The translations under genes were made by a program, and so were the position numbers. From an uncultured Bacteroidales bacterium (GTDB lineage Bacteria; Bacteroidota; Bacteroidia; Bacteroidales; P3), in contig CAJONE010000004.1 of assembly GCA_905235855.1 (NCBI GenBank), positions 48,700 to 112,699 on the forward strand: a stretch of 64,000 nt of DNA, given 5' to 3'. Position 1 is the stretch's first letter, and each line of letters opens with the position of its first letter. Below the pieces are notes generated by a model, which saw only the letters and a program-made list of their open reading frames with translations, was not told the DNA's origin and did not search any database. Shown here piece after piece: positions 1-64,000 of this stretch.

Positions 1-170
1 CGATCGGCAGGGACCTCGCGCTCACACAGCCCACGCACGGACACCGTGTCATCGAACGATTTTAGTGTTTTGACGGTGAATATCATCATCAGTCCCAGCA
101 CAAAGGCCGCGAGGATAATGCTTATCCCCATGATGTAGTTTTTTTTGAACGGTATTTGACTTCCTTTCAT
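1..170 (-). CDS. SIMPL-domain protein, N-terminal part (cut by window edge)
   Basis: Translating leftwards from the ATG at 168-170 gives about 56 codons that run off the window. The start (MKGSQIPFKKNYIMG) is followed by one hydrophobic segment (ISIILAAFVLGLMMIF) and then by VSVRGLCEREVPADR, which resembles the opening of SIMPL (DUF541) domains, where a 'VxVxGxxExxVxAD' strand follows a membrane anchor. It would be an envelope protein with a periplasmic domain. The gene is divergent from the lipoprotein gene at 326. The function of SIMPL proteins is poorly defined, and only the first fifth or so of the protein is visible here. Confidence 0.6.
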   Translation of the reverse strand, partial: MKGSQIPFKKNYIMGISIILAAFVLGLMMIFTVKTLKSFDDTVSVRGLCEREVPAD

Positions 171-325
171 TGTAGTGATGTTTTTATTGTTTTTTATTAT
201 AACGGTACTCCTTGCAGTTTATTGCATTAAAATAATAAACGCCACGAAATAATAAAACGGTTGCCCACAGCGTTAGAATAAAGGTTATGTCAATTAACGA
301 ACACTTTATGCCATTTATTCATGCC

Positions 326-1075
326 ATGAAAAAGCGAACTTTCAGACAATCTGCTGTTTTCTCAACAGTTACAATTCTTGTGGTTGCATTCCTTTTTGCC
401 TCATGCATTGCCTACCGTCCGCAAGTGGTTGAGATGCCTCTGATTCACGAAAAAGGAGAGCTGCAAGTGAACGGCAGCATAGGGTTGAGTGTTCCATTTG
501 GCGACGGGTATATTGGAGCCACGGCATCTTACGGAGCCACTGAATGGCTGGCAGTGCAAGCCCATGCCAACTGGAACGGATCCGCCGGTGGTTACGGACA
601 AGTAGCAACCGGTGCTTTCAAATCATGGAAGAACGCTGTGTTAGAAGGCTACATCGGCTACGGCTATGGCGGAAACAACTGGAACGACAAGAACAACGGG
701 CGTATGTTCACCGCACGCTACCATTTGCCATTCGCACAAGCCGACTTCGGCTGGGCCGGACTCGCCAACGGCCACATAGACCTCGGTGTTGGAGTTAAAG
801 CCGGTTGCATGTTGCCAAACATAGTAAACACCAAGTCCGCCACCGAAAGCACTCCCGAAAGCGTTATGCGCTCAACCAGTCCGGTAGCATTGCTGGAGCC
901 ACAGCTGTTTTTCCGTGTGGGCGGAAAACGACTCAAATGGACACTGAACGTCGGTTACTGCCATCTTTGGGGCGACGGTTCCAACGGAGAGCCTTTTGCC
1001 AACACCCAAGCCATCTATATGCCATTCACCGTGAACACAGGCATTACATACGACTTTAACGTGACAAACAAATAG
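326..1075 (+). CDS. outer-membrane lipoprotein of unknown function
   Basis: About 249 residues. I chose the ATG at 326 instead of the ORF-track start at 287 because it puts a basic n-region (MKKRTFRQ) directly before a hydrophobic stretch and a lipobox (LFASC), which is a type II signal peptide. The mature part is rich in Gly, Tyr and Trp and has alternating short hydrophobic strands (IGLSVPFGDGYIGATASYG; LNVGYCHLWGDG; TGITYDFNV), as expected for a small beta-barrel or beta-sandwich surface protein. I recognise no enzymatic motif. It is the first gene of a plus-strand run continuing to 8089. Function unknown. Confidence 0.75.
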   Translation: MKKRTFRQSAVFSTVTILVVAFLFASCIAYRPQVVEMPLIHEKGELQVNGSIGLSVPFGDGYIGATASYGATEWLAVQAHANWNGSAGGYGQVATGAFKSWKNAVLEGYIGYGYGGNNWNDKNNGRMFTARYHLPFAQADFGWAGLANGHIDLGVGVKAGCMLPNIVNTKSATESTPESVMRSTSPVALLEPQLFFRVGGKRLKWTLNVGYCHLWGDGSNGEPFANTQAIYMPFTVNTGITYDFNVTNK

Positions 1076-1147
1076 CAGGCCTTTCGGTTGTTGTGTCATA
1101 TACAGACTGCCTGCTCATATCGACCTGTAATTTTAACCATATTTCAC

Positions 1148-2067
1148 ATGAAACCTGGAGTCATCGTGTTGGCATTGCTGCTGATGACCGCCGGCGGCAC
1201 ATCGGCGCAAGAGACATATACATACACTTCACACGGCACACAAGAGATGAAACTCGACATCTACAGGCCCGCCAAACCACGTCCCGACCACGCCACTGTG
1301 GTTTACGTTTTTGGCGGCGGATTTGTGCTGGGAGCCCGCAACGACAGCACAGCAACTCGATGCTGCCGACTGCTTGCCGAGCAGGGGTTCACAGCCGTCT
1401 CAATCGACTACCGCCTGTGGCTACGGCGTATGAGCAGAGACAGCATCAAATGGACAAAAGTGCTTACCTATTTCGACAGTGCCATACGCGTTGCGACCGA
1501 GGACTGCTGCGCAGCACTGCGCTATCTGATCGACAACAGCGACCGGCTTGCAATTAATTCTGACAAAATAATACTTACTGGCAACAGTGCTGGAGCCGTG
1601 ACAGTGCTACAGACCGACTACTGCCGTGCCAATTCGCGTGCCGAAGCCTCTGTATTGCCCAAGGGCTGGAAACCGGCAGCCGTGATACCCTACGCCGGCG
1701 CGGTGTATGAGACACACGGCAAACTGAAGTACGCAACACCACCAGCACCCACATGTTTTTTTCATGGCACCGAGGACAAAATTGTGTTTTATCGCACTTT
1801 CCACCTCTGCAAACACCGACTGGCAGGAGCCTCATGGCTTGTGAAACTTTCAAGAAAAACCGCTACCCGCATTGGATTATGCGCTTCAAAGGCCGCGGCC
1901 ACGAGGTGGCTGGCTATCTGCCCGACACAATGCAAGAGTTCGAAGCGTTTGTCGACGCAGCCCTGGCAGGACGCGTAACTTATTATGACGCGACCTGCGA
2001 AGACGAAGCTCTAAAGCCCAACAAATGGACCAAGATGAACATAATCCAACTTTATACCGGCAAATAA
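1148..2067 (+). pseudogene. alpha/beta-hydrolase (esterase) with an internal frameshift
   Basis: The ORF starting at ATG 1148 has a signal peptide (MKPGVIVLALLLMTAGGTSAQ) and a carboxylesterase/BD-FAE-like fold: an oxyanion-type 'VFGGGF', the nucleophile elbow GNSAG, and the acidic residue in FHGTEDKIV. Around 1836-1846 the homology moves to another frame. The first frame degenerates (LSRKTATR...), while the frame of the ORF-track entry 1753-2067 continues naturally with ETFKKNRYPHW and RGHEVAG, which supplies the catalytic His. One base appears to be missing near the 'cttgtgaaact' sequence. Both parts together match one normal secreted esterase of about 305 residues. As written, the product would lack its catalytic His. 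It is followed after 4 bases by the AI-2E-family gene. The frameshift could be real or a sequencing error. Confidence 0.75.
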
Positions 2068-2071
2068 CCAC

Positions 2072-3226
2072 ATGGAAGCAAACCACAACATAAACAAACT
2101 TGCGGGGCTCACCATCAAACTTGCCGCAGGTGTGGCGATAGTGGCCTTTTGCTGGTTTTTCAGAACGGTTTTGCTTTATCTGGTATTGGCTTTTGTCGTA
2201 TCGCTCATCGGAATGCCCATTATGCGACTCCTCCGCAGAGTACGGTACAAACGTCTCTACATACCCGAATGGGTTGCCGCCATACTTACGATAGTCATAA
2301 TAATTGGTTTTGTGATGCTCACTTTCACACGCATTGTGCCCATGTTTGTCGACATCGTGCGCGATGCGACAGCACTCAATATAACTAATTTATCGAGCAG
2401 CGAACTTATAGACAACCTGAACCAATGGATGAAAGATGTATTCCCCTCGTTAGGCGACAATTTCGACGTGACAGCAGTTGCTTCGCAAAAGCTGAAAGAT
2501 TTGGTAAGTGTCAGCGGTGTCAGCGGCTTTGTGGGATCGGTAGCATCGGCAGTATCGACTGCCTTCGTTGGTTTTTTTGCAGTAATATTCATTTCGTTTT
2601 TCTTTATCAAGGACGACCGTCTGTTCGACCGTATCGTATGCGCGCTTGTTTCCGATAAAAACGAGGCATCAGTCGTAGAGATGCTTGAGGATGTCAAGAG
2701 GCTGCTTTCGCGCTATTTTCTTGGGCTGGTGATCGAAATGGTAGGCATCGCACTGATTGACTGGCTCGGACTGTGGCTTATCGCCCGGCTCGATTTTGGC
2801 TATGCCGTAGGAATAGCATTCTTTGCCGGGGTTATGAACATCATACCCTACGTTGGACCACTCATTGGTGAGGTGGTGGGAGTGCTACTCGGCGTAATCT
2901 TGAAACTTGGAATGGGAGCCGGACTTGACGTGAACGTTTGGATTTTCGCCCTCATCATATTGGCCGTCATGCTTTTCGCCCAATTCATCGACAACACACT
3001 GATGCAACCGCTAATCTACTCAACCAGCATTAAGGCGCACCCCCTTGAGATATTCCTCGTGCTACTGATGGCTGGCCACATTGGCGGAATGTTCGGAATG
3101 CTAATGGCCATTCCTGCCTATACAGTGCTGCGCCTTGTGGCCGTCAGGTTCTTCTACAATTTCAAACCGATACAGCGTCTCGTGCCACAAAGAGACGAAA
3201 AAGACAACACAAACAACAAAACATAA
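2072..3226 (+). CDS. AI-2E family transporter (PerM/YdiK type)
   Basis: 384 residues and strongly hydrophobic. A pair of helices near the N-terminus (KLAAGVAIVAFCWFFRTVLLYLVLAFVVSLIG) and a third (VAAILTIVIIIGFVML) are followed by a soluble insert (about residues 95-160) and a C-terminal helical bundle. The bundle contains NIIPYVGPLIG, the best conserved motif of the family, and a late FAQFIDNTLMQPLI segment. Members are inner-membrane permeases. Some export autoinducer-2, others act as Na+/H+ antiporters, so the substrate cannot be inferred. It sits 4 bases after the esterase stop and 10 bases before the ASCH gene, so co-transcription is likely. Confidence 0.85.
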   Translation: MEANHNINKLAGLTIKLAAGVAIVAFCWFFRTVLLYLVLAFVVSLIGMPIMRLLRRVRYKRLYIPEWVAAILTIVIIIGFVMLTFTRIVPMFVDIVRDATALNITNLSSSELIDNLNQWMKDVFPSLGDNFDVTAVASQKLKDLVSVSGVSGFVGSVASAVSTAFVGFFAVIFISFFFIKDDRLFDRIVCALVSDKNEASVVEMLEDVKRLLSRYFLGLVIEMVGIALIDWLGLWLIARLDFGYAVGIAFFAGVMNIIPYVGPLIGEVVGVLLGVILKLGMGAGLDVNVWIFALIILAVMLFAQFIDNTLMQPLIYSTSIKAHPLEIFLVLLMAGHIGGMFGMLMAIPAYTVLRLVAVRFFYNFKPIQRLVPQRDEKDNTNNKT

Positions 3227-3236
3227 AAAACATATA

Positions 3237-3686
3237 ATGCACATGAAATGTTTAGCCATCCGGCAACCTTGGGCAATGCTTGTAGCCTGCGGCATCAAAG
3301 ATGTCGAGAACCGAAATGCAATGATACCGCCGTGCAAACGATTCCTGATAGCAGCGAGCGTCACACGAGACGCCAAAGACCTTAGAGATTGTTTCGACAG
3401 CCACGGATACAATCTCATAACAAACTACATTAAAAAGGGTATCCTGCCGCCCTATGAGCAGTGGCCCACAGGAGCAATCATAGGATGGGTAGACATAGAC
3501 CGTGTGACCCATGACTATGTTGACTCGCCATGGGCTGCCAACGACGGTATAATGTATGTGCTTAAAAACGCACACTTGTTCGACACACCAATCTACGGGA
3601 AAAATAAAGCCACCCCGTTTTTCTACAACGTGGAAGGGATTGACGAAAACCACCTTCCACCGTCGCACGTAGTCAAACTGAGATAA
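3237..3686 (+). CDS. ASCH-domain protein
   Basis: About 149 residues from the ATG at 3237 (the ORF track starts further upstream, inside the previous gene; an in-frame ATG at 3243 is also possible). The start MHMKCLAIRQPWAMLVACGIKDVENR is the classic ASCH opening: a beta-strand, 'RQPWA', then 'GxKxxExR'. ASCH domains form a PUA-like beta-barrel and are thought to bind RNA or modified nucleotides; the GxKxxExR cleft is the proposed binding site. The fold spans the whole protein. It lies between a permease gene and a U32 gene, and the U32 family includes RNA-hydroxylation factors, so a link with RNA modification is possible but unproven. Confidence 0.8.
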   Translation: MHMKCLAIRQPWAMLVACGIKDVENRNAMIPPCKRFLIAASVTRDAKDLRDCFDSHGYNLITNYIKKGILPPYEQWPTGAIIGWVDIDRVTHDYVDSPWAANDGIMYVLKNAHLFDTPIYGKNKATPFFYNVEGIDENHLPPSHVVKLR

Positions 3687-3713
3687 TTCACCAATAGTCC
3701 AAAAAATCCACAC

Positions 3714-4985
3714 TTGAAAGCTCAAGACATCAAAACACGGCAAAAGGTCGAGATTATGGCTCCTGTTGGGTCGTACGAGTCGCTTATGGCGGCTGTTCAG
3801 GCTGGTGCCGACTCGGTTTATTTCGGCGTGGGCAAACTCAACATGCGCTCGCGCTCGGCTAACAACTTCACCCTCGACGATATGCAACGGTTGGCCGACA
3901 TAGCACACTCGCACAGCGTAAGGTCGTATCTAACCGTAAACACAATCATCTACGACGACGAGATTGACGAAATGCACGCCATAATCGACAAGGCACGTGA
4001 AGTGGGAATAAGCGCAATCATAGCATCCGACTTTGCAGTGATGGAATACGCCCGCACAACCGGTATAGAAATCCATGCCTCGACGCAGTGCAACATATCC
4101 AATCTCGAGGCTGTGCGCTACTATTCACGCTTTGCCGATGTGGTGGTGACCGCCCGCGAGCTTTCCCTCCGCCAGGTGGCGGACATCACAAAAGCCATAT
4201 CCGAACAGGACATACGCGGCCCCAAAGGCGACTTGGTGCAGGTGGAGGTCTTTGCTCACGGGGCTCTCTGTATGTCGGTGTCAGGCAAATGCTACCTGAG
4301 CCTCGACAACTGCAACTATTCGGCCAATCGCGGTGCCTGCCTCCAACTATGCCGCAGGCAATATCTGGTCAAAGACCTCGAATCAGACATCGAACTAGTT
4401 GTAGACAACAAATATATCATGTCGCCCAAAGACCTCTGCACCATAGGTTTCCTCGACAAGATAGTGAAAGCCGGGGTTCGTGTCTTGAAGATAGAAGGCC
4501 GGGGTCGGAGTGCCGACTATGTGCAAACGGTTGTCACCTGCTACCGAGAGGCACTACAGGCCATCGAGTCGAACCGCTATACCCCGCAACTGATAGAAGA
4601 GCTCACCGAAAGGCTACGCACCGTATTCAACCGCGGCTTTTGGGACGGATACTACTTGGGGCGCAAATTGGGCGAATGGGCTAATCGATACGGCTCGCAG
4701 GCCACGGAAAAAAAAGTGTTTCTCGGTCCTGTGACCAACTGGTTCAACCGTATAGGCGTTGCCGAGGCACGACTACAGACCGCCGAGACACTATCCGTTG
4801 GTGATGAAATAATGGCGACAGGTCAAACCACAGGCGTTTATCGCGGCACCGTAAACGAACTGCGTCTCGACAAAGGCAATGTAACTACCGTAAGGCAGGG
4901 AGACGTTTTCAGTTTCAAGACAGATACACCTATCCACCGTGGCGACAAACTGTATAAGGTGGTCAAGATTGTCGACGAGTTCTGA
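3714..4985 (+). CDS. U32 family protein (peptidase U32 / TrhP-like)
   Basis: 423 residues from a TTG start at 3714; the next in-frame ATG (3756) would cut into the first strand of the conserved core, VEIMAPVGSYESLMAAVQAG, so the TTG is preferred. The family signature is clear: EVFAHGALCMSVSGKC followed by NRGACLQLCRRQY, giving the conserved cysteines. Although named peptidases, characterised bacterial members of this length (TrhP/YegQ) work in hydroxylation of uridine 34 in tRNA, probably with an Fe-S cluster held by those cysteines. The C-terminal 80 residues form a small beta-barrel typical of the short form. A role in tRNA modification is inferred from the family; true proteolysis is less likely. 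Confidence 0.82.
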   Translation: MKAQDIKTRQKVEIMAPVGSYESLMAAVQAGADSVYFGVGKLNMRSRSANNFTLDDMQRLADIAHSHSVRSYLTVNTIIYDDEIDEMHAIIDKAREVGISAIIASDFAVMEYARTTGIEIHASTQCNISNLEAVRYYSRFADVVVTARELSLRQVADITKAISEQDIRGPKGDLVQVEVFAHGALCMSVSGKCYLSLDNCNYSANRGACLQLCRRQYLVKDLESDIELVVDNKYIMSPKDLCTIGFLDKIVKAGVRVLKIEGRGRSADYVQTVVTCYREALQAIESNRYTPQLIEELTERLRTVFNRGFWDGYYLGRKLGEWANRYGSQATEKKVFLGPVTNWFNRIGVAEARLQTAETLSVGDEIMATGQTTGVYRGTVNELRLDKGNVTTVRQGDVFSFKTDTPIHRGDKLYKVVKIVDEF

Positions 4986-5025
4986 TCACATCCAAAAAGC
5001 AAACCCACTACACCCACTTCTCCAA

Positions 5026-5922
5026 ATGATTTTTATCCCCCAACACCAATACTCCGACATTATATTCGCTTTCCGAGCTGACTGCGCAAAATATCTGACC
5101 ACCGAGGACACATACCTGTCAAACGGCTGGACAATATGGCAAATACAAGACGGCGAAATCGAATACAGCATAGCAGGCGAGTTGAGGCACGGTTACGCTC
5201 AACACATACTGATTTTCGCGCCGCAGGACAAAATCCGTGTCCACAGCTTCACCAACAAACTGCAACTCGCGGTTCTCTGCATACCCCAATTGCTAATGAA
5301 CAGCGCTATGCGTACCGACACCTACAAGGAAAAACTGCTCATACTTCCTTTTATTCTGAAGCAACGAGATGGAATCGATATGCACCACGCCGAACTGAAC
5401 GAGAAAACCCGCAATGAAATAGACTACTTGTTTGGCATGATAATAGACCGAGTACCGCCTGCCGCCTCCTTGTCCTCTGTCGAGATTGTCATCCCCCTTA
5501 TCGAGGCACTGATTCTTATGATAATCGAAAACCTCGGCGTACCACACAACGCCATCCGTCCGGAGTCGCATATGGAGAAGATGGCCACAGATTTTATGGT
5601 GTCGCTTCAGGGCAATTATATCGAGCACCAGGATGTGGCGTTCTACGCGGCTCAATCGTGCGTTTCGGTCAAGTATTTCACCGCCGTTATCAAAAGCCTC
5701 ACCTCCGCCACTCCCGTCGAGTGGATAAGCCGTATGCTCACCACGCGTGCACGCGAACTGCTCTGGCTTACGGACAGAACGGTGAACGACATATCCGACG
5801 AACTGAGATTCTCATCGCCATCCGTTTTTATCCGTTTTTTTCACCGACGTACAGGCTTCACCCCGAAACAGTACAAATCACTGCTACAAAAAAAACACAC
5901 CCACCCCAAAAAATCAGATTAA
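5026..5922 (+). CDS. AraC family transcriptional regulator
   Basis: About 298 residues from the ATG at 5026 (the longer ORF runs back into the U32 gene). The N-terminal 150 residues look like a cupin-type sensor domain (GEIEYSIAGELRHGYAQHILIFAP). The C-terminal 100 residues form the double helix-turn-helix of AraC/XylS proteins: VAFYAAQSCVSVKYFTAVIK for the first and VNDISDELRFSSPSVFIRFFHRRTGFTP for the second. The ligand is unknown. It lies 40 bases upstream of the S46 peptidase gene in the same direction, so it may control that gene or be co-transcribed with it. Confidence 0.88.
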   Translation: MIFIPQHQYSDIIFAFRADCAKYLTTEDTYLSNGWTIWQIQDGEIEYSIAGELRHGYAQHILIFAPQDKIRVHSFTNKLQLAVLCIPQLLMNSAMRTDTYKEKLLILPFILKQRDGIDMHHAELNEKTRNEIDYLFGMIIDRVPPAASLSSVEIVIPLIEALILMIIENLGVPHNAIRPESHMEKMATDFMVSLQGNYIEHQDVAFYAAQSCVSVKYFTAVIKSLTSATPVEWISRMLTTRARELLWLTDRTVNDISDELRFSSPSVFIRFFHRRTGFTPKQYKSLLQKKHTHPKKSD

Positions 5923-5962
5923 ACAAAAGGCCAACAAGTAAAACATTCAAAATCCAACCATT

Positions 5963-8089
5963 ATGACAAAAATAAGATTATCGACAGCAATAATCAGCTT
6001 ATGCATTCCGCTGCTAACACTGGCCGACGAGGGGATGTGGATTCCGATGCTACTCGGGCGCAACGAAGCCGATATGCAACGAGCCGGCATGCGCATCAGC
6101 GCGAAAGACATCTACGATATCAATAACGCCTGTCTAAAAGATGCCGTGGTGCTCTTCGGTGGCGGCTGCACGGGAGAGTATGTCTCCAGCCAGGGGCTGC
6201 TGCTTACCAACCACCACTGTGGCTATTCGTTCATAGTACGCCACAGCACTGTTGCCAACGACTACCTTACCCACGGCTTTTGGGCGGAGCGTCTCGAGCA
6301 GGAGATACCGTGTCCTGGCTTGAGCGTCACACGGTTGGTAAGAATGGAGGACGTAACCTCACAAGTGCTTGAAGGAGTGAGCGAAAAAGACGATGAGCAA
6401 ACACGCGAATCAAAGATTGAAGAGAATACGGACAGAGTGATAAAGCAGGCCATAAGCGGCACCCACTATAAGGCAGTCATAAAACCATTCTACTATGGAA
6501 ACCAATACTTTATGTATGTCAATGAAGTATTTACCGATGTGAGGCTTGTTGGGGCGCCGCCATCAAACATAGGCAAGTTCGGAGGTGACACCGACAACTG
6601 GATGTGGCCACGTCACACCGGCGACTTCTCGATGTTTCGTGTCTATGCAGACAAAGACGGCAAACCAGCTGATTTTTCCAAAGACAATATACCATACCGC
6701 CCGCTGAAGCATCTCACCATCTCGCTCAAAGGGGTTGACGAAGGCGACTTTACCTTTGTCTTTGGCTATCCAGGCACAACGAAACGCTACGTGACACACG
6801 ACGAGGTTGATCTGGCAGCCAATGCCGAGAACCCCGTTCGCATAGCAATGCGCGATATAAGACTAAAACACTATAAAAAAGCAATGGAGCAGTCACCCAA
6901 GCAGCGCCTGCGCTATGCCTCAAAAGTAGCGTCTATTGCCAACGGCTGGAAAAAATGGCAGGGCGAAAGCCTCGGAATATCACGACTGAAAGGCGTGGAA
7001 CAGAAAAAAGAGCAGGAAAAGGCGTTTCGCGACTGGGCAAAAAACAATCCTCAATATGCCAAAGTGCTTGACGAGCTGGAACACAGCTACCGTAACCTTA
7101 AGCCTGTCGAATTAGAATGGGTCTACTTCAATGAGGCCTTGATGGCATCGGACTTTATGGTACGCACACATCTGCTGTGGCAAATACAAAACACCACCGA
7201 TTCAGTGAAGGCACAAGAACTCGCCGACAGACTGATTAAGTCGAACGAATCTTACTTTGACGACTTCGAGGAACGCAAAGCCGTGGACAAAGCCATATTT
7301 GTGGAAACCTTCATTGAAATGTGGAAAGCAGGCTACGCCAAATTCTTTACAAAGGGCACTACAACACCAGAAGTGCGCAACGAGCTGAACAAAATATACG
7401 ACAAATCGATTGTCAACAACCGCGAGAAAATCGAGAAACTACTGCGCGAGATAAACCCCAACAAACATAAAACAATCGGAAACGACCCAGCCGTCAATTT
7501 GTTTGCAAGGGGTTACAACTATACCTACAGCAGTGAAAAAAAGGACAAATACTACGAGGCCAAAGAAAACATCAACCGCCTAATGCGCGAATATGTAAAA
7601 GGACAGATGGAGATGTATCCCGACAGCAACTTTTTCCCTGACGCAAACCTGACCCTACGAGTCACCTATGGACATGTGCAGGGCTTCGAACCGACCGATG
7701 GGGTATACTACAAACCCTACTCCACCCTCGACGGAATAATTGAGAAAGAAAATCCCGATATCTACGACTATGTGGTCGAGCCACGACTGAAAGAACTGTG
7801 GCGCACCAAGGACTACGGACGCTACGCTAACGCCAAAGGCGAGATGCCCGTGGGATTCATAGCCACCAACCACACCACCGGCGGCAACTCGGGTAGCCCT
7901 GTACTCAACGCCGACGGGCAACTGGTGGGCATAAACTTTGACCGCTGCTGGGAGGGCACGATGAGCGACCTGCTGTTCGACCCTAACTATTGCCGCAACA
8001 TTTCACTCGACATCCGCTACTGTCTGTTCATTATCGACAAATTTGCTGGTGCACGCCATTTGGTGGACGAGATGAGCATTGCAGATTGA
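5963..8089 (+). CDS. S46 dipeptidyl-peptidase, probably DPP11 type (Asp/Glu-specific)
   Basis: 708 residues with an N-terminal signal peptide ending around LLTLADEG. The S46 catalytic triad is visible: His85 in LLTNHHCGYS, Asp in WPRHTGDFSMFR, and Ser643 in TTGGNSGSPVLNADGQ. Eighteen residues after the serine comes Arg661 in GINFDRCWEG. In Porphyromonas gingivalis DPP11 the equivalent Arg (Ser655/Arg673, same spacing) gives preference for Asp/Glu at P1, while DPP7 has Gly there. I therefore predict a periplasmic enzyme that removes dipeptides with an acidic second residue from peptides. It is the last gene before a strong bidirectional terminator. This fits an organism that feeds on peptides. 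Confidence 0.9.
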   Translation: MTKIRLSTAIISLCIPLLTLADEGMWIPMLLGRNEADMQRAGMRISAKDIYDINNACLKDAVVLFGGGCTGEYVSSQGLLLTNHHCGYSFIVRHSTVANDYLTHGFWAERLEQEIPCPGLSVTRLVRMEDVTSQVLEGVSEKDDEQTRESKIEENTDRVIKQAISGTHYKAVIKPFYYGNQYFMYVNEVFTDVRLVGAPPSNIGKFGGDTDNWMWPRHTGDFSMFRVYADKDGKPADFSKDNIPYRPLKHLTISLKGVDEGDFTFVFGYPGTTKRYVTHDEVDLAANAENPVRIAMRDIRLKHYKKAMEQSPKQRLRYASKVASIANGWKKWQGESLGISRLKGVEQKKEQEKAFRDWAKNNPQYAKVLDELEHSYRNLKPVELEWVYFNEALMASDFMVRTHLLWQIQNTTDSVKAQELADRLIKSNESYFDDFEERKAVDKAIFVETFIEMWKAGYAKFFTKGTTTPEVRNELNKIYDKSIVNNREKIEKLLREINPNKHKTIGNDPAVNLFARGYNYTYSSEKKDKYYEAKENINRLMREYVKGQMEMYPDSNFFPDANLTLRVTYGHVQGFEPTDGVYYKPYSTLDGIIEKENPDIYDYVVEPRLKELWRTKDYGRYANAKGEMPVGFIATNHTTGGNSGSPVLNADGQLVGINFDRCWEGTMSDLLFDPNYCRNISLDIRYCLFIIDKFAGARHLVDEMSIAD

Positions 8090-8144
8090 AGCGGACGATT
8101 TAGTGCAGTTTTATCAAACTGATCCCGAACATTTCCCACAAAAC

Positions 8145-8174
8145 AAAGCACGGCTACAATTGCGGCCGTGCTTT
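8145..8174. terminator. bidirectional intrinsic terminator between convergent genes
   Basis: A perfect 10-base inverted repeat (AAAGCACGGC and GCCGTGCTTT) with a 10-base loop lies between the converging S46 and flavin reductase-rubredoxin genes. Because the stem ends in AAA/TTT, it can act as a terminator on both strands. Confidence 0.85.
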
Positions 8175-8200
8175 ATTTGCGTTGAGCGGCAAGGGGACTG

Positions 8201-8827
8201 TTACGCCTTGCTGAAATCGCTGCTGGGGTGTTTGCACACGGGGCAGATGAAATTCGCGGGCAGTTGGTCGCCCTCGTATACATAGCCACAAACGTCGCAA
8301 ACCCAATGATGCTTAGCCGAAGAGCTGTCGGCCGGTGACACGGCGGCATCTGGCTTCGGTTTGATGTGCTGCTGGTAATAGGCGTAGGTGACGCTTGGAG
8401 AATCACTGAGTACCTGCGCATCCATCACACGGGCTATGAACATGGTGTGGGAGCCGAGATCGATAGACTTGGTCACAACGCACTGAAAGCAGGCGTTGAT
8501 AAACTTGGGTAGACAGAGAAGACCGTTGGCTGTACGGAGTTCTTGCTGACAATGCGCAAACTTATCGATTGTTCGTCCACTTTGGAAGCCGAAATGTTCG
8601 AAAGGTTTCATCGTGGCCTCTTCGCACAAAGGACAAAGGTTGAATTTGGCCGTGCGGATAATCATGTCGTGGGTCAGGTTCTGCTTATTTACACAGATCA
8701 TTAATTGCAATGGGTCACTGGTTAGCTGCTGTGCAACGTTGATTATACAGGCGTTGTCCCTGTCGCCGTGTCGGGCGATGAGCACATAAAGGCCATAGCT
8801 GATTTTGTGTAATGCGGGTGTATCCAT
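8201..8827 (-). CDS. flavin reductase-like domain fused to rubredoxin
   Basis: 208 residues. Residues 1-150 resemble the FMN-binding flavin reductase fold (ISYGLYVLIARHGDRDNACIINVAQQLTSDP; FEHFGFQSGRTIDKF), and the C-terminus is a rubredoxin with two CxxC pairs (WVCDVCGYVYEGD and FICPVCKHPSSDF). This is the arrangement of high-molecular-weight rubredoxins in anaerobes, which pass electrons from NAD(P)H to rubredoxin-dependent oxygen or NO reductases. The protein is cytoplasmic (no signal peptide). It is the last gene of the metal efflux operon, 22 bases after the NUDIX gene and just before the terminator. The partner oxidase is not in the window. Confidence 0.87.
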   Translation of the reverse strand: MDTPALHKISYGLYVLIARHGDRDNACIINVAQQLTSDPLQLMICVNKQNLTHDMIIRTAKFNLCPLCEEATMKPFEHFGFQSGRTIDKFAHCQQELRTANGLLCLPKFINACFQCVVTKSIDLGSHTMFIARVMDAQVLSDSPSVTYAYYQQHIKPKPDAAVSPADSSSAKHHWVCDVCGYVYEGDQLPANFICPVCKHPSSDFSKA

Positions 8828-8849
8828 TTTGAGGTGTTGAAAAGCCGAA

Positions 8850-9329
8850 TCAAAGTTTCAAAGGAATATCGTTGCCATCAAGACGAGCGGATACAAGGTC
8901 GTCACCCCGATAGACAAGCTTTAACGAGAAGAACGGTCTCGCATCGTCCATTATAAGCCGCAAAAATATGCGGTCGCCAGTCCATAACTGCAAATCGAAG
9001 ACTTGCTGCTTGTCAATCCATTGCAGGTCGCCCTCATTGCAGTCGGAAAGGTTGCCGATCCATTGGTCGGACGTAAAGAGATGCATATATTCGCACGGCC
9101 AAATGTCCGATATGAAAGTCACGATTCCACGGTAGCGCCAGCTGATGATTTCAAGGCCGGTCTCCTCTCGCACCTCGCGTAGCATACACTCGTCGGGACT
9201 CTCGTTTTCCTCACACTTGCCGCCCACGCCAATCCATTTGCCCTGCGAGGCATCATGAGCTTTTTTAATGCGGTGCAGCATAAGATATTGCCCGTCACGT
9301 TCGATATAGCATAGCGTTGTCTGTTTCAT
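8850..9329 (-). CDS. NUDIX hydrolase (MutT / 8-oxo-dGTP diphosphatase-like)
   Basis: 159 residues. A perfect NUDIX box is visible around residues 37-59: GKCEENESPDECMLREVREE then TGL (Gx5Ex7REVxEExGL). The start MKQTTLCYIERDGQYLMLHR and the WIGVGG strand are typical of the MTH1/MutT-like subfamily in Bacteroidota and Firmicutes, which remove oxidised purine nucleotides; the exact substrate cannot be fixed from sequence. Its ATG overlaps the stop codon of the upstream C10 protease gene (ATGA), which suggests translational coupling. The company of metal efflux and rubredoxin genes fits a role in oxidative damage control. Confidence 0.88.
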   Translation of the reverse strand: MKQTTLCYIERDGQYLMLHRIKKAHDASQGKWIGVGGKCEENESPDECMLREVREETGLEIISWRYRGIVTFISDIWPCEYMHLFTSDQWIGNLSDCNEGDLQWIDKQQVFDLQLWTGDRIFLRLIMDDARPFFSLKLVYRGDDLVSARLDGNDIPLKL

Positions 9330-10774
9330 TTCAGTACGGTGAACTTGGCCGTGTGGCCGTCGATAGTGCAGAAATAGATACCTGCCGGATAGTCTGACAC
9401 ATCTATTGCAATGTCGCCTCCAATCAACTGCTCGCGCAATGTCTGCCCCGTAGCCGAGCGAATACAGACCTTTGAAGCCTGTCCGCTGGGCAGGGCGGAT
9501 ATATGGATTGTTGATGTTGCGGGATTAGGATAAATCTTGAACGGCGTATTTATACCGCTGAACGGGTAATCTATATTTTCGGGGTCACGTTCCGGGGCTG
9601 GCTGTATGCCGACAATTGCCACATGCATTGAGGTAAAACGGTAGTTGAAGACAAACAACTGGTTGTTGTAGAGGTCGAACCATCCGTCGCCTCCGCTACC
9701 CCAGCCCCAGTTGACGTGGACAAAGCCGTCGGTCTCGTCGTAACCGTCTATAACAAAGGCATGGCCGGCATCCACCCCTGTGCTGGTGTTGTCGTAGCCA
9801 CAATATAAAACGGGCCTGCCGGCACGGATTTCATTACTTATGATGTCTATCCATTCATCGTCGCCGTATTCCGCACGATACAAGTACCGTACAGTTGTGT
9901 CGTATTTGAAATGATTTACCAGTGCTCTTCGGCAAAAACTTCCTACATTCGACATCCCGACGCCGCTACTGCCCGAAGTGTATTGCATCCATACGCTGAC
10001 ACCCGCATGGTAACAAAGTGTGGCGGTGGCCTCTACCATACCGGTGGGACTGTAGAAGTATAGCATGTCGGGCATACTGTCGAAATTATAGTTAACTTCG
10101 CTAAAATCCATGGTTATACGGTCCATACATGCTCCACACATGTAAGATGTCGAACCTTGACCCTGTGCCGGATGTTTCCAATAGCGCAGTATTTGCGACA
10201 AAGCAGTGGCCACACAGCCTACCGGTGCGGTATTGCCGTCGATTACGGGGCAGTATTTGTTGTAAGGCCAACTTTGATTCCATGTGGTTGTGAGCAGGTA
10301 GTCTGGCTCGTCCTTGGCGGGTGAACCCTTATAGTCTGGCGACAATAATTCGCCCCACTGCTTAACAACCGCCTCTGATGCAGTGAGGCTATTGTTTTGC
10401 CCATAGGCTATCTCGTCGCCCCGCATCACAAGCCAACTGTCAAATGCTGGCGAATAGCCGCTGCCGTTGCACCCTGTCAGTGAGTTCTTTCGCGAATAGG
10501 CCAGAATCGGGCTTACACAATTGTCGCCAGCAACAACCACAAAACCTTGATTCTCCAATCCGTCCGCATCCATCATAGAGAAAAGGTATATGACTGGTAT
10601 GTGCAAGTTCTCGTTGTCAATGGTTCTTGCCAAAACCGGAATTCCCTTGATGTTATGGATACATGCAAAACGCATCGCCACCGTCCGGGCCTCGACACTG
10701 TCTACGATTCTCGCCCATGCAGTGCCTATCGATAGGCCTATCAGAACAAATAAAACAAAACTACGCTTTTGCAT
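9326..10774 (-). CDS. C10 (streptopain-like) cysteine protease with T9SS sorting domain
   Basis: 482 residues from the ATG at 10774, which gives a good signal peptide (MQKRSFVLFVLIGLSIGTAWA); the ORF-track start lies inside the upstream pump gene. A propeptide-like region follows. The papain-fold core has the catalytic Cys in APVGCVATALSQILRYW and the His in DAGHAFVIDGYDE, followed by HVNWGWGSGGDGWFDL. The C-terminus is a type A T9SS sorting domain (FKIYPNPATSTIHIS ... GIYFCTIDGHTAKFTVLK), so the enzyme should be exported through the SprA translocon. Its start overlaps the end of the CusA-type gene by 14 bases, and its stop overlaps the NUDIX start. Finding it inside a metal efflux operon is unusual. 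Confidence 0.9.
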   Translation of the reverse strand: MQKRSFVLFVLIGLSIGTAWARIVDSVEARTVAMRFACIHNIKGIPVLARTIDNENLHIPVIYLFSMMDADGLENQGFVVVAGDNCVSPILAYSRKNSLTGCNGSGYSPAFDSWLVMRGDEIAYGQNNSLTASEAVVKQWGELLSPDYKGSPAKDEPDYLLTTTWNQSWPYNKYCPVIDGNTAPVGCVATALSQILRYWKHPAQGQGSTSYMCGACMDRITMDFSEVNYNFDSMPDMLYFYSPTGMVEATATLCYHAGVSVWMQYTSGSSGVGMSNVGSFCRRALVNHFKYDTTVRYLYRAEYGDDEWIDIISNEIRAGRPVLYCGYDNTSTGVDAGHAFVIDGYDETDGFVHVNWGWGSGGDGWFDLYNNQLFVFNYRFTSMHVAIVGIQPAPERDPENIDYPFSGINTPFKIYPNPATSTIHISALPSGQASKVCIRSATGQTLREQLIGGDIAIDVSDYPAGIYFCTIDGHTAKFTVLK

Positions 10775-13700
10775 CTTTATGCAGTTTTTTATTGGCATAC
10801 CATATATAAACGGTTGGCACCACAAAAATATTGAGCAAAGTGGATGTAAAAAGTCCACCGAGTACAACAATTGCCATTGGAGCTTGAATTTCATTGCCAG
10901 CTTTCGATGCCGACAGTATCATGGGTATAAGCGACAACGCCGTGGTCAAGGCGGTCATTATAATGGGGTTAAGCCTGTCGAGCGACCCTTGCCGCACAAC
11001 TTTCACAACGTCCGTCAGCGAATGCAAACCATCGCACGCCAACTGCTGGTACTTGGCTATCAACAATATTCCGTTTCGGGTTGCGATGCCAAAAAGTGTT
11101 ATGAACCCTATTATGGCAGGTATGCTCATAAGGTTTGACGTAAGTTTTACGGCCACGACTCCGCCTATAAGTGCCAGTGGCAAGTTGAGAAGCACAATCA
11201 ACGAGAGTGTGAAGTTGCGAAACTCGGTGTAGAGCAACAGGTAAATGACAGCCAGGCACAGCACAAACACCAGTGCCAGAGTGCGCGAGGCGGTTTTGGC
11301 AGTCTCAAACTGACCTCCATACTCGACACGATAGCCTTCCGGCAGCGTCACCTGTTTGTCTATCGCCCTTTTTATGTCGTCGACAACACTCATAGCATCG
11401 CGTCCGCTCACGTTGGCCGATACAACTAGTTTGCGCTGCACATTCTCGCGCGAGATGCTATTCGGTCCCCCGCACGACACCACGTCGCACACCTCGGACA
11501 GCGGCACTGCCACCATGGAGGACGCTGTGCCGGAAACAATCAAGGCATCTCTCACATCGTCGATTGTAGGGCAGTCGCTTGCACTGTTGAGTTTTACCAC
11601 AAGATCGTAAGCGCGCGTTCCCTCATGGATTTCGCACAGTTTTTCGCCTCCAAAAGCAAGTTCGACAAAATGGTTGAACTCTTCAACAGTTATGCCGTAT
11701 TGGGCCAATTTGTCACGGTCGGGACGCAACTGCAATTGTGGAACCTCTGTCTGCTGTTCGACGTTGACATCAACCAATCCCTCGATATCAACTGTGGCGG
11801 CCTTTATGCGGTTGCCAAGCATATAGAGCTGGCCGAGGTCGTTGCCAAACAACTTGATGGCAATAGCTGCTTGTGTGCCGCTGACCATGTGCTCAATACG
11901 ATGACCGAGTGGCTGCCCGATACTCACCGCTATGCCCGGCACGACAGCCAAACGCTCACGCACATCTTCCATAAAAGCTTCTTTCGAACGGTGCCGCAGC
12001 TCGAAATTGACATCTATCTCGGCTCCGTTGGTGGCCTGCGAGTGCTCGTCGAGCTCGCCGCGTCCAGTACGCCGCGACGTAGAGGTGATTTCAGGAATAT
12101 CGAGCAGTTGCCGCTCAATAAGGTTGCCTATGGCGTTGCTCTCCTCAAGCGAAATGCCTGGCTTTGCAACCGCTGCTATAGTGAGCGACCCTTCGTTGAA
12201 TTCCGGCAGAAATCCCCGCCCCATTGTAAACAATAGCGCCACCGAAACCACAAGCAGGACGCCCGTGGTTGAGACCACAACGGTTTTGTGTCGCAAAGCG
12301 GTGTCAAGCATACGGCTGTAGACAGAGCTCATCCTGCGGCTGATCCAACTCTCTCGGTCGTTTCTCGAAAGATATCGGTCGGACGATAGAAGCATTTTGC
12401 ACAGCAGCGGCGTTATGGTCATTGCCACCACAAGCGACATGAATAATGCAGTAAGATAGGCCACTCCGAGCGGTTTAAGCATACGCCCCTCCAGCCCCGT
12501 TAAGAAAAACAGAGGTACAAAAGTTATCATTATGATAAACGTCGCGTGAATGATCGAACTGCGGATTTCGGACGATCCTCTGAACACAACGTCGTAAGAC
12601 GACAGACGTTCGTTTTCAGGCAGACTGTGGTTTTGCCGCAATCGCTTATAGACATTCTCCACGTCGATTATCGCATCGTCGACGAGCGACCCTATCGCAA
12701 TACACATACCACCCAATGTCATCGTGTTTATTTCAAGCCCCATGAGGTGTATGCTCAGAATCGTTGCAAGCAACGAAATCGGTATAGCCACAATAGAGAT
12801 GAGCGTTGTGCGGATACTGCCGAGAAACAGAAAAAGAACTACAACCACAAACACAGCTCCCTCAATCAGAGATCGTCCCACATTGCCCACCGACGACGAA
12901 ATGAAGTCGGCCTGCCGGAATATGTGAGTGTTCATCTTAACGTCTGGCGGAAAACTTTTCTCAATGTTGGCAAGGTTGCGTTCAATGGCCTCGGTCACCT
13001 TCAGCGTGTTGATGTTCGGCTGTTTCGATACAGACAGTATGATAGCTGGCGAAGCGTTTGCCGAGGCATAGCCCTGCTTTATGGCGTTGCCCACCCTCAC
13101 CTCGGCCACGTCGTATAGTCTTACTCCATCTTTGACGAGACTTTTGCCAAGTTCCTCCGTATCGAATGTGCGCACCATTCCACGCAGCGAGTATTCGTTG
13201 CCATAGTCGCGCACAACTCCGCCAGTGGAATTGTTTCCCAGCGACTTGCCCACCTCCTCAACCTCACCCATAGTCACTCCGTATGCAGCCATACGTGCAG
13301 GATCGGCCACTATCTGATATTGCTTGTATTCTCCGCCGATAATCGTCACCTGCGACACTCCGCCGGTTGCCAATATCGCCGGTTTTACAACCCATTCGGC
13401 CAAGGTCCGGAGATCCTGCATTGTCGTGTGTACACTATCGGACGATGAACTCTGAATACTGTCGTGCTTTTGCTGTAGACTGACAAACAGAATTTCACCC
13501 ATCACACTGCTTTGGGGAGCCATAATAGGTGTCACGTCGGGCGGCAGCTGGCCTCCGAGGGTGGTGAGTTTCTCACTCACAATCTGGCGTGCCTTGAACT
13601 GGTCCATACCCCAGTCGAACTCAACAAATACAAACGAGCTTCCCTGCATTGAAGTGGAACGCACACGACGCACGTTTGTGGCTCCATTTACAGCGGTCTC

Positions 13701-13907
13701 TATGGGGAATGTGACCATTCGCTCCACCTCCTCCGGCGCCATCCCGTGTGCATCGGTCATCACGACAACGGTCGGTGCCGTAAGGTCGGGAAACACGTCA
13801 ATGTCGGTGTTTCTCCCTGCCCAAATGCCGGCCACAATGAGCAGCACCGCCGCCAGAAGTATGAAAAGCTTGTTGTCTAAACTGAATTTTATAATTTTGT
13901 TTAACAT
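10761..13907 (-). CDS. heavy-metal efflux RND permease (CusA/CzcA type)
   Basis: 1048 residues from the ATG at 13907 (MLNKIIKFSLDNKLFILLAAVLLIVAG); the track extends 49 codons too far upstream. It has the twelve-helix RND plan with two large periplasmic loops. Heavy-metal family markers include TDIDVFPDLTAPTVVVMTDA near the N-terminus and the helix-4 motif GSLVDDAIIDVENVYKRL, whose two acidic residues and glutamate carry protons. The substrate is probably a metal cation. It follows the CusB-like adaptor gene by 79 bases. No outer-membrane channel of this set is encoded beside it, so it may share the TolC-like protein at 27081-28424 or one elsewhere. Confidence 0.92.
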   Translation of the reverse strand: MLNKIIKFSLDNKLFILLAAVLLIVAGIWAGRNTDIDVFPDLTAPTVVVMTDAHGMAPEEVERMVTFPIETAVNGATNVRRVRSTSMQGSSFVFVEFDWGMDQFKARQIVSEKLTTLGGQLPPDVTPIMAPQSSVMGEILFVSLQQKHDSIQSSSSDSVHTTMQDLRTLAEWVVKPAILATGGVSQVTIIGGEYKQYQIVADPARMAAYGVTMGEVEEVGKSLGNNSTGGVVRDYGNEYSLRGMVRTFDTEELGKSLVKDGVRLYDVAEVRVGNAIKQGYASANASPAIILSVSKQPNINTLKVTEAIERNLANIEKSFPPDVKMNTHIFRQADFISSSVGNVGRSLIEGAVFVVVVLFLFLGSIRTTLISIVAIPISLLATILSIHLMGLEINTMTLGGMCIAIGSLVDDAIIDVENVYKRLRQNHSLPENERLSSYDVVFRGSSEIRSSIIHATFIIMITFVPLFFLTGLEGRMLKPLGVAYLTALFMSLVVAMTITPLLCKMLLSSDRYLSRNDRESWISRRMSSVYSRMLDTALRHKTVVVSTTGVLLVVSVALLFTMGRGFLPEFNEGSLTIAAVAKPGISLEESNAIGNLIERQLLDIPEITSTSRRTGRGELDEHSQATNGAEIDVNFELRHRSKEAFMEDVRERLAVVPGIAVSIGQPLGHRIEHMVSGTQAAIAIKLFGNDLGQLYMLGNRIKAATVDIEGLVDVNVEQQTEVPQLQLRPDRDKLAQYGITVEEFNHFVELAFGGEKLCEIHEGTRAYDLVVKLNSASDCPTIDDVRDALIVSGTASSMVAVPLSEVCDVVSCGGPNSISRENVQRKLVVSANVSGRDAMSVVDDIKRAIDKQVTLPEGYRVEYGGQFETAKTASRTLALVFVLCLAVIYLLLYTEFRNFTLSLIVLLNLPLALIGGVVAVKLTSNLMSIPAIIGFITLFGIATRNGILLIAKYQQLACDGLHSLTDVVKVVRQGSLDRLNPIIMTALTTALSLIPMILSASKAGNEIQAPMAIVVLGGLFTSTLLNIFVVPTVYIWYANKKLHKDAKA

Positions 13908-13986
13908 CCTGTCTGGTGATTGAAAATTTAAAAAAGTTGTTGTGACAAGTACACGCAACGCGCCTGAACTTTCAGGTACTCTGGCT

Positions 13987-15210
13987 TCAATGCACATGTC
14001 CGGCGTGAGGGTCAAGGGCGGCAGCTCCTTGCGCCAGCTTAACCCAATAAGCACCCTTAGTCACCACAGTTTCGCCTGGATTCAGCCCCGATGTCACAAC
14101 CGTACGTCGTCCGTCGCTTCCGCCAATGCACACAAAACGCTTCTCATAGATATCGGTTGCAACCTGTACAAAGACAAACATGTTACCCATTTCCTCGACC
14201 AAGCCACTGTTGTCTATTACGATGGCTTCTTGCATTTCCTCGGTAATAATGTATATCCTGACAAAATTCCCCGCTATCAAAGATTCTCTGTTTCTTACAC
14301 GGAAAGTGACTGGAATCAGCGCGTTGCCAGCATCTGTAGATTTGCCATAGCTCACGAAACTTCCGTTCAATTCCTCCAGCGAATAGACGCAACCATCGGG
14401 CATCTCCACATTGGCTCCTTTAATATACCTCAGACTTGTATAGTAGCGCGGCGAAAGCTCGGCGCGCAGATACAAGTCTTTGTTTTGCGAAATTGTCACC
14501 ACTGCTTGCCCTGACTCTACATAGCCGCCGTTTTGCACATTGATGTTTTTCACATATCCACTCATCGGTGCGGTGACAACAGATCCAACTGGTGAAAAAT
14601 TTCTTTTCAGGTTGTCGTAAGCGATTTTGGTCCTTTCGTAGGCGGCACGACTTTTTTCCAAATCCGCCTGCGACACGATGCCGCGCTCTGACAGGTCTCT
14701 CTTTCGTTCATATTCGGATTTTGCAACGTTATAGTCCGACTCGGCTTCCTGATATAGTACCGACATATTTCCATCGGCCAAGCCGCTGCTTTCAATGCTA
14801 AACAGGCGTTGGCCTTTTTTCACCAACGCACCCTCCACAACGTCGCTGCCAGCGAAACGCACAACTCCCGATGCCCGGCTGACAACAACTTGTTCGTCGC
14901 CCGAAGAAGATACAACCTGCGCACTGGCTTTAATCACACATCCAAACTTTTCGGATTTCACTTCGCCCACGGAAAAATCAACAGCATCTCTCTGCTCTTG
15001 GGTGAATTTCACGCAGTTGGCTGGAATATTATGATGATGTTCATGTTCATCGTGGTTATGCTCCTCATCGTGAGCGTGGCTATGGTTTGCCCCGTGCTCG
15101 TGTTCATGGTTGTGTTCATGGTCGTGGTGATGATGGCAACCTGTCGCCACACCAAGTGCCAACGAAACCATAAATACTAAAAATATTTGTCTTCTGTATT
15201 TTGTTTTCAT
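13987..15210 (-). CDS. RND periplasmic adaptor (CusB/CzcB type) with His-rich N-terminus
   Basis: 407 residues. A lipoprotein signal peptide ends in GVATGC, followed at once by a very His/Asp/Glu-rich stretch of about 40 residues (HHHHDHEHNHEHEHG...), and the protein ends in HAGHVH. The rest is a membrane-fusion protein: lipoyl half-motifs (ASGVVRFAGSDVVEGALVKKGQ and APMSGYVKNINVQNGGYV) flank a coiled-coil hairpin (EAESDYNVAKSEYERKRDL), then beta-barrel domains. The His-rich ends probably bind and hand over the metal (zinc, cobalt, nickel or copper). It is upstream of its permease gene. A perfect palindrome and a second inverted repeat lie just before its start. Confidence 0.9.
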   Translation of the reverse strand: MKTKYRRQIFLVFMVSLALGVATGCHHHHDHEHNHEHEHGANHSHAHDEEHNHDEHEHHHNIPANCVKFTQEQRDAVDFSVGEVKSEKFGCVIKASAQVVSSSGDEQVVVSRASGVVRFAGSDVVEGALVKKGQRLFSIESSGLADGNMSVLYQEAESDYNVAKSEYERKRDLSERGIVSQADLEKSRAAYERTKIAYDNLKRNFSPVGSVVTAPMSGYVKNINVQNGGYVESGQAVVTISQNKDLYLRAELSPRYYTSLRYIKGANVEMPDGCVYSLEELNGSFVSYGKSTDAGNALIPVTFRVRNRESLIAGNFVRIYIITEEMQEAIVIDNSGLVEEMGNMFVFVQVATDIYEKRFVCIGGSDGRRTVVTSGLNPGETVVTKGAYWVKLAQGAAALDPHAGHVH

Positions 15211-15273
15211 ATAAACCGTTGTCTGTTGTTTAATGCCACGCGAAACATCATCGTTTCGCAGACACTCTAAACG

Positions 15274-15295
15274 TGCAACACCTGCAGGTGTTGCA
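15274..15295. promoter_or_regulatory. 22-base perfect palindrome upstream of the CusB-like gene, candidate operator
   Basis: The sequence reads the same on both strands; its left half is TGCAACACCTG. It lies 64-85 bases before the start of the CusB-like gene. Reading on the minus strand there is no T-run after it, so it does not look like a terminator. A second inverted repeat (GCGAAAC, 6-base loop, GTTTCGC) lies at 15240-15259, between the palindrome and the gene. A dimeric metal-responsive repressor or activator site is a reasonable guess, but no regulator gene is adjacent. Confidence 0.5.
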
Positions 15296-15359
15296 TACCT
15301 TTACCCTGTTGTTTCCGACAGCGGGACAACCGCCTCGAACAGAGATACCCAAAAAGTGA

Positions 15360-15785
15360 TTAGTGATTGGTGAAAAAAGGCGGTCCACGCAACTCGATAG
15401 ACGAAATTGAGTGAAGACACCTAATGACAGAAGAACCAGCGCCGTAAAGCATGCGGACTTTTCCATCAGGAGTCATCGCGCTGAGCCCGTCGACAGCCTC
15501 AAAAGCAAAATCAGCGGTGCAAATCGCCGCCGTCAATATACAGCACAGGAGTTTCTCGTCCTTGCTGCTTATCACCAGTTGCGAAAGCAAATCCTGAAGC
15601 CTACAGCAACCATCGTGACGTTCGTGTTCGTGATGGTCACACTGGCAACCCAACTCATTCTCAAAAACAATGCCGTCGCGAGCGTCGTCGTGGTCATGGT
15701 GTGGCACAACGGAGTGCAGCACAATAATGAAGCATGCCACCGCCATCATTATCTTGCTGCCAATATGTGTGTTTACACCAGACAT
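15360..15785 (-). CDS. His/Cys-rich small membrane protein, first gene of metal efflux operon
   Basis: 141 residues. One N-terminal hydrophobic segment (KIMMAVACFIIVLHSVVP) is followed directly by HHDHDDARDG and by CQCDHHEHERHDGCC, a dense cluster of possible metal ligands, then a second mainly hydrophobic part with further Cys (LLCCILTAAICTADFAF). I do not recognise a named family. Small proteins of this kind precede CusBA-like genes in many Bacteroidota, so a periplasmic metal-binding or sensing role is likely but inferred. The C-terminal codons (FFTNH) are encoded by a low-complexity 'gtgattagtgattgg' sequence of the type found elsewhere at gene ends in this window. Confidence 0.7.
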   Translation of the reverse strand: MSGVNTHIGSKIMMAVACFIIVLHSVVPHHDHDDARDGIVFENELGCQCDHHEHERHDGCCRLQDLLSQLVISSKDEKLLCCILTAAICTADFAFEAVDGLSAMTPDGKVRMLYGAGSSVIRCLHSISSIELRGPPFFTNH

Positions 15786-15806
15786 TGATTTGCACTTTTT
15801 CGTGTT

Positions 15807-15815
15807 GCAAAATTA
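15807..15815 (-). promoter_or_regulatory. promoter -7 box for the His/Cys-rich gene and efflux operon
   Basis: On the minus strand this reads TAATTTTGC, matching the Bacteroidota -7 consensus TAnnTTTG, about 22 bases before the start codon at 15785. The upstream -33 element is not clear. Confidence 0.5.
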
Positions 15816-15846
15816 CGAAGTTTTCGCAAACTGATGCAAGAAAAAA

Positions 15847-15879
15847 GATTCACCCCACTGGTATACAGCAGGGTGAATC
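15847..15879 (-). terminator. intrinsic terminator of tnaA
   Basis: A perfect 9-base stem (GATTCACCC / GGGTGAATC, 15-base loop) is followed on the minus strand by a run of T (complement of the A-run at 15841-15846). It lies 19 bases beyond the tnaA stop codon. Confidence 0.85.
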
Positions 15880-15898
15880 CAACAATAAGGAAATAATG

Positions 15899-17275
15899 TT
15901 ATCCGAGACGTTTGAACTGGCAAGTGAAGTGGCGCATCAGCTCGGCCTCCCAGGTGATTTCCAGTCCGCGCTTTATAGTGTCGCGGCGGTCGTATACATT
16001 CTTCAGTGCAGCCGCTATCACATCCATGTGATTGTTTGTATATACACGACGAGGTATGCACAGGCGCACGAAGTCGTTGCCGCCAAAGCGGTTCTCGCGG
16101 GTCACCGGGTCACGGTCGGCCAACACATATCCAATCTCGCAAGCTCTGATACCAGCTTCGAGATAGAGTTCGCATGTGAGAGTCTGAGCCGGGAACTCTT
16201 CTTTCGGAATGTTGGTCAAAACCTTGTCGGCATCGACAAAGATAGCGTGACCACCGGCGGGACGCTGGTAGGGTATGCCGTATTCGTCAAGCTTGGCGGC
16301 AAGGTACTGCACCTGCTTAACGCGTGTCTCGACCATTTCGAACTCAATGTTCTCTTTCAAGCCGACAGCCAGAGCGTCCATATCGCGTCCGTTCATGCCA
16401 CCATAGGTGAGGAAACCCTCAAACGGTATGCAGAAAAGTTTCGCGCCCTCGTACCACTCTTTCTTGCGAGTTGCAATGAAACCGCCCATATTCACGAGCC
16501 CGTCTTTTTTGGCACTCATGGTCATCGAGTCGGCATAACTGAACATTTCGAGGCATATCTCGCGTAGCGTCTTGTTCTCGTATCCCTTTTCGCGTGTTTT
16601 GATGAAATAGGCGTTCTCGATAAAGCGAGCACTGTCGATGTTGACCGGCACTCCGTATTTGTGACACAGCTCACAGGTCTCGCGTATATTCTCCATCGAA
16701 ACGGGCTGGCCGCCTACCGTGTTGTTGGTCACGGTGAGAACCATAAACGGGACTTTACCCTTGTTCTCCTGCAACACCTTTTCAAGTTTCTCCAGACTCA
16801 CGTTGCCCTTAAACGGCACTTCAAGCTGGGTGTCGTAGGCCTCTGGCACAGTAACGTCTATCGCGAAAGCCTTGCGACTTTCAATATGCCCCTTGGTTGT
16901 GTCGAAATGGGCGTTGCCGGGCACAACCATTCCGGGCTTCACAAGATAGGAAAACAACACGTTTTCGGCCGCACGCCCCTGATGGGTGGGAATCACATAC
17001 TCAAACCCCGTGAGTTCTGTGATGGTGTCTTTCATGTGGTAGAACGAGCGGGCACCCCCATAACTCTCGTCGCCCATCATCATAGCACTCCACTGGCGGT
17101 CACTCATCGCACCCGTACCCGAGTCGGTCAGCAGGTCGATATACACATAATCGCTCTTCAACATAAAAATGTTCTGATGAGCCTCTTCGAGCCATTTCTC
17201 GCGCTGCTCGCGCGTTGACTTTTTGATGGGTTCAACCATCTTGATTTTCCATGATTCTGCAAATGGTAGTTCCAT
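15899..17275 (-). CDS. tnaA: tryptophanase (indole-forming)
   Basis: 458 residues, close to the 471 of the E. coli enzyme. It converts tryptophan to indole, pyruvate and ammonia using pyridoxal phosphate. Visible marks are LLTDSGTGAMS, PTHQGRAAENV, the aspartate in DSARFIENAYFIK, and the cofactor lysine in SMTMSAKKDGLVNMGGF. Two positions separate it from the sister enzyme tyrosine phenol-lyase: it has ACEIG where the lyase has an MERG arginine, and RHFT where the lyase has RFFT. The start MELPFAESWKIKMVEPIKKS matches other Bacteroidota tryptophanases. It has its own promoter, a leader of about 180 bases with a strong hairpin, and a terminator, so it is transcribed alone. No tryptophan permease lies beside it. 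Confidence 0.95.
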   Translation of the reverse strand: MELPFAESWKIKMVEPIKKSTREQREKWLEEAHQNIFMLKSDYVYIDLLTDSGTGAMSDRQWSAMMMGDESYGGARSFYHMKDTITELTGFEYVIPTHQGRAAENVLFSYLVKPGMVVPGNAHFDTTKGHIESRKAFAIDVTVPEAYDTQLEVPFKGNVSLEKLEKVLQENKGKVPFMVLTVTNNTVGGQPVSMENIRETCELCHKYGVPVNIDSARFIENAYFIKTREKGYENKTLREICLEMFSYADSMTMSAKKDGLVNMGGFIATRKKEWYEGAKLFCIPFEGFLTYGGMNGRDMDALAVGLKENIEFEMVETRVKQVQYLAAKLDEYGIPYQRPAGGHAIFVDADKVLTNIPKEEFPAQTLTCELYLEAGIRACEIGYVLADRDPVTRENRFGGNDFVRLCIPRRVYTNNHMDVIAAALKNVYDRRDTIKRGLEITWEAELMRHFTCQFKRLG

Positions 17276-17327
17276 AGTTTTATTTTTTTATGAAAATTAG
17301 TTAATGAAAGACAAAACATTACAGTCC

Positions 17328-17359
17328 CCATAGCAACTATAGGCAATATAGGGCTATGG
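17328..17359 (-). promoter_or_regulatory. hairpin in the tnaA leader
   Basis: CCATAGC, AA, CTATA, GGCAA loop, TATAG, G, GCTATGG: twelve base pairs interrupted only by a small asymmetric bulge. It lies 53-84 bases upstream of the tnaA start and downstream of the predicted transcription start, so it would form in the mRNA leader. No convincing TnaC-like leader peptide is seen. Confidence 0.55.
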
Positions 17360-17462
17360 CGAGAGAGGAAACTAAAAAACAAAAACATCCCTTTTCTTGA
17401 TATTTTGGAAAAGGTGTGACAGCGAAACAAATAGACGATATTCCGATTTGCAATTCACGTCT

Positions 17463-17471
17463 GCAAATATA
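17463..17471 (-). promoter_or_regulatory. promoter -7 box of tnaA
   Basis: On the minus strand this reads TATATTTGC, an exact match to TAnnTTTG, and predicts a leader of about 180 bases before tnaA. Confidence 0.5.
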
Positions 17472-17617
17472 CAAAACCTTTTCCACACTTATAACCTCTG
17501 ATGCAAAAACCGATTCCGTGTGGGCTCCACAACCATGTGAATCACCGCCACAGATGCGAGATTATAGGTCATCGACCGCCAAAAAAAACAAATTTCCACA
17601 ATCATGAATTAATTTGT

Positions 17618-17626
17618 TATCTTTGC
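17618..17626 (+). promoter_or_regulatory. promoter -7 box of superoxide dismutase gene
   Basis: TATCTTTGC matches TAnnTTTG and lies about 40 bases before the start codon at 17666. Confidence 0.55.
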
Positions 17627-17665
17627 AGTTAAAATATCGTATATCAACCAAAACACCGTGACATT

Positions 17666-18259
17666 ATGTATGACCTCCATCCCACCAACGGACAATTTGC
17701 AATGCCGACACTACCATTTGCAGCCGACGCTCTTGGTGTCATCAGTGCCAAGACAATTGAATTTCATTATGGCAAACATCTTAAAGCATACGTCGACAAC
17801 CTCAACAAGCTGATAACTGGCAGCGAACTTGCGGGGAAGCCGCTTAGCGAAGTTGTGAGCCACGCCGAGGGCGGTTTGTTCAATAACGCAGGACAGGTGT
17901 TGAACCACTCTATGTATTTCGACCAATTCGGTACCGAAAACCACGATTGCTGCGGCGAGATAGCCGATATGATTATACGCGATTTCGGCAGTTTCGACAC
18001 CTTTAAACGTGAATTCGAGCAGAAAGGCACCTCACTTTTCGGTTCAGGATGGGTGTGGTTGAGTAAAGACTCAGACGGAAAACTAACCATCACACAAGAA
18101 CCGAATGCCTGGAACCCGATACGGCGAGGACTACAGCCGCTTTTGACTTTCGACGTGTGGGAACACGCCTACTACCTTGACTACCAAAACCGCCGCGCTG
18201 ACTACATAGCAGCCCTGTGGAGTATCGTCGACTGGAAGGCTGTGAACGCGAGATTATAG
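17666..18259 (+). CDS. superoxide dismutase, Fe/Mn family
   Basis: 197 residues, normal for the family, with no signal peptide, so cytoplasmic. The four metal ligands can be placed: His in [17 protein letters not shown], His in [11 protein letters not shown], and Asp/His in [18 protein letters not shown]. The Gln in NAGQVLNHS sits where iron-type enzymes keep their active-site glutamine, so an iron or cambialistic enzyme is more likely than a strict manganese one. It removes superoxide and fits an anaerobe facing occasional oxygen. It has its own promoter, and radA follows 30 bases later, so the two are probably co-transcribed. Confidence 0.94.
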
Positions 18260-18289
18260 GTCACCGGTCTCACAACAAACATTGCGACG

Positions 18290-19657
18290 ATGGCAAAAGC
18301 TAAACGGTATTTCTTCTGCCACGAGTGCGGCTACCAAAGCAGCTCGTGGTTGGGGCGCTGCCCAGAATGCGGCAAATGGAACACGTTCGATGAAGAGGTG
18401 GTCGAGCGGAAACAGACAAACAGCAGCCAGTCTGCAACGCACGGCGGGTCGCACTCGGAACCCGTACTAATCGAACAAGTAAAATACGACGAAACGGAAC
18501 GGATGCAGACCCACTGCGGCGAGTTTGACCGAGTGCTGGGCGGTGGCATAGTGCCTGGAAGCCTGCTGTTGTTGGGCGGAGAACCCGGCATCGGAAAGTC
18601 GACCCTACTGCTTCAGACAGCTCTGGCCATGAAAGGCAGGCGACTGCTATACGTGAGCGGCGAAGAGAGCGAGCAGCAGATTAAGATGCGAGCGGACCGG
18701 ATAGGGAAGCCGCAGAGCGAGATGTATGTAGTCTCAGAAACCTCGACACAACGCATATTTGAACACATCGAAGCGGTAAAACCAGAACTGCTTGTCGTTG
18801 ACTCAATACAGACGGTCTGTTCAGACGATATAGACTCGTCGGCGGGGAGCATATCGCAGATACGAGAGTGTACAACCGTTTTTCAGCGATACGCAAAAAT
18901 GACTGGCGTACCCGTGCTGCTGATAGGCCATATCACCAAAGACGGCACACTGGCGGGGCCTAAAGTGATGGAACACATTGTGGATGCAGTTCTACAGTTT
19001 GAGGGCGACCGTAACTACGGCTTCCGCATTCTTCGTGCCTTGAAAAACCGCTTTGGCTCTACCGCTGAACTTGGAATCTTCGAGATGTTGAGTTGTGGCC
19101 TGCGCGAGGTGCCCAACCCATCGGAAATTCTCCTTTCGCAACGAGACGAGACGTTGAGCGGCTCGGCCGTGTCGGCGACCCTCGAAGGGGTGCGACCAAT
19201 ATTTATCGAAGTGCAGTCCCTTGTGTCGAGCGCGGTCTACGGCACACCGCAGCGCAACGCCAATGGATTCGACTTGCGCAGGCTTTCGATGTTGCTCGCG
19301 GTGCTTGAAAAGCGGTGTGGCTTCAAACTGGGTGCGAAAGACGTCTTTCTAAACATCGCCGGCGGTTTGCGAGTGAGCGACCCCGCCATCGACCTCGCCG
19401 TCGCCTGCTCGATACTGTCGAGCAACGTGGATATACCCATCCCACCCACCGTATGCATGGCGGCCGAGATGGGTCTCAACGGAGAGATACGCCCTGTAAC
19501 GCGGTTGGAACAGCGCATAGCAGAAGCCGCGCGTCTCGGTTTCGAGAAAATATTTGTCTCTCGCTATAACACCAAAGGACTTGAAAAACACAAATACTCG
19601 ATAAATATTGTTGAGCTGGCTGTAATCGAAGAGGCCTTCCGCAGCCTGTTCGCATAG
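18290..19657 (+). CDS. radA: DNA repair protein RadA
   Basis: 455 residues, the usual length. The order of domains is clear: N-terminal zinc finger (CHECGYQSSSWLGRCPECGKW), RecA-like ATPase with Walker A GGEPGIGKSTLLL, the family-specific motif ALKNRFGSTAELGIFEM, and a C-terminal Lon-protease-like domain without protease activity (FLNIAGGLRVSDPAIDLAVA). RadA is a DnaB-like helicase that drives branch migration in recombination. It lies 30 bases downstream of the superoxide dismutase gene in the same direction. Confidence 0.95.
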   Translation: MAKAKRYFFCHECGYQSSSWLGRCPECGKWNTFDEEVVERKQTNSSQSATHGGSHSEPVLIEQVKYDETERMQTHCGEFDRVLGGGIVPGSLLLLGGEPGIGKSTLLLQTALAMKGRRLLYVSGEESEQQIKMRADRIGKPQSEMYVVSETSTQRIFEHIEAVKPELLVVDSIQTVCSDDIDSSAGSISQIRECTTVFQRYAKMTGVPVLLIGHITKDGTLAGPKVMEHIVDAVLQFEGDRNYGFRILRALKNRFGSTAELGIFEMLSCGLREVPNPSEILLSQRDETLSGSAVSATLEGVRPIFIEVQSLVSSAVYGTPQRNANGFDLRRLSMLLAVLEKRCGFKLGAKDVFLNIAGGLRVSDPAIDLAVACSILSSNVDIPIPPTVCMAAEMGLNGEIRPVTRLEQRIAEAARLGFEKIFVSRYNTKGLEKHKYSINIVELAVIEEAFRSLFA

Positions 19658-19784
19658 TCTGGCGACGGCGACCTGCATCAGACCACTGTGTTGCAAATTA
19701 GCAATTGCATTTGTATTACCTATTGTTACACTTACAAGTTGAATTTAAGCCTCCATATATTCTTGGAACTTATGTCTCCTTGCC

Positions 19785-19805
19785 CGAAAATTTTCGTAAA
19801 TTTGC
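19785..19805 (+). promoter_or_regulatory. hutU promoter with an adjoining 12-base palindrome
   Basis: CGAAAATTTTCG (19785-19796) is a perfect palindrome that directly abuts the -7 box TAAATTTGC (19797-19805). The leader then contains TCACGA, 9 bases, TCGTGA (19826-19846), a short hairpin. The palindrome sits in the spacer, where a repressor could block RNA polymerase. Confidence 0.5.
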
Positions 19806-19888
19806 AGGCTGATATTGGAGGCGTTTCACGACGATTGAAATCGTGAGAGGCTAACCAATCAAATATCAAACATCAAATCTATAGCAGC

Positions 19889-21889
<2,001 letters not shown>

Positions 21890-22206
21890 CTTTTCGCCAT
21901 TCAGTCACACCAAACCAAATAGAAGAGCCGCCCCAGACGGGACGGCTCTCGTTTATGTGCTTGCCGAATGACAAATCTTATGATGTAATGGACAAAACCA
22001 ATGACGAACTTGTCGCGACGCTTGCGCTTCATTCCTTGTGGTTGCGCAGCATTCGCTTCATCTGTGAGAAATGCCGGTAACTGCCGTCAAAACGCCATTG
22101 CTGGTATCTTATACCCCCATCACTTCCGGTTCGGCTATTCCTTGTGCGTATAATGCATCGTTTTCGCTCTAAAGTGTTCGGGCAACTGTCGATGACCGCA
22201 AACCAA
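21890..22206. other. intergenic region between convergent hutU and TamB-fusion genes
   Basis: About 317 bases. Apart from the terminator hairpin I see no supported gene. On the minus strand a short basic reading frame (KRKRRDKFVIGF) is present, but it has no clear start and I do not call it. Confidence 0.6.
21924..21949 (+). terminator. terminator hairpin after hutU
   Basis: AGAGCCG and CGGCTCT form a 7-base stem that extends through CCC/GGG with one mismatch; it is followed by CGTTT. It lies 35-60 bases after the stop. It may also serve the TamB-fusion operon coming from the other side. Confidence 0.6.
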
Positions 22207-25200
22207 TTAAAATGGATAACCTATGCTGAAATTGAGGCGCAGTCCGTCGAGGGCCGGAATATTGTAGTAGGATGTAATAGGCCGTGTGAAGTCGGGTGTG
22301 CCATTCTTGTTATACTTGAATGTTTGGTAAGGCGCGTGGATGCCCACCCCAAAATCCAGACGAACAACAAGTCCGTCGATGTCGAGACGTAATCCGGCAC
22401 CAGTACCCAAGGCTATCTGTTTCGCGATATTACGATTTTCGATGATGCCGTCCTCCAGTTCCTCGGTCAAACCCATGGTTTCCACAAAAGAGGCGTATTC
22501 ATCATCGCCAAGAAGGGATGAAGCCTTATGCCAGTTCCACACGTTGCCGGCATCGACAAAAACAGCACCATAAAGCTTCCAAACAATCGGGAAACGCAGT
22601 TCAAAATTGGCTTCGAGCTTGATGTCTCCACCATGGAAAAAACTTTGATTGTACTTGGGGCTATAGAAGTTTCCGGGTCCGTAGCCGTATGGTGCCGATG
22701 CACGCAGACTGTTCGGCCCACCCACATAGAAAGCTTCCGAAAGCGGAGCGGATGTCGAATTGCCAAGCGGTATGTTGGCTCCGGCATACAACCGCGTCGC
22801 AATGCATATTTTTTCGGTCAGATTATACTTGTTCCACAGTTCAGCAGTCACCCTCACAAACTGGTTGAATGGCACCTTGCCTATAATCGGTTTGTCCTTC
22901 TCTTCCCATCCGTGCCCCGATAGACTATAGACAGCGTTGATAAGGTTGCCTGCCTCCTTGATTTCAAAGTCAAACATCGTATTCACCCTGCGCTTGGTCC
23001 GATAGTCGTTATAGGTTGCACCATAACCGACCGAGGGGACAAACTCGCCGCCCGCAAGCACTCTGAGTAGTTCGACGCGGTCGGTTGCACTGTTAAGCAG
23101 GTCTGCCGACTCGACATTAACTTTCACCACCGAAAGCGAGAAAGGAGTAAATACATGTGTGAAATAGCGCGACTGACGGATGAAATACGAGAATCCACCT
23201 GAGAACTTATGGACTCCGTATCCGCCCGCAATGTTCTCGTATTTGTAACCCATACTGTAGCGGGTATCGCCGTCGGGGTTGTTGTCGCCAACCCAGTGCA
23301 GATATGGGAACACAAGTGCCGCATCGACACCGAACTTGTAGGTGTCTGCCGACCGCCGACCACCGACTGCTGACCGCCAATAATAGGCTCCGTGGCCCTT
23401 AACTATAAACCGTTCGCCGTGTCCCATGAGGTTTCCTATCGAATGAGTAAGAGTGAGATTGGGGCCAATACTGTTGTTCGACCGATAGACCACATCCGCG
23501 TCAGCCAAAAGGTTGTATGTCCGCTGACCATCGCCCTTTTCACGCCACTCTTTGTTAGCCCTGACGCCTATACCCGAAACACCCAGTTCGCCCTCAAGGA
23601 CATTGTCGTAGTCGCGCTTGGAGTAAATTCGTAAAAGCACGTTGCCCGATTTGGTCAATTTGTAGTCGGCCGATATCAGGCTGAGTAATCCGTTGGCCTT
23701 GTTGACCTCGGGGTTGTCAGAGATGGTTGAGCCGAGAGTGACGCGTAGTTTGTCGTTGAAAAGGGATTTGCTGATGGCAATGTTCATATCGTTGGTTTTG
23801 CCAGACGCGTGCATAGTTTGTCCGCTGCTGATATCCACATCGACCAACTTGCCCATTTTAGAGTTAGCCATAGCAGCATTGATACGGCTATTGACAATGC
23901 TTGACAGGGCATAGCCATCCCGTTGTGCTGCCACGTTACTTCCGCCCATGTACATCCCGGTGGCAAGCAATACGGCGGCTATGCCCTCGCGCGTTTCTTC
24001 ATTCATCGAAGTAAGTTCGCGTGTGACGGTCTCGTCGTTTGGAGCCTCGAGGAAAAAACCGAGGGCGCCAAGGCCTAACGAGTCTATTATGCCATTCACA
24101 CGAACTCCTGTGTTGAATACCACGCGGCGCGTCTCATCACCCTCCGACTGCACATCAGCTTTCACCTGCTGCGATGCCGACACGCTCACTTTCGCTTTAC
24201 CCAGGGGACCGTTGAAAGCGACATGACTCCCCGAATCCACATTGAATGGCATAATGGGGTAAAGCTTGGGTGAATAGCGTATCAAGCCATCGTCTACATG
24301 TACTTTTCCTGCCAAGTTCAACTCCCCGTCAGCGGTAGTATAGTGCACCTGAACCGTGCCGTGCGGTTTGACCTGAGCCAGGTTCTTCTTGTCAATTGGA
24401 TAGGTGATATCTGTTGAGGGCAATATTGTTACATCCACATCGGCAACGATACTGTCGATTGGACCCGTTGCCTGTCCGCGGATATCGGTTACCAGATTGC
24501 CATATACAGGGATTTGGCCTCCCTGCTCTAATTTCGCCGGCGAAAAATTATCTGCGGCCACAGCCACATCCAGCATCATCGTGCCCAGATTCAGTCCACC
24601 GTTCAAAGCGAGCCATGAACTGTCGGCACTATAGATGCGCACATCATTTAGTTTTACATTGTTATGTTCCATAACAATAGGCTTTTCCCCTAAATTAAGT
24701 TTTACATTGTATGGCTTGTATGTGGCACTTACGTTAATTGGCAACACTTCGGCCGAGATATCCAGTTGAGTCGGCCATCCGTCCGCTGCCCCCTTTGCCC
24801 TGACAACACCCTGCAAGTCGATGTCGCCTATTTGTAGAAGACTATTCAGCAAAGCAACGGGGATATCGTCTGACCGAACGTCAGCCCGAAGAGCGTTCTC
24901 GTACATATCCGACGGCGAAATAAAGAAGTCTGCCCTACGGTTTCCGATTCGGGTTTGGCCGTATATGAGACTGTCCAAAGTAAGGTATCCTGACCCGTTC
25001 ACCTTACGTCCAACCCTTGCCAAATCGAGTTTCAGTGTCGCATCAGTGCGGATTCCCCTCACACTCATCACACCATCGTCGACAGTGGTAGCCGCCGAGA
25101 GTGAAGCGGTTGTTCTGCCCTCTGACATAGAAAGCCTCAGCGATGCCGTAGCCGGCGGCAGGCGTAACCCAGCGCTGTCGTCAGAATGGCCGATGTGCGG

Positions 25201-27036
25201 AGTTGATATATCCAAAACCATGTCGGATTGAATGGAATCGGATTTTAACGACAGTGCCATCTCATTCAGATCCAAGCCATTCTGTTCAACAACAGCCTGA
25301 AGTGGGCTTCCACGTGTCAGCCGTATTGCCGCCTGCATACCAGGGATGGCCCGACGGAGCGTGTCAAGCATCGTAAGATCCTTCAGTGTGGTTATAGAGC
25401 CGACAAACACAGTATCCGCAACAAGCTTCATAAGCGGCTGAGATGCATCAATCAACCGAAGCAGATGCATCGGGGCTTGCACTAAAGCATCAAGCCCTTT
25501 TGTGGCCAATTGCAGCGTAGTGGCAGTGTCGGTGGCAATGTCAATATCCAAACGGTCTATATTGTAATCCTGCCCTTCCACATGAGCAAACACATTGGTC
25601 ATCTGCGTGTGGTAGTCCACACACATTCGTTTAGGTGTCAAAAATTCCGAAACGCGAAACTGATGGCTTGTCTCTGCACGGACATAAGGTTCGCCACCCG
25701 CCATTACTGCGACCGGCACGTTCATGTTTCCCGAGACGATCCTGTTTGCAAACTTTGCCTCGAGTGTCATTCCAGATAAATTAAACTGGTTATAGACCGC
25801 ACCAGCAAGATGCATTGCAATATTGCATTTCATGGTGTTCGAAGCTGGATTCAACCCCTGGCCTTGTGCATGGATAACACCAACCAGTTCGGCATTGGCG
25901 TTGTCGCCAATAAATGGTCGAGCATCAACCTGCTCAATGTCAAGCATCACATCATAAATTTCGTCGTCGATGTCATAGAATCCTTTCAGGAAAGCCAAAC
26001 TGCCGCGAAAATCGGCGTGAGCTACCACATCCACACGCATCGTTTCCAGGTTGAGCATTACAGACGACAGGTCGACCCTTGCCCCTATTGAATCTGAACG
26101 GGCGTGCAGTCCGTTTGAACTAATCAGATTGGTATTCAGGTCCACCAATGCACTGCCGCAGATTGTGTCGAACGAAAGATGAAGCGTTTCGAGTGTGAGC
26201 GATAAATCACTGGCATTCAGACCACGTGCGTCGTAGCGGTTGCCTCCCACATCAGCAAGCACATTCGTATTCAAACCGCCGACATGCACGTCTAATCCCA
26301 GCGGATTGAGTACGAAACGCACATTGCGCAATTCGGCATCCGGCACATCGAAGGCCATCAAAGATGAGGTGGTGTCTGTCGAGTCGGGAGGCGTGTCGCG
26401 CAGGCCGATACCCACATACGCATCCGACAATTTCAAACCGTGCAACGGAAAGGAACCTTGTGCGATGTTGAGCCCGGGACTCGTCACAACCATACACCGC
26501 AAAACAGCATCAATTCCTACAGACTCTATCAGACGGTCGGTGTGGACGGTGGTTTGCGCTAACATCAACTCGTCGACTATGATGGTACGCGCTAAAAAGT
26601 CGGCGGCGGGGATACCGTTTGCCGGTTTCGCAACATTGCCCCGCAAACGCAGCGACCGAACGTAAACAAGCGTGTCACGGCCGCGATGCCCGATAAAGAG
26701 GCTGTCGATTTCAATATGCAGCGGCAGGTCAGCCTCGCCCTTGTATGCGTGATAGAGAAGCCACGGCGACTGGTGGAACGGGGAAAGATAGAGTTTGCCA
26801 AGATCCACATCCATGTCGGTTCGCTTATTGATTTCGGTCACGCATTTTCGCAATACAGCCATGCGGGCTTTAGGTGTCACCAATATAACCGTCACGACAA
26901 CCGCTAACAACAGAATCAACCCCATAATAGCACCAAGAACAATGCATGGCACCTTCCAAAGTAAGCTCTTTCTGCTTTTCGACTGGTGGATAGTGGCCGG
27001 CGACTGCTGACCGATGTCCGTGCCTCTTTTCCTCAA
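22207..27036 (-). CDS. TamB protein fused to a TamA/TamL-type outer-membrane beta-barrel
   Basis: 1609 residues. Residues 26-55 form a membrane anchor (LLWKVPCIVLGAIMGLILLLAVVVTVILV). The next thousand residues are the repetitive beta-taco of TamB/AsmA-like proteins, ending in the DUF490 region (MNEETREGIAAVLLATGMYMGG ... DKLRVTLGSTIS ... YDNVLEGELGVSG). Instead of stopping there, as TamB normally does, the chain continues for about 500 residues of barrel: FYVGGPNSLRASAPYGYGPG (the RGF-type loop), GDIKLEANFELRFPI, AVFVDAGNVWNW, GTGAGLRLDIDGLVVRLDFG, and the terminal phenylalanine YPF. No POTRA domain is present between them. It would span from inner to outer membrane in one chain and help outer-membrane protein or lipid delivery. 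It is the last gene of the tripartite efflux operon, 44 bases after the TolC-like gene. Confidence 0.85.
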   Translation of the reverse strand: MRKRGTDIGQQSPATIHQSKSRKSLLWKVPCIVLGAIMGLILLLAVVVTVILVTPKARMAVLRKCVTEINKRTDMDVDLGKLYLSPFHQSPWLLYHAYKGEADLPLHIEIDSLFIGHRGRDTLVYVRSLRLRGNVAKPANGIPAADFLARTIIVDELMLAQTTVHTDRLIESVGIDAVLRCMVVTSPGLNIAQGSFPLHGLKLSDAYVGIGLRDTPPDSTDTTSSLMAFDVPDAELRNVRFVLNPLGLDVHVGGLNTNVLADVGGNRYDARGLNASDLSLTLETLHLSFDTICGSALVDLNTNLISSNGLHARSDSIGARVDLSSVMLNLETMRVDVVAHADFRGSLAFLKGFYDIDDEIYDVMLDIEQVDARPFIGDNANAELVGVIHAQGQGLNPASNTMKCNIAMHLAGAVYNQFNLSGMTLEAKFANRIVSGNMNVPVAVMAGGEPYVRAETSHQFRVSEFLTPKRMCVDYHTQMTNVFAHVEGQDYNIDRLDIDIATDTATTLQLATKGLDALVQAPMHLLRLIDASQPLMKLVADTVFVGSITTLKDLTMLDTLRRAIPGMQAAIRLTRGSPLQAVVEQNGLDLNEMALSLKSDSIQSDMVLDISTPHIGHSDDSAGLRLPPATASLRLSMSEGRTTASLSAATTVDDGVMSVRGIRTDATLKLDLARVGRKVNGSGYLTLDSLIYGQTRIGNRRADFFISPSDMYENALRADVRSDDIPVALLNSLLQIGDIDLQGVVRAKGAADGWPTQLDISAEVLPINVSATYKPYNVKLNLGEKPIVMEHNNVKLNDVRIYSADSSWLALNGGLNLGTMMLDVAVAADNFSPAKLEQGGQIPVYGNLVTDIRGQATGPIDSIVADVDVTILPSTDITYPIDKKNLAQVKPHGTVQVHYTTADGELNLAGKVHVDDGLIRYSPKLYPIMPFNVDSGSHVAFNGPLGKAKVSVSASQQVKADVQSEGDETRRVVFNTGVRVNGIIDSLGLGALGFFLEAPNDETVTRELTSMNEETREGIAAVLLATGMYMGGSNVAAQRDGYALSSIVNSRINAAMANSKMGKLVDVDISSGQTMHASGKTNDMNIAISKSLFNDKLRVTLGSTISDNPEVNKANGLLSLISADYKLTKSGNVLLRIYSKRDYDNVLEGELGVSGIGVRANKEWREKGDGQRTYNLLADADVVYRSNNSIGPNLTLTHSIGNLMGHGERFIVKGHGAYYWRSAVGGRRSADTYKFGVDAALVFPYLHWVGDNNPDGDTRYSMGYKYENIAGGYGVHKFSGGFSYFIRQSRYFTHVFTPFSLSVVKVNVESADLLNSATDRVELLRVLAGGEFVPSVGYGATYNDYRTKRRVNTMFDFEIKEAGNLINAVYSLSGHGWEEKDKPIIGKVPFNQFVRVTAELWNKYNLTEKICIATRLYAGANIPLGNSTSAPLSEAFYVGGPNSLRASAPYGYGPGNFYSPKYNQSFFHGGDIKLEANFELRFPIVWKLYGAVFVDAGNVWNWHKASSLLGDDEYASFVETMGLTEELEDGIIENRNIAKQIALGTGAGLRLDIDGLVVRLDFGVGIHAPYQTFKYNKNGTPDFTRPITSYYNIPALDGLRLNFSIGYPF
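23348..23379. repeat. low-complexity insert in the barrel part of the TamB fusion
   Basis: The stretch is built from 'ccgacc/ccgac' words and contains the 12-mer GACTGCTGACCG, which recurs exactly at 27002-27013 in the N-terminal codons of the same gene. It encodes RSAVGGRRSADT, probably in a surface loop. Confidence 0.55.
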
Positions 27037-27080
27037 CTTCTATCTCTATTGTTGCATATAAAAAATGGTGACACAAAAAT

Positions 27081-28424
27081 TCAAAAACCAAACCCACCCA
27101 ATGCAGTGTAGAGGTTTATGAGAGCCTGAATGGCCTCATATCGGTTTTCAACCTGTCCGAGTTGTGCCGAAAGTAAGGACTCCTGTGCAGTTAGAACCTC
27201 CAGATACGTGTTTGTGCCGTTCATCATAAGTTCCGACGTGGCATCGTAGGCATTCTGAAGCGAATTGACACGGCTATCGATAAATTCGGCCTTCTTCATG
27301 GCGGTTTGACACTCATGGAGATACCTATACACTTCAGAGCCTGCGTCCAAAAGGGTCTGCTCAAATTCCAGTCGCGCCTTCTCTTGGTCGGCTTTTGCAT
27401 TTTTCAGTTGCTCTCTCAACCTTCCGCCTGCGAAAAGAGGCTGCACGAGCGAGGCCACAGCCTGCCCAATCAAATCAATCGGACTGGCGGCCACGCCGAA
27501 AAGCCCATCGATGGTCAGCGTTGGGTAAAAAGCCTGACGGGCCTGCTGAACACCATAATACGCAATTTCCATATTCCGTTCGGCCATTCGCACATCGGGA
27601 CGTGCGTCGAGTAGACTCACAGGCAAGCCCAAACGGAATTCTTCCGGCATTTGGAACGTACCGAAAGGTGCACGCTCTACATGGTGCGGCGGCTCGGCAA
27701 TCAAGTTACAGAGAATAGCCTCCTCGGTGAGTATGCTGTTGCGCAAATCGAGGATATCAGACTTCACCTGCGACAGTGAGGCCTCCATCTGGTAGACAGC
27801 CGGACTCTGAACAATGCCTGCTTCATACAGTGCGCGAGTCAATTCGAGCGACTCTTCCCACAGCCTTTCTGTCTGCTCGGCCACCTCCAACTGTCGGTCC
27901 AACATCACCAAAGTGTAATAGAGGCCAGCCACAGTCGCCGAAAGGCTTACCTGCACAGCCTGCTTGTAGTCTTGTGCATAGGCAACCTGCGATTTTGCTT
28001 TCCTGATTTGAGCGGTGGTCTGTCCGAAAATTCCTAACTGCCAACTGGCGGTGACAGGTATCTGTGCGGCAAAAGTACCAGTACCTTTGTATGTATAAGA
28101 GGCCTGCGGCGTAAAATAAAATGTAGGTGCATAGCCCAATTTGGCGGCTTTAACGCTGTTTTGCGCCTGCTCGACAGTTAGCTTGGCCACACGCATATCG
28201 GTGTTGTTGGCCACAGCCGTCTCCACCAGTCGCTGCAGCAGTGGGTCGGGGAAAAGTGTGCGCCAATTCACCGCCCCCATCGAAACAGTATCCTGCGTGT
28301 TCCCCACATCGCCCATCACATCAGCTCTGACAGTGTCGTCGGACGAATACTTACGATAGATGTTGCAACTGGAAAACATCAGTAAGAACGCCAAAGTCAC
28401 CGTATATGTATATCTGATTTTCAT
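27081..28424 (-). CDS. outer-membrane efflux lipoprotein (TolC/OprM, NodT family)
   Basis: 447 residues. The lipoprotein signal peptide is MKIRYTYTVTLAFLLMFSSC. Two OEP repeats follow, each a long helix pair with beta-strands; NTDMRVAKLTVEQAQNSVKAAKLGYAPTF begins the first and RPDVRMAERNMEIAYYGVQQARQAFYPTLTIDG the second, a hallmark of the NodT group. It forms the trimeric outer-membrane duct for the pump encoded just upstream (28492-32777). The permease stop is 67 bases before its start. It may also serve the CusBA pair, which lacks its own duct nearby. Confidence 0.92.
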   Translation of the reverse strand: MKIRYTYTVTLAFLLMFSSCNIYRKYSSDDTVRADVMGDVGNTQDTVSMGAVNWRTLFPDPLLQRLVETAVANNTDMRVAKLTVEQAQNSVKAAKLGYAPTFYFTPQASYTYKGTGTFAAQIPVTASWQLGIFGQTTAQIRKAKSQVAYAQDYKQAVQVSLSATVAGLYYTLVMLDRQLEVAEQTERLWEESLELTRALYEAGIVQSPAVYQMEASLSQVKSDILDLRNSILTEEAILCNLIAEPPHHVERAPFGTFQMPEEFRLGLPVSLLDARPDVRMAERNMEIAYYGVQQARQAFYPTLTIDGLFGVAASPIDLIGQAVASLVQPLFAGGRLREQLKNAKADQEKARLEFEQTLLDAGSEVYRYLHECQTAMKKAEFIDSRVNSLQNAYDATSELMMNGTNTYLEVLTAQESLLSAQLGQVENRYEAIQALINLYTALGGFGF

Positions 28425-28491
28425 GATTCCTTGTTTAATGTGTCGAATTTTGCAATGATTTCCTACTTTCAGACATCTAATTCACATCCTC

Positions 28492-31400
28492 CTATTCTTC
28501 ACCGACTTCACCGGGGGTCAGCTTTTCATGCAGCTTCTGGAAGAATATGTAGAAAGCCGGCGTAACAAAAAGAATGGCTATGATGCCGACGATCATGCCG
28601 CCCACAACCGTCAAAGCCAGCGACTTGTTGCCAACCGCACCAGCGCCGCCGGCGACAATCAGCGGTATCATTCCGATTACCATAGTGGCGACTGTCATCA
28701 AGATAGGACGCAAGCGATCCTTGCATGCTCCGACGGCAGCATCGAAAATAGGCATGCCCTCTTTACGTTTCTGGATAGCAAACTCGGTGATGAGGATTGC
28801 TGTTTTGGCCACCAGACCCATCAGCATAATAACACCTGTCTGCACGTATATATTGGCTCCGACACCCATCAGCGTTTGTAGCGGACGGATAGTCAGATAG
28901 GCCCCAAACAGTCCGAACGGGATAGAGAAAAGAACCGCAAACGGGATGAAAAGCGAGTTGTAGAGACAGGCGAGAATGAGGTAGATAATCAGAATGGCGA
29001 TACCATAGATTAGTATAGTTTCGTTCGAACCCGCGCTGGCGGCCTCCTCACGAGCCATACCACCGTACTCGTAGCCGTAGTCGGACGGGAAAACCTCGCC
29101 CATCACCTCGTCTACAACAGTACGAACGTGAGCCGACGTGTAGCCAGGAGCGGGCATAAGAACCATGTTGTAGCAGGGGAAAAGGTTGAACCGGCGTTCC
29201 TGCGACGACCCCAGCCCCTCTTTCAACGAAACAAACTCCGAGACCGGTGCCATTCCACCTGCAGTGGGGACAAAAATCTGATTGAGCGCACTTTCGTCCA
29301 TACGGTATTCCTTATCGGCCTGCATGAGCACTTGATACACCTTGCCATATTGAATGTAGTTGCCAATATAGCTGCCTGCGATATTGGTGCCGATGGTGGC
29401 GAGAACCGCCTTTGGAGAAACTCCCTTACGCTTGCATGCGGCCGCATCGATTTCGAGACGGAACTTGGGGTAATCCTGAGAATAGGAAGGGACGGCAGCC
29501 GCAATTTCGGGGCGGGCCTGCATTTTGTCAGTAAACTCGGTACACATGTCCACGAAAATTTGATGGTCACCCGTACCGGAACGGTCCTGCAGATTCAACT
29601 CCATCATCGACCCTGTGCCATAACCGGGTATCTGGGGCATCTGGAAAGGAGTGACACTCGCCTCGGGCATATTCTGCATTGCCCACATGTATATATCTCC
29701 CTGAAGTCCGGCTATGCTGTAGAACGAGCGTTCTTTCCAGTTATTCAACCGAACCATCAAGGTGCCGTAGTTCGTGCCGGCACCGCCGTTCATCATCGAG
29801 TAGCCAGTGATGCCACCCACTAATTCGGCTTCGTCGATAGTGCGCACATAATCCTCCAGTTTCTTGACTGCTGCCTCCGTCTCGTTGAGATATGTGCCGG
29901 ACGCCATTGTCACATCAACGATAAGGAAGCCTTGGTCCTCCTGCGGCACAAGGTCTTTCTGCGCACTCGTCATCAACCATGCCATACCTCCAGTGAAAAT
30001 GACCAACAGTATCCATGCGAAAGCTGGTTTCTTCATGAACTTGGTTACGTCGCCCATATATTTTTTTTCCACGGCGCTATATGCCGCGTTGTATCCCAGC
30101 CGAACATAGTGGCTCAAACTTTTCCTTTCCGCTTCGCCATCTTTTTTCGGTTTGAAGAGCAGGGCACACAGAGCGGGACAGATAGTCAGTGCGCATATTG
30201 CCGACAGTGCAACCGAAGCAGCCATAATGACACCGAACTGCTTGAAGAAAGTGCCCGACGTGCCCGACATGAATGTCACAGGAATAAACACCGCCATAAA
30301 AACCAAAGCAGTTGATATACAGGCGGCTGTGACCTCGCCCAAAGCATCGTTCACAGCTCTCTTCGTGTTTTTGTACCCCGCCTCCAGTTTAGCCATAACG
30401 GCTTCGACTACCACTATAGCGTCGTCCACCACCGTTCCGATAGCCAATACCAAAGCAAAAAGCGTCAGCAGGTTGAGCGAAAAACCCACCGCTTTGGCAA
30501 TGGCAAACGTACCCACAAGCGAAACGATGATAGAAACCGACGGCACTATGGTGGCCTTGAAGTCCTGAAGGAAAAGATAAACAATCAGAATCACCAGTAT
30601 GATGGCGATTATAAGTGTCTCAACCACATTGTGCATCGAGGCGTTCAGAAAGTCGTCGGAGGTCTCCAATTGCTTGAACTCCAAACCCGCTGGCAGACTT
30701 TTCGAGAGATTTTCGATTGTTTTGTTTATTTCGGCGTTCACCTTGGTGGCGTTGGCTCCGGGTGCTTGGTTGATTATGAACAACACACCCGGATGCCCAT
30801 CCACATCCGTGCGAAAATCGTATGACTTGGTACCCAGCTCCACTTTTGCCACATCGCACAACCGCAGCACATTCCCGTCGGGTGTGGCACGCACAACGAT
30901 GTTCTCGAACTCGTTCATATCGTCGAGCAGCCCGTTGTACTCGATATCAATCTTGTTGATGCTGCTTTCAAAACTGCCCACTGGCGAAACAAGGTTCTGT
31001 TCGCTCAAAGAGGCTGCAATCTCTTCGGGTGTGACACCGTACATGCCCATTACATCGGGCTTTAGCCATATTCGCACACCGTATTTGTCGCCCAACAGAG
31101 TGGTTCGGCCTACGCCAGTTACACGGCTGATGGCAGGCAGTACATTGATGTCAAGATAGTTTGAAATAAATTTTTGGTCAAATCTGTCGTCAGTGCTTTC
31201 CAGGCTCAGAATCTGCAAAATGGAGTTCACGCTCTTTGCCACAGTGACACCTTGGGTGGTCACCTCGGCGGGCAGAAGGCCCAAAGCACTGTTCACGCGG
31301 TTCTGCACATTGGTGGTTGCCTGGTCGGCATCAGTACCTTGTTTGAAATAGACAGAGATCTCGGCACTGCCGTTCGCATTGGCGGTGGAACTCATGTAGA

Positions 31401-31647
31401 GCATGTCTTCAACACCGTTTACCTGTTCTTCGATGGGCATGATGACCGACTTCATCACCGCGTTGGCATCGGCTCCGCCGTAGTATGCCGAGATGGTGAC
31501 CATGGGTGGAGCTATGTTGGGATACTGTTCTATTGGAAGGGTGAAAATGCTCAGCAGTCCTACCACAAGAAGAATCACACCGAGAGCGAATGCCGCCACC
31601 CAGTGTTTCACGAAAAACTTGGTTTTCTTCACTTTCTCTTCCATCAT
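28492..31647 (-). CDS. multidrug efflux RND permease (AcrB/MexB, HAE1 type)
   Basis: 1051 residues, the normal length. The N-terminus (KTKFFVKHWVAAFALGVILLVVGLLSI) is followed by FTLPIEQYPNIAPPMVTISAYYGGADA, typical of hydrophobe/amphiphile exporters. The proton relay in helix 4 is ALVLAIGTVVDDAIVVVEAV (two aspartates). The C-terminal half has GLVAKTAILITEFA and DAAVGACKDRLRPILMTV. It pumps drugs, bile salts or similar compounds from periplasm or membrane. Its ATG overlaps the adaptor stop codon by one base (TAATG), showing tight coupling. Confidence 0.95.
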   Translation of the reverse strand: MMEEKVKKTKFFVKHWVAAFALGVILLVVGLLSIFTLPIEQYPNIAPPMVTISAYYGGADANAVMKSVIMPIEEQVNGVEDMLYMSSTANANGSAEISVYFKQGTDADQATTNVQNRVNSALGLLPAEVTTQGVTVAKSVNSILQILSLESTDDRFDQKFISNYLDINVLPAISRVTGVGRTTLLGDKYGVRIWLKPDVMGMYGVTPEEIAASLSEQNLVSPVGSFESSINKIDIEYNGLLDDMNEFENIVVRATPDGNVLRLCDVAKVELGTKSYDFRTDVDGHPGVLFIINQAPGANATKVNAEINKTIENLSKSLPAGLEFKQLETSDDFLNASMHNVVETLIIAIILVILIVYLFLQDFKATIVPSVSIIVSLVGTFAIAKAVGFSLNLLTLFALVLAIGTVVDDAIVVVEAVMAKLEAGYKNTKRAVNDALGEVTAACISTALVFMAVFIPVTFMSGTSGTFFKQFGVIMAASVALSAICALTICPALCALLFKPKKDGEAERKSLSHYVRLGYNAAYSAVEKKYMGDVTKFMKKPAFAWILLVIFTGGMAWLMTSAQKDLVPQEDQGFLIVDVTMASGTYLNETEAAVKKLEDYVRTIDEAELVGGITGYSMMNGGAGTNYGTLMVRLNNWKERSFYSIAGLQGDIYMWAMQNMPEASVTPFQMPQIPGYGTGSMMELNLQDRSGTGDHQIFVDMCTEFTDKMQARPEIAAAVPSYSQDYPKFRLEIDAAACKRKGVSPKAVLATIGTNIAGSYIGNYIQYGKVYQVLMQADKEYRMDESALNQIFVPTAGGMAPVSEFVSLKEGLGSSQERRFNLFPCYNMVLMPAPGYTSAHVRTVVDEVMGEVFPSDYGYEYGGMAREEAASAGSNETILIYGIAILIIYLILACLYNSLFIPFAVLFSIPFGLFGAYLTIRPLQTLMGVGANIYVQTGVIMLMGLVAKTAILITEFAIQKRKEGMPIFDAAVGACKDRLRPILMTVATMVIGMIPLIVAGGAGAVGNKSLALTVVGGMIVGIIAILFVTPAFYIFFQKLHEKLTPGEVGEE

Positions 31648-32777
31648 TACCTTATTTTCATGCCGTTAGAAAGTTTTCGCACTCCGTTAGTCACTATTTC
31701 GTCGCCAGGTTGAAGACCATCTATGATATAGTATTCCCTGCCGTCATTGGATGGGAATACATTACAGAGAACACCCTCGACGGTGCCGTCGGATTTGACA
31801 CGATAGAACATCATTTGGTCCTGAAGACGGACGGCGGCAGTCTGCGGCACGCAAAGCACACTGTCGGACGAGAGCGGAATAACCACACTGGCAGTCAATC
31901 CCGAACGCAGAATACCGTCAGGATTGGGGAACGAGCCGGTGCAGGTAACGGTACCGGTGCTTTGCTGCACGATAGCGTCCATCTTTGAGACCTTGCCTTC
32001 GTGCTCAAATACAGATCCGTCCTTGAGTTGAAGTTTCAATGTGGGTAAGGCATCGCCGACCAGTTTTCCGTCACTGCCCTGCATTCCCTTGTCCGTAACC
32101 TTGAGACTGTACTCTTTGGTGATTTCCAAAAGCTGGCTCTCGGAGATGGAAAACCTTGCGTCAACCACGTCGTTGTCGCTCACTTGGCAGAGCCAGTTGC
32201 CCGGGGTGGCGAGGTCGCCCACGTCGAAACCATTGTCGGCAATATATCCGTCAATGGGCGATGTGACCGTGCAATAGGCGAGGTTGGTTCTGGCTATGTT
32301 AAGCTGCGCTTCGGCCTGCAAGACGGCGGCTTTGGCTGCATTGTAGGCGTTGAGGCTGGTCTTGAGCACATAATCGCTGATTACCTTCTTGGAGTGTAGC
32401 CCCTGGTTTGACTCGTACTGCAGTTTTGTGGTCTCCATATGCGCTTTAGCGGCACTGAGGTTGGCCTCAGCCGACTGTACGCCGAGGCGGTATTCGGTAG
32501 GGTCGATGACAAAAAGGGTCTGCCCCTTGCGCACGCGCACGCCATTGGTGTAATTCTTGGCTCTGACGATGCCTTGCACTTGTGGATAAATTTTCACTTC
32601 GGAGGTGCCCTCGAGTGTCGCAGGGAACGTCATATTATAGACACGGGACTCGTGTTGCAGCATTTTTGTTTCAAATTTGGTTTGCGGCATTTCATCGCCA
32701 CCTCCCATATTTCCGCATGACTGGAGCAGTAAGATGGCAAGGGCGGCCAATGACAGAATTAGATTTTTTTTACTCAT
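31647..32777 (-). CDS. RND periplasmic adaptor (AcrA/MexA type)
   Basis: 376 residues. It is a lipoprotein (signal peptide MSKKNLILSLAALAILLLQSC). Lipoyl halves (YPQVQGIVRAKNYTNGVRVRKG and VTSPIDGYIADNGFDVGDLA) surround an alpha-helical hairpin (SAEANLSAAKAHMETTKLQYES), followed by the barrel and membrane-proximal domains. It joins the AcrB-like permease to the TolC-like duct. It is the first gene of the operon 32777 to 22207. Confidence 0.93.
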   Translation of the reverse strand: MSKKNLILSLAALAILLLQSCGNMGGGDEMPQTKFETKMLQHESRVYNMTFPATLEGTSEVKIYPQVQGIVRAKNYTNGVRVRKGQTLFVIDPTEYRLGVQSAEANLSAAKAHMETTKLQYESNQGLHSKKVISDYVLKTSLNAYNAAKAAVLQAEAQLNIARTNLAYCTVTSPIDGYIADNGFDVGDLATPGNWLCQVSDNDVVDARFSISESQLLEITKEYSLKVTDKGMQGSDGKLVGDALPTLKLQLKDGSVFEHEGKVSKMDAIVQQSTGTVTCTGSFPNPDGILRSGLTASVVIPLSSDSVLCVPQTAAVRLQDQMMFYRVKSDGTVEGVLCNVFPSNDGREYYIIDGLQPGDEIVTNGVRKLSNGMKIR

Positions 32778-33285
32778 ATTTTTATGTTTTTTACTCTACG
32801 TCTGTTTACAAGAAAATGACAACTTGACCGATTTGACATGCATCATCATAGGACAACTCTCATCATTTTTTCTTAATATATTGCCAAACAACGGTTTGCA
32901 AAGATAGAAAAAATTTATTTGTTTCTGTCTACATTTATTGTGTTCTTTTTTTTGCGTCTATATTCATTTGATTATCAGGTTAATAAGAATAGTATTGTAT
33001 TCAACCTGACTGTCAACTCATACGGTTATTGCAGCTTTTTGTGTCTTTTATGCCCAACTTTGGATTGTATGGCAGAGCAAAAAATCTTCGTTGCCGCGAG
33101 TTTGATGCAGCTATGGGGGTGCATAATGCAGCAAGGGTGCAGCGGTGCGCGCTGCCACATACTACGAATACAGGCAGCAGATATGCATAACGGCCAACAA
33201 ACGGCTGAAAGACAATCGTTTTTTTTTGCAGTGGTTTGAACGGTATGAAATAGCCGAAGGCGTAGACAGACCGGAAAAGAGAGGA
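32778..33285. other. intergenic region upstream of the efflux operon
   Basis: About 500 bases, AT-rich near the operon. Besides the -7 box there is a short hairpin, GCAGCG-5-CGCTGC at 33139-33155. ORF-track entries here (32919-33239, 33145-33516) lack codon character or homology I can recognise, so I see no supported gene. Confidence 0.55.
32898..32906 (-). promoter_or_regulatory. promoter -7 box of the tripartite efflux operon
   Basis: On the minus strand this reads TATCTTTGC, matching TAnnTTTG, about 120 bases upstream of the adaptor start. Confidence 0.5.
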
Positions 33286-33444
33286 CTACGAATGGTTGGC
33301 GTACAACACTGCCAAAAGCACGAAGAGCAAGGCAAGAAAGATGTAAAACGCGATGCTGCAGCCCTTTGGGGGCAGGGGGCGGTCTTTGCGACGGAAAAGA
33401 TGTCCCCAGTCGATAGGGGTGGGTTGTTGGTCGTGGTCACTCAT
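33286..33444 (-). CDS. 52-residue single-pass membrane protein overlapping DedA gene
   Basis: This frame is missing from the ORF track because it is short. ATG at 33442-33444 gives a hydrophilic start (MSDHDQQPTPIDWGHLFRRK), then DRPLPPKGCS, one membrane helix (IAFYIFLALLFVLLAVLY) and ANHS, stop. The start overlaps the last codons of the DedA gene by 8 bases (ATGAGTGA), the usual sign of translational coupling. The positively charged RRKDRP before the helix predicts N-terminus in the cytoplasm. I do not recognise the family. A role as a small partner of DedA is suggested only by position. Confidence 0.65.
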   Translation of the reverse strand: MSDHDQQPTPIDWGHLFRRKDRPLPPKGCSIAFYIFLALLFVLLAVLYANHS

Positions 33445-34222
33445 GGTGTTTGTTTTTCTGAATTAAGATTCTTGCAACAAACCAAATTAGGGCGACGGCA
33501 AGGAGCAACAATATGACGATAGAGAGCTGGTGGCTGTAGCGTTCGATAACCGACGGGTCGGCAGCCTTGAAAGCAAGATAACCGATGAGCGCAAGAACGC
33601 TGTTCCAAAGTCCAGCGCCAATAAAGGTGAAAAGCGAGAAATAGAACAAGTTCATCTTGGCCAGTCCGGCAGGGATGGATATAAGCTGCCGCACAACTGG
33701 TATAAGCCTGCCTATAAGGGTGGAGAGACTGCCGTGTCGATTAAAATATTGCTCGGCACGGTCGAGTTTTTCGCGGTTGAGGAGCAAGAGGTGTCCGAAA
33801 CGGCTGTCGACTATCTTGTAGACAATGGGGCGTCCGAGCCATCGCGACAGAAAATAGTTGATATAGGCACCAAAAAGTGCGCCCAATGTGCCTATGAGAA
33901 CAATAAGCCAAACCTTCATACCACTGCGGCTTTGGGGGTTGCAGGCCACATATACGGCGGGCGGTATGACCACTTCTGACGGAAAGGGGATGAAAGAGCT
34001 TTCGACTGTCATAAGCGTGGCGACCGCGACATAGTTCATATTAGTGTCGTACCAGCGCAAAGCATCGGCCACAAACCCCCGCGAGGAACTGTCGACAGAG
34101 TGGACGCTCTCGGCAATGCCATGTTCAACTGTCCAGGAGGATGTGTCGACATAATCAGACTGGCACACAGTTACATTTGCGATTACTGTTATACTGACGA
34201 GCAATATGGCAAACGACTTCAT
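33437..34222 (-). CDS. DedA family membrane protein
   Basis: 261 residues. After an N-terminal hydrophobic segment, the DedA core is visible: VATLMTVESSFIPFPSEVVIPPA, GTLGALFGAYINYFLSRWLGRP, and LIGRLIPVVRQLISIPAGLAKM, the conserved GRxxPxxR motif with following AG. DedA proteins are inner-membrane proteins of the polyprenyl-phosphate/lipid flippase group (UptA and relatives) that recycle lipid carriers or move phospholipids. The gene is followed by the overlapping 52-residue membrane protein and preceded by the TPR gene with only a repeat-filled gap between them. Confidence 0.9.
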   Translation of the reverse strand: MKSFAILLVSITVIANVTVCQSDYVDTSSWTVEHGIAESVHSVDSSSRGFVADALRWYDTNMNYVAVATLMTVESSFIPFPSEVVIPPAVYVACNPQSRSGMKVWLIVLIGTLGALFGAYINYFLSRWLGRPIVYKIVDSRFGHLLLLNREKLDRAEQYFNRHGSLSTLIGRLIPVVRQLISIPAGLAKMNLFYFSLFTFIGAGLWNSVLALIGYLAFKAADPSVIERYSHQLSIVILLLLAVALIWFVARILIQKNKHHE

Positions 34223-34259
34223 TGGTTATTAGTGATTGGTTATTAGTGATTAGTGACTG
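34221..34259. repeat. microsatellite-like 'attagtgattggt' DNA between TPR and DedA genes
   Basis: The words ATTGGTT, ATTAGTGATTGGTT and ATTAGTGATTAGTGA follow one another and fill the space between the TPR stop and the DedA start. Related sequence is seen at 15356-15373 and 43518-43565. Confidence 0.7.
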
Positions 34260-35647
34260 TCGAGCATGGAAACTATTTCGTGGTCGTCGGCAATTTCGGG
34301 ACAAAGCATAAGCAGGTCGTATGGGTGGAATTGGGGGTCGGAGGTGCAGGCTCGAATGGCGTTGAACAGAAAATTGCGGTTTCCGGTTTTGAAATAGCAG
34401 ACGGCAAGGCGGAGGTTGAAAGCTGTCAAAGCGGACGAGTCGATAGAGCCTTTGTCGAGTACGATTATCGCATCGGCATAGCGCGAGCATCGCATAAGGA
34501 AATCGGCATATGACAGGAAGCATCCGTCGTTGACCTCGTCGAGATGCAGGGCGCACTGGTAAAGACTGTCGGCCTTGTCGATATTGCCAGCTGTCTCGTG
34601 CATGGAGGCGAGCTGAAGCATGTATGAGGAGGAACGCGGATTGACGGAGAGGGCGCGCTCGGACATTTCTATGGCGGTGAATATGTCGCCTGCATCGGCG
34701 TAGCACTGCCCCAATATCTGCCAGGCATCACCAAAGTAGGGGTCTTCGTGAACGGTTTTGCGGAAATAGACGATGGCGGCAGAGCTGTTGCCACTCTCCA
34801 TGTATATCATTCCCATGGAATAGTATACCCACGATTTGTCGTCGACATATTCGAGAGCCTCGTGCAAAGCGGAGACGGCCTTGCCCGGATTGCCGGCCCG
34901 ACGGTAGGCATCGGCGAGACAGAAGTAGGCCTGCACATTGGTTTTGTCGATGACCACCGAATATTCGTAGGCATCAATAGCCTGCTGCCAATTTTCGAGT
35001 CCCATGTTGGCGCGTCCGTAGGCGATCCAAGCGGGAAAGGAGTATGGGTGACGCTGGGTCTGGATGCGGAAGAAAGACTCAGCCTCCTGGTTGCGCCCCT
35101 GGTCCTCGAATATGCATTGCAGGTTGAACATAGAGCGTTCCTCGTCGGGATTTTGTTCGATGGCCTTCTTGTAGTAGAGCATAGCTTTGTCGATGTGGTC
35201 CATCTTGTAGTACTCGTCGGCGATATTGCCATAGATGGTGCCGAGTTCCACCCCGTCGGCAGAGGCGAGCTGATAGTATTGTATTGCTTTTTGAGGCTGG
35301 TCGAGCAGGCCATAGACAATTCCCAACGCATATTGCGCATCGGTGTTGCCAGGTTCGGTGCGCAGGATTTCTTTCAACAGCGTCAGAGCACTGTTGGGTT
35401 TCCCCTGGTTGGTATACATGTGCGCACGGCGCAACTTGAATTCATTCGACTTGGGATATAGCCTGTCTGCATATCGCAGCGCATCCTGCACCGAATCGAT
35501 ATCGTTGGTTTCAAGATAGAAATCTATCACCGTTTCGAGGATGTCCATGTCGATATATTTCAGGGTTCCGTCCTTGCTGAGCTGCTCGTAGTTGAGGACG
35601 GCTTTGCGGGTTTCGCTGTCGAAATTCTTGAATCTGTCGAGTTCCAT
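34250..35647 (-). CDS. tetratricopeptide repeat protein
   Basis: About 465 residues from the ATG at 35647 (the track counts a TTG one codon earlier). No signal peptide. From about residue 40 to the end the protein is a string of some ten to eleven TPR units, with the usual pattern of W/Y-G-A-Y-P, for example AQYALGIVYGLLDQPQKAIQYYQ, GNIADEYYKMDHIDKAMLYYKKAIEQNPD and WQILGQCYADAGDIFTAIEMSERALSVNP. It is probably a cytoplasmic scaffold. It lies just downstream of sprA on the same strand (24-base gap) and may be transcribed with it. Its partner is unknown. Confidence 0.88.
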   Translation of the reverse strand: MELDRFKNFDSETRKAVLNYEQLSKDGTLKYIDMDILETVIDFYLETNDIDSVQDALRYADRLYPKSNEFKLRRAHMYTNQGKPNSALTLLKEILRTEPGNTDAQYALGIVYGLLDQPQKAIQYYQLASADGVELGTIYGNIADEYYKMDHIDKAMLYYKKAIEQNPDEERSMFNLQCIFEDQGRNQEAESFFRIQTQRHPYSFPAWIAYGRANMGLENWQQAIDAYEYSVVIDKTNVQAYFCLADAYRRAGNPGKAVSALHEALEYVDDKSWVYYSMGMIYMESGNSSAAIVYFRKTVHEDPYFGDAWQILGQCYADAGDIFTAIEMSERALSVNPRSSSYMLQLASMHETAGNIDKADSLYQCALHLDEVNDGCFLSYADFLMRCSRYADAIIVLDKGSIDSSALTAFNLRLAVCYFKTGNRNFLFNAIRACTSDPQFHPYDLLMLCPEIADDHEIVSMLDSH

Positions 35648-35671
35648 CAAGATTTAGTTTTTAATTGAAGG

Positions 35672-38600
35672 TCAGAATGAGAACCTTATGGTTAAGCCAC
35701 CCTTGGTGGTTGAGTTGGGGTAAGCGTTTGAGATAAAGGGGGTGTTGATGTTGGTCTGGAAGAAGAGGCGGAGGGTCAAGGTAGTAGAGAGGGCATACTC
35801 GGCCGAAAGCTCGGCCATCCAGACTTTACTGCCCGACGAAATCTGGCTTACGTTCTGGTTAATTTTTCGTATTTCGGTTTTGTTGCTATTGTATGTGAGG
35901 TTAAACTGAAGAACTATGTCGCTCTTGATGTCCTTGCGCAGACGCCCCATCTTAATGTGAAGCTCAACATCCTTAATACGGTAGCCGGCTCCGAGGGTGA
36001 TACCGTTGCGCGAGGTCTCGGTCAGCTGGTTGTTGGCAAAGCTGAGGGCGAGTGTGCGGTTGCGCTGCATTGAGAAATTAACCTGAAAACTGTTGACCAT
36101 ATTCAAGGCCACTTTGATGAGGGGGTTGAACTGCTCGGTAATCTGTATGCCTTCCATGCTTAGTGGTGAAACGTAGTCGCCGGTGGGGTTAAGCACCGTC
36201 TCGGAGCCATAGTCGTAGCCCGCAAGCCCTGAAATGGCAGCATCGGTATAGAAATTGCCAACGGTGTAGGTGGACATGTACTTGTGGGAGATGGTGATAT
36301 TCGAAAACCACTTCTTGAGGAACTCAATTTTTCCGAGACCAGAATAGGTGATGCTCCAGTTTGGGAGCGGCATTTTGAGGAAGGGTGAAAACCCGTGTTT
36401 CGAAACGTCTTTGCCCATATATGTGGCAAGGAAACTTGTGAGCAGCACGGTCTGCTGGTTCGGACTGTAGCCCGCTGGGAACCTCTCACCGGTAACTGAA
36501 TCAAGGACGTAGCCCGAGGCATACGGATCAGGGTTGGCGGCAGCAAGCCTTTCGGCAACAATACGCCGGTTCTGAAGGAACTCGTTATACAGCTGGTCGG
36601 GCTTGCGAAATGCTGTGGCAATGGCCCATGCGGTGGTGGTGTAGCTGCCGCTGAACATGGGAGAAAGCGGGCCTTTGACAACATCCTCGACTGTATTGTA
36701 TTTGTAGTAGTATTCCTCGCGGCGCGAATAGTTCTCGGTGGCGGTGATGTCGATTTTCATGTGTCGAATGGGTTCGAGCGACGCCTGAAGAGAGAATATG
36801 CGATTGCCCGTTATCCAATGCGGCTGGTTGAGAAGACTGTCGGAACTGAGGAGGTCGTTTTTCAGCAGTTCCTCGGCCACATTCTCGGTCTTTCCCAAAA
36901 CGAACAGACCCGGAGCGCCAAAATTGCGCGGGTCAACACCCACAATGGTGGCCGTGCCCATAAAGCCTGGGATATGTCCACCTCCCGATTGGCTGTACTG
37001 CACATTGAGCGAACGCAAACCGGTTACGAAACGAAGCCCGAAATAGCCCACCTGCCTCCACCGCTCGGCCACTTCGGCCTTGTGGAGAGAGTCGGCCAAC
37101 GCTTTCGACACAGAGTCGTTTTGATCCATTCCGCGCTTCTTGTCGAGCTTGTTTTTTTCAGCATCTTTGTCTTTGCCCTTCTTGTTGCCGTTTTTCTTTG
37201 GTTGGGGGGGAGCCTGAGCCTTCTTGATCAACTTGAACTTGTTGTAGAGAGTCTGCATATTGGCCGAGGCGGTGGCGGTAAAAGTGGAAGCGTTTTCGAT
37301 CACGCTGCCCATCGACTTGAGAGCCTCGGTGGTGCCCTGGTAGCTGTAGTTGGTCCGATAGGTCAACGGCAGGCGCAGAAAGTCGAGATAGGGCAGTTTG
37401 CCGATAGGGATATCATAGCTCACCTGAAGTGTGTGCTGGTAGTTCTGCATCGTTCCGCCATGCAGCATGGAACGCCATATTGAGTCGGATGCCGACCGAG
37501 TCTCGATACGGCCAATCGGCTCGTCGATACGGGCGTTGGCATTGGCGTCATACTGCAGTTTGAGGTTGGTGGATATATCGTACTGGAATCCATAGTCGCG
37601 CCGCCATGTGAACTGCTTGAAATAGGTGGGTTTCATGATAATCAGAGCCTCGCTCTTGTTACGCAGCACGGTTTCCTCGAAGTCGCGGTAGATTTCGGTC
37701 GAGAAGGAAAGGTTCTTGGGCTGGTAGATAAGGTTGAATTCCTTGAATATCTTGAAGTTCTTGTTGTTGAACGCCTTTACCTTGGCAAAGGGACGGAACT
37801 GCTTCGGCTGCTGGATGGAATAGTTGTAGCTGAAGCCGCCGCGATGCTGGTTTTTCTTGTAGTGTTCGATGTCGTCGTCCGAGCTGCGTTCTCCGCTGTA
37901 GGCATAGCTGAAACTGAAGTTCTCGAAATCATAGAAATGGGGTTTCAGTGCAGCTTTGCCCACACGCTCCTTGCGGATGTTGGTAAGTGTCAGATTAGTG
38001 GTCTGCTTGCGCTGCTGCGTAATCCGCCTTATAGAGTCGCGTTCGGCTTGAGACTGGTAGGTTTTTATGTCTTTTTTGAGGAGCACATCCTCGTCGAGCG
38101 GATTGTATTCAGGGCTTCCTATTTCCTTGGCCCAGTCAACGTAAAGCGGTATGTGCATACCCCATTTTTCGGGCAGCATGCGTCCGATCTCGAAATCGAA
38201 GGTAGCCTGAAAATTTAGCCGGTTGACGAGTTCGGGGTCGGTTAGTTTGTCCTCCAGATTGCCGAAGCCCGACGAGGTGTAGGCGCCATAAAGCGAAAGG
38301 TTGCCAACGTCGGCCAGATTTGTGCGAGCCAGTGCCATGGCCGACCAGCCTCCCTTGTTGTTGTAGTCGCTAAGTCTCAACTCGTTAATCCAGACTATAG
38401 CACTACGCGACACCATCTCGGCCTCGGTGCCCCCCTTGGGATTGCGAACACCAATCATAATAACCCTCACTTTGCCAAGATTTGGACGCCCCAAAACCGA
38501 ATATTTCTTTCCATCGATATATTCGCTGTAGAGCATAGTCGAACTGTAGAGATCCTCGCCACTGCGAATGCTGCGGTTACGGTTGGTCTTAATGTCGGTG

Positions 38601-41600
38601 AGAGCCTGCAGGTCAATCTCGATGTTGTTCTCGGTGGGCCATATCGCGTAAGGGTCGTCGGCAGAGGTGCCCCAATCGGTGAACTTGAGGGGCATCTCGT
38701 ATTCGTAGTAGTTCTTGGTATAGTCGCTCCCGAGTCTTACAAAGAGTACAAGGTCGCCGTCGTTCATCACATCGGCCGCAAACTTTTTTTCGGCATGGGC
38801 ATACATCTTCAGCTTGCCGTAGTAGCGCAGATCGTAGGAGGTGTTGCGGTAGATGGCGCGCGCGTCGCCCGAGGCGAGGTCGGTGATGTCAAGACTCACG
38901 GCCTGTTCGTTGAGTTGCGTGTATGAAGAGCTGGTACTGTACCATTCCTCGCGTTCAATTCCAGGGGGCAGCACATAGGGTACTGGCTCGCGGCTTCCGT
39001 TTTCCTCTATGTTTACCGTGCCGAGGTTGAGGCTTGTAGTCTCGCCGTAGCCAGTGGGGTAATCGCCTGGCTGGAGCAGATCTTCGGTATACTTGCGCCA
39101 GGTGCCGTAGACCAGTTCGAGAGTGGCGAACCTGAGTATTACAGGCTCCTCGAAGTCCTTCATAAACATACGCATAAAACGGATTGACTGATAGCCGTTA
39201 ATCTTGCCCACCTTGCGTTGCGGCTCGCGGATTGGAATACGAAACTGGTACCATTTGCAGCTTGTGGTGGTGCCATTGGGGAGTTCTATGTCGCGCGCTT
39301 CCTGAATGTCGACAATATAGTTTTCGCCAATGTTCATGTGGGCGGGATCGATTTCGACCACATACTCATAGTAGTTTTCGGCATCGCTCAAGGTGTTGTC
39401 GCGGTTTATATCCTCGACGTTAGGAAGACTTGTGGCTGCTGTTGAATAGCTTTCGGGGCTGTCCTGATCGACCGATGAGTTGCCCTCGGGATTATTGTAG
39501 AACTTATATCGGTCGTTGATTTTCACATCGTTGTCATCGTATTCAGAGGAACGATAGTAGCGGAAATCGTCGCCCGAAGGGTCGCTTGAGGCATTTGCGT
39601 AAGCCTGCGACGAAGTGCCAAACAGCTCTCCCACCCTACTCACATAGTCGGCAAAGAACGACTGCTCGTCATTGATGCCGTGAGTGCTTGAGAGACCGTC
39701 ATATCCAATATCCTGATACTTGCGCGAGGAACTTTCGTTGTCGAAGGCGTTGACTACAGGTTGAGCATTTGGCACTCGACCCCAGATAGTGGTATCGACC
39801 CCGACCACCTGGTCGCTGGTGGGCAAACCGTTCTCAAAAGACTTACGACCGTCGCGCAGAATGTCCTCACTTATGTCGCCGAGGTTGATATACAGTTTTC
39901 CGCCCGTATGGTCGGGTTTCTCGATAAAGGGATCCATCAGCCAAAATTCGATAGTCTGGATGTTTTGTGTTTCGAAATCGGTATAGTCGAGTTCACGCAT
40001 AATACCACCCCAACGCGATTTCGGATCCAAGAGTTTGCCCTCTGAGTTCATACCTGCACTGTATTGAGTGGCATCGGTCTCGTAGTTGTAGGGGCCCTTT
40101 TCCTCGGGATAGTAGGCCATATTGAGTTCATATACCGTTGTCACCTCTCCGGCGGCGAGCTCCTTGTTGGGAAACACCTCCTGCTCCGCAATGCGACGGG
40201 CGTAGGGCCGCGACCGGTCGTCGGGATCGATATTGCGGGGCGAGTTGCTGCTGTAAAAGATGTTGTCGATTCGGTACCACGCCAGACGGGCGCGGTTGAA
40301 GCCGTAGGCAAGGCCGCTGCCGAGTTCGGTTTCGCGAAACAGAGGGTTCTCCGAGCCTGCGTCCTGCGGCGTGCTGGCCAGATGCCAGTAGTTTATGCCT
40401 TTGAGGTCGATAGAGCTTTCGGCACCCTCGAAGTCGTCGACATACGACACCTTGCCGTCCTCACTGCCAGTATTGGTCATACCAGGTATGAAATGGGCAA
40501 ACTCGGCTGTAAGGGTGAGGTTCGACGGTGCCTTGGTGCTGATGCCGGGCAAAAAGTCAACGAGTTTTGTAATCCAGGGCATCTCGGTCTTCCAATTGAA
40601 ATCTATACCCCATATAGTGTTGCTCGTGGGTTCCTCGCCGAAGTTGTTCTTCTGTGTCAGCGGCTTCTCGTAAAGGTTCATAATGGTGGCACCGAGGTTC
40701 AGCTCGGGCTGGAACTCATAGTTGAGGTGGAGACCCAACATGCGCTTGGTCATCATCGAGAACGAGTTGTTCTCGCTCGACACACTTATGGGCGTGCCGC
40801 TGCTCAAGATACTCTCGTTCACAATGCGGACAGTACCCATGGTGTAGTCGACCGTATAGTCTACATTCTCAATAAGCGGCACTCCGCCGGCCGTCACGGT
40901 CACACTTCCCGGCGCAACACTGTAGCCCAACGATATTTCGCCGCTGACTTTCGAAGTGAAATAGCCCTCAATATAGAACTTGTTTTTGTCGGCATACTGC
41001 TGCGCAAGGGTGCGTGTCATGGTGTAGAGCGAGTCGTAGCAGTATCGGTCGGCATACTCGCCGTTGCCGAGCAACTCACGCATATCCTTGCCGAAAGGCT
41101 CTACCAGCGGGAAGAAAATGCGTCCAGTGGTTGATTGGATGATGCCGCCACGGAAAGCAGCCGAGTCAAACCAGTCCATCACTCCGTCGGCATAATAGTA
41201 TTGTTTTGACGCATCCATACGGTCGAGACCGAGAAGTTCAATGAGCGGCACGCCCTCCTTCGGACCATCGACAAAGAAGCCCGTGCCGACACCACCGTTG
41301 GTTCCTTCATAGATAACGTTGAGGCGGAAGTTATCACGGCTTATCTGCGTGCTTTTCAAGAAATAGACGTTTTTCATCATCAGCCGCCACTTAGGATCCT
41401 TGGTGTCAATAGCTGTTCCCTTAAGGAGTTTCACAACGAGCGTGTTCGGGTCGTTCACACCATCGGTGGTCATTTCGCCAACCTGATAGACTGTGGTGTC
41501 GCCGATAACCTGATACTGGAAAGCGACTGCCAAAATCTGATCGTTGCTGAGGGGCTGACTGAGCGATATGAAACCGAGATCCTCGTTGAGTGTGTACTCG

Positions 41601-42820
41601 CTGCTGTTAAGCAGTCGTGCGCTCTCGATTTTCTCATAGTCGGACGAGGCGGCAAAACCTAACCCCTGCATATAGTTCGACACGTTGTTCACACTTCTTA
41701 TGGCCGAAAGGTTGACAAGCTGCATCATGTTGTTGGCACTGTTTCGTGGCAACTGCGACTGCGGACGGTTAGGGTCGCTCCACTGTCCGCGACCTACCAC
41801 GCCAGGGGCATTGGGGTTTGACTCGCCCAAGTCAGTGATGGCCAAAAGGTTGCGGTTTTGTGTCACCGCAGCACCGATATTGGTTCTCCACACCTCCACA
41901 CGAAGTATTTTCACTGGCGAGTTTACAACCGGCAGCGTCTGTAGCGACTTGTTGTACTGCTCGTAAAAATATTGCGAAAGGAAATAGTGACGGTTTTCCT
42001 CATATTCGTCGGCACGTATTTCGAACTCGCGGCTGCTGGCGCCACCCTTCACCTGCATGTTCTCGGTACTGGTTTCCTTTTCGCTTGCCACAGCGTCTAT
42101 TGTCAGTTTTCCAAATTTGAGCTTGGTATGGAATCCGAATAGCTGCTGGCTGCCTTTGATAAGGGTTGTGTTGAGAGGAAACGATATGTCGGCGGCTTCG
42201 AACAGCTGTATGATATCATCCTCCTTGCCTTCGTATTTCAGTTTTATCTTGTTTTCGAAGTCGAAAGTTGCCTGAGTGTTCCAGTTAATGTCGAAATTTA
42301 TGAGGTCGCCAATCTTTGCGTTGAGGCTTATCTGTATGTTCTCGTCGAAATCGAAAGTGGTGACGCTGCGTTTGTTAGCGTCGAGCTGCGGATCCTTGCG
42401 GTAATTGTTGACTACCTGGAAAGTGAGTTCGGCGCTTCCGCTTGGTGTTATCTTGATTTCGGGCTTTCCCAAAAGGCTTTCAAGTTTTCGGCTGATTTCC
42501 TTGAAACCCGGTATCTTGCTCAAAAAACCGCCCGACGACTCCGGTGCTTCCACCGTCTTGTTCGCATCGTGCCAGTAGTTGCGCATCAGCTGATCCATCT
42601 GCCAGTCCTGATATTCGTCGAAAGTCATATACTTCCGACCGAGCACCACATCGCCGACTTTGCGGACCTGAACATAGTCGCCTGTCTCGGGGTCGTATTC
42701 TACGGTAGTGGTTATAGCAGGTGGCACGTATTCGGCACCCATCTGACGCCAAGACGCTGAAACGCTGTCGGTTTGAGCCGATAGCCTCATTGACATCGAC
42801 GCAAGCATAGCGAACAACAA
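35672..42820 (-). CDS. sprA: T9SS translocon protein SprA (Sov)
   Basis: 2382 residues, the size of SprA, the 36-strand outer-membrane barrel through which type 9 secretion cargo leaves. Marks include the N-terminal FDFDENIQISLNAKIGDLINFDINWNTQATFDFENKIKLKY and LFEAADISFPLNTTLIKGSQQLFG, ADDFxGxE-like 'YVDDFEGAESSIDLK', and the C-terminal KGGLTIRFSF ending in phenylalanine. The ORF-track start is a TTG. A basic stretch that would make a better signal peptide (KRSTIRRTLHIR) lies in frame just upstream but has no ATG, GTG or TTG before an in-frame stop at 42866-42868. The gene follows ruvA, the usual neighbour in Bacteroidota. It makes the T9SS sorting domains in this window meaningful. Confidence 0.95.
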   Translation of the reverse strand: MLFAMLASMSMRLSAQTDSVSASWRQMGAEYVPPAITTTVEYDPETGDYVQVRKVGDVVLGRKYMTFDEYQDWQMDQLMRNYWHDANKTVEAPESSGGFLSKIPGFKEISRKLESLLGKPEIKITPSGSAELTFQVVNNYRKDPQLDANKRSVTTFDFDENIQISLNAKIGDLINFDINWNTQATFDFENKIKLKYEGKEDDIIQLFEAADISFPLNTTLIKGSQQLFGFHTKLKFGKLTIDAVASEKETSTENMQVKGGASSREFEIRADEYEENRHYFLSQYFYEQYNKSLQTLPVVNSPVKILRVEVWRTNIGAAVTQNRNLLAITDLGESNPNAPGVVGRGQWSDPNRPQSQLPRNSANNMMQLVNLSAIRSVNNVSNYMQGLGFAASSDYEKIESARLLNSSEYTLNEDLGFISLSQPLSNDQILAVAFQYQVIGDTTVYQVGEMTTDGVNDPNTLVVKLLKGTAIDTKDPKWRLMMKNVYFLKSTQISRDNFRLNVIYEGTNGGVGTGFFVDGPKEGVPLIELLGLDRMDASKQYYYADGVMDWFDSAAFRGGIIQSTTGRIFFPLVEPFGKDMRELLGNGEYADRYCYDSLYTMTRTLAQQYADKNKFYIEGYFTSKVSGEISLGYSVAPGSVTVTAGGVPLIENVDYTVDYTMGTVRIVNESILSSGTPISVSSENNSFSMMTKRMLGLHLNYEFQPELNLGATIMNLYEKPLTQKNNFGEEPTSNTIWGIDFNWKTEMPWITKLVDFLPGISTKAPSNLTLTAEFAHFIPGMTNTGSEDGKVSYVDDFEGAESSIDLKGINYWHLASTPQDAGSENPLFRETELGSGLAYGFNRARLAWYRIDNIFYSSNSPRNIDPDDRSRPYARRIAEQEVFPNKELAAGEVTTVYELNMAYYPEEKGPYNYETDATQYSAGMNSEGKLLDPKSRWGGIMRELDYTDFETQNIQTIEFWLMDPFIEKPDHTGGKLYINLGDISEDILRDGRKSFENGLPTSDQVVGVDTTIWGRVPNAQPVVNAFDNESSSRKYQDIGYDGLSSTHGINDEQSFFADYVSRVGELFGTSSQAYANASSDPSGDDFRYYRSSEYDDNDVKINDRYKFYNNPEGNSSVDQDSPESYSTAATSLPNVEDINRDNTLSDAENYYEYVVEIDPAHMNIGENYIVDIQEARDIELPNGTTTSCKWYQFRIPIREPQRKVGKINGYQSIRFMRMFMKDFEEPVILRFATLELVYGTWRKYTEDLLQPGDYPTGYGETTSLNLGTVNIEENGSREPVPYVLPPGIEREEWYSTSSSYTQLNEQAVSLDITDLASGDARAIYRNTSYDLRYYGKLKMYAHAEKKFAADVMNDGDLVLFVRLGSDYTKNYYEYEMPLKFTDWGTSADDPYAIWPTENNIEIDLQALTDIKTNRNRSIRSGEDLYSSTMLYSEYIDGKKYSVLGRPNLGKVRVIMIGVRNPKGGTEAEMVSRSAIVWINELRLSDYNNKGGWSAMALARTNLADVGNLSLYGAYTSSGFGNLEDKLTDPELVNRLNFQATFDFEIGRMLPEKWGMHIPLYVDWAKEIGSPEYNPLDEDVLLKKDIKTYQSQAERDSIRRITQQRKQTTNLTLTNIRKERVGKAALKPHFYDFENFSFSYAYSGERSSDDDIEHYKKNQHRGGFSYNYSIQQPKQFRPFAKVKAFNNKNFKIFKEFNLIYQPKNLSFSTEIYRDFEETVLRNKSEALIIMKPTYFKQFTWRRDYGFQYDISTNLKLQYDANANARIDEPIGRIETRSASDSIWRSMLHGGTMQNYQHTLQVSYDIPIGKLPYLDFLRLPLTYRTNYSYQGTTEALKSMGSVIENASTFTATASANMQTLYNKFKLIKKAQAPPQPKKNGNKKGKDKDAEKNKLDKKRGMDQNDSVSKALADSLHKAEVAERWRQVGYFGLRFVTGLRSLNVQYSQSGGGHIPGFMGTATIVGVDPRNFGAPGLFVLGKTENVAEELLKNDLLSSDSLLNQPHWITGNRIFSLQASLEPIRHMKIDITATENYSRREEYYYKYNTVEDVVKGPLSPMFSGSYTTTAWAIATAFRKPDQLYNEFLQNRRIVAERLAAANPDPYASGYVLDSVTGERFPAGYSPNQQTVLLTSFLATYMGKDVSKHGFSPFLKMPLPNWSITYSGLGKIEFLKKWFSNITISHKYMSTYTVGNFYTDAAISGLAGYDYGSETVLNPTGDYVSPLSMEGIQITEQFNPLIKVALNMVNSFQVNFSMQRNRTLALSFANNQLTETSRNGITLGAGYRIKDVELHIKMGRLRKDIKSDIVLQFNLTYNSNKTEIRKINQNVSQISSGSKVWMAELSAEYALSTTLTLRLFFQTNINTPFISNAYPNSTTKGGLTIRFSF

Positions 42821-42914
42821 AAGCCGGATATGTAAGGTTCTGCGGATAGTGCTTCTCTTTGTAAATTATATGGTTGGCGGTCTCTGCTGACTTTCAAACA
42901 CTCACTATTGATTT

Positions 42915-43517
42915 CTAAAGCCGCTGCATAGCCAGCTTGATCATCTGCTCTACCGAGAGCGAGTTGTCGATATCGCGCAGCACCTTTTCGACCGCCGGCT
43001 TTGGGAAACCGAGCATTACAAGTGCGGCCTGGGCATCAGTCTTGTTCGGCTGGCCTGCGGCTGTTGGCTGTGGTTCTCCGGCTGCTGAATGCTGATTGGC
43101 AACCGCCGACAGCTGGCTGCCGACAACTTTGTCCTTCAGTTCGAGTATGATTCGCTGCGCAGTCTTTGCCCCTATGCCTTTGACACCCTGCACCACCTTG
43201 GTGTTCTGTGTTGAAATGGCTGCGGCCAGTTCTGAGACGGTAAGCGACGAGAGCATTATGCGGGCGGTGGCGGCTCCGACACCGTTGACCGAAAGCAACA
43301 GACGGAACATCTCACGTTCTTCGTCCGTGAAAAATCCGTAAAGCAGATGGGCATCCTCACGTATGACTTCATGCACCCAGAGTTTTGCTTCAGCCAGCCC
43401 TTTCACAGATGCGTAAGTGTTAAGGGTCACTTCAAGCATGTAACCAATGCCTCCACAGTCTATGACCACCTGTGTGGCAGTGGATGTCGCAATTCTGCCC
43501 GAAATATAATCGTACAT
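42915..43517 (-). CDS. ruvA: Holliday junction branch migration protein RuvA
   Basis: 200 residues from the ATG at 43517 (MYDYISGRIATSTATQVV); the track extension upstream translates only the repeat DNA. Domain I is an OB fold, domain II has the two helix-hairpin-helix motifs (LLLSVNGVGAATARIMLSSL and VQGVKGIGAKTAQRIILEL), and domain III (AQAALVMLGFPKPAVEKVLRDI) binds RuvB. The flexible linker between II and III (SQLSAVANQHSAAGEPQP) comes from low-complexity DNA. ruvA next to sprA is a conserved pair in the phylum. ruvB is not in the window. Confidence 0.95.
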   Translation of the reverse strand: MYDYISGRIATSTATQVVIDCGGIGYMLEVTLNTYASVKGLAEAKLWVHEVIREDAHLLYGFFTDEEREMFRLLLSVNGVGAATARIMLSSLTVSELAAAISTQNTKVVQGVKGIGAKTAQRIILELKDKVVGSQLSAVANQHSAAGEPQPTAAGQPNKTDAQAALVMLGFPKPAVEKVLRDIDNSLSVEQMIKLAMQRL

Positions 43518-43565
43518 AGTGATTGGTGATGTGTGATTGGTAATTAGTGATGTGTGATTGATGAT
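43518..43565. repeat. microsatellite-like 'gtgattggt' DNA directly upstream of ruvA
   Basis: AGTGATTGGTGATGTGTGATTGG and TAATTAGTGATGTGTGATTG nearly fill the gap between the lipoprotein stop (43580) and the ruvA ATG (43517). No normal Shine-Dalgarno is left in front of ruvA. Confidence 0.7.
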
Positions 43566-43579
43566 ATCAAAATTCATTA

Positions 43580-44956
43580 TCATTTGTCAGAGTCTGAGCC
43601 CGCAGGCGACCACCCCCTCCCCTCTGCGGGCGAGCCTGCTTTCAGGCGGTAGTCGTGTTCATCGGGGTTCTCAAACAACGGATTTTCATCGATACAGTCA
43701 GACAACTCAACATTGCTGAGGCGCGACAGCCCCTTCAGCACACAATTCGAGAACGACACATCGAATGCCGTTGACGGATTTCGGTCGACCAGCACCTCAC
43801 TGTCCGAATAGTTTCCGTAAACTATGCAATTGTCGAACATCACAGGACCGAGTTGGCGCAATACAGACTGGCCATCAGAACTCTGATACCAGTTGTTCAG
43901 GACGAGCGCGGGCATTTTGCGGGCTGCGTATCGCCAATAGTCGACTATGGTGGAATTTGATACCGTAGCCCTGCCGCCGTATTGCAAGGCTACCGAGGTT
44001 GTACCACAGTCGGCCACCAACACGTTGTCGGCCTCCAGCCAGGCACCCTGAGCCACAATGCCAGCCGTAGCCTGATGCATAATGACAGTGTTCGAAAGTC
44101 GCAAGGTAGGGTTTTCGTTCACGTTGGTGTCGATAATTATACCTATCGTGCCGTTTTCGATTTTTGCGTGGTCTATCACGTTGTCTTTGCTTCCGGCACT
44201 GAGCCAAACGGCATTCCACTGGCCTGGGAGTCCACGATACCATTCGTCCTGCCGTATCGATGTGAAGAGCACTGGCTGTTCTTCGCTACCAAGAACTTTC
44301 AGCGTGCCGCAATTATAAACCCACAGCATCGCGTCGGGAGCAAAATAGAGCTCGTCGCCCGGCAGAAGGGTAAGCATTGTGGCCGAGTCGACCACTGCCT
44401 GCCCTATTATGACGTGAGGGAGCTGGTGGTTCCAGTTGTCGCAGTCGATAACCGAATAGCTCTGCCCCGACTTGGGGTTATGGTATACGGCATTCCTGCC
44501 ATAGGCCGTAAGAACTATTGAACGACGGGCAACTCCGCCCGTGTGTTCGTACTGCAGGTCGATGAAATCTTCGACAAGGAAAGGTTCGACTGCCGAATTG
44601 GGATTGACATTGACTCTCACGAATATGAAGCAACTGTCGCCTGCCGCAATTTCAAGTCCGCGCACCACCATCGAAGTGTCGCCGTCGATGTTGGCTCTGA
44701 AACGGCTTGTTTGGCCACCTCGGATGCCGACCGCAGAGAAGCGTATGGCGTATTTGCCACAGTTATAGACCTTCACCTGGCGCGTCGTCGAGCCCATAGT
44801 GGTGAAGACGGTGTCGAATGCGAGTGTATCGGTCGAAAAAGACAGTTTTATGTCACTGTCGGCCAACAGCTCGTTTTCCCTCACACACGACATACCGCCC
44901 ATAAATATCAGGGTAACGGCGAAAAAAAAGAATATGGCAAACAAAAGGCGTTTCAT
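43580..44956 (-). CDS. beta-helix surface lipoprotein
   Basis: 458 residues. The lipoprotein signal is MKRLLFAIFFFFAVTLIFMGGMSC. An N-terminal immunoglobulin-like part (SDIKLSFSTDTLAFDTVFTTMGSTTRQVKVYN) is followed from about residue 200 by repeated short strands typical of a right-handed parallel beta-helix (GTIGIIIDTNVNENPTLRLSNTVIMHQATAGIVAQG; VALQYGGRATVSNSTIVDYW). It ends in the common Bacteroidota motif DYRLKAGSPAEGRG. Similar proteins are widespread near sprA/ruvA in the phylum but have no assigned function. No catalytic residues of pectate lyases are evident. Confidence 0.8.
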   Translation of the reverse strand: MKRLLFAIFFFFAVTLIFMGGMSCVRENELLADSDIKLSFSTDTLAFDTVFTTMGSTTRQVKVYNCGKYAIRFSAVGIRGGQTSRFRANIDGDTSMVVRGLEIAAGDSCFIFVRVNVNPNSAVEPFLVEDFIDLQYEHTGGVARRSIVLTAYGRNAVYHNPKSGQSYSVIDCDNWNHQLPHVIIGQAVVDSATMLTLLPGDELYFAPDAMLWVYNCGTLKVLGSEEQPVLFTSIRQDEWYRGLPGQWNAVWLSAGSKDNVIDHAKIENGTIGIIIDTNVNENPTLRLSNTVIMHQATAGIVAQGAWLEADNVLVADCGTTSVALQYGGRATVSNSTIVDYWRYAARKMPALVLNNWYQSSDGQSVLRQLGPVMFDNCIVYGNYSDSEVLVDRNPSTAFDVSFSNCVLKGLSRLSNVELSDCIDENPLFENPDEHDYRLKAGSPAEGRGWSPAGSDSDK

Positions 44957-45062
44957 CAGGTTGCAATCATCCTCACATACAGAGAGAGATACAACAGAAT
45001 AACGTCAAAGGCACACTCTTATTATATACAAGGTTTTGATTTTGGCTGATATCGCTGACCGC

Positions 45063-46298
45063 TTATCTGGTGTACAGATCAAACATGCGGTTGAGGGCAC
45101 GTTGGCAGACAGGGCAGAAGTGGGCATAGTAGTTCATCATGCAGTTGGTTACAGGGCGGTATAGGCCTTTAGACTGATAGCCGGCGCCCTCGTATACGCC
45201 AAGTGGTCCGCAATCTCGTTTGTCGAGACCCTTCGCCGGCTCGGTCGGGACGGGTGTACCCTCGGGCAACATATCTTTCCACTTGCTGTCGAAGTCTTTC
45301 AACGATGTGATATTGGGCTCAACAGGTTCGAACTCGCCCTTGTATATCTCCGTGTAACTGAGATTCTCGTCCACATACTCGTCGGCCAGGCCGCCGATTG
45401 AGTGACCAAGCTCGTGAGGGGTAACCATGTCGCTCATCCTATTGGTCGAACTGACGGCGTAGAAATTGTATATGCCGCCGCCACCGTATTTGTCGTTATT
45501 GACGATGATAAGTATATGGTCGAACGGAACACCATCGAGCAGGTCGTGAAGTTTGAAGAGATTGTCGGTCATCAGGTAGCGGTCGGCACCCAAAGTGCCA
45601 TAATGTGCACCCGCATCGCCGGCAATGCCCCAGATGTTAAAGTCGTCGGCACGGCTGGCAAACGGTTCCTCCGAGAGAATGATTTTCTTGAAACGCTCGA
45701 AGTCTTTCCTCAACTTGGAAGGGTCTTCATTGTCATACCCTTGGGCTACTATAGCAATGTCCACCTTCCAGTTCGAAGCTCCTCTATAGTGCAGTTTTCT
45801 GCCTTTGTGTGCTTTCAGCTTGTGCATTTTGTTCTGCGTCGGGTCGAAATGGAAGACTCCGGTGGTGCGGAACTCCTGGTCGTCACCCCTGTTTTCCATA
45901 ATTATATCAACCGCTTTTTTCGGCATCGGAAGCTGTACAACCTCCTCGTAGGTAACCATCTTGGTTTTGCCATCGTCGGTGCCGCAGTACTCGCTGAAAA
46001 GACTACCGTAGGTACGGCTATATATTATGCGACCACTCTCGCGGTCTTTGACAACTACACGGTAATCACCGTTGTTTATCGGATCTATAAGTTGAGTGAG
46101 CGAACCAGCCCAAAGCCCCGTCTTTGCCACATATCGTGCGAGGCGAACCGACTGCATCTGAGCGTTCCCCACCCGATAATAGTCGACTCGAAGCGTGCGG
46201 TTTTTGAACCACTTCGAAAAATCCGACTCCTGCGCGCAGGCAACACCCGCAAAACACAGCACGAGAAGTGTTACAACGATTTTTTTGCACGTAAACAT
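45063..46298 (-). CDS. M64 family metallopeptidase (IgA peptidase M64)
   Basis: 411 residues with a signal peptide (MFTCKKIVVTLLVLCFAGVACAQ). The N-terminal half is the M64 N-domain (FRTTGVFHFDPTQNKMHKLKAHKGR). The zinc site is TPHELGHSIGGLADEYVDE, i.e. HExxHxxxGxxD, preceded by FDHILIIVNNDKYGGGGIYNFY. The family is named after an IgA-cleaving enzyme from Clostridium; Bacteroidota members are secreted or surface proteases of unknown substrate. The protein ends in MMNYYAHFCPVCQRALNRMFDLYTR with no T9SS tail, so it is probably periplasmic. A -7 box (TAATTTTGC) lies at 46329-46337. Confidence 0.9.
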   Translation of the reverse strand: MFTCKKIVVTLLVLCFAGVACAQESDFSKWFKNRTLRVDYYRVGNAQMQSVRLARYVAKTGLWAGSLTQLIDPINNGDYRVVVKDRESGRIIYSRTYGSLFSEYCGTDDGKTKMVTYEEVVQLPMPKKAVDIIMENRGDDQEFRTTGVFHFDPTQNKMHKLKAHKGRKLHYRGASNWKVDIAIVAQGYDNEDPSKLRKDFERFKKIILSEEPFASRADDFNIWGIAGDAGAHYGTLGADRYLMTDNLFKLHDLLDGVPFDHILIIVNNDKYGGGGIYNFYAVSSTNRMSDMVTPHELGHSIGGLADEYVDENLSYTEIYKGEFEPVEPNITSLKDFDSKWKDMLPEGTPVPTEPAKGLDKRDCGPLGVYEGAGYQSKGLYRPVTNCMMNYYAHFCPVCQRALNRMFDLYTR

Positions 46299-46328
46299 AC
46301 CACTCTTTTTTGAATGTTAAACCTGTTT

Positions 46329-46337
46329 GCAAAATTA
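46329..46337 (-). promoter_or_regulatory. promoter -7 box of the M64 peptidase gene
   Basis: On the minus strand this reads TAATTTTGC, with TTTG about 17 bases further upstream (complement of CAAA at 46355-46358), about 30 bases before the start codon. Confidence 0.5.
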
Positions 46338-46422
46338 CATTTATTTTCTCTCGACAAAAACCATATCTCTGTTATAAGTTGAACGGCGCAGTGTTAATAT
46401 GTTGCGTTTGCTTTATTTTTAG

Positions 46423-46430
46423 TACTTTTG
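46423..46430 (+). promoter_or_regulatory. promoter -7 box of the yciO-like / holin / panC operon
   Basis: TACTTTTG matches TAnnTTTG and lies 34 bases before the ATG at 46465. Confidence 0.5.
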
Positions 46431-46464
46431 CTTTCGATTTCGATCTTTCAACTGTTCATCAGTT

Positions 46465-47085
46465 ATGCTTATAAAGATATACGAAGAGAACCCCAATGTG
46501 CGCGAAGTGAGGCGCGTGGCCGACTGCTTACGCGAGGGCGGCATTGCCGTTCTGCCAACCGATTCGCTCTATGCATTTGTGTGCAGCATGCGACACAAGC
46601 AAAGCGTCGAGAAACTTGCTCGCCACAAGGGATTCACTCTGAAACAGGCAAAATTTTCCCTGCTGTGTGCTGACATATCGCAACTTTCAGAGTATGTGAG
46701 GCCTCTCGACAAGGAAACGTTCGCACTCCTAAAGCGCTCCCTGCCGGGTGCCTCTACCTTTATTTTGGACGCCAACAACAACGTAGGACGCAACTACCAG
46801 AATGCCAACAAGACAATCGGTATGCGTGTACCCGCAAATGCAATTTGCCACGCAATCATAGAAGAAATGGGCGAACCACTTATAGGCACCTCCGTAAGGA
46901 TCGCCGATGCCGACTACGACGAGGAATACCTCACCGACCCCGAACTTATACACGAAATGTTTGCCGACCTTGCCGACATCGTCGTCGACGGCGGCTTCGG
47001 CGACACCGTCCCGTCGACAGTCGTCAACTGTTCAGGGGGCAACATGGAAATAATCAGGCAAGGCAAGGGTGAATTGAACTTATAA
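46465..47085 (+). CDS. YciO-like protein of the TsaC/Sua5 family
   Basis: 206 residues covering the YrdC/Sua5 fold: ADCLREGGIAVLPTDSLYAFVCSM, TIGMRVPANAICHAIIEEMGEPLIGTSV, and a C-terminal IVVDGGFGDTVPSTVVNCSGG. True TsaC enzymes make threonylcarbamoyl-AMP for t6A in tRNA and keep a KRSN set of residues; here the SxN site reads GTSVRI, as in E. coli YciO (STSLML), so this is the YciO subgroup, whose function is not the essential t6A step. It is cytoplasmic and the first gene of an operon with the membrane protein at 47117 and panC. Confidence 0.8.
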   Translation: MLIKIYEENPNVREVRRVADCLREGGIAVLPTDSLYAFVCSMRHKQSVEKLARHKGFTLKQAKFSLLCADISQLSEYVRPLDKETFALLKRSLPGASTFILDANNNVGRNYQNANKTIGMRVPANAICHAIIEEMGEPLIGTSVRIADADYDEEYLTDPELIHEMFADLADIVVDGGFGDTVPSTVVNCSGGNMEIIRQGKGELNL

Positions 47086-47116
47086 TATAGGCGGCAGTTA
47101 GCCAACCGATAAACCC

Positions 47117-47569
47117 ATGAAAATATTTATAGGAAACACCAAACACCGGGGGTGGCGAGGAATTGCCGCACAGTCAGTGGTGCTAACATTGGCTGTGATG
47201 ATTGCGACGTATATAATGCCCGGGGTCGAAATCATCAATATGTGGGCAGCTTTGCTTACGGGTATTGTTATCGCATTGCTCAACCGTTTCGTGCGGCCTG
47301 TGCTTGTTTTCCTGACGCTGCCGTTCACAGCACTGACATTCGGCCTTTTCCTTCTATTCATCAACGCTGTCATAGTTCTGCTGGCCGACGCAATTGTGAG
47401 CGGGTTTTACGTCGATGGCTTTGTGACAGCTCTTTTGTTCGGTTTGCTTCTCACCTTGCTCAACTTTCTGCTCGATCTGCCAAACCGCATCAAGACTCAA
47501 TCCGACAACTCCGACTATTCTGATTATTCAAATTACTCCGACAAATCCGACAATCAAAATACCTTATAG
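47117..47569 (+). CDS. phage-holin-4-2-like (YvlD family) membrane protein
   Basis: 150 residues with four membrane helices (SVVLTLAVMIATYIMPGV, MWAALLTGIVIALLNRFVRPVLVFLTLPF, LTFGLFLLFINAVIVLLADAIV, FVTALLFGLLLTLLNFLLDL). The family is widespread and chromosomal; despite its name it is not tied to a prophage here. Function unknown; Bacillus YvlD relates to envelope stress. The C-terminal tail (SDNSDYSDYSNYSDKSDN) is low-complexity and comes from a short-period repeat that runs to the stop codon, 3 bases before panC. Confidence 0.8.
   Translation: MKIFIGNTKHRGWRGIAAQSVVLTLAVMIATYIMPGVEIINMWAALLTGIVIALLNRFVRPVLVFLTLPFTALTFGLFLLFINAVIVLLADAIVSGFYVDGFVTALLFGLLLTLLNFLLDLPNRIKTQSDNSDYSDYSNYSDKSDNQNTL
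47505..47556. repeat. 'tccgactattctgattat' microsatellite at the end of the holin-like gene
   Basis: The words TCCGACAAC, TCCGACTAT, TCTGATTAT and TCCGACAAA recur with a period of about 9 bases. The same type of sequence (CCAATTATTCAGATTATTCAGA) is found after lptD at 59340-59383. Confidence 0.65.
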
Positions 47570-47572
47570 CAA

Positions 47573-48445
47573 ATGATTACCATAACTACAATTGCGGAAC
47601 TCGACTCCGCTATCAACGAAACCAAAAAGAACAACAAAAGCATCGGCCTCGTGCCCACGATGGGTGCTCTGCACGAGGGACACCTGTCACTCGTCAACCG
47701 TGCACGAAAAGAGAACGACGTTGTGGTGGTGAGTGTCTTTGTGAACCCCATACAGTTTAACAACAAGGAGGATCTTGAGAAATATCCCCGCACATTAGAA
47801 AAAGACTTGGCAATGCTCGAGGCTGCCGGGACAGACATAGCCTTTACACCCTCGGTCGAAGAAATGTATCCCGAACCCGTCACCACGGTCTACCATTTTG
47901 GGGCGATAGAGCAAGTGATGGAGGGTCCGCGGCGTCCGGGACATTTCTCGGGCGTGGCGGTGGTGGTAAGGCGGCTGTTCGAACTCACAAAGCCTGACCG
48001 CTCTTATTTTGGCGAAAAAGACTTCCAGCAGATAGCCGTCATCCGCGAACTGCTTCGCCAAATGAACTCTAATATCGAGATGGTACCGTGTCCCATCGTG
48101 CGTGCCAACGACGGCCTGGCACTGAGCAGCCGCAACATGCGTCTCTCTCCCGAAGCTCGCAATATAGCCCCCGCTATTTACGCCACGCTTATGCAGGCCG
48201 TCGAAATGTCGCAATATGAGGATGTCGACGACCTGAAGCTATGGGTACTCGACACCCTCGCCTCTTTCCATGAAGTTAACAGCCTGCCGGAGGGTCTGCG
48301 TTTTGAACCCGAATACTTCGAAATCGTCGACGACACGACGCTGCAACCAATCGACAACTGGGACGAGGCATCCGGCTCGGTGGGGTGCATAGCCGTATGG
48401 CTCGACGGGGTACGCCTTATCGATATGGTGCGTTTCAGAGGCTGA
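47573..48445 (+). CDS. panC: pantoate--beta-alanine ligase
   Basis: 290 residues. It joins pantoate and beta-alanine with ATP to make pantothenate, the precursor of coenzyme A. Visible motifs: LVPTMGALHEGHLSLV (HxGH nucleotide site), FVNPIQFNNKEDLEKYPRT, RPGHFSGVAVVVRRLF, KPDRSYFGEKDFQQIAVI and LALSSRNMRLSPEAR (the KMSKS-like loop). The length is normal. panD and panB are not in the window. It begins 3 bases after the holin-like gene. Confidence 0.95.
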   Translation: MITITTIAELDSAINETKKNNKSIGLVPTMGALHEGHLSLVNRARKENDVVVVSVFVNPIQFNNKEDLEKYPRTLEKDLAMLEAAGTDIAFTPSVEEMYPEPVTTVYHFGAIEQVMEGPRRPGHFSGVAVVVRRLFELTKPDRSYFGEKDFQQIAVIRELLRQMNSNIEMVPCPIVRANDGLALSSRNMRLSPEARNIAPAIYATLMQAVEMSQYEDVDDLKLWVLDTLASFHEVNSLPEGLRFEPEYFEIVDDTTLQPIDNWDEASGSVGCIAVWLDGVRLIDMVRFRG

Positions 48446-48446
48446 C

Positions 48447-48625
48447 ACATCCTCCATAGCATTATCTCAACAGAAGCCTACCCTCGCCTCTTGCCACCTG
48501 TATGATCACGGCGAGGGCAAGTTTGTGTTGCCCGGCGGCTCGCTTGAACTGGGCATGTATCTCTACACACTCATTACCGACGACGAAATTATAGACACAA
48601 AGAAACTGATGCTGTCAAAATAAAA
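48447..48625 (+). pseudogene. remnant of the C-terminal end of a T9SS cargo protein
   Basis: Directly after panC one frame reads LSQQKPTLASCHLYDHGEGK, then LPGGSLELGMYLYTLITDDE and IIDTKKLMLSK, stop. This matches the last 50 or so residues of a common Bacteroidota T9SS tail type (GMYLYxLIxDGxxIDTKRMILTK). There is no start and no upstream part, so it is a truncated leftover. Confidence 0.7.
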
Positions 48626-48634
48626 ATTGAGTTT

Positions 48635-49545
48635 ATGAAAAAATTATCTTTATCACAGCATTGTTTGCTTACATGTACACCCTGCGGACACAAGACCCTG
48701 AAACGGGACTATACAGGTCATATTTCGTTACAGACACCACGGTCTGGAAATGCTACGAGTCAGATACTGATGATGCTATGTGGGTTTATTATCAATTTAT
48801 TACGGGAGACACCATTGTGGATGATACATTAAATTTCAAAAAATCATATCGAGTCTTTGATTCTTATATCCACCAAAACGACGGTACCTGAGGCAACTGG
48901 GACGAAGAAAGCCTGCATGGTGTCGTTCGGGAGGACAGACACACAGGACGACTGTGGATAAAATTCAATAACTATTGGTCGCATGAGCCGTGGGACGGCT
49001 GGAAATAATTGCGGACCTGTCTCTTTCTGTCGGAGATCGTTTTGACCTATACAGAATAAGTGAAGTAACGGTGGATTTCTCTGGACACAAGATAATAAAA
49101 TTTGGAGGCAAAACTATTCTTGTGGAAGGTGTTGGTCCTTTCTTTTACTATATGCGTCCCCTGCCCTATACGCGCCTTATGTTTACATTACCTGTGTGTG
49201 GCATAATGATTCTTTATACTCCTCACAATCATGGTATGAAGAGTACCTATACAACCCCAATCGCGGATTTTACGTCGAAGGATGCAACCTAATGAAATTG
49301 ATGTGTACCATAGACATAGATATAGACCAAGGAATTGAATTAAAATTACACCCCAATCCATGCACTGAATATTTGTCTATTGAGTGCAAAGAACCGATTA
49401 CGATAATAGATTCCCGCGGACGTGAAGTAATAACGGTAAACACTGTCGATAAAATTATAGACACAAGAAATTTACAGAGGGGGTCTATTTTATCAGGATA
49501 GAACTTAAAAACCGAGCAATAACAAGAAAGTTTGTTAAATTATAG
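48635..49545 (+). pseudogene. decayed secreted protein with T9SS sorting domain
   Basis: Joining frames rebuilds one protein. The start should read MKKIIFITALFAYMYTLRTQ but loses frame in the A-run after ATG (48638-48643). It continues DPETGLYRSYFVTDTTVWKC, meets TGA at about 48889 where TGG (Trp) is expected, runs on as GNWDEESLHGVV and FNNYWSHEPWDGW, shifts frame near 49003 to EIIADLSLSVGDRFDLYRIS, shifts again near 49190, and ends LKLHPNPCTEYLSIECKEPI ... LQRGVYFIRIELKNRAITRK, the latter after an extra G in the G-run at 49479-49483. At least four frameshifts and one stop make a sequencing explanation unlikely for all. Function of the N-terminal part unknown. Confidence 0.75.
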
Positions 49546-49558
49546 GGAATCAAAAGCT

Positions 49559-49774
49559 ATGAAAGAACACAAATCAACCACCATATCGTGTATATCGGCA
49601 ATATCGTATATCGCATTTGTGTTTCTTGCATACAATGTCTCGTGGCAATCAAATCTAAGCGCTGATGGACACATCAGCAATGACGGGATTTTCTCGCCAC
49701 GGGGAGACTTGCGGATTCCGCTTGTCTTCGTGAATTATGGTGAGACGTTCGACTCCGAATATATCGAGAGCTGA
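49559..49774 (+). pseudogene. truncated N-terminus of a secreted protein
   Basis: 71 codons from ATG at 49559: one hydrophobic segment (TTISCISAISYIAFVFLAYNVSW), then SADGHISNDGIFSPRGDLRI and PLVFVNYGETFD, stop. 'FSPRGDLRIPLVFVNYG' resembles the first strand of secreted Bacteroidota proteins of several hundred residues, so only the front is left. It follows the preceding pseudogene by 13 bases. Confidence 0.5.
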
Positions 49775-49890
49775 CCGTCAACGTCTCATTGGCCCAGTTG
49801 GACAATCAAGCCCAGCGGCAGGCTTGAGATAAGATGACCCATAAAGGTATATCCCACTGCACCTCTTTCGACAAAAACAATAATGTTTTT

Positions 49891-49930
49891 TAACTTTGCA
49901 AATCCATACCGCAGCCGACAACATCGGCTG
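49891..49930 (+). promoter_or_regulatory. promoter-like -7 box followed by a hairpin (possible small RNA start)
   Basis: TAACTTTGC (49891-49899) fits TAnnTTTG. Thirteen bases later CAGCCGA, CAACA loop, TCGGCTG (49912-49930) forms a perfect 7-pair stem. No ORF follows for 380 bases. Confidence 0.35.
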
Positions 49931-50189
49931 TAGCACTCGCCGAATATTGATTTACACCAAGATGGAAATCCTCCCACAAAGGAGCGATGATTAAGAAGAG
50001 GACAAAAAGAATAGACTGCGCATGTTGATGTATGGAGACCTGCACGCCTGAATTGAAGTATATGACAATAGTAACTGTATATTCATTTATAAACCCTTAG
50101 CTAACAACAAAAGAAAATTATATTTATTGACAAAACGACGTAGCGTTTCGCCGTGATTGGTGTGCCCGGAATCTGCAAATTTCATTAAG

Positions 50190-50254
50190 CATACAACCAA
50201 CAACACTCGACGGAATGCTTGCGGCTGGCCGCAAGCTTATGTGTTGGTTGTATG
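50190..50254. repeat. composite inverted repeat (two nested stems) before the XRE gene
   Basis: Outer arms CATACAACCAACA and TGTTGGTTGTATG pair over 13 bases without mismatch; inside them GCTTGCGGC, TG, GCCGCAAGC forms a second 9-base stem. The element ends 54 bases before the XRE start codon. It could be an operator, a structured 5' leader, or the end of a small mobile element. Confidence 0.65.
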
Positions 50255-50308
50255 GTATTGCAGAACCACGGGCACTGACATCCGAAGCTCGCGGTTTTTA
50301 TTTGTGCC

Positions 50309-50593
50309 ATGCCAGCAAAGAAAGACGTACATATCGGCCAGGAGATAAAACGCGTTATGCGCGAACGCGGAATGAGCGTCACGCAGTTCGCCAGACTGAT
50401 TTGCTGCCACCGCAAAAACGTCTATGACATCTTTCGCCGCAAGTCCATCGACATCGATCACCTTATCCGCATCTCCGAGGTTCTCGACTACGACTTTATT
50501 CTCAACTGCTACTACGACCAATCCCTAACAGAACAGCGGTTTACGCTTATCCTTCGCAACGGCTCGGAACCCATCTTGGAAAGTCAAGAATAA
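50309..50593 (+). CDS. XRE-family helix-turn-helix regulator
   Basis: 94 residues. The HTH covers residues 8-60: HIGQEIKRVMRERGMSVTQF, then ARLICCHRKNVYDIFRRKSI and DIDHLIRISEVLDYDFILNCYYD. The short C-terminal tail has no recognisable domain. No toxin gene is adjacent, so it is not an obvious antitoxin. It stands between the composite inverted repeat and the five-gene cassette beginning at 50733, which has its own promoter box; control of that cassette or of itself is possible. Confidence 0.85.
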   Translation: MPAKKDVHIGQEIKRVMRERGMSVTQFARLICCHRKNVYDIFRRKSIDIDHLIRISEVLDYDFILNCYYDQSLTEQRFTLILRNGSEPILESQE

Positions 50594-50654
50594 AGTGACA
50601 AAACTGTCACCATTTCTGTTACAGGCATACAGTATAACAACCAAAAAGAGTGAA

Positions 50655-50663
50655 TACCTTTGC
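50655..50663 (+). promoter_or_regulatory. promoter -7 box of the SPFH cassette
   Basis: TACCTTTGC matches TAnnTTTG, about 70 bases before the ATG at 50733. The leader between contains GGAGG (50702-50706), too far from the start to be its ribosome site. Confidence 0.5.
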
Positions 50664-50732
50664 AAATCAAAAATCAATCAAAGGCAAACCGCCGAGGCCA
50701 CAGGAGGCGGAATAACTATTAAACTTTTTATT

Positions 50733-51392
50733 ATGGGTTGTATTTCAACTTTCTATGACGATCCCGTCTCATCAAGCACAAAAAAAGTATCTAAACCTGA
50801 GGAGATTAATGCACGGCACTATTTCGCACCTGTAGGCGGCTGCATCGGCAGATTCACAGCACACAAGGTGACCGATGAGGAGTATGATGCACTCGTCCGC
50901 GAAAAGGCGAACAAATATAACAGCATGCAACATGCACTCGACAAACTCGGCATCGACGAGTCTATGGTGAAAGAGGTTAAGCCTCTGTACCTCGAGGGTT
51001 TCTGCTTCGGCGACGGAATCGACGAAAACCGCGGCAAGGATCTTGTATGGAGAAGTTCTGAATACGAAGTGACCTGGATTTTCTGCGGCGACAACCAAAT
51101 CTATTTCTGGTCATGCCGTTTCAAGATGTTCGCCGACACCAAGAAGGAGGTTGCCGAGGAATACTTCTACAAAGACATCACCAATATCAACTCGTCGTCC
51201 GAATCGTCCGAAGGATATTATTGGAAAGGCAATTGCCTAAAAGGTCAGCATGTGCGTGCCGACCGCGTGACATCGACATTCTGCCTCAGTGCCATGGGCG
51301 ATAAGCGCTACTGCGCCATGACCACCAGCGACGAAGTGGAACGCGCCATCCAGGGCATCAAGTCAAAGCTGCGCGAAAAAAAGAACTCCTAA
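50733..51392 (+). CDS. uncharacterised protein, first gene of SPFH cassette
   Basis: 219 residues from the ATG at 50733 (MGCISTFYDDPVSSS); the ORF track extends into the leader. No signal peptide; an MGC start might be mistaken for a lipid site but lacks a hydrophobic segment. Mixed alpha/beta: a first helical part (VTDEEYDALVREKANKYNSM) and a central part rich in aromatic strands (SSEYEVTWIFCGDNQIYFWS, FKMFADTKKEVAEEYFYKDI), ending in a charged helix (VERAIQGIKSKLREKKNS). I know of similar unannotated proteins with a 'VTWIFF...QIY' core but cannot name a family. The next gene starts 4 bases later. Confidence 0.75.
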   Translation: MGCISTFYDDPVSSSTKKVSKPEEINARHYFAPVGGCIGRFTAHKVTDEEYDALVREKANKYNSMQHALDKLGIDESMVKEVKPLYLEGFCFGDGIDENRGKDLVWRSSEYEVTWIFCGDNQIYFWSCRFKMFADTKKEVAEEYFYKDITNINSSSESSEGYYWKGNCLKGQHVRADRVTSTFCLSAMGDKRYCAMTTSDEVERAIQGIKSKLREKKNS

Positions 51393-51396
51393 TCTT

Positions 51397-51852
51397 TTGA
51401 AACAGAAATCCAATCAGACAAACTCCTGTCTTCGCACAAGGCAGGAGTTTGTTTCAGATGAAGAGTATGTGCGGTGGTATGTACTCCAGCGTGAACTAAC
51501 GCGGCCTCGATATGCTCTGCTACAGTTTGCTTTGTGGCTCGCCGCATTTGCGGCTTGCGTAGCTGCGTTGATTATAGTGGGCAAGCACATCGGCATGGGC
51601 GGCTGGGAATGGCCGACGGCAATAGTGCTAGGGTTCATTGCCTTCGCCCGCTCTTTAATCATAGCAGCCGTAAAAGTCTACCAACGCTATACGCCCGACA
51701 GCATTCGCCGGAACTGTATCCTCGCCCCCACCTGTTCTGAATACTGTATCCTCGCAGTTAAGAAATATGGTGCAATCCGTGGTTGCCAGAAAACCCTACA
51801 CCGCCTTCTGCACACATGCATCGGCGACGACTACCGCGAAGACTGGCCATAA
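51397..51852 (+). CDS. YidD-like protein with N-terminal membrane extension
   Basis: 151 residues from a TTG start at 51397 (an in-frame ATG is lacking before the first helix). Two membrane helices (LLQFALWLAAFAACVAALIIVG and WPTAIVLGFIAFARSLIIAAV) are followed by a YidD domain: KVYQRYTPDSIRRNCILAPTCSEYCILAVKKYGAIRG. The conserved C-x4-PTCS-x-Y is intact. Ordinary YidD is a 70-90 residue peripheral protein near rnpA/yidC that helps membrane protein insertion; here it is membrane-anchored, ends DDYREDWP, and lies inside the SPFH cassette. A role in membrane protein handling is inferred. Confidence 0.75.
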   Translation: MKQKSNQTNSCLRTRQEFVSDEEYVRWYVLQRELTRPRYALLQFALWLAAFAACVAALIIVGKHIGMGGWEWPTAIVLGFIAFARSLIIAAVKVYQRYTPDSIRRNCILAPTCSEYCILAVKKYGAIRGCQKTLHRLLHTCIGDDYREDWP

Positions 51853-51896
51853 AGCACTGTCCAACACATTCATTCATACAATCAAACATCACCAAT

Positions 51897-53009
51897 ATGG
51901 GACTTTTCAACAACCGCAACCAAAACGAAGACGCCTACGTGGGCGGCAAAAAACACTGGGTTGACGTAATCAAGAATTCCGGCGACGAGGATATGCTCGT
52001 ATGGCGGCAACCCGAGGAGGACTTCAACACCAACTCCACCCTCATCGTCATGCCCGGCGAGGAGGCCATGTTTGTGAACGGAGGCCGCATAGAGCAGGTG
52101 TTCACCAGCGGCACCTATAAACTCTCAACCCAAAACTACCCCGTTATCAGCCGCCTGAGGAATTATTTCAGCGGTGGCGTATCGGTGTTCAACTGCGTGG
52201 TGTTCTTCGTCCGCACAGCCTACAGCAAGGAGATAAGCTGGGGCACACAGCGTCCGATACAGTATTTCGACGACACATACCAGGAGATGCAAATCAAGGG
52301 CTACGGAGCTTACAAGGTGAAAGTGAACGACCCTACGGTGTTTCTGGAACGCATGATAGGCAGCAATATCCAGTTCAAGGATGCCGACGACTTGAACGAA
52401 TTCTTTGGAAGCCAATTCTTCCAATATGTCTCCGACGCGATAACCAATTGCCTCGACAATCTCAAGGCATCGCTCAACCAACCTATATACAAGGTGGTGA
52501 GCGGCCACCGCGCAGAGATTGCATCGACCATCGAGCCGGTTCTGGCTCCGATATTGGCACAGAACGGGCTGAAACTTGAAAACTTCTCGGTGGCGCACCT
52601 CAAAGTCGAGGCAGCCGACCCGGAAATGGAGAAACTCATACGCCAAAGAATGGCCATGGATCTTATGCAAGGGGCACAAGTCAATTCCGCATGGCAGGCA
52701 CAGAAACAGGTGGACATCATGACCAACCTCTCCGAAAACCCTGGTGGCGGCGGAATGGCAGCCGCAGGCATGGGTGTAGGCATGGGCATCGGTGCCATGA
52801 GTATGATGGGCAACATCATGGGCGGCATGATGCAAGGAGGTCTGATGGGGCAACCGCAACAGACACAACCACAACCTCAACAGCCAGCCACTCCGGCAGC
52901 CGACGACCCGATGGCAAAACTGCAAAAACTGAAACAGATGCTCGATATGGGACTTATCTCCCAACAGGATTTCGACACCAAGAAACAGGAAATCCTCAGT
53001 AGCCTTTAA
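51897..53009 (+). CDS. SPFH-domain protein with C-terminal SHOCT (YdjI-like)
   Basis: 370 residues from the ATG at 51897. The N-terminus (KKHWVDVIKNSGDEDMLVWRQPEEDF) leads into an SPFH/band-7-like domain (LIVMPGEEAMFVNGGRIEQVFTSGTYKLST ... VKVNDPTVFLERM), a helical part (AEIASTIEPVLAPILAQNGLKLENFSVAHL), a Gly/Met-rich linker (AAAGMGVGMGIGAMSMMGNI), a Gln/Pro stretch, and a final SHOCT motif (DPMAKLQKLKQMLDMGLISQ). It has no obvious membrane helix besides the linker. Similar proteins (often mis-labelled virion core protein) act with zinc-ribbon proteins in envelope stress in Bacillus (YdjI with YdjG/YdjH and PspA). Confidence 0.88.
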   Translation: MGLFNNRNQNEDAYVGGKKHWVDVIKNSGDEDMLVWRQPEEDFNTNSTLIVMPGEEAMFVNGGRIEQVFTSGTYKLSTQNYPVISRLRNYFSGGVSVFNCVVFFVRTAYSKEISWGTQRPIQYFDDTYQEMQIKGYGAYKVKVNDPTVFLERMIGSNIQFKDADDLNEFFGSQFFQYVSDAITNCLDNLKASLNQPIYKVVSGHRAEIASTIEPVLAPILAQNGLKLENFSVAHLKVEAADPEMEKLIRQRMAMDLMQGAQVNSAWQAQKQVDIMTNLSENPGGGGMAAAGMGVGMGIGAMSMMGNIMGGMMQGGLMGQPQQTQPQPQQPATPAADDPMAKLQKLKQMLDMGLISQQDFDTKKQEILSSL

Positions 53010-53027
53010 CCTTTTAATCTATAAGCC

Positions 53028-53843
53028 ATGCACAGAAACATTATCTGGTTCATCCTCGACGCATTGCTCCTAATTGCGTTCAACGTATGTTTCTTTCTTC
53101 TTACCGCCAAAGCCGAGCAATTGCCCACTTCAGTTTGGGTTTGCTATGCGTTCATCCATGTCTCTTATATACTGTTGCTTTGCACCCCGTTTTTTGTTCG
53201 AAAGGGAAACAGGGCTGTTGCAGACTATCGCCGTCCGCTGTATCTTGGCACGTGGACCTATTTTGTGGTGGCGTTCATAGTGAATGCAGCGTTCATACTT
53301 GTATCGCTCAACAGCGTACTCATACAACTTTTCGAACAGCTTCAGCTTTCGCCACGCGAAGGATTCACTGCCTGGCTGGTTCACCGCTTGGTCAATTCCG
53401 AGGGTCTCACCGCAGCATGGCTCCTGAAACTCCTTGGATCGCCTGTCAGTGCCACCGCTGCATGGATAGTGAATGTCATTCTTTTCGCCGCCGCAGGGGT
53501 CTATCTGCTGGTCAATATGCTGGTCAACGAGGATACCGCCGAGCAGCAGGAGCGTCACGAAGAAGAAGCACGCTTCGTTGACAACTTGGCTCCAAGACTT
53601 AAAGTTCTTGTTGATAACGCCAAAAGCAAAGCTTGTGAAACCGAACTGGAGAAAGTTTATTATGCATTGAAAAGCAGTCCGCTGCGCACATGTGCCGAAG
53701 CCAAAGGCATCGAGGCAGAGATAATGCTGCTCGTAGGCGAACTCGAGGAAAACTCCGCAGAGCCAGGGACGATTGCATTGTGCGAAACCATACTGCGTAC
53801 AATCCAAAAACGCAATCGCATAGTGAAAGATAAAATCCAATAA
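53028..53843 (+). CDS. membrane protein with cytoplasmic helical tail
   Basis: 271 residues. Helices at the N-terminus (IIWFILDALLLIAFNVCFFLLTA), about 43-60 (VCYAFIHVSYILLLCTPFF), 78-100 (WTYFVVAFIVNAAFILVSL) and 145-167 (ATAAWIVNVILFAAAGVYLLVNML). After residue 170 comes a charged helical tail (DTAEQQERHEEEARFVDNLAPRLKVLVDNA) and a region with regular Cys/Glu spacing (CETELEKVYYALKSSP). I cannot assign a family. It starts 18 bases after the SPFH gene and is followed by the zinc-ribbon gene, so it probably provides the membrane seat of the complex. Confidence 0.75.
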   Translation: MHRNIIWFILDALLLIAFNVCFFLLTAKAEQLPTSVWVCYAFIHVSYILLLCTPFFVRKGNRAVADYRRPLYLGTWTYFVVAFIVNAAFILVSLNSVLIQLFEQLQLSPREGFTAWLVHRLVNSEGLTAAWLLKLLGSPVSATAAWIVNVILFAAAGVYLLVNMLVNEDTAEQQERHEEEARFVDNLAPRLKVLVDNAKSKACETELEKVYYALKSSPLRTCAEAKGIEAEIMLLVGELEENSAEPGTIALCETILRTIQKRNRIVKDKIQ

Positions 53844-53871
53844 TTCTCATAAAATTTATAATCAAATCACA

Positions 53872-54438
53872 ATGACATCAGTCAATCTTTGTCCCAATTG
53901 CGACTTCTCGTTGGCACCGGACAATAAAGTGTGTCCGAAATGCAATCAGACTGTGGTCGTCAACTCGTCCATTTTGGCCACTATGCCAACCATGCAAGTC
54001 GGCAAATATGCCAAAAGCTACAGCAAGATGCTTGCCGCCGACCCCGACAATCAGGAACTCAACGGCTACGCTGCCATGTGCTACCTTCGACTGAGACTCT
54101 ACGACCGTGCAATGCCTCTTTTTGAAAAGGCAATCGACGAGAACTTCGAATCGTCCGAACCTTATTTTATGGCCGCTATATGCCTGCTTCGTGGCAAAAA
54201 GCCCTTCGTGGCGCGACGTGCCGACATAAACAAGGCTCTGGAATACCTGAATGCCGCCAACCAGCTCGATGAAAAGCCCATTTACCATCTCTTGCTTGGC
54301 TATATCAAGCAGGACTACTTCGACCGTAAATACTTGAACATCGAGCCCACGACACAAGAAGAATACGACCGCGCCGAGGCTCTGGGACTCAGCGAGGACG
54401 ACGAGAAGACGCTCGAAACGTTGCTTGCACAACAGTGA
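53872..54438 (+). CDS. zinc-ribbon protein with TPR-like repeats
   Basis: 188 residues. The first 30 form a double CxxC zinc ribbon (LCPNCDFSLAPDNKVCPKCN). From residue 45 on there are two or three TPR-like helical pairs (YAKSYSKMLAADPDNQELNG, YAAMCYLRLRLYDRAMPLFE, and ALEYLNAANQLDEKPIYHLL). No signal peptide or helix for membrane insertion. It is the last gene of the SPFH cassette, 28 bases after the membrane protein. Zinc-ribbon partners are typical of SPFH/SHOCT stress systems, so an adaptor role is likely. Confidence 0.8.
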   Translation: MTSVNLCPNCDFSLAPDNKVCPKCNQTVVVNSSILATMPTMQVGKYAKSYSKMLAADPDNQELNGYAAMCYLRLRLYDRAMPLFEKAIDENFESSEPYFMAAICLLRGKKPFVARRADINKALEYLNAANQLDEKPIYHLLLGYIKQDYFDRKYLNIEPTTQEEYDRAEALGLSEDDEKTLETLLAQQ

Positions 54439-54456
54439 GTGACCACCGCAATGGGA

Positions 54457-55155
54457 CTACTTCTCGCCTGTGAGCTGATGGAATCTGGTTGTCAGTTCTT
54501 CTGCCGTGACATTTGACATCAAGTGATCCGAGACTATCTTGCCATGATTGATGATGACTGCTCGATTGCACATGGCCGTCACCTCCTGCATAATATGCGT
54601 CGACAGCAACACCACCTTCTCCTTGCTCACATTGCGAATCACCTCATGGATTTCCTCGAGTTGGTTGGGATCGAGACCCGTGGTGGGTTCGTCAAGTATA
54701 AGGATTTTAGGGTCGTGGATTAGTGCCTGTGCTATGCCCACGCGCTGGCGATAGCCCTTTGAGAGCTGCGAAATCTTCTTGTCTGCCTCTGGTGTAAGTC
54801 CAAGCTCCACCACCAGTTCCTCTATACGCCGAGCGGGATGTTTCACCCCCTGTATGCCAGCCGCGAAGAGGAGAAACTCACGCACATACATATCCACATA
54901 CAACGGGTTGTGCTCGGGCAGGTATCCTATGCTGCGGCGCACACCCATCGCGTCATCCTCAATAGAATGCCCGCAAACTATGGCCGTCCCCGATGTGGGA
55001 GGGATATAGCAGGTGATTATCTTCATCAGCGTCGACTTCCCCGCACCGTTTGGACCGAGGAGGCCGACAGTCTCACCCTTCCCGATTGTGAGCGTCACGT
55101 CGTCAAGTGCGCGTTGCTGGCCGTAAAGTTTTGTTATATGTTGAATGCTGAGCAT
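54457..55155 (-). CDS. ABC transporter ATP-binding protein (GldA-like)
   Basis: 232 residues from the ATG at 55155 (MLSIQHITKLYGQQRALDDV); the track's TTG is two codons earlier. All ABC motifs are present: Walker A GLLGPNGAGKST, signature LSKGYRQRVGIAQAL, Walker B ILILDEPTTGLDP, and the H-loop LLSTHIMQEV. GYLPEHNPLYVDMYVREFL is close to GldA, the ATPase of the gliding-associated GldAFG transporter, but this protein is shorter and no permease genes are beside it. Also possible is a general ABC-2 export ATPase. It converges on the zinc-ribbon gene with an 18-base gap. Confidence 0.85.
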   Translation of the reverse strand: MLSIQHITKLYGQQRALDDVTLTIGKGETVGLLGPNGAGKSTLMKIITCYIPPTSGTAIVCGHSIEDDAMGVRRSIGYLPEHNPLYVDMYVREFLLFAAGIQGVKHPARRIEELVVELGLTPEADKKISQLSKGYRQRVGIAQALIHDPKILILDEPTTGLDPNQLEEIHEVIRNVSKEKVVLLSTHIMQEVTAMCNRAVIINHGKIVSDHLMSNVTAEELTTRFHQLTGEK

Positions 55156-55247
55156 AGGCAAAACCTATTGAAAATTGATAACTGAAAAATAGAACTGTTA
55201 CGCGACGCCAATATGGAGGCTAAACCACTCAAGCATGTTGCGCCACA

Positions 55248-56528
55248 CTACTGACCCGACTTGATTTTGCGTGCCTGTTGTAGGCTTATGCGCGTGCCAT
55301 TGAGAAAGGCAACAAGAAGGGCATCCTTGAAACCCTTCGAGCGGATTTGCACCAGTAGTTCGGCGGCATCACCGATATCGGCAAATCTGCCCGTAATGTA
55401 GTAGTAGTACTGACCCTGCTGGTAGCGGTCGAAATCGTCGACACCGCGCAGGTCGGGGTCGCCTTTTTCGAGCGGGCGGCTGAGTGTCATAAACTGCACA
55501 CGATATGTCACTTGGTCTGCCGCAGGAACAGCGGGGATCTTCTTCTCAACGCTGTAGGGTTTGCCCTCATCGGGATTGTCGGTGGCTACATTTTTTTTCG
55601 GAGACTGGACTTCACTTGTGGTGCGATTGCTATCAGACGTTCCCTTACCGCCAGATTCTGATACCGCAGCCGGAACGGTTTGGATTGTATCGGTGGCGAC
55701 ATCGCCTACAGACCGCTGGCCACCCAGTGCAATCGTAAGCTCGGGCAAAGGCTCTCCTTCTTCGGAGGCTTTGTAGAGCGCAAAAGCACGAAGGATACAT
55801 TCCGCTATGGTATTTTGTCCCTCGACCGACATCATGTAGGCCTCCTCGGTAGGGTTGGATATGAACCCTATCTCCGTAAGGACAGACGGCATCGTGGTTT
55901 TGTACAGTACCATAAACTCGGCCTGTTTCACTCCCCGGTCTATGGTCGAGATCCGTTTCTTGTACTGGTTCTGTATATGCTGTGCAAATGTGAGGCTTTT
56001 GTCGCGATAGGCGTTTTGGTACATAGCAAACAGAACGTAACTCTCGGGCGAATTGGGGTCGAAACCTTGATAGTCGGTATTGTTTTTATAGTCGTCTTCG
56101 AGCAGTATGTCGGCGTTTTCCTTCTTGGCAATCTCCATGTTGGCCTTGCTTTGGGAGAGGCCCGCCACAAAAGTCTCGACACCGGTTGGTCCTGCGGTTG
56201 GATGCGAGTTGGCGTGGATGGAGATGAAAAGGTCTGCCTTGGCACGGTTCGCGATACGCGCCCGCTCCGAAAGGTCGATATCAACATCGGTAGTGCGAGT
56301 AAAAATCACGCTGACATCCTCATAGTTGTCGGTTATCAGCTTGCCAACTTTCTTGGCAACGGATAGCACAAGGTCCTTCTCGTCGACATGCTTGCCTCTC
56401 GCACCCGGTTTGTTGCCCCCGTGGCCGGGATCGATGACTACTGTTCTGACTTTCCCGATTTCCCTCTTCTGTGACCAAAGAGGCAATGCGACAAACATTG
56501 CAACAACAATTATAAAAAAGCGTTTCAT
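55248..56528 (-). CDS. N-acetylmuramoyl-L-alanine amidase with SPOR domain
   Basis: 426 residues with a signal peptide (MKRFFIIVVAMFVALPLWSQ). The Amidase_3 domain (residues 28-255) shows its zinc and catalytic residues in VIDPGHGGNKPGARG, VDEKDLVLSVAKKVG, LFISIHANSH and VLTEIGFISNPTEE. A low-complexity linker (about 265-340) is followed by a C-terminal SPOR-like domain (VTYRVQFMTLSRPLEKGDPD ... GRFADIGDAAELLVQIRSKGFKDALLVAF), which binds denuded septal glycan. It therefore cuts peptidoglycan stem peptides during daughter cell separation. It is divergent from lptD, a common pairing in Bacteroidales. Confidence 0.92.
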   Translation of the reverse strand: MKRFFIIVVAMFVALPLWSQKREIGKVRTVVIDPGHGGNKPGARGKHVDEKDLVLSVAKKVGKLITDNYEDVSVIFTRTTDVDIDLSERARIANRAKADLFISIHANSHPTAGPTGVETFVAGLSQSKANMEIAKKENADILLEDDYKNNTDYQGFDPNSPESYVLFAMYQNAYRDKSLTFAQHIQNQYKKRISTIDRGVKQAEFMVLYKTTMPSVLTEIGFISNPTEEAYMMSVEGQNTIAECILRAFALYKASEEGEPLPELTIALGGQRSVGDVATDTIQTVPAAVSESGGKGTSDSNRTTSEVQSPKKNVATDNPDEGKPYSVEKKIPAVPAADQVTYRVQFMTLSRPLEKGDPDLRGVDDFDRYQQGQYYYYITGRFADIGDAAELLVQIRSKGFKDALLVAFLNGTRISLQQARKIKSGQ

Positions 56529-56631
56529 TTTTTTGACTTGTTTGTTACTTGAGAGACACTATTGTTAACTTATAATCAAGTGCTTTCAGTTTTTCGGAAA
56601 TCAAATTCGAGTATGTTTGCAATAATAGTTT

Positions 56632-56659
56632 TATCTTTGCATACCAATGTGCAAAGATA
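56632..56659. promoter_or_regulatory. interlocked divergent promoters of amidase and lptD
   Basis: TATCTTTGC (plus, 56632-56640) and GCAAAGATA (56651-56659, i.e. TATCTTTGC on the minus strand) form an exact inverted pair 10 bases apart. Each matches the -7 consensus, one pointing to lptD and one to the amidase gene. Confidence 0.6.
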
Positions 56660-56683
56660 CGCTGAAAATCTGTATAAAAGGTT

Positions 56684-59329
56684 TTGACGAGGGAATTTTT
56701 TTATATATTGTCTGTTAATAAGTGGATCGCTGTCGCCAGCCACCGAACCGCCGTCACGAAGCCGCCGGTATGGATACTCGCGTTTTTTTTGTTCTTGGTT
56801 TCGTCCGCCTATGCGCAAAATACGACCATCAGCCCGCAGCCCGCAGCCGACACGAGTGCGTTCGAGCTGCCAGTCTCGCCCAACGCCATGGAGGACATTC
56901 TGAAATACAAGGCCCGCGACTCGGTAGCTTTCAACCTCGACAACCGCCGCGCCTTCATCTACAACGAGGGCGAAGTTTACTACCAAGACATGCAGCTCAA
57001 AGCCGATGCCATGGATGTGGACTTCAACTCAAACCAAATCCATGCTTCAGGAGTGGAGGACTCAAATGGACACTCGACTGGCAAACCCTATTTCAAGCAG
57101 GGCGACGCAGAATACAGTGCCGACACAATCGCTTTCAACTACAACACGAAGAAAGGTATCATACACGGTGTCATAACCCAGGAGGGCGAAGGTTTCCTTC
57201 ACGGCAAGAAAATCAAGAAAGTCAACGACTCGGTTATGTTCCTCAGCAAAGGACAATACACCACATGCAACTATGCCCACCCACATTATGCTATAAACTT
57301 CACCAAGTCGAAACTGATAATGAACGACAAGATAGTGACCGGACCCGCCTACCTTTCGATAGAGGACGTGCCGACACCTATCGCCTTGCCTTTTGCCTTT
57401 TTCCCGATTACGCACGACAGGGCATCGGGATTCCTGATGCCCTCCTACGGCTGGATGAACAACCAGGGCTACTACTTGAAAGACATAGGCTGGTATTTCG
57501 CCATAAACGACCGTATCGACCTCGCACTGACTGGCGACATCTACACGAACCTAAGCTGGGCCGCCGAAGCCAAGTCGAACTACTACAAGCGCTACAAATA
57601 CAAGGGCAATATTGACATTCGCTACGGCATCACTCGCGAGGGAATACGCGGCGACAGCACGTCGTACAACAAATACAGCGACTTCAAAATCAGTTGGCGA
57701 CACGACCAGGATCCCAAAGCGAACCCGAACAGCCGCTTTTCGGCCGACGTAAACCTACAAAGCCGCAACTACAGCCGCAACACCACCAACCGCAACGACT
57801 ACTTCAATTCGACCACGACATCGTCCATAAGCTATTCAACCAAACTGGGGTCATACTTCAACCTGGCACTGGCAGCACGCGAATCCTACAACGCCCAAAC
57901 GGGGTTGATGAACATCAAGCTCCCTTCTGTCTCGCTAAGCTCGGTCACATTCTATCCCTTCAGACGCAAAGCACCTACGGGCAGCTACAAGTGGTGGGAA
58001 AACATACAGATTTCATATCAGCTGAACGCTGAAAACAATCTTTCCGAACAGGACTCGATGCTTTTCAAGAAGAGCGTTTTCGCGAAAATGCAATACGGCA
58101 TCCATCAGTCGGTACCTGTCTCGCTTTCGGTAAAGGTGTTCAAATACTTCAATTGGACCAATTCCATATCATACAACGAGCGATGGCATTTCTCGACAAT
58201 CCGCAAGAATATCGATCCCGCGACCGATCTTTTGGCTATCGACACCGTATGGGGTTTCCGCACGAACCGCGACATCTCTTTCTCAACGTCACTCTCGACA
58301 CGCATTTATGGCATGTTCAACTTCAAACGCGGTTGGATTAAAGCCCTGCGCCACGTCATCAACCCGTCACTGTCGTTCAACTACCGTCCGAACTTCGGAT
58401 CGTCAAAACTGGGCTGGTGGAAGGAATACACCGATCAGACAGGCTACGTCCACCGCTACTCAATTTTTGAGCAGTCTCTCTTCGGCGGACCCGCCGACGG
58501 ACGCTCCGGCCAAATCCGCCTCAACATAGGCAACAATCTCGAAATGAAAGTTGGCAAGTGGAACAGTGACGAAGAGCCGAAGAAAGTGACCCTGCTCGAA
58601 AACCTCAACCTCGCCATAAGCTACGACATAGCCCGCGACTCTCTGAACTGGAGCGACTTCACCGTAACTGGACGTACTACACTTTTCAAAACACTCGTGC
58701 TCAACTATTCCGGCTCATTCTGCCCCTACGTGATTGACTCACTCGGAAACAAGCACAACCAATTCCTCATCAAAACTGAGCATCGCCTTTTCCGAACTGA
58801 TAACTCCACCTGGAGCGCACAACTCTCTTGGAGCTTCAACCCAAATACTTTCAAGAAAAAGAAATCTGGCGAAAAAACCGAAAACAAGGGCTACGCGGTA
58901 CGCCCTACGCTACTGTCGCCCTATAACGACAATCCCGCACTTTTCGTCGGTCAGTATGTCGATTTCTCTGTGCCATGGAACTTCTCCATAAGCTACACAT
59001 TCAGCTATGTCTCGCGCTATATAGCCGCGCAGTACAACCTTTCGCACGAGGTGGTTCAATCGCTCTCGGTATCAGGAAACTTCAACATCACCAAAAACTG
59101 GAAGATTTCGTTCTCGACCGGATACGATTTCGTAAACAAGGGACTGTCATACACCTCGATCGACATCTACCGCGACCTGCACTGCTGGGAGATGCGCTTC
59201 AACTGGACCCCATTCGGCTACTATAAGGGCTGGAATTTCATAATCAACATCAAAGCGCCAAGCCTGCGCGACGTGAAATACGAAAAGAAAAAGAACTATC
59301 AGGAAAGCCATGGCTACTACAGCTATTAG
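56684..59329 (+). CDS. lptD: LPS-assembly outer-membrane protein LptD (Bacteroidota type)
   Basis: 881 residues as drawn. The start codon is uncertain: no ATG precedes the signal peptide (PPVWILAFFLFLVSSAYAQ); TTG at 56684 or 56708 are the candidates. An N-terminal OstA-like jellyroll (FNLDNRRAFIYNEGEVYYQDMQLKADAMDVDF) is followed by a large barrel with alternating aromatic strands, including LPFAFFPITHDRASGFLMPSYG, a strongly conserved piece of LptD. It ends in a tyrosine-rich tail (YQESHGYYSY). It inserts LPS into the outer leaflet with a lipoprotein partner not seen here. Promoter at 56632. Confidence 0.9.
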   Translation: MTREFFYILSVNKWIAVASHRTAVTKPPVWILAFFLFLVSSAYAQNTTISPQPAADTSAFELPVSPNAMEDILKYKARDSVAFNLDNRRAFIYNEGEVYYQDMQLKADAMDVDFNSNQIHASGVEDSNGHSTGKPYFKQGDAEYSADTIAFNYNTKKGIIHGVITQEGEGFLHGKKIKKVNDSVMFLSKGQYTTCNYAHPHYAINFTKSKLIMNDKIVTGPAYLSIEDVPTPIALPFAFFPITHDRASGFLMPSYGWMNNQGYYLKDIGWYFAINDRIDLALTGDIYTNLSWAAEAKSNYYKRYKYKGNIDIRYGITREGIRGDSTSYNKYSDFKISWRHDQDPKANPNSRFSADVNLQSRNYSRNTTNRNDYFNSTTTSSISYSTKLGSYFNLALAARESYNAQTGLMNIKLPSVSLSSVTFYPFRRKAPTGSYKWWENIQISYQLNAENNLSEQDSMLFKKSVFAKMQYGIHQSVPVSLSVKVFKYFNWTNSISYNERWHFSTIRKNIDPATDLLAIDTVWGFRTNRDISFSTSLSTRIYGMFNFKRGWIKALRHVINPSLSFNYRPNFGSSKLGWWKEYTDQTGYVHRYSIFEQSLFGGPADGRSGQIRLNIGNNLEMKVGKWNSDEEPKKVTLLENLNLAISYDIARDSLNWSDFTVTGRTTLFKTLVLNYSGSFCPYVIDSLGNKHNQFLIKTEHRLFRTDNSTWSAQLSWSFNPNTFKKKKSGEKTENKGYAVRPTLLSPYNDNPALFVGQYVDFSVPWNFSISYTFSYVSRYIAAQYNLSHEVVQSLSVSGNFNITKNWKISFSTGYDFVNKGLSYTSIDIYRDLHCWEMRFNWTPFGYYKGWNFIINIKAPSLRDVKYEKKKNYQESHGYYSY

Positions 59330-59331
59330 CC

Positions 59332-59383
59332 ACCACCCACTCCAATTATTCAGATTATTCAGACCTCTCCGATCACTCACAAC
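59332..59383. repeat. 'caattattcagattattcaga' low-complexity DNA after lptD
   Basis: ATTATTCAGATTATTCAGA and following TCTCCGATCACTC words lie between lptD and the MerR gene, of the same style as the tail of the holin-like gene at 47505-47556. Confidence 0.55.
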
Positions 59384-59410
59384 CACCCAACGTCTCATTT
59401 TTTTACCGTC

Positions 59411-59716
59411 ATGAAACTGTATTACACCATTTCAGAAGTCGCCGACCAGCTCGGTGTCACCCAGTCGCTGTTGCGGTTTTGGGAAAGCGAGTTCCCCGAT
59501 CTGCACCCCACAAAAAACACACGCGGCGTTCGCATGTATAGGCAGGAGGACATCGACCTGCTGAAGCGCATAAAACACCTCACCAAGGATTGCGGTTTCA
59601 CACTCGACGGTGCACGAGAACAACTGCGCACACCTATGGCCAGCGACGATATGCAGCTAATCGACACACTCAAAGATTTACGTGCCTTCCTCACTGACCT
59701 GAAATCGCAACTCTGA
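59411..59716 (+). CDS. MerR family regulator (single HTH domain)
   Basis: 101 residues. The winged HTH begins at once: LYYTISEVADQLGVTQSLLR, FWESEFPDLHPTKNTRGVRM and YRQEDIDLLKRIKHLTKDCG, FTLDGAREQL. After that only a short coiled helix remains (DTLKDLRAFLTDLKSQL), with no ligand-binding domain or cysteine pair, so it is not a typical metal sensor. Such short MerR proteins are common and conserved next to lptD/amidase genes in Bacteroidales. It lies 81 bases after lptD and probably shares its transcript. Confidence 0.9.
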   Translation: MKLYYTISEVADQLGVTQSLLRFWESEFPDLHPTKNTRGVRMYRQEDIDLLKRIKHLTKDCGFTLDGAREQLRTPMASDDMQLIDTLKDLRAFLTDLKSQL

Positions 59717-59723
59717 CAAGCGC

Positions 59724-60896
59724 TTACCGCTGCCTGTTGTACTTGGCCGTGCCGAACCGGTATCCGAAGTTGAATGTCAGCCCATGCATTACGTAATCAT
59801 GCGCCGCGAAAAGAAAGGCGGGGGAATAGGCCAGTTGCCACACAAAGGATCGATAATCAACACCTATTCCGGCCTTTAAATAACCGACATAAGGAACGAC
59901 CGACCCAGCCGCAAAGGTTATATACGGGGAACACCGATTTCGGTGTTTCATGTAGATGTCACTCTGCAGATAGAAACAGGACAAGGGATAGGCATAGTAA
60001 CTCTTGTTTGTTGGGTCTGCATCGTGGTAATTGTCGACATATAGCAGAGCTCCCAAGCCAGCGCCAAAAAAGTATCGGCCCTTCACAAGAACTCCCAAAG
60101 AGAGTGTTGTTGACGGCATGGGTATGGGCATGGCACTGATTCCTACATATCCGATACCTTGGAAATGCGTTTCATTTCTTGGCACCGTTCCCTGGGTGTT
60201 TGTTTTTCTGGTTAATCGGATCCCATCTGTCCCGGAACTGGTCTGCAGACTTTCCGACACCGTTGTGTGCGTTTTGTATTCTTTCACATCAAAACGATAT
60301 CCAGCATCAAAATACAATCCGTGAGACAGAGGCTTTTGGGGCTGAGGAACACTTGAACTGTACTTCACATACATTGGCGTGTAACCTATTTGCAAGGCTA
60401 ATCCCTTATACTCGACACCAACACCAAGCTTGGAATAGCCTACGGTCATCAAACTTCTTATGAAAGATGTTCCAACCGAAACTGAAACATAGGGTCTCCA
60501 GGACTGTCTTTTTGTGAGATAAATGTCACTCTGTATATAGAGTAACGGCATCACCGAAGCAATAGTCCAATCCTTTCGATTGCCGGATCCAACCACGCCG
60601 TACTGTTCAGAAAGCAACATGTAGCCGGGCTTCATATAGGGGACAAAACATGTTAAAACACCGGCCCCCAGTCCAAGATACGCTCGGTCTTTGATATTCA
60701 CACCAGGTGACAGCAACACGTATGGCGACACATTCGGATCGCTTGGGGTAGAATGCATTCCCACATCTGCCAGAATCTGGATACGAGTGCTCTTGTTTCG
60801 GGTTTCTACCGGGTTCCCGGTGTTTTCTTGTGCCTTTGCCGACATGTGTACAATCACAATACCCAGGACTATGATGCAGATTTTTTTTGAAATCAT
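59724..60896 (-). CDS. outer-membrane beta-barrel protein with internal duplication
   Basis: 390 residues with a signal peptide (MISKKICIIVLGIVIVHMSAKAQ). Two halves are clearly related. The first (about 38-200) has YLGLGAGVLTCFVPYM, LLYIQSDIYLTKRQSWRPYVSVSVG, YSKLGVGVEYKGLALQIGYTPMYV and HGLYFDAGYRFDVKEY; the second (about 245-388) has FFGAGLGALLYVDNYH, CFYLQSDIYMKHRNRCSPYITFAAG, YLKAGIGVDYRSFVWQLAYSPAFL and HGLTFNFGYRFGTAKY. Each half resembles a small eight-strand OmpW/OmpX-like barrel, so the gene probably arose by tandem duplication. The stop is 7 bases from the convergent MerR gene; the start is 10 bases after the T9SS tail of the C10 gene. Confidence 0.82.
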   Translation of the reverse strand: MISKKICIIVLGIVIVHMSAKAQENTGNPVETRNKSTRIQILADVGMHSTPSDPNVSPYVLLSPGVNIKDRAYLGLGAGVLTCFVPYMKPGYMLLSEQYGVVGSGNRKDWTIASVMPLLYIQSDIYLTKRQSWRPYVSVSVGTSFIRSLMTVGYSKLGVGVEYKGLALQIGYTPMYVKYSSSVPQPQKPLSHGLYFDAGYRFDVKEYKTHTTVSESLQTSSGTDGIRLTRKTNTQGTVPRNETHFQGIGYVGISAMPIPMPSTTLSLGVLVKGRYFFGAGLGALLYVDNYHDADPTNKSYYAYPLSCFYLQSDIYMKHRNRCSPYITFAAGSVVPYVGYLKAGIGVDYRSFVWQLAYSPAFLFAAHDYVMHGLTFNFGYRFGTAKYNRQR

Positions 60897-60906
60897 TTTT
60901 TGTTGG

Positions 60907-62876
60907 TTATTTTTTATTTACTACTCGTTCTGAATAAATTTTTCCATCAGTGGTTTCTACTTGATAAATGTAGGATCCCGAGGCAAAGCGCGACATATCC
61001 ATCTTGTACTCACGAGCCAATATGGAATTGTCTGAAAAGACGCAGCATCCGGCCTCATCAAAAACTTTTAGTTTCGAAATATTGTAACCTGCCGGTAGTA
61101 CAACTGTCACTGTTCCATAGGTTGGATTGGGGTAAATCTTCATTTTTTTCTATCAAATATTGCATTACTTTGAATACTGCAATCTCCCACATAATCAAAC
61201 CCTTCACACAGTGAGTTGTCCTTACTCCCTGAACAAAGTGAAAGCCAATAAGAATGTTCTAACGATCGTCCATAGCTGTTTTTTAACCGAATAATACAAT
61301 TGTTCAATGTGCCAATATTTGTACCGTCCCATACACACGGATGGTCATCTGTTATCAAACCCGCGCTTTGATATAAATGTCCACCATTGACATCAAAAGC
61401 CATAAATTCCCATGAATCAGCATTGTGTGTGTGAATGCAGAGCGATTGGCCTGGTTGCAGAATAGTAGGCCACTCTACAACACTTATTGCCATTGTATCT
61501 TGTAGTTTCTGGTTTACTCTAATTGCAGTTTCCGAACCGATTAGGGCATGAAAGCCTGGCTTTAACGTCACATCGTTTCCCGCCTCGACTACATAATTGA
61601 CACTATTGTTCACTGTTAGTGTATCACCATTTGCAGGAAGTTGGATTGAGATCCGTGCAACCTCTCTATGATTACGGGAAACTGTTGAATAATTTACCGC
61701 AGAGATACTATTCTCTGTATATGTTGGAGATATCCCTGTTATTGCCTTTTGGTTATGGCAATAACTCTCGTCTCCTTCATGTATGTTGCCAAGATAAAAA
61801 TAATCATTGCTACTTCCTTTGTGCCCAAAATTCACATGAAAAAGGCAGTAGTCTGTCGATTGGTAGCCGTCAATAATAAAATAGTGCCCATTTGTAATAA
61901 TCGATTTGTCTCCATAATAAAGCACAGGCCTGTTATTGTCAATTTCTGACTTAATCAAGTTCTCCCATGACAAGGACGTCTCCCAATCATCCCTATAGTG
62001 TACTTTGACACTTTTATATGCAAATTCATCATTAAAAGCATCTTTAATATTTCCAACCAATGCTCCCGACCCAAGACATGTGTATATTGTACTGCAAGCA
62101 TCACCACAGTCACTTAGAAGACTTGCTATATCGTAACCCGCTTGAGTTTGGCCATCGCCTAACCTTATCGGCATTCCCATCCAATTATAAGTTCGATATG
62201 ATGAAGATTTGGGCCACTGCCAATACCACATTATCTGCCCCATTGCGACGGCTGCGCATCCTGCTGGTGCATTGTCACAATCATTGCACATCAGATTGAT
62301 ACAATATTGATTGTAGGAAGGAGTACAACCACCATCATTGTTCTTTGTTTGACCCCATGACAATTGCAACCCGTTTGCATTACTAACCAGTTTATATCCC
62401 GGATTGTATCTGGGTGTAATATTCCCTGAACAGCCCTATATGCTGTTCCATTTATCTATGAAATCCTGTCGATTATCCCCGCTTCTTATCAAAGTTAATA
62501 TCTGCATTTTATACCAATCAATTAGATACAGAAATGCTTCTGGAACACTTATGCTGTCGGCACCGGTATCAGCATATCCGTGAGCCAAAATAGGAACGCA
62601 CGACTTCGAAGCAGAGACAAGAGACCACAACCCATCTGAAAAACTTACGTTATACATACAAACAGTATCTCCCACCTTTTCCGTTCTAACTTCTGCCACC
62701 ACTGGCGTTACTCTATCTCGCACCTGCATATAATTAACGGCTGCGCGAATTGCTTCTTCCTGTGTCACAAAATTAGAATGTTCCGTAAAGGTTTGGCCAT
62801 AGATTCTCGATATAACACATATCATGCATAACGCGACCACCACTACGAAAACAGGTTTAAAATCCTTACTTTCCAT
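60907..62876 (-). pseudogene. C10 cysteine protease with T9SS tail, interrupted twice
   Basis: Three ORF-track entries make one gene. 62876-62436 encodes signal peptide and propeptide (VTQEEAIRAAVNYMQVRDRV) and ends at an in-frame TAG (62436-62438) after DKWNSI. The same frame goes on as GCSGNITPRYNPGYKL into the protease core, with catalytic Cys in APAGCAAVAMGQIMWYW and His in ITNGHYFIIDGYQ, then a '3-coathanger' type segment (VVEAGNDVTLKPGFHALIGS). It stops (TGA) in the A7 run at 61143-61149; the next frame begins KIYPNPTYGTVTVVLPAG and ends YSERVVNKK, a T9SS sorting domain. The intact protein would have about 655 residues. Decay, sequencing error and recoding are all possible. Confidence 0.82.
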
Positions 62877-63318
62877 TAGGTTCCATATAAATTGTATTAT
62901 TATCAATAACGAATAGCGAGAAAGAAACGTTGCCTCCTGAATATATCGTATAATCTATACCCAGTATACCGGAAAGGAATATGGAGTCACCAATTCTGTG
63001 TTCAAAAAGAGAATCAACAGTAGCATCACCAATCCAAATGCAGTTAACATTACCTAACAAGATGCCGTGACATCCCCGATAGTCAAAATGGATAGGAATC
63101 AATCCTTTTAACAGAATTGTGTCGCCATTTCTCAACTCCCTATTGTTATACATACGGTTAAATGCCGTCACATCTATATGTTTCCCCTGGGCATCGGTAA
63201 TTGTCATGGGCGATCTGCGTGCTGCAAAATGATAATCTTTCCAATGGTTATCTATTTCACAACCAACTGTCATAAAACATACCAATACAATTATCATCAA
63301 TCTTAATTGATGTTCCAT
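62866..63318 (-). CDS. small lipoprotein upstream of the C10 protease (possible inhibitor)
   Basis: 150 residues from 63318, or 143 from the inner ATG at 63297; the lipobox is FMTVGC. The mature part (AARRSPMTITDAQGKHIDVT, SLFEHRIGDSIFLSGILGID, GGNVSFSLFVIDNNTIYM) is a small beta-rich domain without catalytic motifs. Its stop overlaps the C10 start by 11 bases (ATGGAAAGTAA), so the two are translationally coupled. In Bacteroides fragilis, C10 proteases are co-transcribed with small inhibitors related to their propeptide (Bfi). This position suggests a similar job, but I see no sequence similarity to the propeptide. Confidence 0.65.
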   Translation of the reverse strand: MEHQLRLMIIVLVCFMTVGCEIDNHWKDYHFAARRSPMTITDAQGKHIDVTAFNRMYNNRELRNGDTILLKGLIPIHFDYRGCHGILLGNVNCIWIGDATVDSLFEHRIGDSIFLSGILGIDYTIYSGGNVSFSLFVIDNNTIYMEPNGK

Positions 63319-63420
63319 ACTTTCTTATTTTTAAGTTTCGCAATCTGTTTCTGCAGTTCTATCACATGTAGGGGCAGCTCCTCCACCTTCTGCCTCAACC
63401 GCGCGTTCATCTCGCGAAGT
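63303..63420 (-). pseudogene. coiled-coil C-terminal remnant
   Basis: A minus-strand frame reads REMNARLRQKVEELPLHVIE and LQKQIAKLKNKKVWNIN, stop, with regular heptads. This resembles the C-terminal coiled coil of tail-fibre/S74-type Bacteroidota surface proteins. No start or body is left, and it overlaps the beginning of the lipoprotein gene. Confidence 0.5.
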
Positions 63421-63456
63421 GGGCTTCTTCCCCAAAAACATAAGCCCGTTTCGCAA

Positions 63457-63810
63457 CTACGGGTTCAAATGGTATTTCCGACCATCTATGGTACAAAAAC
63501 TTGTTACGCCCACGCCATAAACAACTTTAACAGAATCAAAAAAAAAACAGGTTTATTCAGATCCGGCTTGCTTGTGAACAGTATGGCTCCGTCCTTCAGA
63601 CGACTCTCGTATATAACGGAATCCACAGGCGAGCAAAAAGGATCGTTTTTAAAAAGCAATGATATCTCGTGGATTTCGCTGTCGTTTAGCACAGTGCCAT
63701 CGCACACATCCAGATAAAAAAGGTAGAAACAAAAAAGTAATGCAAATTATGCATAATTCTTTCTTCAATATCTTTTTTATTTGAAGTCTCATTTCAGAGT
63801 GTTTTTTCAT
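63457..63810 (-). pseudogene. frameshifted lipoprotein
   Basis: ATG at 63810 gives MKKHSEMRLQIKKILKKELC then IICITFLFLPFLSGC, a lipoprotein signal. Near 63700-63710 the sense moves to another frame (CDGTVLNDSEIHEISLLFKN, ESRLKDGAILFTSKPDLNKP), and at the T10 run (63538-63547) it moves again to DSVKVVYGVGVTSFCTIDGR, stop at 63457. Two frameshifts therefore break a protein of about 117 residues. Function unknown. Confidence 0.55.
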
Positions 63811-63814
63811 AGCA

Positions 63815-63929
63815 TTAGTGTTTTACGATTTTACGAACAGATTGGTTATTATTTGATATAAGTAGAACGAAATAAGTGCCTGCCGATAGCCCCGAAAGGT
63901 CTATTGTAGACTCAACTACCAAGTGCAAC
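63815..63929 (-). pseudogene. terminal fragment of a T9SS sorting domain
   Basis: VVESTIDLSGLSAGTYFVLL then ISNNNQSVRKIVKH, stop at 63815-63817, is the last part of a type A T9SS tail (IDLSxLxxGxYxV...VRKIVK). Only some 38 codons are present, with no cargo domain upstream. The stop is 4 bases before the ATG of the frameshifted lipoprotein. Confidence 0.65.
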
Positions 63930-63938
63930 ACAGTTGTG

Positions 63939-63947
63939 CAAATATAG
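63939..63947 (-). promoter_or_regulatory. promoter -7 box at the right end
   Basis: On the minus strand this reads TATATTTGC (TAnnTTTG). It lies directly upstream of the T9SS tail fragment and would transcribe the fragment and the lipoprotein/C10 genes. Confidence 0.5.
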
Positions 63948-64000
63948 CATAAATTTAAGTTTGGGGGTATCGAAGTTCAAAAGTTTTCTCGGTCGGAGGT

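What the first reader, a model, noticed from the sequence alone, without database searches (positions are those of the whole stretch)
50309..54438. Five-gene SPFH / YidD-like / zinc-ribbon cassette, a candidate undescribed envelope-stress system
A promoter at 50655 drives an uncharacterised protein, a membrane-anchored YidD-like protein, a YdjI-like SPFH-SHOCT protein, a four-helix membrane protein with a charged tail, and a zinc-ribbon/TPR protein, with gaps of 4 to 44 bases. SPFH-SHOCT and zinc-ribbon proteins work with PspA in Bacillus membrane stress, but PspA is absent here and a YidD-like insertion factor and TPR adaptor are present. The set looks like a self-contained membrane platform. 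An XRE regulator with a structured upstream element precedes it.
Basis: partly seen in the sequence, partly recalled or inferred. Interest (0 to 1): 0.72.

Follow-up and report, generated by a model that had tools for sequence, protein, structure and literature searches.

The report
Mobile SPFH membrane cassette with toxin-armed relatives
Five neighbouring genes in a rumen bacterium form a real, widely exchanged membrane-protein set of unknown function, and in other bacteria the same set is split by an insert carrying a pumping ATPase and interchangeable toxins, which suggests an undescribed machine for handling proteins at the membrane.

Summary
At 50309-54438 lie an XRE regulator and five co-directional genes (gaps 4, 44, 18, 28 bases): A219, a YidD-like protein (YidDL), SPFH-SHOCT, a four-helix membrane protein (TM4) and a zinc-ribbon/TPR protein. 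The set is conserved, not accidental. Searches anchored on A219 or the zinc-ribbon protein found 17 genomes; SPFH lies beside the anchor in 15 of 16 informative loci. The SPFH-anchored scan found it in Bacteroidota, Spirochaetota, Bacillota, Synergistota and one Alphaproteobacteria MAG. It is patchy (7/120 in the window's genus, about 1-3% elsewhere), sits at different places in congeners and crosses phyla.

PspA is absent from the genome. 'Envelope stress' is untested, and a new lead points elsewhere. In many Clostridia, a Cloacimonadota and a few Bacteroidota, loci of this SPFH family (the full five-gene set where contigs allow) also carry a HerA/FtsK-type ATPase plus polymorphic toxins (WHH/colicin DNase, TNT, papain-fold; acidic N-termini), once with a SUKH immunity gene. 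No clear homologue of this ATPase was found in the window's genome or the 18 ATPase-free cassette genomes tested.

Best reading: the five genes build an accessory inner-membrane SPFH platform, used alone here and as the membrane part of a HerA-driven toxin system elsewhere. No published description was found in the library searched; function is unproven.

The parts
50190..50254 (+). Structured leader/inverted repeat upstream of the regulator: 13-bp perfect arms around a 9-bp hairpin
   Evidence: RNA fold z = -3.6; single copy in genome; inverted repeat not found upstream of XRE in 4 relatives
50309..50593 (+). XRE/HTH_26 transcriptional regulator, 94 aa; similar XRE genes precede the cassette in L029, L030, L037, L044, L153 and B. 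finegoldii (L131)
   Evidence: HTH_26 2e-7
50655..50662 (+). Bacteroidetes -7-like box TACCTTTG; no matching -33 element
50733..51392 (+). A219: family-less protein, 219 aa; AlphaFold: four N-terminal helices, seven-strand barrel, C-terminal helix (PH-like order, no significant PDB match); many relatives in other phyla start with a hydrophobic, TM-like helix, lost here
   Evidence: (pLDDT 90.7)
51397..51852 (+). YidDL: predicted membrane segment followed by YidD domain; start codon TTG; distinct from the canonical YidD elsewhere in the genome
51897..53009 (+). SPFH (Band_7_1) protein with Gly/Met-rich linker and C-terminal SHOCT, 370 aa; SHOCT is replaced by GYF_2 in G076 (L153) and B. finegoldii
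53028..53843 (+). TM4: four-helix membrane protein with a long charged helical tail, 271 aa; no family, no solved relative
   Evidence: (pLDDT 89.1)
53872..54438 (+). Zinc-ribbon (CPxC...CPxC) + TPR protein, 188 aa

Best explanation
The five genes encode one accessory inner-membrane module that is exchanged between bacteria. Proposed working (inferred from domains): TM4 and YidDL sit in the membrane; SPFH-SHOCT subunits assemble on TM4 into a ring or patch; A219, with a PH-like barrel and in many relatives a TM-like anchor, docks at the membrane surface; the zinc-ribbon/TPR protein is the soluble adaptor that recruits client proteins; YidDL, a YidD paralogue, helps clients into or across the membrane. 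The XRE protein controls expression. In the expanded form a HerA/FtsK-type ATPase is added, which would engage toxins by their disordered acidic N-termini and drive them through or off the platform. The window carries the minimal form without ATPase or toxin, where the platform would act alone in membrane-protein handling or protection of the cell. Shown: gene set, conservation, co-occurrence, phyletic spread, expanded form with toxins, absence of the ATPase here. Inferred: assembly, clients, direction of transport, regulation.
For: Same gene set across phyla, divergent in sequence (mean pairwise identities 34-56%): of 44 SPFH loci with enough flank, 34 hold SPFH+A219+TM4+zinc-ribbon and 23 of those YidDL too. 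Searches anchored on A219 or zinc-ribbon instead of SPFH: 17 genomes, SPFH adjacent in 15 of 16 informative. Divergence of the five genes is correlated (Mantel r 0.40-0.70, all p 0.0005). Expanded form: 11 of 44 well-flanked loci hold a ~890-aa ATPase (PF01935 DUF87, Walker motifs; nearest solved relative HerA 4d2i) next to SPFH; in R. albus the order is ZR-A219-YidDL-HerA-toxin-SPFH-TM4. Inserted proteins carry Colicin-DNase/WHH (2e-25), TNT (3e-9), Gln_amidase (3e-13), weak metallopeptidase matches and one SUKH gene; effector N-termini are 30% D/E against 13% in other genes.
Against: No experiment or published description links the parts. YidDL is missing in several loci (Lactobacillaceae L101, L107; L150; several Bacteroidales), so it is not essential to the set. 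A219's PH-like fold is read from secondary-structure order; Foldseek gave no hit below E 0.001. One Treponema-family genome keeps ZR-A219-YidDL without SPFH/TM4 beside them (L148). Nothing shows that toxins are exported; they have no recognised export domain. Several expanded loci are cut by contig ends, so the complete five-gene set plus ATPase is seen in only a few (L057, L082, L095, L134).
Confidence: 0.45

Rival explanations
1. PspA-independent envelope-stress system, functionally like B. subtilis pspA-ydjGHI: SPFH with zinc-ribbon and membrane partners stabilises a damaged membrane; the toxin-bearing form is a secondary use.
For: SPFH plus membrane partners recalls ydjGHI (PMC8581546); PspA absent from genome; most loci lack toxins and ATPase.
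Against: Present in only 7/120 congeners, 0/345 other Bacteroidota sampled, 2/351 Lactobacillaceae; moves between sites and phyla. No stress regulator or two-component system seen beside it, only XRE.
Confidence: 0.25
2. The minimal cassette is a defence or immunity module (against phage or against the toxin-armed relatives), kept as an accessory gene set under XRE control.
For: Patchy and exchanged; XRE-type neighbours; phage integrase or relaxase near some expanded copies; a few ORF6N and integrase genes beside minimal copies.
Against: None of its proteins matches PADLOC models except a weak XRE hit; flanks of minimal loci are mixed, mostly housekeeping, not a consistent defence island.
Confidence: 0.15
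3. The expanded form is not secretion but an intracellular abortive-infection unit in which a HerA ATPase and a toxin are held inactive on the SPFH platform.
For: HerA-type ATPases partner nucleases in phage defence (established knowledge); the ATPase is closest to HerA in the PDB; effectors show no recognised signal for a known exporter.
Against: Varied C-terminal toxin domains behind a shared acidic N-terminus, and a SUKH immunity gene, are the pattern of polymorphic interbacterial toxins (PMC3482391).
Confidence: 0.1
4. Chance neighbourhood of unrelated genes.
For: None found.
Against: Same set and order in many genera and several phyla.
Confidence: 0.01

Closest known systems
B. subtilis pspA-ydjGHI operon (SPFH protein YdjI; PMC8581546, PMC11237479)
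   Same: SPFH protein encoded with membrane partners and zinc-ribbon domains, no obvious enzyme
   Different: No PspA anywhere in the genome, no match to a TPM-domain (YdjH-like) protein among the five; has YidDL, A219, TM4 and a TPR protein, absent from ydjGHI
YidD (TIGR00278), membrane protein insertion efficiency factor
   Same: YidDL matches PF01809/TIGR00278 over 54 residues and keeps the Cys/PTCSEY core
   Different: Extra N-terminal membrane region; cassette-specific paralogue beside a canonical YidD elsewhere in the genome
Polymorphic toxin systems (Zhang et al. 2012, PMC3482391)
   Same: Expanded relatives: shared kind of N-terminus, interchangeable C-terminal toxin domains, SUKH immunity
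   Different: Delivery genes differ from those the paper lists: SPFH and YidD do not occur in the text held; the window copy has no toxin
Type VII secretion (EssC/YueA FtsK/HerA-like ATPase)
   Same: HerA/FtsK superfamily ATPase beside toxins and a possible PH-like protein (EsaC has a PH-like fold per PMC3482391)
   Different: Single ATPase core of HerA type; no WXG100/LXG domain among Pfam matches of the inserted proteins
HerA-nuclease phage defence systems
   Same: HerA-type ATPase next to nucleases in some expanded loci
   Different: Nuclease is one of several alternative toxin domains; conserved five-gene membrane set present

Membership tests
Psp/Lia envelope-stress system | PspA/IM30 (PF04012) | tested here: not met
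   No match in the window's genome; found in 9 of 14 controls
Psp/Lia envelope-stress system | PspC, LiaF or Toastrack partner in the operon | tested here: not met
   No such Pfam match in the six proteins
Psp/Lia envelope-stress system | Induction by membrane stress | not testable with these tools
   needs expression data
SPFH/Band_7 superfamily (YdjI-type Band_7_1) | Band_7_1 domain | tested here: met
   PF13421 1e-33, cut-off passed
YidD family | YidD domain above curated cut-off | tested here: met
   47 bits vs 27 (Pfam), 50.8 vs 40 (NCBIfam)
Polymorphic toxin system (window copy) | Toxin gene with variable C-terminal domain and adjacent immunity gene | tested here: not met
   None among the cassette genes
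Polymorphic toxin system (expanded relatives) | Varied C-terminal toxin domains behind a common kind of N-terminal region | tested here: met
   Colicin-DNase/WHH, TNT, Gln_amidase; acidic N-termini
Polymorphic toxin system (expanded relatives) | Adjacent immunity gene | tested here: inconclusive
   SUKH in L095; other loci have small family-less genes after the toxin
Type VII secretion system | WXG100/LXG substrates and EssC-type multi-domain ATPase | tested here: not met
   No WXG/LXG Pfam match; single DUF87/HerA domain
PH-domain fold (A219) | Significant structural match to PH domains | tested here: inconclusive
   Strand/helix order fits; PDB hits include PH modules but none at E <= 0.001

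The most novel reading that the evidence does not exclude
The cassette is the membrane apparatus of an undescribed protein-translocation system: an SPFH ring with TM4, YidDL, A219 and a TPR/zinc-ribbon adaptor that, with a HerA-type ATPase, exports polymorphic toxins with acidic N-terminal leaders in gut Clostridia and Bacteroidota, and without it (as in the window) serves other clients.
Probability: 0.3. Interest if true: 0.92.

Novelty: categorically new. Interest (0 to 1): 0.72.

Why it matters
A gene set conserved over several phyla with two family-less proteins is rare, and its link to a HerA-type ATPase and interchangeable toxins gives a testable entry into how gut and rumen bacteria may move toxins through the inner membrane. 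It also offers a setting in which to test what SPFH cages and YidD paralogues do. Cultured hosts of both forms exist: Ruminococcus albus (expanded), Levilactobacillus yonginensis, Anaerovibrio lipolyticus and Bacteroides finegoldii (minimal).

Tried and rejected
Chance neighbourhood: rejected by conserved order across phyla. PspA elsewhere in the genome: none. HerA-type ATPase elsewhere in the window's genome: none; 17 of 18 genomes whose locus lacks it had no match and one only a partial, distant match. Defence island: PADLOC on 91 flanking proteins gave no recurrent system. Phage or plasmid origin: only weak partial SPFH hits in phages; the one plasmid record (NZ_OY725907.1) carries rny, obgE, adk and hpt and looks chromosomal. 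Leader as conserved riboregulator: no Rfam match, inverted repeat absent in relatives. Structure searches for A219 and TM4: no significant PDB match. The broader Bacteroidota sample found no cassette outside the window's genome, although the named scan did, so it is rare rather than absent.

Full report
OBSERVATION. The window holds, on the + strand, an XRE-type regulator (50309-50593) and five genes with gaps of 4, 44, 18 and 28 bases: A219, YidDL, SPFH-SHOCT, TM4 and a zinc-ribbon/TPR protein. A219 and TM4 match no Pfam or NCBIfam family. The genome lacks PspA, and its ordinary YidD is on another contig. The promoter has a good -7 box but no -33 box. The structured leader is real but single copy, and its inverted repeat was not found upstream of XRE in four relatives.

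CONSERVATION. A scan of 84,980 species genomes with the SPFH alignment gave 80 loci. Own HMMs on six-frame ORFs show, among the 44 loci with enough flank, 34 with SPFH+A219+TM4+zinc-ribbon, 23 of them also with YidDL. Bacteroidota use the order A219-YidDL-SPFH-TM4-ZR; most others ZR-A219-YidDL-SPFH-TM4. Hosts by record title: Bacteroidota, Spirochaetota, Bacillota (Clostridia, Lactobacillaceae, Anaerovibrio), Synergistota and one Alphaproteobacteria MAG; MAG binning error cannot be excluded for single cases. Anchoring on A219 or the zinc-ribbon protein instead found 17 genomes; reading their loci, SPFH is adjacent in 15 of 16 informative ones (a further one is cut by a contig end; the exception has no SPFH/TM4 at the site). 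Pairwise divergence of the five genes is correlated (r 0.40-0.70); shared host phylogeny contributes to this.

DISTRIBUTION. 7 of 120 congeners, none of 345 other sampled Bacteroidota, 5 of 195 in the Treponema family, 3 of 299 in the R. albus family, 2 of 351 Lactobacillaceae. Genes flanking the window copy are not found beside the copies in congeners; the only hits are 24-32% ABC ATPase matches, i.e. generic. The SPFH tree mixes phyla in places, for example an Alphaproteobacteria row inside a Bacteroidota clade. Together: an accessory, exchanged module. XRE-type genes stand at the 5' end, co-directional in Bacteroidota and divergent in Spirochaetota.

EXPANDED FORM. In 11 of the 44 well-flanked loci, and in several truncated ones, a ~890-aa ATPase (DUF87, HerA-type) stands upstream of SPFH, mostly followed by one or more proteins. 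These carry Colicin-DNase/WHH, TNT, papain-fold Gln_amidase or weak metallopeptidase matches at their C-termini, once with a SUKH gene. Effector N-termini are rich in D/E (median 30% against 13%; the effectors were picked partly for this look, so the figure is descriptive, not a test). R. albus shows the complete order ZR-A219-YidDL-HerA-toxin-SPFH-TM4, with a phage integrase upstream and a relaxase and serine recombinase downstream. On the SPFH tree, expanded and other loci are interspersed; well supported branches force at least six changes of state, but 'other' includes loci cut short by contig ends, so this count is approximate. Of 18 genomes whose locus lacks the ATPase, 17 have no match and one a partial distant match; the window's genome has none.

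STRUCTURE. A219 folds confidently (pLDDT 90.7) into four helices, a seven-strand barrel and a C-terminal helix, the order of a PH-like domain; Foldseek finds PH modules among its top PDB hits but nothing significant. TM4 is four membrane helices with a cytoplasmic helical tail (pLDDT 89; the side of the membrane is inferred), no PDB match. SPFH in two variants ends in GYF_2 instead of SHOCT.

INTERPRETATION. The set is real and its members probably act together. The envelope-stress reading remains possible but rests on analogy to ydjGHI. The expanded form suggests that the set handles proteins at the membrane and can be powered by a HerA-type ATPase to deal with toxins. Whether it exports them is not shown.

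NOVELTY. Paper searches on the obvious terms found no description; Zhang et al. 2012 and Ravi et al. 2024 do not mention YidD in the text held. Subscription papers and most preprints are outside the library, so prior description cannot be ruled out. 'Categorically new' refers to the gene set as such; the individual SPFH, YidD and TPR domains are known families.

Noticed in passing
L095:5421-6970: Effector with Colicin-DNase/WHH C-terminus followed by a SUKH immunity gene, inside the expanded cassette.
   Followed up: partly
L064:3597-3890, L066:6643-6936, L075:6464-6757, L079:584-877, L089:5880-6233, L095:5013-5309: A recurrent ~98-aa family-less protein directly follows effectors whose C-termini carry a metallopeptidase-like HE..H motif; candidate immunity protein or chaperone.
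   Followed up: no
L052:5864-6994, L046:3319-4533, L072:528-1253, L091:4179-5159: Extra zinc-ribbon protein (~240-400 aa) inserted just before SPFH in several loci.
   Followed up: no
L030:8104-8502: Short second TM4 paralogue between SPFH and TM4 in close relatives of the window.
   Followed up: no
L131 (NZ_OY725907.1 50361-70909): Bacteroides finegoldii record named 'plasmid 5' holds the six-gene set plus rny, obgE, adk and hpt, so it looks like a chromosomal contig.
   Followed up: no
window:50262-50308: GC-rich stem with a T run ends just before the XRE start codon; resembles an intrinsic terminator or attenuator.
   Followed up: partly
window:48446-50300: Low-GC stretch (41-43% against 50%) upstream of the cassette with an ORF (49196-49501) that looks like a fragment of a type IX secretion C-terminal sorting domain.
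   Followed up: no
L148: Spirochaete copy keeps ZR-A219-YidDL but has a different gene (likely Rpn-family) where SPFH/TM4 would be.
   Followed up: partly
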